Assembly: GCA_913051705.1 (NCBI GenBank)
Contig: CAJXCW010000013.1
Coordinates: 1-42,187 of the forward strand
Length of the DNA: 42,187 nt
Direction of reading: 5' to 3'
DNA from: an uncultured bacterium
Lineage (GTDB): Bacteria; JAAXHH01
This document shows positions 1-42,187 of the stretch, piece by piece. How positions within the stretch are numbered: position 1 is the first letter of the stretch; every line of letters starts with the position of its first letter. A program made the translations under genes and the position numbers. The notes under the pieces were generated by a model. It worked only from the letters and a program-made list of their open reading frames with translations. It made no database searches and was not told where the DNA came from.

Positions 1-249
1 TGCTCTCTGTTGCGCTTGATGAATAGCCGCCAGAATCAAGTCTTCAAGCATTTCCACATCATCCGGGTCAACCACATCCGGTTGGATCTTAATCTCAAGA
101 ATATCCTGACGACCGTTGGCTACCACCGTGATCATGCCGCCTCCAGCCGTTCCTTCGACGCGTTGTTGCTCGAGTTCTCCTTGCAGTTCCATCATTTTTT
201 TCTGCATTTTCTGAACCTGCTTCATCATACCACTCATGCCCTTTGCCAT
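1..249 (-). CDS. ybaB: YbaB/EbfC family nucleoid-associated protein (C-terminus cut by window edge)
   Basis: Small DNA-binding protein of the YbaB/EbfC family, whose members bind DNA as dimers and are usually encoded between dnaX and recR. The start [19 protein letters not shown] is seen directly and begins the family's long N-terminal amphipathic helix; the core [17 protein letters not shown] and the [16 protein letters not shown] segment also fit. 83 codons are visible and the C-terminus runs off at base 1. The ATG at 249 has AAGGAAA just upstream on the minus strand. It lies 46 bp downstream of dnaX on the same strand, so co-transcription is likely. The family assignment is firm; the exact role in this organism is not known. 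Confidence 0.93.
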
Positions 250-295
250 GGTTATTTCCTTTTCAATATGGTGATAGATTTAAGACATAAATCTA

Positions 296-2182
296 TCATT
301 TACCCATGATTTGACCATCGAATTCGTCCAGTATTCGTTTGACTGCCGGATCTTGCCGGGCTGCGGTATGGGCATTAACTTCCGGCAAAGGTTCTTTTGG
401 TAATACGGCTTGATGGTTTTCTTCTGACGGCATCTTATCCGTCACCTCACAGGTGATTTTTGTCCGTACGCCCAGAATTTCCGAGAACACCTTCTCGATA
501 AGACTTTCACTTTCCTTTTTCTCTGCCTGCTGTTTATGAAACATGTGCTCGGTACTAAAAGTCAACGTGACCATGTTTTTTTGATAACCTGTAATCATCG
601 CTGCGGCAAGAAAATTCCCCAATGAAATTCGTTGCTGGGTAATCTGTTCCAATATATCAGGCCAGCGTTGTATAATTTCCTCAAGCGTCCTATTTGACGC
701 CGCCTCTGAAGAAACAGCAGGGAGTTCATCATGAACGACCGTCTCGTCAGATGGTGGGGTTGTAAGAGATGAGGTCCTTTCATCAGAGGTAAAAGATCCT
801 TTTTCCAGGTCTATCGATTCTTCTGAAGGAGTCGTCTTGGATTTCTGAACAGGATCCGATATCAGCATAGAGGGTGATGTAGATTCAGAGGCGGATGGAG
901 AAGATTGCGGACTCTCCGGTACAGGCCTTGTTGGAGACTCTGTTTGTCGGACAGGTGGATTTTTTATCTCCGATACGGGATGTGTTGGCGATATTGTTTC
1001 CTGTGCAGACGGATCTTCAGGTTTCTCACCATGTTCAATACGTTCGGCCATTTCGGATAAACGCGTCAGTATGTCTGTGAGCAGTACAGAGGGTTCCATC
1101 CGGATCATACGGACAAGACCAGTTTCAAGTTGGACTTTGGGCAGGGCACTGGTTTTAATCGCATTTTCCATCTGTGTAGCTAACTGAGACAGCCTTAGAA
1201 GATCTTCCGTCTGAAACCGCTCACATTGCGTACGATATCGTGCGAGATCCATCGCTGCCGTATCGAGTATCCCGGTGGCGTCGGGTGCGGCTTTAACGAT
1301 TAACAGGTTACGTAAATGCTCTAAAATGCCGAGGGCAATCTCATCCAGGTTATACCCCTGATGAAGGATGTTGTGTACCAGGTCCAGTCCGGCGGGTACA
1401 TCATGCTCGGCAATAATGTCAACCAGTCCAAAATAGATATCTTGTTCCACGATCCCCAATACCTGCGCCACGTCACGGGCGGACAGGTCGGGGCCTCCAA
1501 AGGCGACGACCTGATCGAACAGGCTTTCGGCATCCCGCATGCTGCCGTCCGCCCGTCTGGCAATGATGGCCAGGGCATCGGGATCGACGGCAAAACTGCT
1601 TTTCTCTGCGATCAGGCGAAGATGGTCAACAATCATCTGACTGGAAATACGCCGAAAATCAAAGCGCTGACACCGAGATAAAATAGTCGGCAGAACTTTC
1701 TGCGGGTCGGTTGTTGCGAAAATAAAATACACATGCGCCGGTGGTTCTTCGAGCGTTTTCAATAACGCGTTGAAGGCTTCTTTGGTCAGCATGTGCACTT
1801 CATCAATGATATATATTTTGTGCTTGCCCTGACTCGGCGTATATTTAACGCTTTCAAGCAACTGTGTTCTGATCTGTTCCACTTTGTTATTGGATGCCCC
1901 GTCGATCTCCAGTACATCTACACTTCGTCCTTCTGCAATTTCTTTACAGAACGAGCAGACGTTACAGGGGATTATAGTGGGACCGTTGACACAGTTCAAC
2001 GCTTTCGCCAGGATACGGGCGGTCGTGGTTTTCCCGACACCACGAGGTCCGGCAAACACATAGGCATGAGCAATCTGGCTGGCTTGAATCGCATTTTTCA
2101 GCGTTGTCGTTACGTGGTCCTGGCCAACCACGCCGTCAAATTCCTGGGGACGCCATCTTCGGGCTGTTACTTCATAGGCCAT
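296..2182 (-). CDS. dnaX: DNA polymerase III subunit gamma/tau
   Basis: Clamp-loader ATPase of the replicative polymerase, which loads the beta clamp and organises the replisome. At 628 aa it is close to E. coli tau. Visible motifs: Walker A GPRGVGKTT at residues 45-53; the zinc module with Cys64 and CNVCSFC at 73-79; Walker B IIDEVHML near 125; and the SRC sensor motif LSRCQRFDF near 170. Domain III follows, then a Pro/Ser/Thr/Glu-rich linker (about 390-510) and a C-terminal domain. I see no strong A-rich slippery site, so a programmed gamma product is unsupported. The ATG at 2182 opens MAYEVTARRWRP, the usual family start. The SRP RNA upstream and ybaB downstream match the tadA-scr-dnaX-ybaB order of Bacillus. 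Confidence 0.97.
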   Translation of the reverse strand: MAYEVTARRWRPQEFDGVVGQDHVTTTLKNAIQASQIAHAYVFAGPRGVGKTTTARILAKALNCVNGPTIIPCNVCSFCKEIAEGRSVDVLEIDGASNNKVEQIRTQLLESVKYTPSQGKHKIYIIDEVHMLTKEAFNALLKTLEEPPAHVYFIFATTDPQKVLPTILSRCQRFDFRRISSQMIVDHLRLIAEKSSFAVDPDALAIIARRADGSMRDAESLFDQVVAFGGPDLSARDVAQVLGIVEQDIYFGLVDIIAEHDVPAGLDLVHNILHQGYNLDEIALGILEHLRNLLIVKAAPDATGILDTAAMDLARYRTQCERFQTEDLLRLSQLATQMENAIKTSALPKVQLETGLVRMIRMEPSVLLTDILTRLSEMAERIEHGEKPEDPSAQETISPTHPVSEIKNPPVRQTESPTRPVPESPQSSPSASESTSPSMLISDPVQKSKTTPSEESIDLEKGSFTSDERTSSLTTPPSDETVVHDELPAVSSEAASNRTLEEIIQRWPDILEQITQQRISLGNFLAAAMITGYQKNMVTLTFSTEHMFHKQQAEKKESESLIEKVFSEILGVRTKITCEVTDKMPSEENHQAVLPKEPLPEVNAHTAARQDPAVKRILDEFDGQIMGK

Positions 2183-2348
2183 GACCCTATATCTCCGGGT
2201 CTGATTGTCTGATTCTCTCTAAATCTACCACCCACGAACCATGCTGTATGTGTGGCATATTCGATAGGTTACCTGCAATCAAACAATCTATTGGGCTTCA
2301 GGGTGACATGAATGAATAAGGAGGGTAATGCACGGCAGAAATAAAAAA

Positions 2349-2624
2349 GTGGTCGTGCACCCACCTTCGAATCGTCTTGTGTTGGGGTATCTGAATCGCC
2401 AGCTCCAGCCAGGTGGCCCCACGGCACACGAGAGGAGTCGCTTACCGCTGCTACCTCCCGGTCCTGACGGGGTTTGGCGATCTCACGTTGCGCAGGACCT
2501 GACTTTCAATACCGCGTATTCAAATACCAACAACACGAGATCGATCCTTAGAATGGGAATTCAACCCCGCTGTAGCGGGTTGCGGGTTACAGGGCACCGC
2601 TAACTCCCCGTCTAGCACGACCAT
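2349..2624 (-). ncRNA. ffs: Signal recognition particle RNA, long (Alu-domain) form
   Basis: About 276 nt on the minus strand. The S domain carries the Ffh-binding hairpin GTCAGGACCGGGAGGTAGCA followed by GGTAAGCG, and then GTGTGCCGTGGGGCC. The 5' part contains the Alu-domain signature GTGCTAGACGGGGAG, TTAGCGGTGCCCTGTA and CCCGCAACCCGCT, very close to Bacillus subtilis scRNA. The 5' TGGTCGTGC can pair with the 3' GCACGACCA, closing the molecule. A run of six T follows immediately and probably terminates it. The RNA scaffolds Ffh for co-translational membrane targeting. The ends are set by the closing helix and may be off by a few bases. A short 4.5S call over the S domain alone would miss half the gene. 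Confidence 0.93.
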
Positions 2625-2680
2625 TTATGATGCATTGGCCAGATATTAAGAGACCGTTAACCACAACGGCCAATTTTATA

Positions 2681-2753
2681 TGGAGCAGAGCGGGATCGAA
2701 CCGCCGACCTCCAGAGTGCGATTCTGGCGCTCTCCCAACTGAGCTACTGCCCC
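2681..2753 (-). tRNA. tRNA-Ala (anticodon CGC)
   Basis: Folds as a 73-nt cloverleaf with acceptor GGGGCAG paired to CTGCTCC, including the G3:U70 wobble that is the identity element for alanyl-tRNA synthetase. The anticodon stem CCAGA/TCTGG encloses loop ATCGCAC, giving anticodon CGC (reads GCG). The T arm GGTTCGATCCC is canonical. CCA is not encoded. It lies 57 bp upstream of the SRP RNA on the same strand. Confidence 0.97.
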
Positions 2754-2762
2754 GAAAAACCA

Positions 2763-2810
2763 GTTCCGAGTTCCGAATTTATGCCCTACTCGGCACTCAT
2801 GACTCGAAAC
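2763..2810. repeat. Intergenic hairpin, CTCGGAAC word family, copy 1
   Basis: Spacer between tRNA-Ala and tRNA-Ser(GGA). It is built from repeats of a TTCCGAG-type word on the left and CTCGGCACTCATGACTCG on the right. The outer arms GTTCCGAGT and ACTCGAAAC are complementary with one mismatch. The right half is nearly the same as the right arm at 3128-3151, so the same element type sits in two spacers of this tRNA cluster. Confidence 0.7.
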
Positions 2811-2819
2811 TTTCCTTTA

Positions 2820-2905
2820 CGGAGAGGGTGGGATTCGAACCCACGGTCCACATGGTAGACACACGCTTTCCAGGCGTGCCGATTAAACCACTCTCGCACC
2901 TCTCC
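2820..2905 (-). tRNA. tRNA-Ser (anticodon GGA)
   Basis: An 86-nt class II tRNA with a long variable arm. Acceptor GGAGAGG pairs with CCTCTCC and the discriminator is G, as expected for Ser. The anticodon stem CACGC/GCGTG encloses CTGGAAA, giving anticodon GGA (UCC/UCU codons). The variable arm is TGTCTACCATGTGGACC-like. CCA is not encoded. Its body is nearly identical to the neighbouring tRNA-Ser(CGA) outside the anticodon and variable arms, which suggests tandem duplication. Confidence 0.97.
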
Positions 2906-2914
2906 AAAAACAGT

Positions 2915-2976
2915 CAGAGTAAAGAGTACACGGTGAAGAAAACCAGATGTTCACGCACTCTGTACTCTTTACTCTG
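2915..2976. repeat. Intergenic hairpin, CAGAGTAAAGAGTACA word family
   Basis: Spacer between the two tRNA-Ser genes. The 16-nt arm CAGAGTAAAGAGTACA (2915-2930) and its exact reverse complement (2961-2976) flank a 30-nt loop. Each arm is made of near-repeats of an AGAGTA word. No T-tract follows on either strand, so it does not look like a simple terminator. It may be a structural spacer or processing signal in the tRNA precursor. Confidence 0.75.
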
Positions 2977-2989
2977 TACTAACACCTAA

Positions 2990-3074
2990 CGGAGAGGGTG
3001 GGATTCGAACCCACGGTGCCCGGAGGCACAACGGTTTTCGAGACCGTCCGATTAAACCACTCTCGCACCTCTCC
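2990..3074 (-). tRNA. tRNA-Ser (anticodon CGA)
   Basis: An 85-nt class II tRNA with the same acceptor as the adjacent tRNA-Ser and discriminator G. Stem ACGGT/ACCGT encloses CTCGAAA, giving anticodon CGA (UCG codon). The long variable arm is a stable GTGCCTCCGGGCAC hairpin. CCA is not encoded. Confidence 0.97.
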
Positions 3075-3083
3075 AATAGACCA

Positions 3084-3151
3084 GTTCCGAGTCATGAGTA
3101 CCGAGTACTGAGTTATTCGATGCCTCTTACTCGGCACTCATGACTCGGAAC
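3084..3151. repeat. Intergenic hairpin, CTCGGAAC word family, copy 2
   Basis: Lies between tadA and tRNA-Ser(CGA). Arm GTTCCGAGTCATGAGTACCG (continuing GAGTA-like to 3107) pairs with 3128-3151 at 23 of 24 positions across a 20-nt loop. The word CTCGGNACTCATGACTCGG is shared with the spacer at 2763-2810. The arms themselves are internally repetitive (ACTCGG / ACTCATG / ACTCGG). Confidence 0.8.
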
Positions 3152-3201
3152 TTTCTTTTACGAAGAGGCCTGGTTTTAACTAAGCTGTAGCCCCGATTTT
3201 A

Positions 3202-3666
3202 TCACCGGCGCTTTGATCTGAAAAAATCTTTAAGCAGATCTGAACAGGCCTCAGCAAGAATGCCTGCTGTTACAATGACCTGATGGTTCAATCGCTCATC
3301 CTGAACAATATTTCTCAGGGAGCCACAAGCTCCGGTTATAGGGTCGGCAGCACCATAAACCAACGCATCAATCCGGGCAAGAACAATTGCACCGGCACAC
3401 ATGGCACACGGTTCCAGCGTGACATACAGTGTGGCACCGATTAATCGTTTATAGCCCTGCCCGGCACAGGCTTCACGAATCGCCAGTAATTCCGCATGTG
3501 CCGTGGGATCATTGGTTCGTTCAATCCGGTTTTGACCGCGTCCGATCACTTTCCCTTCATAAACGACAACAGCCCCCACTGGCACATCACCGCCAGATGT
3601 AGCCAATCCCGCTTCTTCAAGGGCCAGTCGCTGCCAATATTCGTGCGAATGTAAATGGTCTGCCAT
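3202..3666 (-). CDS. tadA: tRNA-specific adenosine-34 deaminase TadA
   Basis: Zinc-dependent deaminase that converts A34 to inosine in tRNA-Arg(ACG), allowing one tRNA to read CGU, CGC and CGA. Length is 154 aa, typical of TadA. The catalytic HAE motif sits at residues 57-59 (PTAHAEL) and the zinc PCxxC motif at 86-90 (LEPCAMCAGA). The C-terminal helix LKDFFRSKRR matches the family. The ATG at 3666 lies only 23 bp after the 3' end of tRNA-Arg(ACG), its canonical substrate, on the same strand, so both could share a transcript. No clear Shine-Dalgarno sequence is visible before the ATG. Confidence 0.96.
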   Translation of the reverse strand: MADHLHSHEYWQRLALEEAGLATSGGDVPVGAVVVYEGKVIGRGQNRIERTNDPTAHAELLAIREACAGQGYKRLIGATLYVTLEPCAMCAGAIVLARIDALVYGAADPITGACGSLRNIVQDERLNHQVIVTAGILAEACSDLLKDFFRSKRR

Positions 3667-3689
3667 ACATTCAGGTTTACCGTAAAAAG

Positions 3690-3763
3690 TACGCCCGGAG
3701 GGAGTCGAACCCCCAACCTCCTGATCCGTAGTCAGGTGCTCTATCCAATTGAGCTACAGGCGC
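3690..3763 (-). tRNA. tRNA-Arg (anticodon ACG)
   Basis: A 74-nt cloverleaf: acceptor GCGCCTG pairs with CGGGCGT (one G-U at each of positions 1:72 and 6:67), anticodon stem CCTGA/TCAGG around CTACGGA, T arm GGGGGTTCGACTCCC. A34 is the substrate of TadA, encoded directly downstream. CCA is not encoded. Confidence 0.95.
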
Positions 3764-3892
3764 ACAATACCAAGCATCCGAGACACAACAACGTACATGT
3801 TGACCTGCGAAATGTCAAGAAATTTTAATGCAAAAATATGTCGGGCCAGAGCGGATTTTAGATTGTAGTCTGCGGGTTGTAAAGACTATATG

Positions 3893-4450
3893 TCAAGCTG
3901 TTGCTTGTCGAAATGCGATGTAGTGTTTTCTACGCTCGATATAACTTGCTGCCGTCTGATGAATGCGTTGAATTTGATCGTCTGTAACGGATTTGATAAT
4001 GCGTCCGGGAACACCCAGTACAAGTGATCCGGGTGGGATGTCCATACCCTCGGTGACCAACGCCCCGGCGCCAATGATGCTGTGTTCTCCGATTCGGGCA
4101 CCACTTAAGATGATGGCCCCCATAGATATCATGACGTGATCCGCGAGGTGGGCACCGTGGACGATAGCCCGATGTCCCACGGTGACGCCTTTACCAATAA
4201 ATGTAGGAAAGCCCGGATCGATATGAATAACGGTCCCGTCTTGAATATTCGATCCCTCTTCGATTGTTACCGGCTCGTCATCTGCTCGAATAACAACCTG
4301 ATACCAGACGCTGGCGTTTTTTTCGATGGTGATCGCGCCGATCAAATTCGCGCTTTCCGCAACAAAGGCGGAGGGATGAATTTGAGGATGCTCATGTATA
4401 TATTGATTGGAAGATAAAATACGCTCACCCCGCTGCCGTATGTATCTCAA
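3893..4450 (-). CDS. Gamma-carbonic-anhydrase-like hexapeptide-repeat protein
   Basis: Left-handed beta-helix protein of the gamma-CA/YrdA/CaiE family, 185 aa from the earliest start. Repeating hexapeptides run from about residue 25 to 150. The three metal-ligand positions of gamma-carbonic anhydrases are present as VIHID, GHRAIVHG and the spacing between them. Many such proteins have no measured anhydrase activity, so carbonic anhydrase function is only possible. The start is uncertain: the first in-frame start is a TTG at 4450 that overlaps the GHMP kinase gene by 26 bp and has no clear ribosome site. It is the last gene of the minus-strand run that includes galU. Confidence 0.85.
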   Translation of the reverse strand: MRYIRQRGERILSSNQYIHEHPQIHPSAFVAESANLIGAITIEKNASVWYQVVIRADDEPVTIEEGSNIQDGTVIHIDPGFPTFIGKGVTVGHRAIVHGAHLADHVMISMGAIILSGARIGEHSIIGAGALVTEGMDIPPGSLVLGVPGRIIKSVTDDQIQRIHQTAASYIERRKHYIAFRQATA

Positions 4451-5408
4451 GACCCGAATTCGGACCGGGTTGGAGAATGTCTGTCGCCCCGGCTTCCCTG
4501 GCGGCTGCGATCATGGCTGATGGTTCCGGATGTAAAACCATAACGGCACCGCTGCTCCCGGCTAATTTAGCGCCTAAAGCCCCCGCTTTCTGAGCCAGGG
4601 CGATAAAATGGTCATCTTCAGGATTTGAGCCGCCCAATGATCGTGATATAGCCTGATTCTCGTTCATCAATCGCCCTAATTCATCCAAATGGCCGTGGAG
4701 AAGCGCCTTTTTCCCCAACCGGGCCAGGTCAGCAATCGTATTGTAAGCGTCTACCACAGCCGGTTCACCCGCTACCCATCGTTCTCTAATAGGCGTATGG
4801 ACCATGCCTGACACCCGCTGTCCCCCGGTAATAATGAGCGTGATCGGTAATAGGCAATCAGACAACGGCTCTATGGTAGCATACGGATCTTCGCCGAATG
4901 GTTGATGAAATTCTTTTCCTCTGAAATCCATATAATTGATACCGCCAAAGGTACACATATAGGCGTCCTGATAGCCGCAAAAGACCCCCAGATGATTATA
5001 TTCGATCATACGGGCTGACTCTGCCATATGATAAGGGGTAAACTGAAGATTACGGTAGGTCAGAACTGCAGCAAGGGTGGATACCAGCAGGGCCGTCGAA
5101 CCGGATAAGCCCGCACGAAACGGCACTTCTGTCGTCCATGAAATATGCGCGTGGATATCCGTAGATTCCGAACCGGTCAGTACAACTTTAGCAATATCAA
5201 AATAGTCCCCGTTTAGCCCCAGGTCATCGAGGGATTCAACAAGACATTGTTCCGTACCACTGTCAAGGATGAGCCTGTCCGAAGGCTTCAACGTCACCGT
5301 AGCGCGTTCCATGATCGAGCAGGAGAGGACACTGCCTCCATACATATCGGTCGGATTACCGATAATACCAGCCCTGCCCGGCGCAGAGCATCGAATAATA
5401 GGGGCCAT
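4425..5408 (-). CDS. GHMP family sugar kinase, glucuronokinase-like
   Basis: ATP-dependent small-molecule kinase of the GHMP superfamily, 327 aa. The N-terminus SAPGRAGIIGNPTDMYGG matches the GNPSDxY signature of glucuronokinases. The ATP-binding loop is AGLSGSTALLV (about residues 97-107), and motif 3 is AKLAGSSGAVMVL near 280. The central CGYQDAYMCTFGGINYMDF resembles the substrate-side region of plant glucuronokinase. The likely reaction is sugar (perhaps glucuronate) to sugar-1-phosphate. The start at 5408 is supported by AGGGA about 7 nt upstream. It shares strand and close spacing with galU, KDPG aldolase and a PfkB-like gene, which fits uronate or nucleotide-sugar metabolism. Substrate is inferred from motifs only. 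Confidence 0.82.
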   Translation of the reverse strand: MAPIIRCSAPGRAGIIGNPTDMYGGSVLSCSIMERATVTLKPSDRLILDSGTEQCLVESLDDLGLNGDYFDIAKVVLTGSESTDIHAHISWTTEVPFRAGLSGSTALLVSTLAAVLTYRNLQFTPYHMAESARMIEYNHLGVFCGYQDAYMCTFGGINYMDFRGKEFHQPFGEDPYATIEPLSDCLLPITLIITGGQRVSGMVHTPIRERWVAGEPAVVDAYNTIADLARLGKKALLHGHLDELGRLMNENQAISRSLGGSNPEDDHFIALAQKAGALGAKLAGSSGAVMVLHPEPSAMIAAAREAGATDILQPGPNSGLEIHTAAG

Positions 5409-5465
5409 TGATTATTCCCTGGTAGCACTAACGTCTCAATTGTCAGAAAGTCTATATGCAACGAC

Positions 5466-6347
5466 CTAGCGGACTCTTTCGATGTCGAAAGGCTTGGTCA
5501 GATATGGATTTTCGGTTTTTTCGATAAAGGACAGGGTATCACGCCTGACGGTGTCACCCGTCACGAAAATGGTCAGGTGATGCACGATGCGCTGACAACG
5601 CTGGCCGTCGTCTTCCAATTTATTCAGACATTCTTCCATACGCGGCGTGACTTCCGGCATACGGAGTACAAGCTGGGCATAGCCTATAATAATCGCCAAG
5701 GGGTTATTTAATTCATGGGCAACACCGGCGACCAGTTGACCGACCGCCGACAACCGTTCAGACTGTACGAGATACGATTGGGTATCCTGCAGCTCAGACA
5801 GACTTTTTTCCAATTCCGCCTCGTGGTGCTTGGAGTCTTTAAGCAGAAGGGCATTTTGCTGCATCACCTTTTTCAATGCCACCACTTTATCTTCCAGCGC
5901 CTGGGTCAATCGGTTGACATGTTCTTTAAGGTAACGTCTTTCATCCAGGTCCGGCTGATTTACCGGGATCTGCACCGGTTGGATCGTCAGTAACTCATGT
6001 ACGGTCTTGACCAGTTCTTCATTTTGGAACGGACGCCGCATAAAACGGTTGGCGCCGATTTTCAGAGCAAATTCTTCATCCTCCTGGCTGACATAGGCTC
6101 CGGTAAGAAAAAGGAAGGGGGTCTTGGCACCGTCCGGCAAAGCACGAATAGAATGGCAGAATTCAAAGCCATCCATATTCGGTATCAGAATATCGGAAAT
6201 AATCAGGTCCGGAAGATGTGTTTTTACCTGTTCCAAACCCTGGTTTCCGTCTTGCGCAGAGATCACGTTATATCCTGCGCTGTTTAATATATCTTCCAGA
6301 AGCGCTAAATTAGCCGGCCGGTCGTCAACAACTAATACTGTTTCCAT
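5466..6347 (-). CDS. Receiver / HisKA protein: hybrid histidine kinase with an apparent internal deletion
   Basis: 293 aa. Residues 1-120 form a response-regulator receiver with acidic pair VVDDR and phospho-acceptor Asp52 (LIISDILIPNMDG), but the conserved Lys is Arg in FMRRPF. A coiled coil follows at about 138-195. A HisKA helix carries the phospho-His211 in GVAHELNNPLA. After QRIVHHLT (about 258) the chain changes abruptly to IFVTGDTVRRDTLSF and PYLTKPFDIERVR, which is the typical last third of a C-terminal receiver. The HATPase_c catalytic domain and the first part of the second receiver are therefore missing, in frame. As it stands it cannot autophosphorylate. The ATG has AGGA upstream and is 15 bp from galU. 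Confidence 0.85.
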   Translation of the reverse strand: METVLVVDDRPANLALLEDILNSAGYNVISAQDGNQGLEQVKTHLPDLIISDILIPNMDGFEFCHSIRALPDGAKTPFLFLTGAYVSQEDEEFALKIGANRFMRRPFQNEELVKTVHELLTIQPVQIPVNQPDLDERRYLKEHVNRLTQALEDKVVALKKVMQQNALLLKDSKHHEAELEKSLSELQDTQSYLVQSERLSAVGQLVAGVAHELNNPLAIIIGYAQLVLRMPEVTPRMEECLNKLEDDGQRCQRIVHHLTIFVTGDTVRRDTLSFIEKTENPYLTKPFDIERVR

Positions 6348-6362
6348 TGTTTTTCCTGATAT

Positions 6363-7238
6363 TTAAAAATTGATTCTGGTTCGAAGATGATCCCGAAAGG
6401 CGGTACCCTCTTCAGCATCAGTCAGGGCAAAGTCAACACAGGCTTCCCAGTACGTTCTCGGACTGCCGATATCGTATCGCCGGCAATCAGCGCCGAGATG
6501 CACACACCAGACCTTTTTCCCATCTTGAAGGAGTGTTCTGATGGCATCTACCAGCCAGAGTTCTCCATCTCGTCCGGGCGGCGTTTTGTCCAGGGCGGAA
6601 ATAATATCCGGGTTACAAATGTATCGGGCTGAAACGGCATACCGGCTAGGCGCGACGGTCAGGTCCGGTTTTTCAACCAGATCATCAATGGGAAAGGCCT
6701 CGTCTGCTTCATATATAGGATGTACGATACCGTATCGGGCCACCTTCTCCTCGGGCACAGTCTCCACCGCGATAGTACACGCGGCGCCCTGTTGCTGATG
6801 TACTTCGATCATCCGTTGAACCACATTTCGGCCGGGCGGTGTATGTATGATGGCATCTCCCCAGGCGACCACGACCGGATCAGCACCGATAAAGTTGTGG
6901 GCCAACAGTACGGCGTCACCGTTACCAGCTGGTTTATTTTGGCGTATGGACATAAACTCAACATCCGGTATGCTGATCGAATCCGCCAGATCATTCCTTC
7001 CCTGCGACCGCAGTCGTGTTTCCAGAGCGGTATCGTGATCGAAATAGTCCTCAATCGTCCGTTTGTGCCGGGCAGTAATAAAAAGAATTTGATCAATGCC
7101 CGCTTCAACCAATTCATCGACTATATGATGAATGGTCGGCTTACGGCCAACGGGCAGCATTTCCTTGGGTATGGTTTTGGTTAACGGTAATAATCTTGTG
7201 CCCAGCCCGGCGACGGGTATGACGGCTTTACGTATCAT
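6363..7238 (-). CDS. galU: UTP--glucose-1-phosphate uridylyltransferase
   Basis: Makes UDP-glucose from UTP and glucose-1-phosphate, feeding envelope polysaccharides and UDP-glucuronate. At 291 aa it has normal GalU length. The nucleotide-binding signature AVIPVAGLGTRLLPLTKTIP and the KEMLPVGRKP motif are at the N-terminus; the DELVEAGIDQILFITAR, VVAWGDAI and VEKPD segments also match. Its start overlaps the KDPG aldolase stop by 4 bp (ATGA), so translational coupling is likely. With the glucuronokinase-like GHMP kinase two genes downstream, a role on uronic acid 1-phosphate is possible but unproven. Confidence 0.94.
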   Translation of the reverse strand: MIRKAVIPVAGLGTRLLPLTKTIPKEMLPVGRKPTIHHIVDELVEAGIDQILFITARHKRTIEDYFDHDTALETRLRSQGRNDLADSISIPDVEFMSIRQNKPAGNGDAVLLAHNFIGADPVVVAWGDAIIHTPPGRNVVQRMIEVHQQQGAACTIAVETVPEEKVARYGIVHPIYEADEAFPIDDLVEKPDLTVAPSRYAVSARYICNPDIISALDKTPPGRDGELWLVDAIRTLLQDGKKVWCVHLGADCRRYDIGSPRTYWEACVDFALTDAEEGTAFRDHLRTRINF

Positions 7239-7891
7239 GCTTTATCCTGTCGCGCATTATGGACCGCCTCGACATATTTCCGGGCCGTATCGCGGATGAC
7301 CTGCCAGGCACCCCTGGCCACAGCCTGTTTATCTATCAGATTACTGCCGACAGCGATAGCACTGGCACCTGCTCGAATAAAGTCACCTGCATTCTCCAGA
7401 TTTACCCCACCCGTGGGGATCAGGTCGATCTGGGGTAACGGTCCTTTGACATCGCGGAAATATCGGGGGCCCATCGTCGTCGCTGGAAAGACTTTGACGA
7501 GATCGGCCCCACATTCCCAGGCGGTTAGTATTTCTGTAGGCGTCAGAGCGCCGGGAATTACAATTTTGTTGTAGCGTCGACAGAGTTCGATCACCGCCGG
7601 ATTCAGCGTCGGAGCTACCAGGTATTCGGCACCGGCCAGAATGGCGACTCTTGCCGTTTCGGTATCCAATATCGTACCGGCGCCGATAAGAACCGATGTC
7701 TTGAACTTTGCGACACACGTCTTGATTACATCCAGTGCCCCCGGTGTGGTCATCGTAATCTCAATGGCTCGTATTCCGCCTTCACTGATCGCCTGAACGA
7801 CCTGGACCAGTTCATCGGACCGGTCTGATCTAATTACGGCGACCACACCGCTGTCTTTTAGCGTTTGTAACTGTTCGTTTTTAGATGGCAT
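7235..7891 (-). CDS. eda: KDPG / 4-hydroxy-2-oxoglutarate aldolase
   Basis: Class I aldolase that cleaves 2-keto-3-deoxy-6-phosphogluconate to pyruvate and glyceraldehyde-3-phosphate, the last step of the Entner-Doudoroff and hexuronate routes. Length 218 aa is typical. Visible motifs: IRAIEITMTTPGAL with the catalytic Glu, IGAGTIL, the Schiff-base Lys in DLVKVFPATTMGP, and the phosphate-binding IPTGGVNLEN. It sits between a PfkB-like gene (21 bp upstream) and galU (4-bp overlap), the usual kdgK-eda arrangement. Confidence 0.93.
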   Translation of the reverse strand: MPSKNEQLQTLKDSGVVAVIRSDRSDELVQVVQAISEGGIRAIEITMTTPGALDVIKTCVAKFKTSVLIGAGTILDTETARVAILAGAEYLVAPTLNPAVIELCRRYNKIVIPGALTPTEILTAWECGADLVKVFPATTMGPRYFRDVKGPLPQIDLIPTGGVNLENAGDFIRAGASAIAVGSNLIDKQAVARGAWQVIRDTARKYVEAVHNARQDKA

Positions 7892-7912
7892 GTCTGGGCA
7901 TCCTCGACCATT

Positions 7913-8923
7913 TTATCGTTGTAATTTGGTACCTTCCCCTTCTATTTGCGATTGCAGATCCTGCTTTGTTAGCCAGCTTATATGACCAGGTATGGAATGG
8001 GCAAGCGCTGCGGCTGCGTTACCATATTTGAGTGCGATTTCAAGGGTGCCCGTCAGTTTGCCGTATAAAAACCCTGCGGTGAACGCGCTGAGTGTACCCC
8101 CTGCATCAATAACCTCCATTCTGTAAATCCGGTCTTCATACAAGGTATCGGCAATGGCTATCCCTTGCCAGTTTCCGGCTCGCGGCGTCGAAAGACGATT
8201 TTCTACGACAGCCACCACATCGGCAGCAATCCGGTGTTTAATATCATAGGCCACTTCATTTAATGTTCCGCTGATGCCCCATAATGTTTCGAGCGCCCGA
8301 ACCGTGATCACAACTAAATCTGCCTCTTCTATCAGACGGACAATCAAGGAGGTCATTTGGCCATGGAACGGATGACCTTCAGGAACATCAAGGCAAACAC
8401 TGGTGATGCATCCTGAAGAGATTGGGTCGATATATTTGTTTTCAAGCCAGGGCCTATAAGCAGGATCGGCGGCCATTGATGTGGCGTCAATATGATATAC
8501 ACGGGTTTGGGTCAGCAAAGACCAGTTTACCTGCTCAGGATGAGTAGAACGAAAGGCGGAATGATCCAGGTCATACAGGAATTGCGGTAACCGGGGCGCA
8601 CTGCCTGGTTCGACATAACAGAGGCCTGTACGTCCCTCCGGCACCCGGTAAACATAACGGGTATCTACGCCGTGTTCCTGGACCTTGTTGATCACTTTCT
8701 TCCCCAACGGGGTGTCGGCTACCGCCGATAACCAGGCGGTCTGCAATCCCAGACGTTGAACACCGACAGCAACCTCCAGTGCCGCTCCGGTGACATGGAC
8801 ATCAAGAACATTAGATTGCTCCAGGCGTTCATACCGTGCCGGCGATAATCGAAGTAATCCTTCACCACATGTGACGACATCGTATGCTATATCTGTTGTC
8901 ATGGACTTTCTTATCGACTCCAA
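7913..8923 (-). CDS. PfkB-family carbohydrate kinase-like protein (KDG-kinase type) lacking the usual catalytic Asp
   Basis: 336-aa ribokinase-fold protein. The N-terminal half shows AALEVAVGVQRLGLQTAWLS and the DTPLGKKVINKVQEHGVDT segment common to 2-keto-3-deoxygluconate kinases; the C-terminus ALAHSIPGHISWLT is also typical of that clade. The C-terminal PfkB signature, normally DTxGAGDxF, reads DAGGTLSAF here: the GAGD anion hole and catalytic Asp are replaced by GTLS. The surrounding residues (FTAGFLYG) are intact, so the reading frame is not in doubt. It lies immediately upstream of the aldolase gene, which fits kdgK, but activity is doubtful. It could be a pseudokinase or use a different base. 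Confidence 0.85.
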   Translation of the reverse strand: MESIRKSMTTDIAYDVVTCGEGLLRLSPARYERLEQSNVLDVHVTGAALEVAVGVQRLGLQTAWLSAVADTPLGKKVINKVQEHGVDTRYVYRVPEGRTGLCYVEPGSAPRLPQFLYDLDHSAFRSTHPEQVNWSLLTQTRVYHIDATSMAADPAYRPWLENKYIDPISSGCITSVCLDVPEGHPFHGQMTSLIVRLIEEADLVVITVRALETLWGISGTLNEVAYDIKHRIAADVVAVVENRLSTPRAGNWQGIAIADTLYEDRIYRMEVIDAGGTLSAFTAGFLYGKLTGTLEIALKYGNAAAALAHSIPGHISWLTKQDLQSQIEGEGTKLQR

Positions 8924-8945
8924 GGCCGGTCAAACAGGCTTCGTT

Positions 8946-9707
8946 TCATCGTGCCATCCGTTCAGCTGTCATCGTCAATTGGTTCAATTCATTCGTATCA
9001 AATTTGCCGTCCGACATGGCTTTCATAAACATTTGCATCAGTTGATTCGCATCACTGATTGAAGCCCGACCACGGGCCATGGCTTTGGCCAGATTACGCA
9101 CGGCCTGTCGCGCCCGCCCCTCATCGTAGTTGGGCGGCAGCATACTCATCATCTGGGCTGACATGCCTGAAGCCCGGGCTCGATTGAGTATACTCATTGT
9201 CTCTCTCGCGTTCATACCGCCCCGGGCGTACGCTCTTTGCAGGTCTCCCATCAAATCTTCAATCTGTTGTTGCAATATCGCTGGTTGTGGATCTACAGGC
9301 ATATTATCGATCGGTTCCAGGAATTTATCCATCACCGCATCGGCGATACCTGACTGTTCCGCCATATTGAACATCTGATCGAATTCCTGGTTATCGATTT
9401 TTCCATCCTCTTTGGCGTCCATATAAAATTGGCCTATATCGTAAAGATCTCCAACTCCGGCCTCGCCTTTTTTCATAGCGTCCACAGCCGCATCCGTAAA
9501 TAGTTTTGCTATTTTGATATCCTCTTCCCAACCTTCAGCGACCACTATTTCCGATTCCGCCTGCATAAATGGGATATTTTCTTGTGCCCATCGATCGATA
9601 GAGTTCCAGGTGCGATTCAGGTCAACGAAGGCCAGGATACCGCTGGCTACGGCCAGACCCATAAACAGAAGGAAGAGAAAAAGAAAGCCCCGAATTTTGC
9701 CCACCAT
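8946..9707 (-). CDS. Membrane-anchored protein with internal repeats and an EF-hand-like loop
   Basis: 253 aa; not a family I can name. One N-terminal transmembrane segment (FLFLFLLFMGLAVASGIL, about residues 8-26) anchors an otherwise soluble chain. Residues 97-108 (DAKEDGKIDNQE) fit a canonical 12-residue EF-hand calcium loop. A second copy near the C-terminus (MSDGKFDTNEL) lacks the first acidic ligand. The two regions align without gaps over about 44 residues (VDAMKKGEAGVGD... with AKAMARGRASISD...), and a third degenerate unit lies between them. The ATG at 9707 is preceded by GGAGGA. It is 22 bp upstream of the PfkB-like gene on the same strand. Calcium binding is an inference from the loop pattern. 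Confidence 0.8.
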   Translation of the reverse strand: MVGKIRGFLFLFLLFMGLAVASGILAFVDLNRTWNSIDRWAQENIPFMQAESEIVVAEGWEEDIKIAKLFTDAAVDAMKKGEAGVGDLYDIGQFYMDAKEDGKIDNQEFDQMFNMAEQSGIADAVMDKFLEPIDNMPVDPQPAILQQQIEDLMGDLQRAYARGGMNARETMSILNRARASGMSAQMMSMLPPNYDEGRARQAVRNLAKAMARGRASISDANQLMQMFMKAMSDGKFDTNELNQLTMTAERMAR

Positions 9708-9797
9708 ATGTGTCCTCCACGTCTTAAGGATTCATGCAAAAATAACTTACCGGTATCTCGTTTCCGAAATATCAGGCCACTTATATTTACACGAACC

Positions 9798-10628
9798 CTA
9801 AGGCTTGGTTCCCGGTTGGTTCTCCGATGCTGTATGTTTTGCCATAAAGGATGCCGGATCCTGATCAAGCTCTAAAGATTGGAGAAATTGAAGCGCTTTG
9901 AGCTCTCGAGCGTCGTCCATATGATACAGGAAAAAAGCCCGGATCATGCGGTGAATTTCCTGGCGAGATAACTTGGACGACCTGAGCCGGGCCAAGTTAT
10001 CTAATGGAAGTTTTTGAATGCGGTCCAACAGTTTTATCGTTCCAAGAGAGATTTCAAAAGCGCTGATGTCCTGTGCCTGACACTGGGGACACAAGGCCCC
10101 TCCCAGAGCCGGACTGAAACGAACAGGTGTTTCTTTCAGAGCGTGGACGCATCCAATGCAGTTGGAAAATTGCGGCGCATATCCGAACGTGGTCGCAAAT
10201 TGAAGTTGGAATCGCCAGAATACGACCTCACCGGCTACCTCAGGCAGATGATTCAAAGCATTTAGCGTCTGGATAATCAGATTAAAGAGTTCTTCACTTG
10301 GTTCTTCGCCGATGACCAGACGATTGATTAATTCCGCTACAGCGCTGGCATACGCCATTTTGGTCAGATTTTCACCCAGATACCGAAAAGTAGAGAGAAC
10401 TTCTGCCTTGCTGAGGGTTTGTAGTTCCCTGTGCTCTTTACGGCGAAAAGTTACCGAAATCAAGGTGAAGGGTTGAAAAGCGGACGCCATCTTGCTTTTC
10501 GGCTTCCGAGCGCCGCGTGCAACCACTTTCAACTTGCCGAAGTCGCGTGTGTACAGGGTAACAAGGAGACTGGAATCCCCCAGAACATTACGATATAAGA
10601 CAATAGCGTCTGTGGTCTGGATAGCCAT
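9798..10628 (-). CDS. recO: DNA repair protein RecO
   Basis: Recombination mediator that works with RecR (and RecF) to load RecA on SSB-coated DNA. 276 aa, normal length. The N-terminal OB fold begins TTDAIVLYRNVLGDSSLLVT, with the LKVVARGARKPKSK segment typical of the family. The C-terminal part carries a four-Cys zinc module (CIGC ... CPQC). It is encoded 24 bp downstream of the FtsB-like gene on the same strand. Confidence 0.94.
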   Translation of the reverse strand: MAIQTTDAIVLYRNVLGDSSLLVTLYTRDFGKLKVVARGARKPKSKMASAFQPFTLISVTFRRKEHRELQTLSKAEVLSTFRYLGENLTKMAYASAVAELINRLVIGEEPSEELFNLIIQTLNALNHLPEVAGEVVFWRFQLQFATTFGYAPQFSNCIGCVHALKETPVRFSPALGGALCPQCQAQDISAFEISLGTIKLLDRIQKLPLDNLARLRSSKLSRQEIHRMIRAFFLYHMDDARELKALQFLQSLELDQDPASFMAKHTASENQPGTKP

Positions 10629-10652
10629 AAGATTTCTGCGCCTACAATTTTT

Positions 10653-11054
10653 TTAGGGTTCGGAGGTTCCCGTGGAGTCTTCCTCGGATGAAAAACGATA
10701 GATCAATTCATCCTCACGGGTCATGCCGTGTTTCTCTCTCGCGAGTCGCTCCATTTCGAAACGAAATCGGGCATCTCCCCCGGGGGTTTCCTTCAGCAAT
10801 TCAAAATCACTGGTTAAATCAAACTTGCGCGCTTCCAGACGACTGATTTCGTCCTCCAGTTGAGATTTCCCCTGCTTGAGTTGCCACATATTATACCAGC
10901 CATAGTTTCCGCCGATGTAGAGGTAGGAAAGGACAAGGACCATGGTCGTCAATAAGATCAAACGTACAGTACTCCGACCGGATCTGGTCCGTTTCCGACG
11001 TCTGGGCGTGGTCACCTGGTCGGCGGAATATTTAAAATTGATGTGGCCTGCCAT
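10653..11054 (-). CDS. FtsB/DivIC-family septum formation protein
   Basis: 133-aa bitopic membrane protein: a basic cytoplasmic N-terminus (PRRRKRTRSGRS), one transmembrane helix (LILLTTMVLVLSYLYIGG) and a coiled coil (LKQGKSQLEDEISRLEAR) followed by the ERLAREKHGMTREDELIYR segment characteristic of FtsB/DivIC. In other bacteria this family bridges FtsL and FtsQ/DivIB in the divisome. The order eno then ftsB is widely conserved and is seen here with a 16-bp gap. GGAGGG precedes the ATG. Confidence 0.9.
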   Translation of the reverse strand: MAGHINFKYSADQVTTPRRRKRTRSGRSTVRLILLTTMVLVLSYLYIGGNYGWYNMWQLKQGKSQLEDEISRLEARKFDLTSDFELLKETPGGDARFRFEMERLAREKHGMTREDELIYRFSSEEDSTGTSEP

Positions 11055-11070
11055 AATAGTCCCTCCGGAG

Positions 11071-12405
<1,335 letters not shown>

Positions 12406-12461
12406 TCAAGTCACTGCTTACAGAAGCAGACGGAATCACTTTCCACCCTTCCATCCCGCTT

Positions 12462-13481
12462 TTACGGTTCTTCCTGTATGGCCTTCCGTTCCCTGTTTGC
12501 TTGGGCCAGTTGGATCAGCAGTTCTTCCAGACGCCCCGAATAGGTTTCCGGGGTCAGTGTGTCTTTTTCCCGTCTTAAGGTGTTGATCTGTTCCTGAAGC
12601 GTTTCTATTTTTTTACGAAGCGCAATGGCTTCACCTGTCCCCTCAGATTGGACAGCGATCGGCGCCTGTCGTCCGAAACGAATTCTTCGGGCGAGTGCTC
12701 CGTCCGGGGCCTTGTCCCCGGGTTCCCGGCTGCCTGATTGATCTCCATTGTCATCAAGGAGCGGATGCTCTGTTGCCAGTCGACCCTGCTCCTCATACCA
12801 CTCGGCCGTTTTAAGGCGGGTGTAGTTAAACGTCTCCAGGAGCGAGACCTGACCATCTTTGTCAAGATCACTATTGACCATAGACAGTGCGGCCATAAAG
12901 TGGGCTGAAAAAACAGTGGCCAGGCGTTCGCCCCCACTTTTTGTCGCCGTGATAATAGCCCGGTTGGGGCCACTGAGAGCGTTTATATATGGTGCACTTG
13001 AACTGGCGCCATTGACGATCACCAGGTACCTTGATTTCACTTTATCCAGAAGTGTATTGAGAGCGGAAGCTGATAGGTCCGGTCCTGATATGTTCAGCTT
13101 GGCACCGCGTCCTGTGGCGCTTCCATGGCCGATAAGGATGATAAAGAGATCATCCTCAGATTGCATGCGTTGACCGAGCAGGTCGAAGGTGTTTTGTATT
13201 TCCTCAAGTGTAGATTTTCGAGCAGGAATGGCCGGATCCATATCAGGGTTCTCGACCAGTAAAAAAAGCTGATTTTCAGTAAATTTATGTTCTTCTTTCA
13301 AAACCTCGTATATGCCGCTTGACCATTGCCAATTTTGATCAACATACTGTGGCTCACCACCAATACCGGCAATGATTACGGCATACTGGACGCCGGTTGA
13401 AGACTGTAACGGTTGAACTGCCCCCACCGGTGCATTAGACCCCAGCATGATGAAACAGATCATATATAGACGGTGAATCAT
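12462..13481 (-). CDS. Secreted caspase-like (clan CD) protein without the catalytic Cys
   Basis: 339 aa from the chosen start. A signal peptide (MIHRLYMICFIMLGSNAPVGA) is followed by a caspase/C13-like fold: core strand VQYAVIIAGIGG, the His-bearing strand LFIILIGHGS (His119), then RYLVIVNGASSSAP where clan CD enzymes place their nucleophilic Cys. No Cys is present in that motif, so it is probably not a protease. An EF-hand-like loop DLDKDGQVSLLE occurs near residue 209, and the C-terminus is a coiled coil. The ORF track starts at 13562, but those codons lie inside an intergenic inverted repeat; AGGA precedes the ATG at 13481. It follows the VWA gene on the same strand. Confidence 0.8.
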   Translation of the reverse strand: MIHRLYMICFIMLGSNAPVGAVQPLQSSTGVQYAVIIAGIGGEPQYVDQNWQWSSGIYEVLKEEHKFTENQLFLLVENPDMDPAIPARKSTLEEIQNTFDLLGQRMQSEDDLFIILIGHGSATGRGAKLNISGPDLSASALNTLLDKVKSRYLVIVNGASSSAPYINALSGPNRAIITATKSGGERLATVFSAHFMAALSMVNSDLDKDGQVSLLETFNYTRLKTAEWYEEQGRLATEHPLLDDNGDQSGSREPGDKAPDGALARRIRFGRQAPIAVQSEGTGEAIALRKKIETLQEQINTLRREKDTLTPETYSGRLEELLIQLAQANRERKAIQEEP

Positions 13482-13498
13482 AGGCATTCCTAGTGACT

Positions 13499-13557
13499 GA
13501 TCGGTGATTGGCGATTGGTGATTGAAAAACAAATCAGTCAATCGCCAATCACCGATC
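13499..13557. repeat. Intergenic hairpin, GATTGG word family
   Basis: Arm GATCGGTGATTGGCGATTG (13499-13517) and its exact 19-nt reverse complement (13539-13557) flank a 21-nt loop between the VWA and caspase-like genes. Each arm is two to three copies of an 8-nt GTGATTGG/GCGATTGG word. On the minus strand it falls between the two CDSs and may act as a partial terminator or mRNA stabiliser. Related ATTG-word elements occur at 29739, 34328 and 40757. Confidence 0.85.
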
Positions 13558-13572
13558 GCCAATTTCTATCTG

Positions 13573-15864
13573 TCACGACAGGCCTTTACGACGTCGCAGA
13601 AACCATTCTACACCCAGGAAAAGAAAAATAGCTGAAAAGAGCGGGGTCGTATCTCTGAGATCACGCTCGCGGGTCATGGATGTCGTCTGCTTAACAGGTG
13701 GTATCCGATTTGTAATCGTTTGTATATCTTTAAGTGGTACGTAAACGCCCCCGGTGGACTCTGAAAGCCGTTTCAGGACATCGGCATGAAGGGTGGCATC
13801 CGTAAATTCAGCGACCGAAGCGGCCACGCTGAATCCGGTCTGATCGCGGAAGGTGATAGACGCCGGAGACCGGACCGACACCTCAACCTGGTGAATACCG
13901 CCGATTTTCGGTTGATACTCTGCTCGATAGACGCCGTTATCACCGAATGCCCAGTCCAATTGTACCGCTTCCGACTGGCCTGTAGGGCCGGTTATCTGGG
14001 CCCAGACGCTGGCCTCGTTAGCCAGTTCATAGGTGTTGTCAAAGACATGGCTTGTAATGGTGACCGCTTCATGTTCGGCATAAGACTCTTTATCCAGTGC
14101 TACGGTCACCTGGCCCGGTGAGGACAGGGCCAGCCAGCGGGCAATTTGTTGCCAGAAGCGCTCATGAGACTGATCGACCGACTCCATAAGCATTTGCCAT
14201 CGCCAGGAACTGAAAGCAGTAAACGCCATTGAGCGCCCCTTGCCATATCGTTGAATCGCCAGAATGACATTTGAGCCTTCAAGCAGGTCCGCCGCCGGAT
14301 CAATAGCCAGCACGGTAGCGCCCGGTTTGGTTAGCCCGACACGATTATAACCGGTCAGTTCCGGCATCTGATCCCATTGAGCAAGATTTTTATTCTGATC
14401 GGCGTCCAGGCGCATCAGGGCATGATTACGGCCATCCGGTGTAAGCCCCAAGCGAAACGAATGATCTACAATCCCCATGCCCCACGCATCCCCGCCGCCG
14501 GCACGTAAGCGAACCGGCAATACATCTGCAAGCGGAGTGTCCGCATAACCGCCTTCCTGAAAGCCTTGATCTCCGCCCAGCATAAGGAGTCCACCTCCAC
14601 GGATACTCACAAACTCTTCGGTCATGCTCAGTTGCTCGGGGGTAAACCAGGACGCCTCAATATCTCCCAGAATAATGGCGTCATAGGTAAATAACTCTTC
14701 TTTTTTGACCGGGTATCCGCTTCTTAGTTCTTCCGCTCCCTGAATACCCTGTCTATAGAGACGACCATCTGGAGAAATCCTGACCATAGATACCAGTTGA
14801 ACCTGCGTATCATCTTCCAGGGCACGCCGAATGAATTTGAATTCTTTCCGGGGATACCCTTCCACATAGAGGATACGTGCGGTTTTCGATCGGTTATCGA
14901 CCAGAAATCGTCGCTGGTTATTTTCTTCGATCATTTCCGTCGCCACGGTTTCTATTTCTGCGGTATACTCAAAAATCCCTGGCGAATCGGGGGATAAAGA
15001 CAGCTTGATACGCTGGGTATCCCCATCCTGCCCAAGACGCACCTGCTCGGTGCGAATAATACGGGTCCCTTCTTTAATTTTCAGATTGACCGTCCGCCCT
15101 GCGTATCCAAAACTACGAATGGTGACGAAAAGATCCGTCACCGAACCCGTAGTCACCGTTTTCGACGTGGCCACTTTCAGAACTTCAATATCCCGGGTGA
15201 CCTGCTCTTCCCCTACGCCGACCGTATAAACAGGAATTTTTTGAGATTTCAAATAGGCGGTGACATTCGCCAATTCGTCAGATCCCCAATTGGCATTGTC
15301 CGCCCCATCTGAAACCAACACAATACCGGCTAACGGCATATCTCTGAACTCACCCGCCACCTGATTAAGCGCGTTAGCTATATCCGTTGCATTGCCTTCA
15401 GCATCGAGCGTTGAAATGTCCGCAATACGTTCTATCTCTTCTGCAAAATGAAAAGTTCGTACTTTAAACCGATCCCCGAAGGCTTTCAGGATAGAATGAT
15501 CCTGGAACTGCTTCTTCACCTCATCTATGCGGGATGCGCCTTCTGAACTGCCCTGGATGCGCATACTTTTTGAATCATCAAACAATACCAGTAAAAATCC
15601 TTGTTGCGGGGTCACCTCCGAAGTGACGGCGACGGGCTCAAGCAGACAGAAGATGATCAGCAGAATCGGCAGAATTTTCAATCCGATAAATAAGCTTCGC
15701 ATCTTTGTGGAAACAGGGGCGGTCGTTCGTTGATAGAATAAAACAATCAGGCAGACCACTACGACTGCAAGCCCGAGAAAGATCCAGAGGGAGAAGGGCG
15801 TTTTGAATATCAGATGGTCTGTTTCACTGAATAGGCCGAGCATACGGAGGATAGAATCAGGCAT
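13573..15864 (-). CDS. Large VWA-domain membrane protein with a glutamine-amidotransferase-like region
   Basis: 763 aa from the ATG at 15864. Two N-terminal transmembrane helices (LWIFLGLAVVVVCLIVLFY; LKILPILLIIFCLLE) precede a von Willebrand A domain with the MIDAS-like DDSKSM and DGADNANWG. A middle region with GGGLLMLGGDQGFQEGGYAD resembles class I glutamine-amidotransferase-like domains of the same architecture elsewhere. A beta-rich segment follows, then a C-terminal helix (FSAIFLFLGVEWFLRRRKG). The ORF track begins at a TTG at 15933 with no ribosome site; I prefer the later ATG. These proteins usually sit near MoxR/DUF58 genes; none is visible here. Function is unknown, probably cell-envelope. 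Confidence 0.82.
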   Translation of the reverse strand: MPDSILRMLGLFSETDHLIFKTPFSLWIFLGLAVVVVCLIVLFYQRTTAPVSTKMRSLFIGLKILPILLIIFCLLEPVAVTSEVTPQQGFLLVLFDDSKSMRIQGSSEGASRIDEVKKQFQDHSILKAFGDRFKVRTFHFAEEIERIADISTLDAEGNATDIANALNQVAGEFRDMPLAGIVLVSDGADNANWGSDELANVTAYLKSQKIPVYTVGVGEEQVTRDIEVLKVATSKTVTTGSVTDLFVTIRSFGYAGRTVNLKIKEGTRIIRTEQVRLGQDGDTQRIKLSLSPDSPGIFEYTAEIETVATEMIEENNQRRFLVDNRSKTARILYVEGYPRKEFKFIRRALEDDTQVQLVSMVRISPDGRLYRQGIQGAEELRSGYPVKKEELFTYDAIILGDIEASWFTPEQLSMTEEFVSIRGGGLLMLGGDQGFQEGGYADTPLADVLPVRLRAGGGDAWGMGIVDHSFRLGLTPDGRNHALMRLDADQNKNLAQWDQMPELTGYNRVGLTKPGATVLAIDPAADLLEGSNVILAIQRYGKGRSMAFTAFSSWRWQMLMESVDQSHERFWQQIARWLALSSPGQVTVALDKESYAEHEAVTITSHVFDNTYELANEASVWAQITGPTGQSEAVQLDWAFGDNGVYRAEYQPKIGGIHQVEVSVRSPASITFRDQTGFSVAASVAEFTDATLHADVLKRLSESTGGVYVPLKDIQTITNRIPPVKQTTSMTRERDLRDTTPLFSAIFLFLGVEWFLRRRKGLS

Positions 15865-16228
15865 AGAGGATCCGATGATGGAATGCGGAAGGTGGATTAT
15901 GTGGTCAACAATGTCCTCACGAGATGTTTTCAAAAAAGATATCTATATAAGTATTGAAACGGATAAATTGAAAAACTGTCAACTTAAAAATAACCCCGGC
16001 TACGATTTCATGTTTCAGGTTGCTACATTTAAAAAGCGGGAACCAAAAAGGATGTAAAAGAGTGTATAATCTATAAAGAGGCTATCCATATGAAGTTGAT
16101 TCTGACCTGTGCTTATTTATCTTGACAATTCATAATAGCTCGGCTAATTTGGCCTCAACTCCTTTATATCCTCTATGATCGTATGACCTTCCGGTATCCT
16201 TTAAACAGGTCGATTCCAAAAGGGAGTA
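15865..16228. other. Divergent intergenic region, no gene found
   Basis: 364 bp between the divergently transcribed VWA gene and the cytochrome gene. It is AT-rich in its middle part. No convincing ORF or RNA was found. It should hold promoters in both directions; one candidate for the plus strand is listed separately. Confidence 0.6.
16122..16150 (+). promoter_or_regulatory. Candidate sigma-70-type promoter for the cytochrome gene
   Basis: A perfect -35 box TTGACA (16122-16127) is followed after 17 bp by TAATTT as a weak -10 box. It lies about 80 bp upstream of the cytochrome start. The match at -10 is only moderate. Confidence 0.35.
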
Positions 16229-16597
16229 ATGATGATCCGCATAGCACAATTGGTTATGATAACCGCCCTGATTTTCATCACCTCTGTCATACAGGCTCAG
16301 AAAGCCCCAAAGAATGTGCAGGTGTTGAAAGATCTGTCTATAAAAGAGATTAGGACCTATATGAAAGCGGTCAGTAGCGGCATTGGTGAGAAGTGTAATT
16401 ATTGTCATGATATGAAGGCATACGACAAGGATGATAAAAAGCCCAAACTGGTAGCCCGTGAATATTTGAAGCTCGTCAATGAGATCAACACACAGGTGGC
16501 GATGATAAATAAGAACGTCATGAAAAAGTCTAAACTGGAGATGGTTACCTGCTATACGTGTCATGCAGGAAGCCTTGAAATCGTGACTGAAGAATAA
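16229..16597 (+). CDS. Small periplasmic dihaem c-type cytochrome (reaction-centre cytochrome-like)
   Basis: 122 aa. A signal peptide (LVMITALIFITSVIQAQ) is followed by NVQVLKDLSIKEIRTYM, the conserved opening of the family related to photosynthetic reaction-centre cytochrome subunits. Two haem-binding CxxCH motifs are present: CNYCH and CYTCH near the C-terminus. Family members in non-phototrophs are short and probably shuttle electrons in the periplasm; no photosynthesis is implied. AGGGAG lies 2 nt before the first ATG and 5 nt before the second (16232), so the second may be the true start. It appears monocistronic and is followed by a strong hairpin. Confidence 0.85.
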   Translation: MMIRIAQLVMITALIFITSVIQAQKAPKNVQVLKDLSIKEIRTYMKAVSSGIGEKCNYCHDMKAYDKDDKKPKLVAREYLKLVNEINTQVAMINKNVMKKSKLEMVTCYTCHAGSLEIVTEE

Positions 16598-16622
16598 AGG
16601 AATTTAACATCGCTAACCTCAT

Positions 16623-16668
16623 ATTTCGGATTGCGGACATCTTTTAGATGTATTCTGCAATCCGAAAT
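16623..16668 (+). terminator. Hairpin after the cytochrome gene (CGGATTGC word type)
   Basis: Arms ATTTCGGATTGCGGA and TCTGCAATCCGAAAT pair over 15 bp with one G-U. The loop also holds a small palindrome (ACATCTTTTAGATGT). The T-tract afterwards is short (TTTATTT), so termination is plausible but not classic. Its AATCCG words recur at 22939-22966. Confidence 0.6.
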
Positions 16669-16699
16669 TTATTTCCGGTCATTTTCCTGATATAGGGCC

Positions 16700-17500
16700 A
16701 TGAATTTGAGTACGCCGACCTCACTTACATTTCTTGGAACGGCAGACGCCGTCCCTGAAGCAGGGCGGGATGTGGCCAGTTTTGTCGTTAATGGTACTCA
16801 TCTGGTAGATATGGGCTGGTACAGCACGGCTCAGATGTTCCGTTACGGCATTGATCCACTCAAAATAAAAACGATTATCTTAACGCATTGTCACCAGGAT
16901 CACTATCTCGGTTTACCCCAATTTTTCTTCTACTGGTCACAACGGTGGCGTCCTGAAATGGGTACGCCCTCTTTAACCATGATTGGTCCGGAGGATATGC
17001 TCAAAGTGCTGGAGGTGACCTGGACTTTTCTGCTGGCTGAGCGTTATCCGGAGTTTATCTGGCGTCCTGATGTGCATATTATTGAGCCCGGCGAACCATA
17101 CGAGACGGCCGATTATTCACTTTCGGCTTGCCGGACGCGGCATCCGGTGGACGGGCGGTGTTACCGTTTTGTCGATCATCGAAATGGCGTGGCGGTCGGT
17201 TTTACAGGAGATACAGCGTATCATGAACCCATCGCCGAACAGGTTCGGGATGTGGATTTACTACTTCATGACGCTACATTTCCTTTTGATTATCCTCGAA
17301 AGGGTCTGGATCAAGATGGCCATTCAACGGCTATTGATGCTGCCCGCATCGCAAAAATGGCTCAGGTTCGGACGCTTATGTTGATGCACTATCAGCTTGA
17401 CCGATGCGAAGAATCCTTAAGGCAAGCTGCGGACATATTTTCTAATGTTTCTTATGCTAAAGAAGGTCAGACGGTAGAGATTCTTCCTGCTCAAGGTTAA
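16700..17500 (+). CDS. MBL-fold metallo-hydrolase, ribonuclease Z-like
   Basis: 266-aa metallo-beta-lactamase fold protein. The metal motif THCHQDHYLGLPQF matches HxHxDH. Further ligands are at GFTGDTAYHE (Asp) and LMLMHY (final His), with LLHDATF and GHSTAIDAARIA as in RNase Z/ElaC-like proteins. It could be tRNA 3'-endonuclease (useful here since the tRNAs lack encoded CCA) or one of the many related hydrolases. The exosite arm of true RNase Z is not obvious. It is 7 bp upstream of the DUF4412 gene. Confidence 0.82.
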   Translation: MNLSTPTSLTFLGTADAVPEAGRDVASFVVNGTHLVDMGWYSTAQMFRYGIDPLKIKTIILTHCHQDHYLGLPQFFFYWSQRWRPEMGTPSLTMIGPEDMLKVLEVTWTFLLAERYPEFIWRPDVHIIEPGEPYETADYSLSACRTRHPVDGRCYRFVDHRNGVAVGFTGDTAYHEPIAEQVRDVDLLLHDATFPFDYPRKGLDQDGHSTAIDAARIAKMAQVRTLMLMHYQLDRCEESLRQAADIFSNVSYAKEGQTVEILPAQG

Positions 17501-17507
17501 AATACTT

Positions 17508-18197
17508 ATGAAAAAAAATGTAATCATCGGTTTGATATTGGGGTTCTGTTTGATGCCCTTATCTGTAAAAGCGGCATTTGAAGGAGAGATTACGTTTCAG
17601 GTGGCATTCACAGGGGGCGATGCAAAATCTAAAGCTCAATCAGGTATGATGATGCCGAGTTCGTACGATCTTTTAATCAAAGGAAATCAACTCAAGGCCA
17701 ACATGCACGGCGGTATGATGAGCCTGATGATGGGGGAAATTATTATTGATGGCGAGAGCGGTAGAGCGTTTGCCATCAGTTCGATGCAGCGGACCGCATA
17801 TGAGATGACAGCTGATCTGTCATTAAAGGGGCAATCGAAACCTGTGATTATAGATGAAGAAGAGACATCCGTAATCGCAGGATATACCTGCAAGAAATAT
17901 AAAGTCATTCAAACAAAAACGGATGGTCAGGTCATCCAATACATGTGGATTACGGACGAGATTCAGCTTGGGAATATGGATTCGTTTGAAGGACCGTTAA
18001 AAGACAGCATGCCATTTTTGATAGAAGGCATTACAGGGTTTCCATTAAAGATCGTGACGACGCTGCCTGGCGTATCCATGGTAATGACATTGAGTGCGAA
18101 CAAGGTCAGCCCCGGATCAATTGATCCGTCTATGTTTGCTGTGCCTGCCGGATATGACATTAAGCCATTTGATCCAAGCACAATGTTCGGGAATTAA
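17508..18197 (+). CDS. DUF4412 domain secreted protein
   Basis: 229 aa. The signal peptide MKKNVIIGLILGFCLMPLSVKA is followed by FEGEITFQV, the usual start of DUF4412. The chain is rich in Met and Gly around 40-75. It contains TSVIAGYTCKKYKV and MWITDEIQLGN, core family segments. Function of the family is unknown; it is periplasmic or surface-located. It starts 7 bp after the MBL gene, suggesting coupling, and is followed by a strong terminator. Confidence 0.82.
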   Translation: MKKNVIIGLILGFCLMPLSVKAAFEGEITFQVAFTGGDAKSKAQSGMMMPSSYDLLIKGNQLKANMHGGMMSLMMGEIIIDGESGRAFAISSMQRTAYEMTADLSLKGQSKPVIIDEEETSVIAGYTCKKYKVIQTKTDGQVIQYMWITDEIQLGNMDSFEGPLKDSMPFLIEGITGFPLKIVTTLPGVSMVMTLSANKVSPGSIDPSMFAVPAGYDIKPFDPSTMFGN

Positions 18198-18233
18198 TTG
18201 AGAAGGATCGTCCACTCAAACAGTCCTGAGTTT

Positions 18234-18278
18234 AACCACGGAGGTTCCGTGCCTCCCTTCCGTGGTTTATTTTTTTTA
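18234..18278 (+). terminator. Rho-independent terminator after the DUF4412 gene
   Basis: Stem AACCACGGA / TCCGTGGTT (9 bp), with an inner GAGG/CCTC pairing, followed by TATTTTTTTT. The ACCACGGAG word resembles the repetitive sequence found in the gene end at 19033-19080, so the terminator may derive from that repeat family. Confidence 0.85.
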
Positions 18279-18301
18279 GTATTCCACTACCTATCATAAT
18301 A

Positions 18302-19081
18302 ATGCACACTGTTCTGATCGTCATGGCGATGGAAGAAGAAGCCGATCCGTTGCTTGAGATCTTGCCCTTTACCGCCTGGCCTAAGTCTCTGGAGCCGCAC
18401 TTACCGACTCATGCCTACACGGTAGAGGTAGATGGCCTTCAGGTCGTCCTGGCGATCAATGGCCGTGATCCATTTTATCAGGTAGCCAGTTTCGGCACAG
18501 ATGCCGCTACGCTGACTACTTATCTTGGGATCAGGGCGTTTACGCCGGATCTGGTGATGAGTGTAGGCGTGGCCGGCGGATTTCGGTCGAAGGGCGCTGA
18601 GATCGGCACCGTGTACATCAGTCATGACACGGTCCGGTATTTTGACCGTCGAGTATCGATTAAAGCGCCTAATTATCACGACTACGCGATTGGCTATTAT
18701 CCGGTAGTCGATGCTTCGCAGATGGCCAGAGCCCTTAATTTGCCGATGGGAATCATTGTGACGGGTAATTCATTTGAGAATTCTCCTGCTGATGATGAGC
18801 AGATCCATAGGCATGATGCGTCCGCCATCGAGATGGAAGCCGGGGCGGTCGCCAGAATCAGTCAGCTGATGCATGTGCCCTTCCTGGCCGTTAAGTCGGT
18901 GGTTAATTTTGAAGAAGATCCGACGTCTTCGGATCAGTTCGAAGCGCATTTTGAACAGGCTGCTAAGAGGCTGGCGAGTACGACTGTTGGGGTAATTCAA
19001 TATCTGGCGGTACATGGTTTGCCTGGTTTGTTTAACCATGGGGAGCACCGGGAAGGCACAGAGAGTACAGAAGGTGTATAG
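18302..19081 (+). CDS. Nucleoside phosphorylase / MTA-SAH nucleosidase-like protein
   Basis: 259 aa of the PNP/UDP fold. The N-terminus HTVLIVMAMEEEADPLLEIL, the core PDLVMSVGVAGGF and the substrate-binding AIEMEAGAVARISQL with PFLAVKSVVNF match 5'-methylthioadenosine/SAH nucleosidases, including the family's MEAGA motif. The expected role is hydrolysis of MTA or SAH to adenine in methyl-cycle salvage. No ribosome site is visible before the ATG. The last ~16 residues (FNHGEHREGTESTEGV) are encoded by an intergenic-type repeat that has run into the reading frame and are probably not part of the fold. A stop just before it would be the ancestral end. Confidence 0.85.
   Translation: MHTVLIVMAMEEEADPLLEILPFTAWPKSLEPHLPTHAYTVEVDGLQVVLAINGRDPFYQVASFGTDAATLTTYLGIRAFTPDLVMSVGVAGGFRSKGAEIGTVYISHDTVRYFDRRVSIKAPNYHDYAIGYYPVVDASQMARALNLPMGIIVTGNSFENSPADDEQIHRHDASAIEMEAGAVARISQLMHVPFLAVKSVVNFEEDPTSSDQFEAHFEQAAKRLASTTVGVIQYLAVHGLPGLFNHGEHREGTESTEGV
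19033..19080 (+). repeat. ACCACGGAG/CACAGAG-type repeat inside the 3' end of a CDS
   Basis: The segment ACCATGGGGAGCACCGGG and the following AGGCACAGAGAGTACAGAAG are tandem near-copies of a 9-10 nt word. The same kind of word forms the terminator stem at 18234. It encodes the odd HGEHREGTESTEG tail of the nucleosidase. Confidence 0.6.
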
Positions 19082-19163
19082 GTTTAATCGTGCCGATTCC
19101 AGGGCTGATTTATGGTTTCACGGACCATGTCGGCAGAAGTATAATTAACTATCTGGAGGTGTT

Positions 19164-20303
19164 ATGAAGATCGCGGCTATTGAGCAGTTTTTTCCGCGGC
19201 CTCGTATTCGACTCATTAAGATCACCACGGATACGGGGTTAGCAGGTTGGGGGGAGACGACCTTAGAGGGTAAGCCGAAGAGTGTAATAGGCGCTGTGGA
19301 AGAGCTGGCGGCGTATCTGATCGGGAAAGATCCATTGCGGATCGAGCATCACTGGCAGCATATGTATCGTTCCGCCTTCTTTCGGGGTGGCAATGTGCTG
19401 ATGACGGCCATGTCAGGTATAGACCAGGCCTTGTGGGATATAACTGGTAAACACTATGGTGTGCCGACCTATCAACTCCTGGGTGGGGCTGTTCGAGATC
19501 GGATTCGGGTATACGCCCACTGGGGGATCGGCAGCCTGACGGATGAAGGCAAAGCGGCAGCCAGGTCACGCCTGGATCTATTGCAAAAAAGCGGTTACAC
19601 AGGATTTAAATCCGGTCCGGGCGGTAAATGGCGGGCTCATGAGCCCCCATCGATGATTGACGCATTCGTTGAGCGAGCCTTCCTGATGCGGGAATGGGTT
19701 GGTCCGGATGTGGAGCTGGCCTTCGATTTTCACGGCAAAATGACGCCGGCACTGGCCATCGAGATTTGCCAGGAAATCAAGGGTATGCGACCTATGTTCG
19801 TAGAAGAGCCGGTTCCTCAGGAGAATGTGGATGCCCTGAAGCTGGTCTCGGACCATGTTCCTTTTCCTATTGCTACTGGAGAACGACTGCTTAGTCGCTG
19901 GGAATTTCGGGAGGTATTTGAAAAGCAGGCGGTGGCGTATATCCAGCCGGACATTTCTCATGCCGGCGGCATCACGGAACTGAAAAAAATCGCTAATATG
20001 GCGGAAGTGTATTATATACATATCATGCCGCACTGTGCGATCGGTCCGGTCGCATTTTCTGCGTCTCTTCATGTCGATGCGGTCGTGCCCAACTTCCTGA
20101 TGCAGGAGCAGATTGATCAGGGCCTGGGCGCCGGGCTACTGAAAGAAGACTGGCTCGTAAAAGAAGGTCATATCGACCTGCCTGTAAAGCCGGGATTGGG
20201 CTTTGAAATTGATGAGCAGGAAATTCAGAAGCAAGCGATATATCAGGAAGAACTGGGCGGAGAGTATTACTACGAGACAGATGGTAGTGTGGCGGATTGG
20301 TAA
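19164..20303 (+). CDS. Enolase-superfamily sugar-acid dehydratase, galactonate dehydratase-like
   Basis: 379-aa mandelate racemase/muconate lactonizing enzyme family member closest in sequence to DgoD. N-terminal GLAGWGETTLEGK and MSGIDQALWDITGKHYGVP match. Metal ligands and catalytic residues are in LAFDFHGKM (Asp, His), MFVEEPVPQEN (Glu), PIATGERLLSRWEF (Glu) and the catalytic His in MPHCAIGPVA. The expected reaction is dehydration of an aldonate to 2-keto-3-deoxyaldonate, which would feed the KDG kinase/aldolase steps encoded elsewhere in this window. GGAGGT precedes the ATG. The sugar acid used cannot be fixed from sequence. Confidence 0.88.
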   Translation: MKIAAIEQFFPRPRIRLIKITTDTGLAGWGETTLEGKPKSVIGAVEELAAYLIGKDPLRIEHHWQHMYRSAFFRGGNVLMTAMSGIDQALWDITGKHYGVPTYQLLGGAVRDRIRVYAHWGIGSLTDEGKAAARSRLDLLQKSGYTGFKSGPGGKWRAHEPPSMIDAFVERAFLMREWVGPDVELAFDFHGKMTPALAIEICQEIKGMRPMFVEEPVPQENVDALKLVSDHVPFPIATGERLLSRWEFREVFEKQAVAYIQPDISHAGGITELKKIANMAEVYYIHIMPHCAIGPVAFSASLHVDAVVPNFLMQEQIDQGLGAGLLKEDWLVKEGHIDLPVKPGLGFEIDEQEIQKQAIYQEELGGEYYYETDGSVADW

Positions 20304-20306
20304 GGG

Positions 20307-20330
20307 AATCTGCGAATCTGCGCATCTGCG
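20307..20330. repeat. Three 8-bp tandem copies (AATCTGCG)
   Basis: AATCTGCG occurs twice followed by CATCTGCG, immediately after the dehydratase stop. No inverted partner is present. It is another small word-array in an intergenic gap. Confidence 0.75.
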
Positions 20331-20412
20331 AACTCTGGGGGCCGGCAGGGTTTTGATGGGATTTGTGATCAACGAAACGAATCATAATCTGAGCAGTTCA
20401 GCAAGGTGAGTT

Positions 20413-21318
20413 ATGACCATTAAACGTCTGGGCCATGGGCCTATTATCTATCCTGAATTGGACGCGTCTATTGGTACGAATATTAATGGGCCGTCTTTAA
20501 TTCGGGTGCCAGACTGGCTACCGGATAGATTGGGGACCTATTATCTTTATTTCGGGCATCATCAGGGGAAATATATTCGTCTGGCGTATGCCGACCGTTT
20601 AGAAGGGCCATGGACGATTTATAAGCCGGGTACGCTTCAGCTTAAGGAGACGCCCTGTCATGGGCATATTGCATCTCCCGATGTGCATATTGATAACGCC
20701 AATCAATGGATCATCATGTATTATCATGGACCGATTTTAGATAAGGCGACGGCAGCCCAAACCCGTTTGACCCAGAGATATCCCATGTTCGGCGGTCAGC
20801 GGACACTGGTCTCATCCTCTGAAGACGGCATTCATTTTAAGTCTGATAATGAGATTCTCGGATCGAGCTACTGGCGGGTATTTACATGGAACAATGTGAC
20901 CTACGGATTGGGGATGCCCGGCATTTTCTACAGGTCGAGGACGTGGATGGCCGATTTTGGGGAAGGGCCCACGTTGTTTACCGAGCATATGCGTCATGCG
21001 GCTGTGTATCTGTGTCATAATACCCTATATGTATTTTTTACCAATGCCGGCGACTGCCCGGAGCATATGCTGGCCTCCCATATACATCTGACCGATGACT
21101 GGCAAATGTGGACGGCCTCTGAACCCGAGTCCGTGCTTTTTCCTGAACAGGATTACGAAGGTGGAGATCTGCCTCTGGTACCTTCGAAGCGCAGTGCGGT
21201 GCATCACCGGGCCAGACAACTGCGTGACCCCGGCGTTTTTAAAGATGGAGATCGGGTGTTTCTTCTATATGCCATAGCTGGGGAGCATGGCATCGCTCTG
21301 GCTGAGATCCTGTGGTAG
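20413..21318 (+). CDS. GH43-like five-bladed beta-propeller protein
   Basis: 301 aa. The sequence shows the periodic features of GH43/GH32-type propellers: NINGPSLIRVPDWL, LGTYYLYFGHHQGKYIRLAY, HIASPDVHIDNANQWIIMYY and REL-like LRDPGVFKDGDRVFLLYAIA. Three acidic residues at comparable blade positions could form a glycosidase site, but I cannot assign the catalytic set with confidence. There is no signal peptide, so it acts in the cytoplasm. It follows the dehydratase by about 110 bp and starts after AAGGTGAG. It may process a sugar or glycoside before the dehydratase step. Confidence 0.72.
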   Translation: MTIKRLGHGPIIYPELDASIGTNINGPSLIRVPDWLPDRLGTYYLYFGHHQGKYIRLAYADRLEGPWTIYKPGTLQLKETPCHGHIASPDVHIDNANQWIIMYYHGPILDKATAAQTRLTQRYPMFGGQRTLVSSSEDGIHFKSDNEILGSSYWRVFTWNNVTYGLGMPGIFYRSRTWMADFGEGPTLFTEHMRHAAVYLCHNTLYVFFTNAGDCPEHMLASHIHLTDDWQMWTASEPESVLFPEQDYEGGDLPLVPSKRSAVHHRARQLRDPGVFKDGDRVFLLYAIAGEHGIALAEILW

Positions 21319-21486
21319 CGCGGAAGAATCTTGCTTTCTAAACAATATATAGAAATGTAGTTCATTCAGCCGATATATTATGCGAAAGAGTTTTGCTCAT
21401 GTTACAGGTTAATCATCAGACTTATCTTATATCGAAGTCGATCCGTCTTATAACAGTAACCCTGGTCATGGCCGTACTACAAACCT

Positions 21487-22075
21487 GTTCACGGTGGTTT
21501 CCGGCTGGCTTCTGTTCAATTACGGGATGCCCGAACACCGGATGCGTTTATTGCACGTATTTCGGCCTTTGCAAAAAGTATCGAACCCGGCGCCTGGATT
21601 ACCGGCGGCGACTGGGATCACGAACAATGGGGCGGCGAACTGCCACGGCGGGACTGGATAGATTCGGTTACGGTTAACAATCCGGTTCGGTTCAGAACGT
21701 ATTAAAACAACGTACGTATTTCGTTCTCTTATCGATGCCGGGGCAAAGCTGGTTTTAGGCAGTGACTGGTTTGTCGCGCCGCCGATGCCGCTGGAAGGCA
21801 TCTATGCCGCTGTGACGCGCAGGACCCTGGACGATAAGAATCCTGAGGGCTGGGTGCCGGAACAGAGAATTTCAGTCGAGGAAGCCTTGCAGGGATATAC
21901 CGTCAACGCAGCCTATGCCTCATTCGAGGAAGATATAAAAGGGTCGCTCGAACCGGGGAAACTGGCGGATCTGATCATCATTGATCGGGATTTGACGGCT
22001 ATCCCTCCTGAACAAATTCGGGAGGCGAAGGTTATCTTGACGGTAGTCGGCGGTAAGGTGGTTTACGAAGAATAA
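21487..22075 (+). pseudogene. YtcJ-type amidohydrolase pseudogene with internal deletion
   Basis: Two pieces of one amidohydrolase are seen. Piece 1 (about 21490-21687, frame 1) reads GGFRLASVQLRDARTPDAF ... ITGGDWDHEQWGGELPRRDW ... VNNPV. Piece 2 (about 21690-22075, frame 2) reads [17 protein letters not shown] ... [19 protein letters not shown] ... [18 protein letters not shown], the family C-terminus. Roughly 300 residues between them, including most metal ligands, are absent, and the join is out of frame. The N-terminal metal-binding HxH is also missing, with an in-frame stop upstream. The track ORFs 21393-21677 and 21785-22075 are only fragments of this. Confidence 0.85.
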
Positions 22076-22122
22076 TCTGTTTTTCCTGGCATAGATTTGC
22101 TCAGAAAAGGTTTGAAACTACT

Positions 22123-22875
22123 ATGCGTCCGTGGCCTTCTTCTCCATCCTGTATTCCAGCGCCAGCACCTGGCGATATTCATGTATGGCAAGCGTCGCTT
22201 GTGCAACCAGCTTCTCTTCTACAGGGGTTAGAGCAAGTATTGAGTCCGGATGAACGCGGTCGGGTGTCGCGGTTTCGGCGCGATATCATACGACATCGTT
22301 TTATTGTCGCCCGTGGTGTATTACGGCATATCCTGGGGCGTTATGTTTCCAGGCCGCCTCAGAAAATAGTCTTCCAATATGCCGAATATGGAAAGCCCGA
22401 GCTGGGACCACCCGATATGACTCTTCAGTTCAACGTATCTCATTCACATGATCTGGCCTTGTATGCATTTACGCGCAATCATTCCATTGGTGTGGATATA
22501 GAATATTTGAACCGGAGATCGGTCATGGATCGTATGAAGATCGCCCGGCGTTTTTTTTCCGATATGGAATACGACGCGTTATGCGCCTTACCACAGAGCA
22601 AACAGGATCGGGCCTTTCTGGCCTGTTGGACAAGGAAAGAAGCGTTTATCAAAGCGATAGGTCAGGGTTTGTCCTGTCCTCTGGATCAGTTTGATGTCAC
22701 CGTCGATCCCGACAGGTCGGCGGCGCTTTTATCGACCAGATGGGATGCTGCGGAGGCGGCCCGGTGGACCATGGTTGCGTTAGATCCCGGTGGAGATTAC
22801 ATCGGCGCTCTGGCGGTTGAAAGAGAGTATAAACAGGTGCAATACTGGACATGGCACGATAAGGTGATGAGATAA
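22123..22875 (+). CDS. Sfp-type 4'-phosphopantetheinyl transferase
   Basis: Transfers phosphopantetheine from CoA to a carrier-protein Ser, activating fatty-acid, polyketide or peptide synthase carriers. 250 aa, Sfp size. It shows the conserved LQFNVSHSHDLALYAF, the magnesium-binding SIGVDIEYLN and the WTRKEAFIKAIGQGL motif (WxxKEA). The acidic triad is present (Asp, Glu in VDIE; Glu in KEA). No carrier or synthase gene is in the window. The spacing from AAAGG to the ATG is long (about 12 nt), so the start is moderately sure. Confidence 0.92.
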   Translation: MRPWPSSPSCIPAPAPGDIHVWQASLVQPASLLQGLEQVLSPDERGRVSRFRRDIIRHRFIVARGVLRHILGRYVSRPPQKIVFQYAEYGKPELGPPDMTLQFNVSHSHDLALYAFTRNHSIGVDIEYLNRRSVMDRMKIARRFFSDMEYDALCALPQSKQDRAFLACWTRKEAFIKAIGQGLSCPLDQFDVTVDPDRSAALLSTRWDAAEAARWTMVALDPGGDYIGALAVEREYKQVQYWTWHDKVMR

Positions 22876-22938
22876 GAAAGCGAACGGGGTAGATTTTACA
22901 GATGCAGGGAAGCCGCACTTCGTTCGACGGTTTAGTTA

Positions 22939-22966
22939 TAATCCGTAATCTGTAATCCCAAATCTA
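22939..22966. repeat. Four near-copies of a 7-bp word (TAATCYG)
   Basis: TAATCCG, TAATCTG, TAATCCC and AAATCTA follow one another at the end of the convergent PPTase and LPP20-like genes. The words match those in the hairpin at 16623-16668. Confidence 0.65.
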
Positions 22967-23686
22967 TTCAGCCGGCCAGGTGGCCTGGCTTTTGGTCAGA
23001 ACAAAATAGGTAGTTTTGCTTTGCCACCGGGCGACGACCTGAATACCGTGAAGTTGAACGGCGGTTGCTGAAGCGGTTACACCGTATTCGGATGTCGGGG
23101 TGCTCCGCATGAGTTGGCGCTGTCGGGTTTGAAAAGAGTAAGCCAATTCCTGGCGTGCCTGGCGTTCCGCTTCAAGCCAGCTATGTTCTGCATAATAATA
23201 TCCGGGAGCGACGCCCAGAGCATACATATATGCAGGGTTGGTTGGTAATTCTGTCACCCATTGCGGTGTTTTCCGAGAGGGCGTTCTGAGATGTAATGCC
23301 ACAGATTGAGCAGGATGCCGACTGGCCGCCAGAACCAGAATCATACCGTTTGTTTGTATCGTATCGAGATAAACCGGGGTCATAGACATCAACGGATCCT
23401 CCCAAAAGATTTCGCCCTGGTAGATTATTTGTCCGCCAGGTAAGGTCTGGAAGAGCCGTTCGCCATATATTTTTGTTCTCAGAGCAAGGTTGATCTGGTG
23501 ATCGGCATCCCGCACGGCCATAGCGATCGCGCTGTCCACGCGTTCATATGCCCGAGCGTAACCGACCGCATAGAGGATGTCGGGCGATTCCGGTGTATTA
23601 AGAAACCAGGCCGGCAGATCCTGTGCAGCGACCATAGCCGGCCTGAAATACAACATATATATAAAGATATACAGGAACTTGCGCAT
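22964..23686 (-). CDS. LPP20-like secreted protein
   Basis: 240 aa. The signal peptide MRKFLYIFIYMLYFRPAMVAAQ ends without a lipobox, so the protein is probably periplasmic. It contains two units of the same module: PAWFLNTPESPDILYAVGYA followed by a helix AMAVRDADHQINLALRTKIYG, and again WVTELPTNPAYMYALGVAPG followed by AERQARQELAYSF. This W-x-P-x-YAxG-helix pattern is that of LPP20/LPP20-like lipoproteins. GAGAGG lies 6 nt before the ATG. The next gene upstream on this strand encodes a lipoprotein of the same family. Function unknown. Confidence 0.75.
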   Translation of the reverse strand: MRKFLYIFIYMLYFRPAMVAAQDLPAWFLNTPESPDILYAVGYARAYERVDSAIAMAVRDADHQINLALRTKIYGERLFQTLPGGQIIYQGEIFWEDPLMSMTPVYLDTIQTNGMILVLAASRHPAQSVALHLRTPSRKTPQWVTELPTNPAYMYALGVAPGYYYAEHSWLEAERQARQELAYSFQTRQRQLMRSTPTSEYGVTASATAVQLHGIQVVARWQSKTTYFVLTKSQATWPAE

Positions 23687-23700
23687 GTATACCTCTCTGT

Positions 23701-23732
23701 TGTGCTTTGGTTCTTGGTGCTTTGTACTTTGA
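23701..23732. repeat. Short word array (GTGCTTTG/GTACTTTG)
   Basis: TGTGCTTTGG, TTGGTGCTTTG and GTACTTTG occur in close succession between the two LPP20-like genes. They are degenerate copies of an 8-9 nt word with no clear inverted partner nearby. Confidence 0.55.
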
Positions 23733-23784
23733 AAAGCCTCAGTACCCGTTTTAACAGATTACCAAATACAAATCACTCAAGTAT

Positions 23785-24384
23785 CTAATATTTGTTCCCC
23801 TGATCCCGTTTCCATTGTTCGAACTTTTCAATTTCGTCATCTAATTCTTTATAGGCCTGGGTTGCTCGAAAACGGGTATATAAATTCTGATTGGCCTTGA
23901 TTTTATTCATCAACTGTTCATTGGCTTCGCCGATTGGCATCTCGATCAGTACATATGTCCGGAAGATATTTTTTTCCGCCATCGTTTCCTGCTTGCTGAT
24001 GCGGCTGCCATGCAGCACGGTACTGACAATAGACTTGTAGGCCGACGTGAACTGATCCAGGTATTCGGATTCGTTTGCGAGGCCGGTTTCTTCCTGGAAT
24101 CGCTTCTGCAGGCCGTCGAATTTCACTTCCACCTGCTGGGCAACCTGATTCCGGCCTTCCGTCTGGGCTTTGTTGATGGCCAGCTGAATATCCTGCGATG
24201 TGGCCGTCGCCGCCGCATAGATATGGTTCGGATCTTGCGGCACGGTAATAAACCAATCAGGCACTTTCTTCAGCGTTTCACTCGATGATACAGGCGTCAA
24301 ATCCACGCTTTTCAGGCTTGACCCGCAGGCCGATACCAACACTACCAGGCTCAATAGAGCAAGGGGCACACGTTTCATGATCAT
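23785..24384 (-). CDS. LPP20 family lipoprotein
   Basis: 199 aa. A lipoprotein signal peptide ends in the lipobox LVSAC (Cys lipidated), followed by the LPP20 module VPDWFITVPQDPNHIYAAAT and the long helix AINKAQTEGRNQVAQQVEVK. The C-terminal half is helical and charged (AYKELDDEIEKFEQWKRDQ). Likely anchored in the outer or inner membrane facing the periplasm. AAAGGAG precedes ATG ATC ATG; either ATG may be used. Probably co-transcribed with the downstream LPP20-like gene (about 100 bp gap). Confidence 0.83.
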   Translation of the reverse strand: MIMKRVPLALLSLVVLVSACGSSLKSVDLTPVSSSETLKKVPDWFITVPQDPNHIYAAATATSQDIQLAINKAQTEGRNQVAQQVEVKFDGLQKRFQEETGLANESEYLDQFTSAYKSIVSTVLHGSRISKQETMAEKNIFRTYVLIEMPIGEANEQLMNKIKANQNLYTRFRATQAYKELDDEIEKFEQWKRDQGNKY

Positions 24385-24531
24385 TTATCTCCTTTCACAT
24401 CGGTGGAGAATCTCAGAGAGATTGTAACATACAAAGTGATGAGGTTAAGTCCTATATTATTAGTATCTAAAATCGTAGACGCTCTGACAAGTTGAATTGT
24501 TCCAATTTTTTTAATGATCAGGGGGTATTCG

Positions 24532-24612
24532 ATGCCATGCTATGAAGTGGATTATAAAATCTTCGGTGACGATATGCGGCTGGTTGACGGATCTGGAGCT
24601 GACATTGACTAA
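24532..24612 (+). pseudogene. Start fragment of an AIM24-family gene
   Basis: A 26-residue ORF, too short for the ORF track, reads MPCYEVDYKIFGDDMRLV and then DGSGADID before a stop. The first 18 residues match the conserved start of AIM24/TIGR00266-like proteins, which continue for over 200 residues. AGGGGG lies 6 nt before the ATG, so the initiation site is intact. The rest of the gene is absent: what follows is the convergent zinc-ribbon gene. I read it as a 3'-deleted remnant; whether the 26-mer is still translated is unknown. Confidence 0.6.
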
Positions 24613-24634
24613 CGCCTGTCATAACAGATCACAT

Positions 24635-25090
24635 TCATAGGGCTGACATCGCCGACCAGACAAAGAAGACAGCCGCACAGAAAGTGAGGAATAATAAAAA
24701 GAGCATACCGATGGACAGCCCATGTTTTCGGTAAAGCCATGCAGCAAAATGTTGACTTGTCGAGGACGGACGGGATCGCATTAGATGTCCGTTTGATGGA
24801 GGTCCGTTTGATGGAGGTCCGTTTGATGTATGTACGTTTGATGTATGTACGTTTGATGCGGAAAAGGGGGGCGGCACTCGATTTTTCGGCGCCCAGAATC
24901 GATGCTGACATTCATGACAGAGATACACACGATGTTTAGGCCGAAGCTGCGAAAACCAACGTTCCAAGGCGCTACGTTGGGTACGATGGACCTTATACCC
25001 ATGACATACTGGACAGGCGCGGGACAGTTTTGTTTTTTCGAGCTGAACAGAAGGGGAAGCATGCTTCCCCTTCTGTTTACTTGTACTCAT
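24635..25090 (-). CDS. Zinc-ribbon protein with pentapeptide repeat and C-terminal membrane helix
   Basis: 151 aa from the ATG at 25090; the track ORF runs to 25252 but overlaps the upstream gene. A two-knuckle zinc ribbon (CPVCHGYKVHR ... YLCHECQHRFW) lies at about 25-65. It is followed by a five-unit repeat (SNVHT twice, then SNGPP-type) encoded by a 15-bp tandem array. The C-terminus has one transmembrane helix (GMLFLLFLTFCAAVFFVWSA). No family is recognised; zinc-ribbon plus membrane-anchor proteins of this size are common and uncharacterised. Its start overlaps the end of the 82-aa gene by 14 bp. Confidence 0.65.
   Translation of the reverse strand: MSTSKQKGKHASPSVQLEKTKLSRACPVCHGYKVHRTQRSALERWFSQLRPKHRVYLCHECQHRFWAPKNRVPPPFSASNVHTSNVHTSNGPPSNGPPSNGHLMRSRPSSTSQHFAAWLYRKHGLSIGMLFLLFLTFCAAVFFVWSAMSAL
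24787..24861. repeat. 15-bp minisatellite, five copies
   Basis: Five direct 15-bp units: GTCCGTTTGATGGAG (x2), GTCCGTTTGATGTAT, GTACGTTTGATGTAT, GTACGTTTGATGCGG. Units change stepwise along the array, as expected from slippage and point mutation. The period is a multiple of three, so the host reading frame on the minus strand is kept and becomes a pentapeptide repeat. Confidence 0.95.
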
Positions 25091-25325
25091 CTGAGATGTC
25101 TTTTCGTCGAAGTTTTTTTGATCCGTGTGCGCACCAGAGTTGTCCATCGAGATGATATCCTCCTGCTGTGTCATATACGGGGTGCTCACATTGTACCTTG
25201 ACCATAAGATAGTCCGTGAATACGATTTCTCCTGATATCCACTGAAAAACACGCCCCATAGATGTATCTATCTCTCCATAAAGCAAAACCTGTTCACCAA
25301 CAAAATATCTTTTTTTTTGGGGCAT
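25077..25325 (-). CDS. Hypothetical 82-aa protein
   Basis: 82 aa with a plausible folded composition: FVGEQVLLYGEIDTSMGRVF, then WISGEIVFTDYLMVKVQC, resembling a small beta-barrel. It has no signal peptide. I do not recognise a family. It is the first gene of a two-gene unit: its stop overlaps the start of the zinc-ribbon gene (GATGAGTACAAGTAA). The AT-rich 146 bp upstream, before the NagB/PIG-L stop, probably holds its promoter. That it is real rests on its residue composition and coupling, not homology. Confidence 0.55.
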   Translation of the reverse strand: MPQKKRYFVGEQVLLYGEIDTSMGRVFQWISGEIVFTDYLMVKVQCEHPVYDTAGGYHLDGQLWCAHGSKKLRRKDISDEYK

Positions 25326-25471
25326 TCCGTATAAAATATCGCTAATATCAACAAAATACGCTGAAATTCCATTTCAAAATAATGACCAATTTAAAAAAAA
25401 GCAATACAGGAAAACCCTTTTAAAGCTACAAAAAAAGTATTAAGTGTAAAAAAGCAGGCAGACGAAAAGGA

Positions 25472-27316
25472 TCAATTATTGTCAATAACAAACGCCTCCA
25501 TGGCATAGTACTGCGGGAATCCCAGTTGATCCAATCGTTTGGCTGTTGATATGTTTCGATCCTGTACTCGCTCCCAGAATTCCCGGTCATCGTAGGCACC
25601 GGGAAACATCGCTGTATCTTTTTGAGATTCATGGCGAAATATTGCTTGTATCTTTCGTTGAAGATCGTCATAAGACAAAGGGATAACCACATCTGCTTCA
25701 TCCACTTCCCATTCCTGCCACGCCCCCCGATAAAGCCAGACTTCCGGTCTGGTTTTATCATATACGTTCAAGGCCTGATCAATGGCCTCCTTACACATAC
25801 GATGTGTACCGTGCGGATCGGAAAGGTCTCCAGCGACAAACACGATTTCCGGTTGGATCTCGTTCAACAGATTCAGGATAATTTGAATATCCTCATCACC
25901 GATCGGATGTTTTTTTACCTGGCCGGTTTTATAAAATGGCAAATCAAGAAAACGGGTTTTTTCAGATGGAATACCCACAACGGAAGCGCCGGCTATGGCT
26001 TCCGAACGGCGGATATTTGTTTTAATCGTTTGCACTTCCGGAATATCAATCTGGCCTGACTCTTTATGATCGATAAAGGATTTTACCGTCTTTGCGATAT
26101 GAGCAAATTGATCATGGTGACAATCCAGATCACGAAAGGTCAGTTTTATAAAGTCTATTAAGCGGGTTACATCCTCATCGAATACGGCGATGTTCCCGCT
26201 GGTCATATAAGCGACAGTCACATCATTGCCTGTTTCCGAAAGTCTACGCAGCGTCCCGCCCATCGAGATGACATCATCGTCAGGATGCGGAGAAAAACAG
26301 AGGCAACGCGTATTGGTGAATAGATCCTGCTTCTCACGTATTTTAAGACGAACCTCATCAAAGGTTCGCTTGTTCAGGTCGTCCACGGATTTTACGGTAT
26401 CGATCAGGGTATGAAGATTACAGTCACTATAATCCCTCCGGTGTAAATGCAGGACGGGCTTCTGTGTTTGTTCACATAACCAGAGGACGGCTCTTTGTAT
26501 CAGTCTTGGTGTCCATTCTATTGATTGGTCCATCAACCAGGGCGTTGAAACACGCGTGAGTTGACCGGCTGAGGCCGGATCGACATAGATGGTGGCATCC
26601 CTGTGATTTTGCAGATAACTGGCAACTACCTGGGGACTGACCTTTCCTTCTACCGAACGTTGAATGATATGCGCCTTGTGCTCACCGGTGGCCATCAGAA
26701 TAATCCGTTTGGCGTCCAGAATAGTGCCCACACCCATGGTCAGGGCTTCGAGGGGCACATTCTCCTCGCCGAAGAAATCGGACGCCGCATCCTTTCGCGT
26801 CATTTCATCGAGGTGGATCAAGCGGGTACGGGTATCAGAAAATGAGCCCGGTTCGTTAAAGCCGATGTGGCCGGATCGACCGATACCCAGCAATTGAATG
26901 CCGATACCGCCGGCTTCTTGAATCTGTTCTTCATACCACTTTGCATGCTGGGCTACAGAATCGCGTGGAAGGTCCCCCCTCGGGATAAAGATCTGTTCAT
27001 CCGGGATATCGAGATGATCAAATAAATTTTCATGCATATAGCGATGATAACTCTGGTGAGACTGCGGTATCATGGGGTAGTACTCGTCCAGATTAAAGGT
27101 AATCACATTCTGAAAACTGATCCCTTGCTGATGATATTTGATCAACTCTCGATAGACCCCGATGGGGGTCGAACCTGTTGCCAATCCCAACACCGCTTTT
27201 TCCCCTTTTACCGCCTGGGCTTGTATATACTGAATAATTTCCTTCGCAACCGGTTGCGCCAGTGTTTCATGGTCTGAGCAAATGATTACGGAAATATGTT
27301 CGCGTACGTTCTGCAA
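25472..27316 (-). CDS. Glucosamine-6-phosphate deaminase fused to a PIG-L-type deacetylase
   Basis: 614 aa in two domains. Residues about 1-260 are NagB: VLGLATGSTPIGVYRELI, VITFNLDEYYPM, GIGRSGHIGFNEPGS and LEALTMGVGTILDAK, the pathway step converting GlcN-6-P to fructose-6-P and ammonia. Residues about 330-610 are a PIG-L/LmbE zinc deacetylase: CLCFSPHPDDDVISMGG with the AHPDDE-like zinc motif, and GDLSDPHGTHRMC. Such fusions could deacetylate and deaminate GlcNAc derivatives in sequence. I choose the TTG at 27316, not the track ATG at 27367, because a perfect AGGAGG lies 6 nt upstream and the longer form overlaps the PhyH gene. Confidence 0.9.
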   Translation of the reverse strand: MQNVREHISVIICSDHETLAQPVAKEIIQYIQAQAVKGEKAVLGLATGSTPIGVYRELIKYHQQGISFQNVITFNLDEYYPMIPQSHQSYHRYMHENLFDHLDIPDEQIFIPRGDLPRDSVAQHAKWYEEQIQEAGGIGIQLLGIGRSGHIGFNEPGSFSDTRTRLIHLDEMTRKDAASDFFGEENVPLEALTMGVGTILDAKRIILMATGEHKAHIIQRSVEGKVSPQVVASYLQNHRDATIYVDPASAGQLTRVSTPWLMDQSIEWTPRLIQRAVLWLCEQTQKPVLHLHRRDYSDCNLHTLIDTVKSVDDLNKRTFDEVRLKIREKQDLFTNTRCLCFSPHPDDDVISMGGTLRRLSETGNDVTVAYMTSGNIAVFDEDVTRLIDFIKLTFRDLDCHHDQFAHIAKTVKSFIDHKESGQIDIPEVQTIKTNIRRSEAIAGASVVGIPSEKTRFLDLPFYKTGQVKKHPIGDEDIQIILNLLNEIQPEIVFVAGDLSDPHGTHRMCKEAIDQALNVYDKTRPEVWLYRGAWQEWEVDEADVVIPLSYDDLQRKIQAIFRHESQKDTAMFPGAYDDREFWERVQDRNISTAKRLDQLGFPQYYAMEAFVIDNN

Positions 27317-27326
27317 GATGAGCCTC

Positions 27327-28118
27327 CTACCGCCATCTGTGTTCCGGCGGTTCGAAAAGAAAGCCATGGAACAGGGTATGCCGTTCCGGTGATAATCTAT
27401 TATAAAATGCTTTGGGATAGCCCCAATGTTCTTGTGAAGCGATCATCCAGGGATGCTCATAGGCGTAGTACAGCATGATGCGTGGGCCGTGTGAGTGCCT
27501 CCAAGGGCCGTGTGAGTGCCATAAGGCGTTATGAAACAGAATGGCTGTGCCGGGGGGCGCGCAAATTTCGATGGCACCGGGGAATAGATCGGTCTGTATA
27601 AGATCCTCAGGCACAGGCTTATATTGCGCTTTATGGCTGCCCGGTACCACGCACAGATTGCCCTGTCCCGGTTGGGTCATATTGCTCAGGTAGTATCCTA
27701 TCTTCAACTGTAAAAAAGGAATCGGTGTGCCCAGATTCCGATAGCCGCTATCGTGACCATCTATATGCCATCCCATGGATCGACCTTCAGGACCGTATTC
27801 TATAATGGCGTCGGAGGCATGATGGTGAGGATGTTCGTTAAGCAGACCGGTGACATAGGGCCATATCGACGGATAGTCGATCATATCGAGGAACAGAGGA
27901 TCATCATCAAGGATGTAGAATATTCTTGTATTTGCCCTGTCAATACGGGTCATACCGGTATGGGGGACACTTTTTTCCTCAAGATCGCGGCGATGTGCAG
28001 TAACACGCTCCAAGGTTTCTATAAGCCGATTCACAAGGTCTTCTGGCAGAAGGCGATTCAGTACCAGATAACCATTATTATCAAAGAAAAACCGCTCTGC
28101 GTCTGTCGGGTGAAACAT
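27327..28118 (-). CDS. Phytanoyl-CoA dioxygenase (PhyH) family protein
   Basis: 263-aa Fe(II)/2-oxoglutarate-dependent oxygenase fold. It starts FFFDNNGYLVLNRLLPEDLV as usual for the family. The iron motif HxD is in GWHIDGHDSG. The distal His is in the segment LWHSHGPWRHSHGPRI, where a short duplication gives two HSHGP copies; normally one is present. Also seen: LCVVPGSHKAQ. Substrate unknown. It sits 10 bp upstream of the NagB/PIG-L fusion and is probably co-transcribed, so an amino-sugar or related metabolite is possible. Confidence 0.85.
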   Translation of the reverse strand: MFHPTDAERFFFDNNGYLVLNRLLPEDLVNRLIETLERVTAHRRDLEEKSVPHTGMTRIDRANTRIFYILDDDPLFLDMIDYPSIWPYVTGLLNEHPHHHASDAIIEYGPEGRSMGWHIDGHDSGYRNLGTPIPFLQLKIGYYLSNMTQPGQGNLCVVPGSHKAQYKPVPEDLIQTDLFPGAIEICAPPGTAILFHNALWHSHGPWRHSHGPRIMLYYAYEHPWMIASQEHWGYPKAFYNRLSPERHTLFHGFLFEPPEHRWR

Positions 28119-28130
28119 GGGGGACTGGTA

Positions 28131-28156
28131 AATGGTGAATGGTGATTTTTTGATTG
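28131..28156. repeat. AATGGTG word pair and ATTG-type tail
   Basis: AATGGTG occurs twice in tandem, followed by ATTTTTTGATTG, just upstream of the PhyH gene. It resembles a half element of the ATTG word family, without a clear inverted arm. Confidence 0.5.
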
Positions 28157-28197
28157 TGAAAGAAAATCAGATGTTTATGTTTCTTCTGAAACAATAT

Positions 28198-28416
28198 ATG
28201 TGGTGTATAGAGTTGGTCAAGGCGTTCGTAAAGCATATCGACGAGGCGCCGGCCGGTCAGGGGGTACTGAATTTCTAGGTGTTGCTGCGAGGTATGAAGA
28301 ATCTACCGGATTGGACCTGTCTCGTTATCGAATATCTTACTGATTACGGTCAGGCATTAGAGGTGAAGCATTACCTGGAGGGCGTAGCGAGCGAAGTCGG
28401 TGTTGAATGGGCGTGA
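28198..28416 (+). pseudogene. C-terminal remnant of a sugar-phosphate isomerase/epimerase-like TIM barrel
   Basis: Frame 1 from 28198 reads ELVKAFVKHIDEAPAGQGVL, an in-frame TAG at 28276, then LLRGMKNLPDWTCLVIEYLT and EVKHYLEGVASEVGVEWA to a TGA at 28414. The pattern (G-x-GVL, LxxL-P-W, LVIEYL, then a final helix) is that of the last strand and helices of xylose-isomerase-like TIM barrels. The first 200 or so residues are absent. The stop and the missing 5' part make it a pseudogene. The homology is read by eye and moderately sure. The remaining 100 bp before the Gfo/Idh gene holds only an ATTCGTTAATTCGTAAATT word pair. Confidence 0.45.
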
Positions 28417-28516
28417 CGGTACGGCTCAACAGATCAGCGAAAAAAAACGGTGCCAAATTCGTTAATTCGTAAATTAAAATACCAATCATTGTTCTGAATG
28501 TCTAACCAAGGGGTTT

Positions 28517-29674
28517 ATGTATATGCCATCACGTTATACCGCCGCTATTGTTGGTTGCGGATCAATCGGGCACGCCCATATGGAAGGGTATCAAAAACTG
28601 GATCATATTGAGGTGATTGCTGTCGCTGATCCCATCGAAGCCGCTCGGCATCAATACATAGAAGAGTACCACATTTCGCATGAGTTTACTACGGTAGAAG
28701 AGATGATGGATGCGGTCAAACCGGATATCGTCAGTATATGCGTCTGGCATTTGCTGCATGCGCCTATGACGGTTGCTGCTGCTGCGGGTGGCGCTCGGGG
28801 TATTATTTGCGAAAAGCCGATGGCGATCGGGATGGGTGAGGCAGATCGCATGGTGGAAGCCTGTGAAGCATCCGGTACGAAACTGGTCATCAGCCATCAG
28901 CGCCGCTTTACGCCGGGCTGGGAGAAAGCCCGGCAGCTCTTGAACGAAAGGGGGATCGGTGATCCATTGTTTGTCAACTGTACTGTAGCCGAGGGTCTCA
29001 CCAACTGGGGCACCCACGCCATCGACGGCGCCCGGTTTGTGATGGATGATCCGAAAGCCTTATGGGTGATGGGCGCTGTTGAACGGCAGACGGATCGCTA
29101 TGAGCGGGATACGGCGATTGAAGACGCCTGCATGGGCTTAATACAATTTGAGCGTAACATTCAGCTTTTTGTTCAATCCGATCTCAAAAGAGAGGGTGCC
29201 TCCGCCGGTTCATTTTTAATCAGAGGCACCGAGGGTATGCTCGATATTGCGGAGACCTGCGTTCGTATGATGAATACTGACTCAAATGGGTGGGCAGATG
29301 TGCCGCTCGACATGAAGGAAGGCGATAAAGCCATCGGCGGCAATGCCAATGCCGCTCAGACGCAGGAGTTGGTGGACTGGCTTGAAGGGGGGGCTGAACA
29401 TCGTGGTTCAGGCTACAAAGCACGGGATACCGTCGAGATGATGATGGCGTTATACGAGTCTGCGCGTAAAAATCAGGTGATTCATCTCCCTCTGCAGGAG
29501 AAAGGCTACTCACTGGATCTGATGATTCAGGAAGGCAACCTTCCCGTAACCCAACCCGGCCGGTACGATATCCGAGATTTCTTACGCCGTGATCATATCG
29601 ACGAAAAGGAATATGCCCGGTTACGCGCCGAAGGCATGGGGCATCATCAGATTATGAATCAGCTGGATAAATGA
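28517..29674 (+). CDS. Gfo/Idh/MocA family oxidoreductase
   Basis: 385-aa NAD(P)-dependent oxidoreductase. The Rossmann start is TAAIVGCGSIGHAHMEGYQK; the catalytic Lys region is GIICEKPMAIGMGEADRMVE; the third segment VISHQRRFTPGWEKARQLL follows. The C-terminal alpha/beta domain is complete. These enzymes oxidise or epimerise sugars, inositols and related compounds; the substrate is not evident. AAGGGG lies 3 nt before the first ATG (28517) and 9 nt before a second (28523). It faces the second PhyH gene convergently. Confidence 0.93.
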   Translation: MYMPSRYTAAIVGCGSIGHAHMEGYQKLDHIEVIAVADPIEAARHQYIEEYHISHEFTTVEEMMDAVKPDIVSICVWHLLHAPMTVAAAAGGARGIICEKPMAIGMGEADRMVEACEASGTKLVISHQRRFTPGWEKARQLLNERGIGDPLFVNCTVAEGLTNWGTHAIDGARFVMDDPKALWVMGAVERQTDRYERDTAIEDACMGLIQFERNIQLFVQSDLKREGASAGSFLIRGTEGMLDIAETCVRMMNTDSNGWADVPLDMKEGDKAIGGNANAAQTQELVDWLEGGAEHRGSGYKARDTVEMMMALYESARKNQVIHLPLQEKGYSLDLMIQEGNLPVTQPGRYDIRDFLRRDHIDEKEYARLRAEGMGHHQIMNQLDK

Positions 29675-29738
29675 AAGTGGTGAGGTGGTGATTGATAATG
29701 ACGCATTCATGAACGTCTTGAAGCTTTGTCTTTCGGGC

Positions 29739-29770
29739 TTTCAATCAGACAATCAACAAATCAGTCAATA
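29739..29770. repeat. ATTG/CAAT word element, copy A
   Basis: Run of CAATCAG, ACAATCAAC, AAATCAG, TCAATA words after the Gfo/Idh gene. Bases 29739-29763 match 34328-34352 exactly over 25 nt. A weak partner TGATTGATAATG lies at 29689-29700. Confidence 0.8.
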
Positions 29771-29774
29771 TTGT

Positions 29775-30746
29775 TTATGCGCACGCCGGATGGTCTTTGC
29801 TCCAGCGGTTGAAAGGATGATCTTCCGATTGGGCTAGGGAATCTCTTGTTTCCCGCCACAGCTGATACCAGACTTCAGGATCTCGCAGCACTTGCTCTGG
29901 ACGGGACTGGCTTCGGGCGACGAAACCTGGAAAAGCACCTCGACCGGTCGATTGTCCGATGGGGTTGTAACGCAGATCGAAACTCCATCGTATCTCATGG
30001 CTTTTATTCGGTAAAGACGAGTGACATGTATGTTTATGAAGAAACAACACATCACCCCGTTGCATCGGTACAGGCAGAATATTTGAGCGTTCATAGACCG
30101 TCTCGGGGATTTCCAACCCCCAATTAGCGGGACAGTGATGCATTAATCCCTCACGATGACTTTTTGGGATCACACACAGACAGCCCTGTTCTATAGTCGC
30201 GTCGGTTAACGGAAACCAGACGGTCAACATATCCGTCTCATCCGCATCGGGCAGTACCACGCCGTTGTCCTGATGCCACGGCGTGATGCCCAGTTGAATC
30301 CGGCCTGTTTCGGGGTTGATGGGTGTTAAATGCTCCGGCGGTTTAATCCGTACATGCTGTACTGGGTTTGAATATATTTCCGGCCCGATGAAGGTTTCCA
30401 CCGCGTCAAGCAGTCGCGGACTGGTCAGCATGTGAAACACGGCCGGCCCGGCCCAGAAAGGGGTGTCTTTTTTCACGCTGCCCTGCGGTAAAGAAAAATC
30501 GAAATACTGGGCGTGTGCGCGACCGCTCTCCCTATAGATTTTCGTCACTCGCTCCCCAAACGGCAGATCATCATACGTCGAGGCTATAACCCTCTGCTGA
30601 TTTAATTCAATCGCCAGATTGTCCAGTACCCCTTTATACTCCCGCATGACCGGATCGAGATCTTGTACCGGATCCAAGAGTCCTTTAGCCAGCAGGTAGC
30701 CCTGCTCTTCAAAGAAGGTCAACTGCTCATCAGGAGTGCCTGTCAT
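29775..30746 (-). CDS. Phytanoyl-CoA dioxygenase (PhyH) family protein
   Basis: 323 aa. Iron ligands: HxD in TPWHQDNGVVLPDADETD and a distal His in HKHTCHSSLPNKSHEIR, followed by the Arg of RWSFDLRYNP that binds 2-oxoglutarate. LCVIPKSHREGL is the family core strand. It is longer than the PhyH at 27327 and clearly a different subfamily (C-terminal WYQLWRETRDSL). Substrate unknown. Convergent with the oxidoreductase gene. Confidence 0.9.
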   Translation of the reverse strand: MTGTPDEQLTFFEEQGYLLAKGLLDPVQDLDPVMREYKGVLDNLAIELNQQRVIASTYDDLPFGERVTKIYRESGRAHAQYFDFSLPQGSVKKDTPFWAGPAVFHMLTSPRLLDAVETFIGPEIYSNPVQHVRIKPPEHLTPINPETGRIQLGITPWHQDNGVVLPDADETDMLTVWFPLTDATIEQGCLCVIPKSHREGLMHHCPANWGLEIPETVYERSNILPVPMQRGDVLFLHKHTCHSSLPNKSHEIRWSFDLRYNPIGQSTGRGAFPGFVARSQSRPEQVLRDPEVWYQLWRETRDSLAQSEDHPFNRWSKDHPACA

Positions 30747-30893
30747 CGTTTAAAGCCTCCATCTTGCCGGTTCGGATGTACCATACCGAACCGGGGAATC
30801 TTTTCGTGTGTATCTGGATCTAAGCCAATGATGCGGTTATAATGCCCCTGAAAATTTGTTTTTTTGTTAAAGTGATAAGACGAGTTCACATTA

Positions 30894-30925
30894 TTGACAA
30901 GGTTTTATAGTTTTAATGGTATATT
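30894..30925 (+). promoter_or_regulatory. Candidate promoter of the sigma-factor gene
   Basis: TTGACA at 30894-30899 is followed by a TGGTATATTATA region; TGGTAT is 17 bp and TATATT 20 bp from the -35 box. It lies about 70 bp before the sigma gene. The surrounding 250-bp gap after the PhyH gene holds nothing else I can name. Spacing is not ideal. Confidence 0.4.
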
Positions 30926-30997
30926 ATACCGGACATTATAATGTATTAAATTGGGCTATGCAAGATCGAATACAGATTATTAAAAGGTGTAAAAGAT

Positions 30998-31576
30998 TTG
31001 CCTGATAACCATCAGAGTAAAGATATCAGACCTTCCTTACCGCTTGCAGCTAATGAGGGCATTGGATATTTATTCGAGGCTTACCACGGACGGATATACC
31101 AGGTTTGTTTTCGCCTTATGGGGCAACAACAGGAAGCGGAAGATATCACCCAGGATGTTTTTTTAAAAGCCTATCAAGCCTACGATCGATTTAGAGGCGA
31201 CTCGGATCCTGGAACATGGCTGTATCGGATCGCTGTTAATCAATGCTTGAACCAGCAGCGCAAGCAACGCCGTCAACGCTGGCTGGCCCTGGATTTCTGG
31301 AATGAAAATACCGATGAGACGCTTGATGAAAAAGGCCGGGTCGGCGGAGCGGATGAACATCTGCAGGACGCTGATAAGAAGCGCATCGTCAGGGCGGCGA
31401 TCAGTGAACTGCCGGAACGGCAACGTGTGGCCCTGATCTTATCTCGCTATGATCGTCTCTCTTACCAGGATATCGCTGTCGTCATGGCCTGTTCCATTTC
31501 CTCTGTCGAATCCCTTCTCCACCGATCCAAGTTCAATCTTGCTAAACGCCTCCGGCCCTATCTTCAGGATTTGTAA
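30998..31576 (+). CDS. ECF-type RNA polymerase sigma factor
   Basis: 192 aa. Region 2 is seen as LFEAYHGRIYQVCFRLMG, AEDITQDVFLKAYQAYDRF and DPGTWLYRIAVNQCLNQQRK; region 4 as ISELPERQRVALILSRYDRL and SYQDIAVVMACSISSVESLL with its helix-turn-helix. It starts at TTG (30998) with AAGGTG 9 nt upstream. The next gene is a zinc-finger anti-sigma factor, so it is presumably held inactive until an envelope signal. Its likely targets include the downstream Spy-like and efflux genes; no target promoter motif could be verified. Confidence 0.95.
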   Translation: MPDNHQSKDIRPSLPLAANEGIGYLFEAYHGRIYQVCFRLMGQQQEAEDITQDVFLKAYQAYDRFRGDSDPGTWLYRIAVNQCLNQQRKQRRQRWLALDFWNENTDETLDEKGRVGGADEHLQDADKKRIVRAAISELPERQRVALILSRYDRLSYQDIAVVMACSISSVESLLHRSKFNLAKRLRPYLQDL

Positions 31577-31643
31577 AAATGGTGGCAGCAGGCGATGGGT
31601 GGCAGGTGGTATAAGCCACTCGCTACCTGCTACCTGCCATTTT
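31577..31643 (+). repeat. Imperfect hairpin, GGCAGGTGG word family
   Basis: Left part AAAATGGTGGCAGCAGGCG with GGGTGGCAGGTGG; right part CTACCTGCTACCTGCCATTTT. They pair imperfectly over about 20 bp and TTTTCTCTTTC follows. It sits between the sigma and anti-sigma genes, where it may attenuate the transcript. Confidence 0.65.
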
Positions 31644-31780
31644 CTCTTTCAAGGTTTTTGACAGAAAATTGTATGTGACTGTGAAAAAAACGCAAGGATT
31701 CGGAGATGGCGTTGTCCAACTGTTTGAGAAAGACCAAATTGCAATGCACATTGGAACCGAACATAAACAGGATGTGAATC

Positions 31781-32263
31781 ATGGACCATCGTTTTTTAAA
31801 AACCCGCATATTTCTTTATCTCGATGGAAACCTGTCGGATCAGGAATATCAGCAATGCCGAGGCCACGTGAATGAATGCGCCCAATGCCGGCAGCAGTTG
31901 GAAGCCCTGGCTTCGGTCTGGCAGGCTGAAGCCGATGAGCCTGTTGTTGTGCCATCGGTTCGTCTGAAGGCACGTTTAGAGTCTACTATTCGCGGAAAAG
32001 CAATACCCCAACCGATTCAAACGCCTTTTATGGAGCGTCTGGCTTTTGTTACCCGGCCGGCTTTGATGATGGCTACATTGATTATTGGCGTATTAATTGG
32101 GACGTATCTGGGGCGGATTTCTACCACGTTGCCGGCAGAAGATGCCCCTATCGCATCCAACGAGATGGAGAACGAGTTGGCTGCACCGTATATGGAAAGT
32201 TTTCAGGATCTGCCGCCGGAATCTGTTGGCAGAGCCTATATGATGGTGACTGTGGACGAATAG
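31781..32263 (+). CDS. Zinc-finger anti-sigma factor
   Basis: 160 aa. The N-terminal zf-HC2 module shows the HxxxCxxC signature (GHVNECAQCRQQL) after FLYLDGNLSDQEYQQC. One transmembrane helix (ALMMATLIIGVLIGTYLG, about 103-120) places the C-terminal 40 residues in the periplasm. It should bind and silence the sigma factor encoded 200 bp upstream. The ATG at 31781 is the first in frame. The periplasmic tail ends SVGRAYMMVTVDE, and its signal is unknown. Confidence 0.9.
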   Translation: MDHRFLKTRIFLYLDGNLSDQEYQQCRGHVNECAQCRQQLEALASVWQAEADEPVVVPSVRLKARLESTIRGKAIPQPIQTPFMERLAFVTRPALMMATLIIGVLIGTYLGRISTTLPAEDAPIASNEMENELAAPYMESFQDLPPESVGRAYMMVTVDE

Positions 32264-32324
32264 AAGGAAAAGACGAAGCTGCGAAACGTGAAGCAACACA
32301 AGGCGTTGTTTAAAGGACAGTCCA

Positions 32325-32786
32325 GTGAAAAAAAAATTAATCATTTGGGGTGTGGTGTTACTGACAGCCATCAACGTGGCTGCACTGACCACGAGCGCCT
32401 ATAATCATTGGGATAGAGATGATAGCCGTCGGCGTGAGCACCGCCGTGAAGGGCGTAGCTCTTGGGAGGAGCGGCTTGGCTTGTCGGCTTCACAGTCTGA
32501 GCAGATGAAGGTTCAACATGAGGTGCTGGTTGAAAAAATCAGGCCGCTTCGTGACGTGATGCAAGGTAAAAGAGATCATTTCTATGAACTCGTTATGGTG
32601 ACGGCTCCGGACCGTGCAGCCATCGACCGGGTTCAGGACGAGATGGATTCACTCCAGGCGGATATCAAGCGTCTGGTTATCGACAACATGCTGGCGCAAA
32701 AGGAGATTTTGACGCCGGAACAGCAGAGTCAGTTTTTTAATATGATAAAGAAGCAGTATGGTAATGGGAATTATCGGAGGAATTAA
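32325..32786 (+). CDS. Spy/CpxP-like periplasmic protein (LTxxQ family)
   Basis: 153 aa starting at GTG. The N-terminal helix LIIWGVVLLTAINVAALTTSA acts as signal or anchor, followed by a charged linker. The helical body shows ERLGLSASQSEQMKVQ and later EILTPEQQSQFFNMI, the two LTxxQ-type motifs. Family members act as periplasmic chaperones or metal sensors (Spy, CpxP, CnrX/ZraP-like). Its position after the anti-sigma and before the efflux genes suggests sensing of envelope or metal stress. AAAGGA lies 8 nt before the GTG. Confidence 0.85.
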   Translation: MKKKLIIWGVVLLTAINVAALTTSAYNHWDRDDSRRREHRREGRSSWEERLGLSASQSEQMKVQHEVLVEKIRPLRDVMQGKRDHFYELVMVTAPDRAAIDRVQDEMDSLQADIKRLVIDNMLAQKEILTPEQQSQFFNMIKKQYGNGNYRRN

Positions 32787-32836
32787 AAACCACGAATCAA
32801 CGAAACGGTAACATATACTTAAGTAAGGAGCACTAC

Positions 32837-34270
32837 ATGTTTAAGAGGTGGGGATTAAGAGGTGTCGGGCGATTGGCCTTGTCGATGTTGATGATTGCGG
32901 CGTTGGCTGCCTGCGGTGGTGGGGATGATGAAGGGGAAGGTCAGGGTGCACAGGCGGCGCGGGGCGGTCGTGGCGGCGGTCCACCAGGGGGTATGGGCGG
33001 GATGAGTGGTGGCGGCGCCGGGGCGTCTATTCCGGTTGAGGTAACGCCGGTCGAACGAGGTGATATCGCGGCGACTTTGCTTACGTATACCTCGCTGGAA
33101 GCGGAGCGGCTCGTGGATGTAATTGCCCGTACACAAGGTCTGGTCAAGATCCTCTATGTAGAAGAAGGCGACCGGGTGACGGAAGGACAGCCGCTGGCTC
33201 AGCTGGATACTGATGTACTCAAGCTGACGTTGCAGGAACGGGAAGTCAGTATGAATAGCCTGGAGGCGACTTTCAAGCGGGCTCAGGAACTTGTTGAACG
33301 AGAACTGCTCAGTAGCCAGGAATTTGAGCAGACGCGATTCCAGTACGAAGGGGCCAGGACGCAGTACGAATCTGCCAAACTGCAACTGGAGTATGCGACC
33401 ATTCGCAGCCCGTTTTCCGGTATTGTCACGGAACGTCTAATCGAAATCGGTAATCTGGTCGCCAACAACCAGGCCGTGTTCCGTACGGCGGACTTCGATC
33501 CGTTGCTGGCCCGTATTTTTGTACCGGAAAAAGATATTCGTCAGGTTAAATTAGGACAGACGGTGCGCATAAATATTGAGGGTGCTGAAGAGACGTTTAC
33601 GGGCAAAGTCCGGATGATCAGCCCGATTGTTGATCCCGCCAGCGGTACGATCAAGGTCACGGTAGAGATCAGAGATAGAACCCGTACGTTACGTCCCGGT
33701 ATGTTTACTACCGTCAATCTGATAACGGCCATTCATAAAAATGCGATGCGAATCGAAAAGAAAGCCCTGGTCGCAGAAGCCGAAGGTATCTATGTGTTTT
33801 TGTTTAAAGGCGGCAGGGCGGAGAAGAAACGGATCGAAACCGGTTTTGCCGAAGGGAATATGATCGAGGTTCCGTCCGGGTTAACGGATAATGATTCCAT
33901 CATTACTGTAGGTCAGGAAGGTCTACGTAACGGGGCGCCTGTCCGGATAGCCGGGCAGGCGATGCCTGTTGTAGCGGAAGGCGGTCAGGGCGGAGAAGAT
34001 CAGCGTCAATCCGGCAGTGGTCAGGGAGAACAGGGCGGTCCTCCGGCAGGTATGCGCGGTGGTCAGGGTGGTGGTCGGATGATGTCGACGGATCTGGGCC
34101 AGATGAAAGAGCGCCTGTTCAATAATCCTCAGGTTAAAGAAGCCTATGATAAGAAGGTAAAAGAAGATCCGGAATTTGCCAAAGATGAAGAGAAGCAGCG
34201 GGCTTTTTTCCGCGAGACTATGATGAAGATGCGTGGTAATCGAGGTGCCGGCGGTCGGCCGCAGGAGTAG
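32837..34270 (+). CDS. RND efflux membrane fusion protein (lipoprotein)
   Basis: 477-aa HlyD-like adaptor. A lipobox LAAC (about residue 26) follows the signal sequence, and then a Gly/Pro-rich linker (GGRGGGPPGGMGG). The lipoyl half-motifs are VKILYVEEGDRVTEGQPLAQ and YATIRSPFSGIVTERL around an alpha hairpin. The beta-barrel and membrane-proximal domains follow. The C-terminus adds an unusual extension: another Gly-rich linker and the helix NNPQVKEAYDKKVKEDPEF with EKQRAFFRETMMKMRG, not part of standard adaptors. It links the permease to an outer-membrane channel; no TolC homologue is encoded in the window. Confidence 0.93.
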   Translation: MFKRWGLRGVGRLALSMLMIAALAACGGGDDEGEGQGAQAARGGRGGGPPGGMGGMSGGGAGASIPVEVTPVERGDIAATLLTYTSLEAERLVDVIARTQGLVKILYVEEGDRVTEGQPLAQLDTDVLKLTLQEREVSMNSLEATFKRAQELVERELLSSQEFEQTRFQYEGARTQYESAKLQLEYATIRSPFSGIVTERLIEIGNLVANNQAVFRTADFDPLLARIFVPEKDIRQVKLGQTVRINIEGAEETFTGKVRMISPIVDPASGTIKVTVEIRDRTRTLRPGMFTTVNLITAIHKNAMRIEKKALVAEAEGIYVFLFKGGRAEKKRIETGFAEGNMIEVPSGLTDNDSIITVGQEGLRNGAPVRIAGQAMPVVAEGGQGGEDQRQSGSGQGEQGGPPAGMRGGQGGGRMMSTDLGQMKERLFNNPQVKEAYDKKVKEDPEFAKDEEKQRAFFRETMMKMRGNRGAGGRPQE

Positions 34271-34327
34271 GGATTTGTTGATGGATTTCGCTTCGCTCGC
34301 TGTGCTTTCTGTTGATTTATGATGTAG

Positions 34328-34352
34328 TTTCAATCAGACAATCAACAAATCA
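34328..34352. repeat. ATTG/CAAT word element, copy B
   Basis: Exact 25-nt match to 29739-29763, beginning TTTCAATCAGACAATCAAC. Upstream GGATTTGTTGATGGATTT (34271-34288) and GTTGATTTATG (34311-34321) can pair with it imperfectly. It lies in the 105-bp gap between the adaptor and the first permease. Confidence 0.85.
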
Positions 34353-34375
34353 ATACTTGTGGGGTCAATTTATAC

Positions 34376-37300
34376 ATGAAGATAATTAGTTTTGCTATAG
34401 GTCGCCCGGTAACGATTGTGATGTTGATGGTTGCGATGGTTTTATTTGGCAGCATTGCATTTCAGCGGTTGCCGATCAACCTGCTACCGGATATTACCTA
34501 TCCTACCTTAACGGTTCGTACTGAATTTATCGGAGCCGCGCCGAACGAAATTGAGAACCTGATTTCCGAACCGGTCGAAGAAGCGGTGGGCGTGGTCAGT
34601 GGTGTGGTGCGGGTCAGTTCTATTTCACGCCCCGAGCGTTCGGATGTCATTCTGGAGTTTGAATGGGGAACCAATATGGATTTCGCCGGGCTGGATGTGC
34701 GGGAGAAGATAGACCTGCTCAACTTACCTCAAGCGGCGGAAAAGCCAATCCTGCTCCGGTTTGATCCGAGCCTTGACCCGATTCTGCGTATCGCCTTGTC
34801 CGGCGATGAAAGTCTGACTGCGTTGCGCATTATGGCAGAAGAGGAAATCAAGCGGGAGTTGGAAAGTCTGGAAGGCGTTGCTGCGGTTAAAATCAGCGGT
34901 GGCCTGGAAGAAGAAATTCATGTGGAACTGAATGAATCCAAACTGGCGAGCCTGAGTATTCCAATTACGCAAGTCGCCAATCGGCTGCAACAGGAAAATG
35001 TGAATCTGACCGGCGGCACCATAAAGGATGGCGAGTCCGAATATCTGGTGCGTATCCTGAATGAGTTCCAGAATGTGAGTGAAATCGGCGATATCATTAT
35101 CGGTCAGGTCAACAATATACCTATCATTCTGTCCGATGTCGCGCAGGTCTCCAAGAGCCATAAGGAACGAAAAATATCGACACGAATCAACGGCAAGGAA
35201 AGTATCGAAATTGCCATTTATAAAGAAGCCGGGAGTAACACGGTCAGCGTGGCGAAAGGCGTGAAAGATCGCTTGGAAACCGTTGAAGCCAACGTATCTG
35301 GTATTGCTACCGGGGTCGATATGGAGATCGTGTTTGACCAATCTACATTTATCGAGCAGTCGGTAAACGAAGTGCTTATGACCGCTTTATACGGGGGTAT
35401 TCTGGCGCTTCTGGTGCTGTTCCTGTTCTTGAGAAACTCGAGTACGCTCATTATCGGGCTTTCGATTCCTATCTCCGTGGTGACGACGTTTTTCTTCCTG
35501 TATGCCTTTGACGTGTCGCTGAATATCATGTCACTCGGTGGCCTGGCGCTCGGCATCGGGATGCTCGTGGACAACTCAATTGTGGTTTTGGAGAGTATAG
35601 ACCGGTACAGAAGAAGGGGTGATATATCAGGTGATGAGGTGGCGTACCGTGGCGCTTCCGAGGTAGGGCAGGCGGTAATTGCGGCGACATTGACGACCGT
35701 GTGTGTTTTCGTACCGATCGTATTTGTTGAAGGCATCGCCGGACAGCTTTTCCGTGATCTGGCCTTAGCCGTGACCTTCTCGCTGGTTGTGGCTACTCTG
35801 GTCGCTGTTACGCTGATCCCTATGGTATCGTCTTTTATGGGCAGAGAGCAGAAAAATCCATATGTCGACAATTCAGCGGAGGCCTTACCTGCTGACGCCA
35901 CGACAATATGGGGGAAAGTGCGTATCCTGATACGTACCGTCTGGAATGCCGTTATTCGTCTATTAAGTTTCATTGTATTAGTCATTTTTTCTATTATTAA
36001 ATATTTGGTAATCGGGGTATGGATTGTTCTCCGGACGATTCTGACCCCCTTATCTTTTCTTTTCGATCTGATCTTACCCGTTATACAGAAATCGTATACC
36101 CCGCTGCTTGGCTGGACACTGACACACCGGGCTGCTGTCCTGCTGTTCGGAATCGTCATGCTGGCAGGGTCTTTGTCGATTGTACCTTCTCTGGGCATCG
36201 AGCTGATACCGGAGATGAGTCAAGGTGAGTTCTTTGTTAACGTTAAACTACCGGTCGGCACCCCGTTGCCGGTTACGGAAAATACATTGAACCGGATGTC
36301 GGAAATTACTCAGGGGTATCCTGAAGTCAATACTGTTTACGTCCTGGCAGGTACGATGGGGCAGTCCGGCGGGAATGCGGGTGAAGAGCGCGAAAACATC
36401 GGGCAGTTGCACGTCCGGCTGAATCCGGGGATTCGCGGAGAACCGGAAGAGCAGATTATGAACAGGCTACGGATTGACTTTGAAGGCATACCCGGTATTG
36501 AGGCACCCAAATTCGCCCGCCCTGCCCTTTTCAGTTTTAAAGATCCGGTAGAGGTGGAGGTCAGCGGATACAATCTGACCCGGTTGACGGAAATATCTGA
36601 AGACCTGGCCCTCGAGATGTCTGCGGTACCCGGCCTCACCGATGTCAAGGCCAGTATGGAAGGCGGAAATCCGGAAGTACAGATTCTATTCGACCGGCGT
36701 AAATTAGCCACCCTGGGATTGAATCTGGGTACGGTAACCCAGATTTTACAAAATAAAATTCAGGGCAATATCGCTACAGCACTGACACGCAGGGATCGTA
36801 AGATTGATATTCGCGTATGGGCCGAAGATGAGATGCGCCTCAGTTTGGATGCGATTCGCCGGTTGATCGTCAATCCTGAGGGGACCGTGCCTATCCCGCT
36901 GTCCGCGGTGGCTGAGGTACAGGTCGCCATGGGGCCAAGTGAAATCCGCCGGGTCAATCAACAGCGGGTCGCCCTTGTATCTGCCGGTCTGTCCGGTCGC
37001 GCGCTTGGTGATGTCACGATCGACATTCAGCAGATCTTGGACGGCATCTCATTGCCGCTCGATTTTATTGTGGGTATTAAGGGACAGAACGAAGAAATGA
37101 ATGTGGCTTTCCAGAGTATGCAGTTTGCAATTCTGCTTTCCATTTTTCTGGTTTATCTGGTGATGGCATCCCAATTTGAATCTCTGTTGCATCCATTTGT
37201 CATTATGTTCACCTTTCCGTTTGCCATGATCGGTGTCATATTAACCTTGTTGTTGACCGGTCAAACCATCAGTGTAATTGTTCTGATCGGGGTGATTATG

Positions 37301-37666
37301 CTGGCTGGTATCGTAGTGAACAATGCAATTGTGCTTGTAGATTTTATCAACCAACTCCGGCGAAGCGGAAAAGGGCTTCACGAGGCCATCATGGAAGCGG
37401 GACAGACGCGTTTACGTCCCATTTTGATGACGACATCGACGACGGTACTTGGGCTACTCCCTATGGCCATCGGTTTCGGGGAGGGGGCTGAAATTCGGGC
37501 ACCTATGGCGATTACGGTGATCGGTGGTTTAATCGCCGGTACAGTCGTGACCCTGGTATTGGTACCGCTTATATATTTAACATTGGAGTCAATTATGGCA
37601 AAGGTCTTCAGTATCTTTGGTTCTCCCGCCGGGACACCGGCGTCACAGGAGGTAGTTGAAGCATGA
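34376..37666 (+). CDS. RND efflux permease (HAE1/AcrB-like), first of two
   Basis: 1096 aa, twelve-helix proton-driven exporter. It begins MKIISFAIGRPVTIVMLMVA. TM4 carries SLGGLALGIGMLVDNSIVVL, with the proton-relay region GMLVDNSIVV; the PILMTTSTTVLGLLPMAIGFG region is TM11. Between TM6 and TM7 there is an extra hydrophobic insert of about 90 residues (RLLSFIVLVIFSIIKYLVIG, WIVLRTILTPLSFLFDLILP), which makes it longer than AcrB. Its stop overlaps the next permease start by 4 bp (ATGA), so both are co-translated. Confidence 0.95.
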   Translation: MKIISFAIGRPVTIVMLMVAMVLFGSIAFQRLPINLLPDITYPTLTVRTEFIGAAPNEIENLISEPVEEAVGVVSGVVRVSSISRPERSDVILEFEWGTNMDFAGLDVREKIDLLNLPQAAEKPILLRFDPSLDPILRIALSGDESLTALRIMAEEEIKRELESLEGVAAVKISGGLEEEIHVELNESKLASLSIPITQVANRLQQENVNLTGGTIKDGESEYLVRILNEFQNVSEIGDIIIGQVNNIPIILSDVAQVSKSHKERKISTRINGKESIEIAIYKEAGSNTVSVAKGVKDRLETVEANVSGIATGVDMEIVFDQSTFIEQSVNEVLMTALYGGILALLVLFLFLRNSSTLIIGLSIPISVVTTFFFLYAFDVSLNIMSLGGLALGIGMLVDNSIVVLESIDRYRRRGDISGDEVAYRGASEVGQAVIAATLTTVCVFVPIVFVEGIAGQLFRDLALAVTFSLVVATLVAVTLIPMVSSFMGREQKNPYVDNSAEALPADATTIWGKVRILIRTVWNAVIRLLSFIVLVIFSIIKYLVIGVWIVLRTILTPLSFLFDLILPVIQKSYTPLLGWTLTHRAAVLLFGIVMLAGSLSIVPSLGIELIPEMSQGEFFVNVKLPVGTPLPVTENTLNRMSEITQGYPEVNTVYVLAGTMGQSGGNAGEERENIGQLHVRLNPGIRGEPEEQIMNRLRIDFEGIPGIEAPKFARPALFSFKDPVEVEVSGYNLTRLTEISEDLALEMSAVPGLTDVKASMEGGNPEVQILFDRRKLATLGLNLGTVTQILQNKIQGNIATALTRRDRKIDIRVWAEDEMRLSLDAIRRLIVNPEGTVPIPLSAVAEVQVAMGPSEIRRVNQQRVALVSAGLSGRALGDVTIDIQQILDGISLPLDFIVGIKGQNEEMNVAFQSMQFAILLSIFLVYLVMASQFESLLHPFVIMFTFPFAMIGVILTLLLTGQTISVIVLIGVIMLAGIVVNNAIVLVDFINQLRRSGKGLHEAIMEAGQTRLRPILMTTSTTVLGLLPMAIGFGEGAEIRAPMAITVIGGLIAGTVVTLVLVPLIYLTLESIMAKVFSIFGSPAGTPASQEVVEA

Positions 37667-40600
37667 GCATTGCCGAATTTTCTGTTAATCGTCCGGTGAC
37701 CACGATCATGATTATGGTCAGCGTTGTGGTACTTGGTGTGATTTCGTATACCAAAATGCCGTTGATGTTTTTGCCTGATATGTCGTTTCCGTCGTTGAAC
37801 GTCAGCGTACCGTATCCTTCCTCTTCTCCGGATGAGGTGGAGCGTCTGATTGCCCGGCCGCTGGAAGATGCCTTTGGCACGTTGAGCAATTTAAAGAGTA
37901 TGGAATCCACGTCGAGCGCCAATGACGCGCGGGTTCGCATCGAGTTCGAAGCCGGGACGGATATGGATCTGGCCTCGATGGAAGTCCGGGATCGTATCGA
38001 TCAGACTCGAGGTGAATTACCAAGCGATGTAAATCGGATTCGTATCCGACGCTGGAATCCAAACGATATGCCAATCTACAATTTCAGCGTCGCCTGGGGC
38101 GGTGACCCCGCCGAATTCTACAATATTGTGACCAAAGTGATCCAACCGCGTATTCAGCGGGTGGAAGGTGTGGCGAATGTAGAACTCAGCGGCATGGATG
38201 AGAAGCAGCTTCTGGTCATGGTCGACAACGAAAAGATGAAATCGCACAACCTGGACCTGTTTAATCTGAGTCAGACGCTCACCCAGAATAACATTACACT
38301 GGCAGCCGGCACCGTTACTGAAGGCGGCCGAAGGTATTCGGTGCGTGCTGTGGGCGAATACCGGTCTGCCGATGATATCGCCAATCTGCCGATTCCTGGT
38401 ACGCCGCTGGCTATACGTGATGTGGCTGATGTTCGATTCGGCTATCCGGAAGAGAGGAACTTTCAACGGCTGAACGGTATTGATGCGGTGACGGTTCGTG
38501 TGTATAAATCCTCGACAGCCAATATTGTGGATGTGGCGAAGAGAGCGGGCGAAGTGCTGGAGGAATTAAAAACACAGCCCCAGTTTGCCCAGTTGCAGAC
38601 GCGCATATTCTTCGATCAGTCCGAGGACATTGTCAAGCAGTTGACGAGTCTACGAAACACCGGTCTGTTAGGCGGAGTGATGGCGATCATCATACTGTTC
38701 GTGTTCCTGCGTAATGTGCGCAGCACTCTGATCATCAGTCTGTCGATTCCTATCTCTATTATCTGCACCTTCACCTTCATGTATCTGTTACGTGAGTTTG
38801 CCGGTTCCAGCATTTCCATTAACCTGATCTCGTTGATGGGATTGATGCTGGCCATCGGGATGCTGGTAGACAGCGCGGTTGTGGTGCTGGAAAGTATCTA
38901 CCGCCACCGGCAGGAATCCGATATGCCGGCGAAGAAAGCCGCCATTGTAGGCACTAAAGAAGTAACCATGGCTGTTGTAGCTGCTACCGCCACAACTCTA
39001 TGCGTGTTCCTGCCGTTGATTTTCATGGGCGGCGGCAGTCCTATGATGAGTTTTATGAAGGATTTTGTGATCGCTTTCTGTATCGTGATGGTTGCGGCGG
39101 TATTCATCGCTCTGACGCTGATCCCGCTGCTTGCTTCAAGATTATTCAACAGGCCGTTGGGAGAACCATCCCGGTTCTTCGCCCGTATGGCTAATTTTTA
39201 TGCATACATATTGAGCTGGAACCTGCGGCATCGTCCTGTCACGATAGCCTCGTTTGTCGTTATTCTATACGGTAGTTACTGGCTGTATCAGAATATAGAA
39301 CAGGAATTTCAACCGCAGGCACCGACACGGGATATCAGTATTGCGGCGGTTGTACCAGGCAGCTATGATATAACAGAAGTTAAAGCGCTGTTTACAGATG
39401 TTGAGAAGTTACTCCTTGATAGAAAAGACGAATTTCAAATTGAATCCATTTCCTCCTCCGGCAGTTTACGACGGGCGAATATCCGGATTGTTTTGACCGC
39501 CCCGGAAGAACGCCAGGAGTCCGCCTCAGAGCTTCAGACCAAGATTACCAAAGCACTTCCCGAAATTGCCGGCGTTCAGTGGAAACCCGGGCGCATGCGT
39601 TATCACGGCGGTGGCTCCGGCGGGGTGAATATTGAACTGCGCGGTGACAACATGGCCGTGCTGTCCAACATCGCCGAAGATATCCGTCAACGTATGGAAT
39701 TGATTGACGGCATTAAGGATGTAGACACCAGTCTGGAGCGCGGTGATGAAGAGATCCAGATAAATGTCAATCGGGCCATGGCGCAGACATACGGTATTTC
39801 GCCACAGCAGGCGGCGCGAACCGTTCAGGCGGCGCTGAGCAGCCGAACTCGCGGCCAATACAAAACCGAAGACCGGGAAGTCGATATCCTGCTGCAACTG
39901 GAAGAAGAAGACCGCGCTAACATGAGCCAATTGCAGAATATGACGTTTGAACGCGGCAACGGCGGAGGCGGTATGATCCCGTTCGGCACCCTGGCGGATT
40001 TCTCTCTGCGTAAGGGACCTGAAGCGATCAGACGGCAGGACCGGAAGTCGATTGTCACGGTGGGCGGCAATACAAGCCGGAGTGGGATGCGTGGTATCAG
40101 TGCGGAAGTCACGCAGATGATGGGGAGTATCCAGCTTCCGCCGGGGTATTCGTGGAGCATGGGACGTAGGTTTTTCCAGATGCAGGAATCTCAGAATGAA
40201 TTCCTATTCTCTATCTTGCTTTCCATCGGTCTGATTTACCTGATCATGGCGTCCATCTCCGAGTCGTTTGTTCAGCCGATCACGATTCTGTTATCTATAC
40301 TGTGTGCACTGGTCGGCGCCTTTATCGTGTTCTACCTGACCAACACGACGATGAATACGAACTCGATGCTCGGTGTTATCGTTCTGGCCGGATTGGCCGT
40401 GAACAATGCGATCGTGCTGATCGATCACGTGAATCATTTACGGCGGGAAGGGCTGTCACGAACCGAGGCGTTGATTCTGGGAGGCAAACATCGCCTGCGT
40501 CCGATTCTGATGACCTCGCTGACCACCATTTTCGGCCTGCTACCGATGGTAGCGCCACAGATTTTTCCGGAGTATTTCGGCCCGGTGGAAGATCGCGGTG

Positions 40601-40749
40601 CCAATCAGTGGGGCCCTGTCAGTCTGGCGCTCGTCGGAGGTCTGACCACATCCGGTATCCTGACCCTGCTGCTTCTGCCTACGGTCTACACGATTTTAGA
40701 GGATGTGACCGACTGGTTTAAAGGGCTTACCAGGCGGGTGTTGGCGTAG
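37663..40749 (+). CDS. RND efflux permease (HAE1/AcrB-like), second of two
   Basis: 1028 aa, about standard length. Start SIAEFSVNRPVTTIMIMVSV; TM4 LMGLMLAIGMLVDSAVVVLE; TM11 region RPILMTSLTTIFGLLPMVAP. The Asp of MLVDSAV is present but the following residue is Ser, not the Asn of its partner, so the proton relays differ. Two permeases after one adaptor recall MdtBC, which form heterotrimers. Followed by an ATTG-word element and a strong terminator, closing the operon. Confidence 0.95.
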   Translation: MSIAEFSVNRPVTTIMIMVSVVVLGVISYTKMPLMFLPDMSFPSLNVSVPYPSSSPDEVERLIARPLEDAFGTLSNLKSMESTSSANDARVRIEFEAGTDMDLASMEVRDRIDQTRGELPSDVNRIRIRRWNPNDMPIYNFSVAWGGDPAEFYNIVTKVIQPRIQRVEGVANVELSGMDEKQLLVMVDNEKMKSHNLDLFNLSQTLTQNNITLAAGTVTEGGRRYSVRAVGEYRSADDIANLPIPGTPLAIRDVADVRFGYPEERNFQRLNGIDAVTVRVYKSSTANIVDVAKRAGEVLEELKTQPQFAQLQTRIFFDQSEDIVKQLTSLRNTGLLGGVMAIIILFVFLRNVRSTLIISLSIPISIICTFTFMYLLREFAGSSISINLISLMGLMLAIGMLVDSAVVVLESIYRHRQESDMPAKKAAIVGTKEVTMAVVAATATTLCVFLPLIFMGGGSPMMSFMKDFVIAFCIVMVAAVFIALTLIPLLASRLFNRPLGEPSRFFARMANFYAYILSWNLRHRPVTIASFVVILYGSYWLYQNIEQEFQPQAPTRDISIAAVVPGSYDITEVKALFTDVEKLLLDRKDEFQIESISSSGSLRRANIRIVLTAPEERQESASELQTKITKALPEIAGVQWKPGRMRYHGGGSGGVNIELRGDNMAVLSNIAEDIRQRMELIDGIKDVDTSLERGDEEIQINVNRAMAQTYGISPQQAARTVQAALSSRTRGQYKTEDREVDILLQLEEEDRANMSQLQNMTFERGNGGGGMIPFGTLADFSLRKGPEAIRRQDRKSIVTVGGNTSRSGMRGISAEVTQMMGSIQLPPGYSWSMGRRFFQMQESQNEFLFSILLSIGLIYLIMASISESFVQPITILLSILCALVGAFIVFYLTNTTMNTNSMLGVIVLAGLAVNNAIVLIDHVNHLRREGLSRTEALILGGKHRLRPILMTSLTTIFGLLPMVAPQIFPEYFGPVEDRGANQWGPVSLALVGGLTTSGILTLLLLPTVYTILEDVTDWFKGLTRRVLA

Positions 40750-40756
40750 AAGAAAT

Positions 40757-40818
40757 GGTGATTTATTGATTGGTTGATTGAAAAATGTTTTTAAATCAGA
40801 CAATCCACCAATCAGACA
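40757..40818. repeat. ATTG/CAAT word element, copy C (hairpin)
   Basis: Left words GATTTATTGATTGGTTGATT, right words AAATCAGACAATCCACCAAT and CAGACAATT. ATTGATTGGTTGATTG pairs with CAATCCACCAATCAGA at 13 of 16 positions. It sits immediately after the second permease and before the terminator. Confidence 0.8.
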
Positions 40819-40825
40819 ATTAAAA

Positions 40826-40869
40826 ATGGCGCCGTGAAGGGAGATAAAACCTGACGGCGTCATTTTTTT
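40826..40869 (+). terminator. Rho-independent terminator of the efflux operon
   Basis: Stem ATGGCGCCGT / ACGGCGTCAT (10 bp, one G-U), with inner AGG/CCT pairing, followed by TTTTTTT. Confidence 0.9.
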
Positions 40870-40872
40870 CTT

Positions 40873-40900
40873 TAATACAACTAATTAATTAGTTGTATTA
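40873..40900. promoter_or_regulatory. Perfect 28-bp palindrome, probable BlaI-type operator
   Basis: The half site TAATACAACTAATT is followed directly by its exact reverse complement. It holds TACA/TGTA as in BlaI/MecI/CopY operators, and lies 85 bp before the apparent blaI start. A further TTAGTTTGGTTG half-like site lies at 40909-40920. A repressor dimer binding here would autoregulate blaI-blaR1. The T-rich flank could also hold the promoter. Confidence 0.75.
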
Positions 40901-40984
40901 CTATTCGATTAGTTTGGTTGTTCTCATCAAGGTTGTCCGTGAATGGTGGGCTCCGTTTAAAGTTGCCGGCCGAGGAGATAGAGC

Positions 40985-41389
40985 ATAAAAAAGGACAAAC
41001 AGCTTGGTAAGGCTGAGTGGGAGATTATGGAGGGTCTATGGACCCTGAGTAAACCGGTCTCGGTTCGTGAGGTCCATCAGCATCTGTATCCTCATGGTGA
41101 AAAGGCTTATACCACCGTACAGACCATGATGGTAATCCTGGCCGACAAAGGATTTTTGAACAAAGAAAAGATCGGTATGGTGAATTTTTTCACGCCAGCT
41201 GTTTCACGGGAAGAAGCGGCAGGCCGGGAAACACGATCCGTTGTTGGGCGTATCTTCAACGGTTCTTTCGGCGCTCTGGCGGCTTTTCTGGTTGACTCGG
41301 GTGAGTTGTCCCGTCGGGATCTGGATCACCTCAAGCAGATGATTGAAGAGAAGGAAAGAGAACAGTCGGCGCAGGAGGAAGTCTCATGA
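40985..41389 (+). CDS. blaI: BlaI/MecI-family transcriptional repressor with an apparent ATA start
   Basis: Penicillinase-repressor-type winged helix protein, 134 aa if read from 40985. The track starts at an internal ATG (41027), but the in-frame sequence upstream, KKDKQLGKAEWEIM, is exactly the first helix of BlaI proteins and must be needed for DNA binding. The codon at its head is ATA, with GAGGAG placed 7 nt before it, so the normal ATG has been lost or ATA is used. The wing and dimer region (SVREVHQHLYPHGEKAYTTV) are intact. The stop overlaps the blaR1-like ATG by 4 bp. A 28-bp palindrome lies upstream. Confidence 0.85.
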   Translation: MKKDKQLGKAEWEIMEGLWTLSKPVSVREVHQHLYPHGEKAYTTVQTMMVILADKGFLNKEKIGMVNFFTPAVSREEAAGRETRSVVGRIFNGSFGALAAFLVDSGELSRRDLDHLKQMIEEKEREQSAQEEVS

Positions 41390-41715
41390 AGCTGCTTGCC
41401 ATTGGAATAACCTCTGGATGTCTGTGTTCCTCATATGGTTGAACTGACGATGTTGATCGGTTTTGTCTGGCTTATTGACCGGTTTACAGCACTGCCGACC
41501 GGTTTGCATTATATGCTATGGTCTCTGGCGTTGATCAAAGCCTGGGTACCGCCGGTGTTTTCGATTCCGATTGCGCAGGTTGATGAAACGGCCGGGCCGG
41601 GGATGACTATGGCCGTCAAATATGCCGCCTCGTATACGGCTGTTGCGACCGGTAGTGGATCTGTATTTCCAACGCCGGCGCTTGCGTTTGCGGCCATGTG
41701 GATGTTCTCTATTGT
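41386..41715 (+). pseudogene. BlaR1/M56-type sensor peptidase pseudogene, frameshifted and truncated
   Basis: Three frames are needed to read the N-terminal membrane domain: MKLLAI from the ATG at 41386, then NNLWMSVFLIWL one frame over, then VELTMLIGFVWLIDRFTA to ALIKAWVPPVFSIPI in the third. These are the first two membrane helices of BlaR1/MecR1-like M56 proteins. After MWMFSIV the sequence passes straight into a transposase. The zinc HExxH domain and the sensor are gone. So the BlaI repressor has lost its partner protease. Confidence 0.82.
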
Positions 41716-42187
41716 CCCGATGCCGAATGGTTGGTGCTAAGACGTCTGATTCCTCCTGCCAAAACCGGAGGACATCCTCGCACCGTGGACATGCGAGAGA
41801 TTCTCAACGGTTTGTTTTATGTGACCCGTAGTGGCTGTAGTTGGCGCTTATTGCCGCATGATCTGCCCCCTGGAGTACGGTCTACGACTACTTCCGGCGA
41901 TATCGCAAAGACGGTACCTGGAAAAAGCTCAACACCGGCTTGCGCGAGATGGTGCGCCTTCAAGAGGGAAGAGAGGCAACGCCCAGTGCCGCGATCATTG
42001 ATACCCAGAGCGTGAAGACCACGGAAAAAGGGAGTCCAGAGGCTTTGACGGCGGCAAAAACGTCAAAGGCCGTAAGCGCCATATGTTAGTAAACATCCTG
42101 GGGCTTGTATTACTTGTTGTGGTCCATTCCGCCGGGGCCTCAGATCCTGCCGGCGCTCGTCTTTTGCTGCCCCAAATCCTGGGACTG
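41716..42187 (+). pseudogene. IS5-family transposase, two frameshifts, cut by window edge
   Basis: Frame 1 reads DAEWLVLRRLIPPAKTGGHP to LLPHDLPP; after a CCCCC run the homology continues in frame 3 with WSTVYDYFRRYRKDGTWKKL and the DDE-motif segment [15 protein letters not shown]; then in frame 2 with [15 protein letters not shown] and the LVNILGLV strand to the edge. Each shift equals one lost base. The usual N-terminal residues before DAEW and a left inverted repeat are not visible, so the blaR1 junction (about 41700-41718) is not a clean IS end. Programmed frameshifting is known in some IS5 groups but two shifts argue for decay. Confidence 0.88.

Follow-up and report, generated by a model that had tools for sequence, protein, structure and literature searches.

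Spo0B is a DHp protein thought to derive from a kinase by loss of the ATP-binding domain (PMC12826061), and this supposed origin makes it possible in principle that the truncated histidine kinase described here acts as a phosphate acceptor. Also comparable among described systems are the hybrid kinases of HisKA-HATPase_c-REC order, among them EspC, EspA and CckA. These three are the best NCBIfam resemblance of an intact orthologue of our gene, all of them far below the curated cut-offs. The gene lies in a 42,187-nucleotide stretch of DNA from an uncultured bacterium (the whole stretch analysed, hereafter the window), and we conclude that it is probably a recently inactivated pseudogene, in a lineage where two-component genes may be on the way out.

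The open reading frame runs, without a change of frame, from an N-terminal receiver through a coiled coil and a HisKA/DHp domain into the end of another receiver of about 32 residues (Table 1). In an alignment with intact orthologues, the N-terminal receiver keeps Asp52 and Thr82 and has Arg105 at the position of the conserved lysine. The phospho-acceptor His211 sits within AHELNNP, and this H-box is invariant across the four aligned sequences. The HisKA profile match ends at position 57 of 66, indicating that DHp helix 2 is cut short of its end. Pfam found no HATPase_c domain (PF02518) in the 293-residue frame; the orthologues have one. Beyond residue 261 the frame reads VTGDTVRRDTLSFIEKTENPYLTKPFDIERVR, which is a receiver end, and the alignment accounts for only the last ~32 residues of the second receiver, the Asp-bearing part being gone. 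An earlier note on this DNA had claimed that HATPase_c and the Asp-bearing part of the second receiver were lost in frame, and both Pfam and the orthologue alignment bear this out.

Table 1 Features of the truncated kinase gene and its neighbours, in window positions
Feature	Position	Strand	Basis or remark
Upstream neighbour, nucleotidyltransferase (GalU-like), intact	6363..7238	-	syntenic in G001, G014, G015
Truncated hybrid kinase ORF, 293 aa	5466..6347	-	ORF call and Pfam
N-terminal receiver domain	6000..6338	-	Pfam PF00072, residues 4-116, 99.7 bits; orthologue alignment
HisKA/DHp domain	5574..5744	-	PF00512, residues 202-258, 51.5 bits; profile positions 2-57 of 66
Deletion junction; left and right parental sequence both match the CATTTTCG region	about 5564..5571	-	alignment
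C-terminal receiver remnant, last third, VTGDTV...YLTKPFDIERVR	5469..5563	-	matches G001 residues 502-539 at 68% identity (38 aa)
Premature TAG	5466..5468	-	codon in the orthologues is Leu (TTG), Gln (CAA) or Arg (CGG)
VVAYRLSDN codons left beyond the TAG, with TGA as the probable original stop	5436..5465	-	translated match runs through the TAG
Downstream neighbour, GHMP kinase, intact	4425..5408	-	order matches G001

Using the protein as query against 59 genomes, we found three close matches (60-67% identity), one each in G001, G014 and G015; the lengths of their open frames, in ascending order, are 561, 562 and 581 codons. A wider search of 16 genomes of the same phylum added no further orthologues, and at the thresholds used none was present in any of the 12 genomes of genus g3 (G002-G013). 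The closest orthologue comes from the Candidatus Zixiibacteriota MAG K_Offshore_80m_m2_058 (VGJU01000012.1; G001 C12). The three proteins (548 aa in G001, 560 aa in G014 and 579 aa in G015) are 60-69% identical to the window protein over its surviving N-terminal part and have the order REC-coiled coil-HisKA-HATPase_c-REC, with HATPase_c and two receivers seen by Pfam in G001 and G015. All three sit after a GalU-like nucleotidyltransferase gene, as the window gene does, with a gene for KDPG aldolase immediately beyond in the cases of G001 and G015; the kinase gene belongs to a conserved row of sugar-metabolism genes. The full-length homologue that the earlier note had proposed looking for in relatives was thus found three times over, intact and syntenic, at 548-579 aa. 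The same alignment bears on the arginine in receiver 1, which that note had recorded correctly. All three orthologues have arginine at the lysine position (RRPF, RRPF and RRSI), so the substitution is older than the lesions; it is an ancestral family trait, and a reading of it as a sign of decay is ruled out.

Alignment with the intact orthologues places the jump at residue 261/262, from HHLTIF(A..) to (..I)F(I/V)TGDTV, such that the F of HLTIF is joined directly to the F of IFITGDT and the frame is kept. The site given previously, residue 258 near base 5573, was right to within a few residues and moves to the position listed in Table 1. In the three orthologues the joined points are 774, 783 and 762 bp apart, which puts the size of the deletion at 762-783 bp (254-261 codons). 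At the junction, CTGACCATTTTCGTGACGGGT, the match to the left parent runs as far as ATTTTC and that to the right parent starts with it, and the parental sides would accordingly share about 6-7 bases. Junctions of this sort are typical of deletion between short matching sequences. Microhomology deletion seems a better description of this one than repeat collapse, which is unlikely as a shared stretch of ~6-7 bases falls far below what would make a k-mer assembly graph collapse. The C-terminal fragment matches the end of the G001 orthologue at 68% identity over 38 positions and is therefore the gene's own tail. A chimera with another kinase locus is ruled out, the tail and the downstream gene being colinear with the orthologue.

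The frame also carries a premature TAG, overlooked in the earlier note. It lies inside the last receiver helix (FDIERVR-stop-VVAYRLSDN-stop), 10 codons ahead of the ancestral end. A translated search with the G001 protein carries on past the TAG for a few residues, and VVAYRLSDN followed by TGA occupies the place of the orthologues' last residues. The TAG is a second lesion, independent of the deletion.

The part of the gene that survives shows no accelerated evolution when unique changes are counted against G001: over 245 shared columns, there are 11 in the window copy and likewise 11 in the intact one of G001. For the GalU-like neighbour protein the counts are 15 in the window and 9 in G001. 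If function has been lost, the lesions are consequently recent on that scale; judged by these counts, recent lesions and retained function would fit equally well.

Elsewhere in its own 5.45-Mb assembly (G000; 405 contigs, 5.7% estimated contamination), neither an intact or second close copy of the gene nor the missing ~770 bp was found. Several other kinases and receivers of this genome are broken. The genes on C75, C34 and C19 combine a frame change with TAA, TGA and TAG, respectively; C207 has a frame change inside HisKA; and C226, C9, C14 and C1 have stops in kinase or receiver genes. Among the G000 matches listed, in-frame stops occur in 7 of 67 two-component domain matches versus 1 of 76 ABC-transporter and glycosyltransferase matches (Fisher p = 0.026), a comparison that was picked after the first stops had been seen, that is only marginally significant and that comes from an assembly with 5.7% contamination. 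Decay of all genes was not seen, stops being present in 0/38 ABC transporters and 1/38 glycosyltransferases among the matches listed, and these nearly stop-free classes speak against a genome-wide decay of everything. G001 leans the same way, with in-frame stops in 6/42 HATPase_c matches (C116, C133, C41, C74, C40 and C54) versus 0/31 glycosyltransferases (p = 0.035); for HATPase_c, G014 and G002 showed none. Receiver matches number 46 in the window's own genome, 68 in G001, 12 in G002, 55 in G014 and 70 in G015. From such counts it is plausible that the lineage is drifting towards loss of two-component genes.

The same genome encodes a REC-GAF-GAF-HisKA protein of 627 aa without HATPase_c on contig C70 (G000:C70:18467-20350, minus strand; L027 85-1968). 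It ends cleanly after the DHp domain and is followed by a gene that, by eye, reads as CheW-like. Its last 103 residues (DHp and tail) are 66% identical, to the last residue, to a G014 protein of 426 aa (C316; L091), which adjoins a similar CheW-like gene. From this pair, a stable type of DHp protein without HATPase_c is present in these genomes, and the window gene does not resemble it.

In the reading that we prefer, inactivation, the ancestral product would be a soluble hybrid kinase with the order REC-coiled coil-HisKA-HATPase_c-REC. The gene would have lost ~770 bp in frame through one deletion between short matches (ATTTTC), and with them the ATP-binding domain and the greater part of the second receiver; independently of this, a nonsense mutation would have trimmed the end of the protein. 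The product should be unable to bind ATP or autophosphorylate, leaving a pathway without its kinase. The gene has what marks a pseudogene, namely intact syntenic relatives (three) beside disabling lesions (the in-frame deletion and the TAG). Speaking against inactivation, the surviving 261 codons are stop-free with functional residues conserved, and the deletion preserved the frame, an outcome with a chance of 1 in 3. The frame and the well-conserved remainder would also suit an artefact of assembly or library preparation (a template switch, a chimeric read or a minor variant) in an organism that has the full gene, and a template switch during library preparation could yield the same junction. 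The 405 contigs and estimated contamination of the assembly lend this some weight. However, the ~6-7 shared bases are much below an assembler k-mer, the missing 770 bp was not found elsewhere in the assembly, and further kinases of this genome are damaged as well. Moreover, an artefactual deletion would not create the TAG, so a pure assembly deletion, one of the two explanations in the earlier note, leaves the second lesion, as well as the 6-7-base microhomology junction, unexplained. We regard an artefact as unlikely.

We hold it equally improbable that the truncated protein still works, whether as a scaffold, as a dominant-negative partner or as a phosphate acceptor of REC-DHp build, with phosphate passing in Spo0B-like fashion from other proteins to His211 or Asp52. 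REC and DHp, phospho-acceptor residues included, are intact and show no acceleration, one HATPase-less DHp protein exists in the same genome on C70, and Spo0B offers a presumed precedent for derivation from a kinase stripped of its ATP-binding domain (PMC12826061). Against such a role, the truncated form occurs in no orthologue among the 16 phylum genomes, the HisKA match that stops at 57/66 leaves DHp helix 2 incomplete, and where the C70 family has a clean tail this protein ends in part of a receiver fold whose last helix is trimmed by a nonsense codon. The dominant-negative or acceptor interpretation offered earlier is not favored by a tail that amounts to half a receiver closed by a nonsense codon. 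Thus, the domain loss described in the earlier note is real, and neither of its explanations, a dominant-negative or scaffold protein or an assembly deletion, is the best supported. Still more doubtful, and in our judgment very unlikely, is that one deletion has just converted the hybrid kinase into an ATP-free REC-DHp acceptor that competes with or feeds other relays; if true, such an acceptor would be a natural intermediate on a Spo0B-like route.

Taken by itself, this is a broken gene of an ordinary kind. It has modest value as a clearly delimited case of decay, with two lesions, intact syntenic relatives and a microhomology junction, in a little-known candidate phylum in which the sampled G002 has only 12 receiver matches versus 46-70 in the other genomes sampled. 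It also warns against annotating the frame as a working kinase or scaffold.

Compared with known systems, the window gene is closest to the orthologues in G001 (C12), G014 and G015, with which it shares its neighborhood and the arginine-for-lysine substitution in receiver 1; what sets them apart from it is the presence of HATPase_c and of an entire second receiver and the absence of an early stop. With EspC, EspA and CckA it has the HisKA H-box in common, and the intact orthologue has the whole core of such hybrid kinases, but the window gene is missing both the ATP-binding domain and the last receiver's phospho-accepting Asp and is not an orthologue of any of them. It resembles the C70 type in having a receiver and DHp without HATPase_c. 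That type has a conserved clean tail after DHp and a CheW-like neighbor, whereas the window gene has neither, ending in a receiver remnant and lying between GalU-like and GHMP kinase genes. By analogy with Spo0B-type phosphotransferases, its DHp-like helical pair could in principle accept phosphate without ATP hydrolysis; unlike in those proteins, the loss is seen in one genome only and has left behind a receiver fragment and a nonsense codon.

Follow-up and report, generated by a model that had tools for sequence, protein, structure and literature searches.

Does a short tandem repeat inside the gene of a small membrane protein act as a genetic switch, or is it ordinary filling of a spacer? 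The question arose from a stretch of 42,187 nucleotides of an uncultured bacterium (hereafter the window), in which an earlier note had described five near-identical 15-bp units within a zinc-ribbon gene and had proposed phase or length variation. TRF detected a period-15 array at 24787-24858 (4.8 copies, 94% matches), which was the top-scoring tandem array of the whole window. Its score was 102, compared with at most 68 for the best array in 100 order-2 Markov shuffles of the window; the five units were thus borne out as tandem units of 3n length beyond the chance level. The array and the gene that contains it are listed below.

24787..24861, minus strand: in-frame minisatellite of five 15-bp units, A A B B B' (TRF, shuffles, genome uniqueness)

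25090..24635, minus strand: gene of a 151-aa membrane zinc-ribbon protein (orthologs, hydropathy, AF2)

In coding orientation (minus strand), the units read TCAAACGTACATACA (twice), TCAAACGGACCTCCA (twice) and TCAAACGGACATCTA, and they encode SNVHT SNVHT SNGPP SNGPP SNGHL in frame with the ORF at 25090..24635. When the peptide-coded pattern and, with two mismatches allowed, the DNA core were searched across the 5.45-Mb genome, no second copy was found except for one two-mismatch match to the core, and viral contigs contained no copy of the 15-bp repeat. Unit-to-unit identity was approximately 90% at shift 15. The earlier note had read the units as differing stepwise. The types do differ by a few bases (A-B, 3; B-B' at the edge, 2; A-B', 3), but the copies within each type are identical, giving two identical pairs and a diverged edge copy. 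Duplication of two diverged units, next to an edge copy of greater age, fits this order better than a stepwise gradient does. The note had also pointed out that all three minus-strand frames are open across the array. We observed this as well (one plus frame is closed), but it has no evidential value, because any stop-free unit of 3n length keeps the other minus frames open automatically. All four variable sites within the unit are non-synonymous (P = 0.29 under random change, of which 27% would be synonymous), as expected without constraint, with the caveat that the SN dipeptide, kept in 5/5 units, is compatible with some constraint.

The product of the gene consists of a CPVC...CHEC zinc ribbon (aa 26-66) with RFW directly after the knuckles, a linker (aa 67-117), the motif WLYRKHGL and a membrane helix at about aa 125-146, and its hydropathy reaches a maximum of 2.54 at aa 126. 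The AF2 model likewise predicted ribbon strands and a long C-terminal helix. The array is therefore flanked, as had been claimed, by the Cys4 ribbon on one side and by the hydrophobic helix at the C terminus on the other. The gene may alternatively start at an in-frame ATG farther upstream, near 25147. Two further genes lie upstream.

25077..25325, minus strand: 82-aa ORF, conserved partner gene (homologs, AF2)

25472..27367, minus strand: fusion gene of glucosamine-6-phosphate isomerase and PIG-L deacetylase, a synteny landmark shared with the sister genus (Pfam PF01182, PF02585)

Protein search of related genomes identified orthologs in a sister genus of the same family (G001, 39% identity) and in two other families of the same order (G015, 46%; G014, 37%). 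The order of the isomerase/PIG-L fusion, a small ORF and the zinc-ribbon gene is common to the window and G001, in which the zinc-ribbon ORF is the same as that in contig VGJU01000128.1 (deposited as a Candidatus Zixiibacteriota MAG). At the level of sequence comparison, the syntenic ortholog of the sister genus and the orthologs in the two other families confirm that the gene is real, and the array is in frame between its conserved flanks, the zinc ribbon on the 5' side and WLYRKH and the membrane helix on the 3' side. WLYRKH was present in the three closest orthologs (G001, G014 and G015). Both Cys pairs, RFW and the flanking Arg and Glu positions were invariant across the orthologs and paralogs in the alignment (A1), from which we infer that the protein is under selection.

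The protein has the features by which we define a membrane zinc-ribbon family of this phylum, namely CPxC, CxxCxxRFW and a C-terminal membrane helix. The family profile matched in 4 of the 16 genomes of the phylum, and there was no match in 12 sampled species of the family's third genus. Full-length matches were confined to the 16-genome phylum, with one weaker core match outside, and a search of a genome-contig collection with the zinc-ribbon protein gave none. No model of Pfam or NCBIfam scored above its cut-off. FmdB-type and IS1595-type zinc ribbons (TIGR02605, PF09723 and PF12760) share with the protein a pair of CxxC knuckles spaced by about 30 residues, and relatives gave weak sub-threshold matches to them. 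In contrast, the window protein itself falls under all curated cut-offs and carries the C-terminal membrane helix and the RFW/WLYRKH signature; it is thus not a member of FmdB / Zn_ribbon_8 (PF09723, 13.4 bits against a cut-off of 34.4; TIGR02605, 11.7 against 31.3). Matches of the profile to PDB sequences were mostly C2H2 fingers aligned through short Cys/His segments and were uninformative, and a fold search with the AF2 model of the zinc-ribbon protein gave no match at E <= 0.001. In one paralog of the sister genus (G001 contig C29, L030), CGYGM replaces the second CxxC knuckle, with the loss of one zinc ligand.

In both G001 and G014, a homolog of the 82-aa ORF immediately precedes the zinc-ribbon gene (47% and 39% identity, respectively). 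Its product is predicted to be a small beta-barrel (AF2 mean pLDDT 85.5); it matched no family, and a fold search with the model gave no match at E <= 0.001 among solved structures. The zinc-ribbon family is poorly known, uncharacterised and lineage-restricted, and has a conserved partner gene.

We compared the linker from RFW to WLYRKH among members of the family. Its length was 51 aa both in the window and in a paralog of the same genome (contig C31), 45 in G001, 42 in G014 and 41 in G015. Thus, half of the linker consists of the 25-residue array, and the total length is inside the family range of 41-51 aa. The array was not found in any ortholog or paralog in the alignment, including those of G001 (syntenic), G014 and G015, which suggests that it most likely arose in the lineage of the window. 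Its absence from the syntenic ortholog, together with the identical adjacent copies, supports the recent slippage-type origin that had been proposed. In the AF2 model, which was run with six sequences, pLDDT was approximately 37-52 over aa 71-110, whereas the ribbon had values of 70-83 and the membrane helix reached 96. The linker bearing the array is thus predicted to be disordered, and the array is probably a lineage-specific filling of this spacer.

These results argue for a lineage-specific in-frame 15-bp minisatellite in a disordered, probably unconstrained spacer of a membrane-anchored zinc-ribbon protein, which we regard as the probable explanation. The array would have expanded by replication slippage or unequal recombination, and the linker would serve as a flexible tether joining the membrane helix and the zinc ribbon. 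Selection would then maintain the reading frame and the rough length of the linker, but not the pentapeptide sequence. We therefore take the array to be, most likely, an in-frame coding minisatellite of the ordinary kind, located in a spacer, rather than a genetic switch. It leaves general understanding unchanged; it is a clean example in which a lineage-specific in-frame repeat fills half of a disordered linker while the total length stays within the range of the family.

The genome is rich in tandem repeats. In the 842 kb of the 5.45-Mb genome from which the repeat and palindrome background was estimated, TRF detected 75 arrays with a score of at least 50, compared with 2 in shuffled sequence. 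Most of these arrays lie outside ORFs, and in 35 of them the unit is 7 or 8 bp long. In-frame coding arrays occur in the sister genus too. Derivation of the 15-bp unit from the 7/8-bp repeats was rejected, because identity at shifts 7 and 8 was 0.28 and the unit has no 7/8-bp substructure; the origin of the 15-bp array may be separate. The 7/8-bp arrays have related units (AATCACC, AAATCACC, AATCAGTC, ACCTGCCC and AATTATG) and were found in the window and in L125-L164 of the same genome (G000), mostly outside ORFs. Their abundance is lineage-specific: G000 has 111 arrays in 842 kb, whereas G001 has 3 in 400 kb and G002/G003 have none in 244 kb.

Other bacteria also have in-frame coding repeats, among them the serine-aspartate repeats in surface proteins of staphylococci (PMC3324548) and in-frame variants of pe/ppe genes (PMC12817950). 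The array shares with such coding minisatellites and VNTRs short 3n units arranged head to tail in a coding region, so that a change in unit number would alter protein length without a frameshift. It differs in having few copies and in being carried by a small zinc-ribbon membrane protein that is uncharacterised, not by a surface adhesin; it was read here in one genome of the genus.

Could the copy number nevertheless switch or tune the gene? The phase variation proposed in the earlier note failed on frame arithmetic. The unit is 15 bp (5 x 3), stop-free in the coding frame and located in the middle of the gene, and whole-unit slippage therefore cannot shift the frame; on/off phase variation of the zinc-ribbon gene was rejected on this basis. 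Contingency loci with simple sequence repeats resemble the array in that a tandem repeat lies within a gene, but the unit here cannot shift the frame and the copies are few and imperfect. Further, the array does not belong to the phase-variable contingency loci, in which a change in unit number alters the frame, promoter spacing or expression. Instead, the tether would become 5 residues longer with each unit gained and 5 shorter with each unit lost, and any effect of this would be graded and small.

A contingency locus of another kind, in which frequent gain and loss of units tunes the reach of the ribbon from the membrane and generates heritable diversity in the population, was also considered. 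The identical adjacent units suggest recent duplication, one unit (5 aa) corresponds to approximately 10% of the linker length, and linkers of 41-51 aa are tolerated in the family. In M. tuberculosis, tandem repeats in promoters are documented to change in copy number within isogenic populations (PMC12817950). However, the array has only five units with about 90% identity at shift 15, its 15-bp steps rule out on/off switching and the current linker length is already inside the family range. Few imperfect units are expected to be far less mutable than perfect short repeats. We therefore consider such a locus unlikely. A graded effect of copy number on the tether is possible but unsupported, and it is quite improbable that populations carry varying numbers of units that tune the reach of a membrane zinc ribbon working with the co-encoded small beta-barrel.

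The repeated pentapeptide might alternatively be a selected multivalent motif that binds a partner, since every unit retains Ser-Asn and the array occupies half of the linker. The array is absent from every ortholog found, however, the region is predicted to be disordered, and each difference between units is a non-synonymous, chemically drastic change (V/G, H/P, T/P and L/P), making this very improbable. A cluster of protein-binding sites at the DNA level, iteron-like and by chance inside a gene, would account for the even spacing of the five direct repeats and for their invariant CGTTTGATG core, but it is hardly conceivable given that the genome has no second copy of the core pair except for one two-mismatch match and that the array lies deep in coding sequence with conserved coding flanks on either side. 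Although the assembly is fragmented (405 contigs), an assembly or sequencing artefact can be practically discounted, because the 75-bp array is distant from contig ends and its ordered in-frame unit differences between conserved flanks are unlike assembler collapse or duplication.

What is unusual at this locus lies outside the minisatellite, in the uncharacterised zinc-ribbon family with its partner gene, which the locus brings out, and in a palindrome; we regard these as leads and not as results.

25046..25077, no strand assigned: perfect 32-bp palindrome AACAGAAGGGGAAGCATGCTTCCCCTTCTGTT, approximately codons 5-15 of the zinc-ribbon gene (shuffles, genome search, fold)

The palindrome begins at the stop codon of the 82-aa ORF, which overlaps the ATG of the zinc-ribbon gene by 14 bases. 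It is unique in the genome and the longest in the 842 kb sampled (the next is 28 bp), whereas the longest palindrome in 50 shuffles was 20 bp. The mRNA would form a 14-bp hairpin (z = -3.47 for the fold of the region), and Rfam gave no match at the zinc-ribbon gene or the palindrome. The hairpin and the 14-base overlap suggest that translation of the two genes may be coupled or attenuated. A second perfect palindrome in the window (28 bp, AT-rich, 40873-40900) follows the end of an efflux-type gene at 37663-40749.

Another zinc-ribbon paralog of G000 (contig C40, L033, about 1498-1770) reads MPCPT-UGA-GSAHVYRS..., in which UGA takes precisely the position of the second Cys of CPxC; beyond it, the frame is open through the membrane helix. 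A short hairpin lies 3' of the UGA, and Rfam gave no match for this region. In G000, selA (506 bits), selB (316 bits) and tRNA-Sec (69.6 bits) were each matched above the cut-off. The UGA may be a selenocysteine codon or a nonsense mutation.
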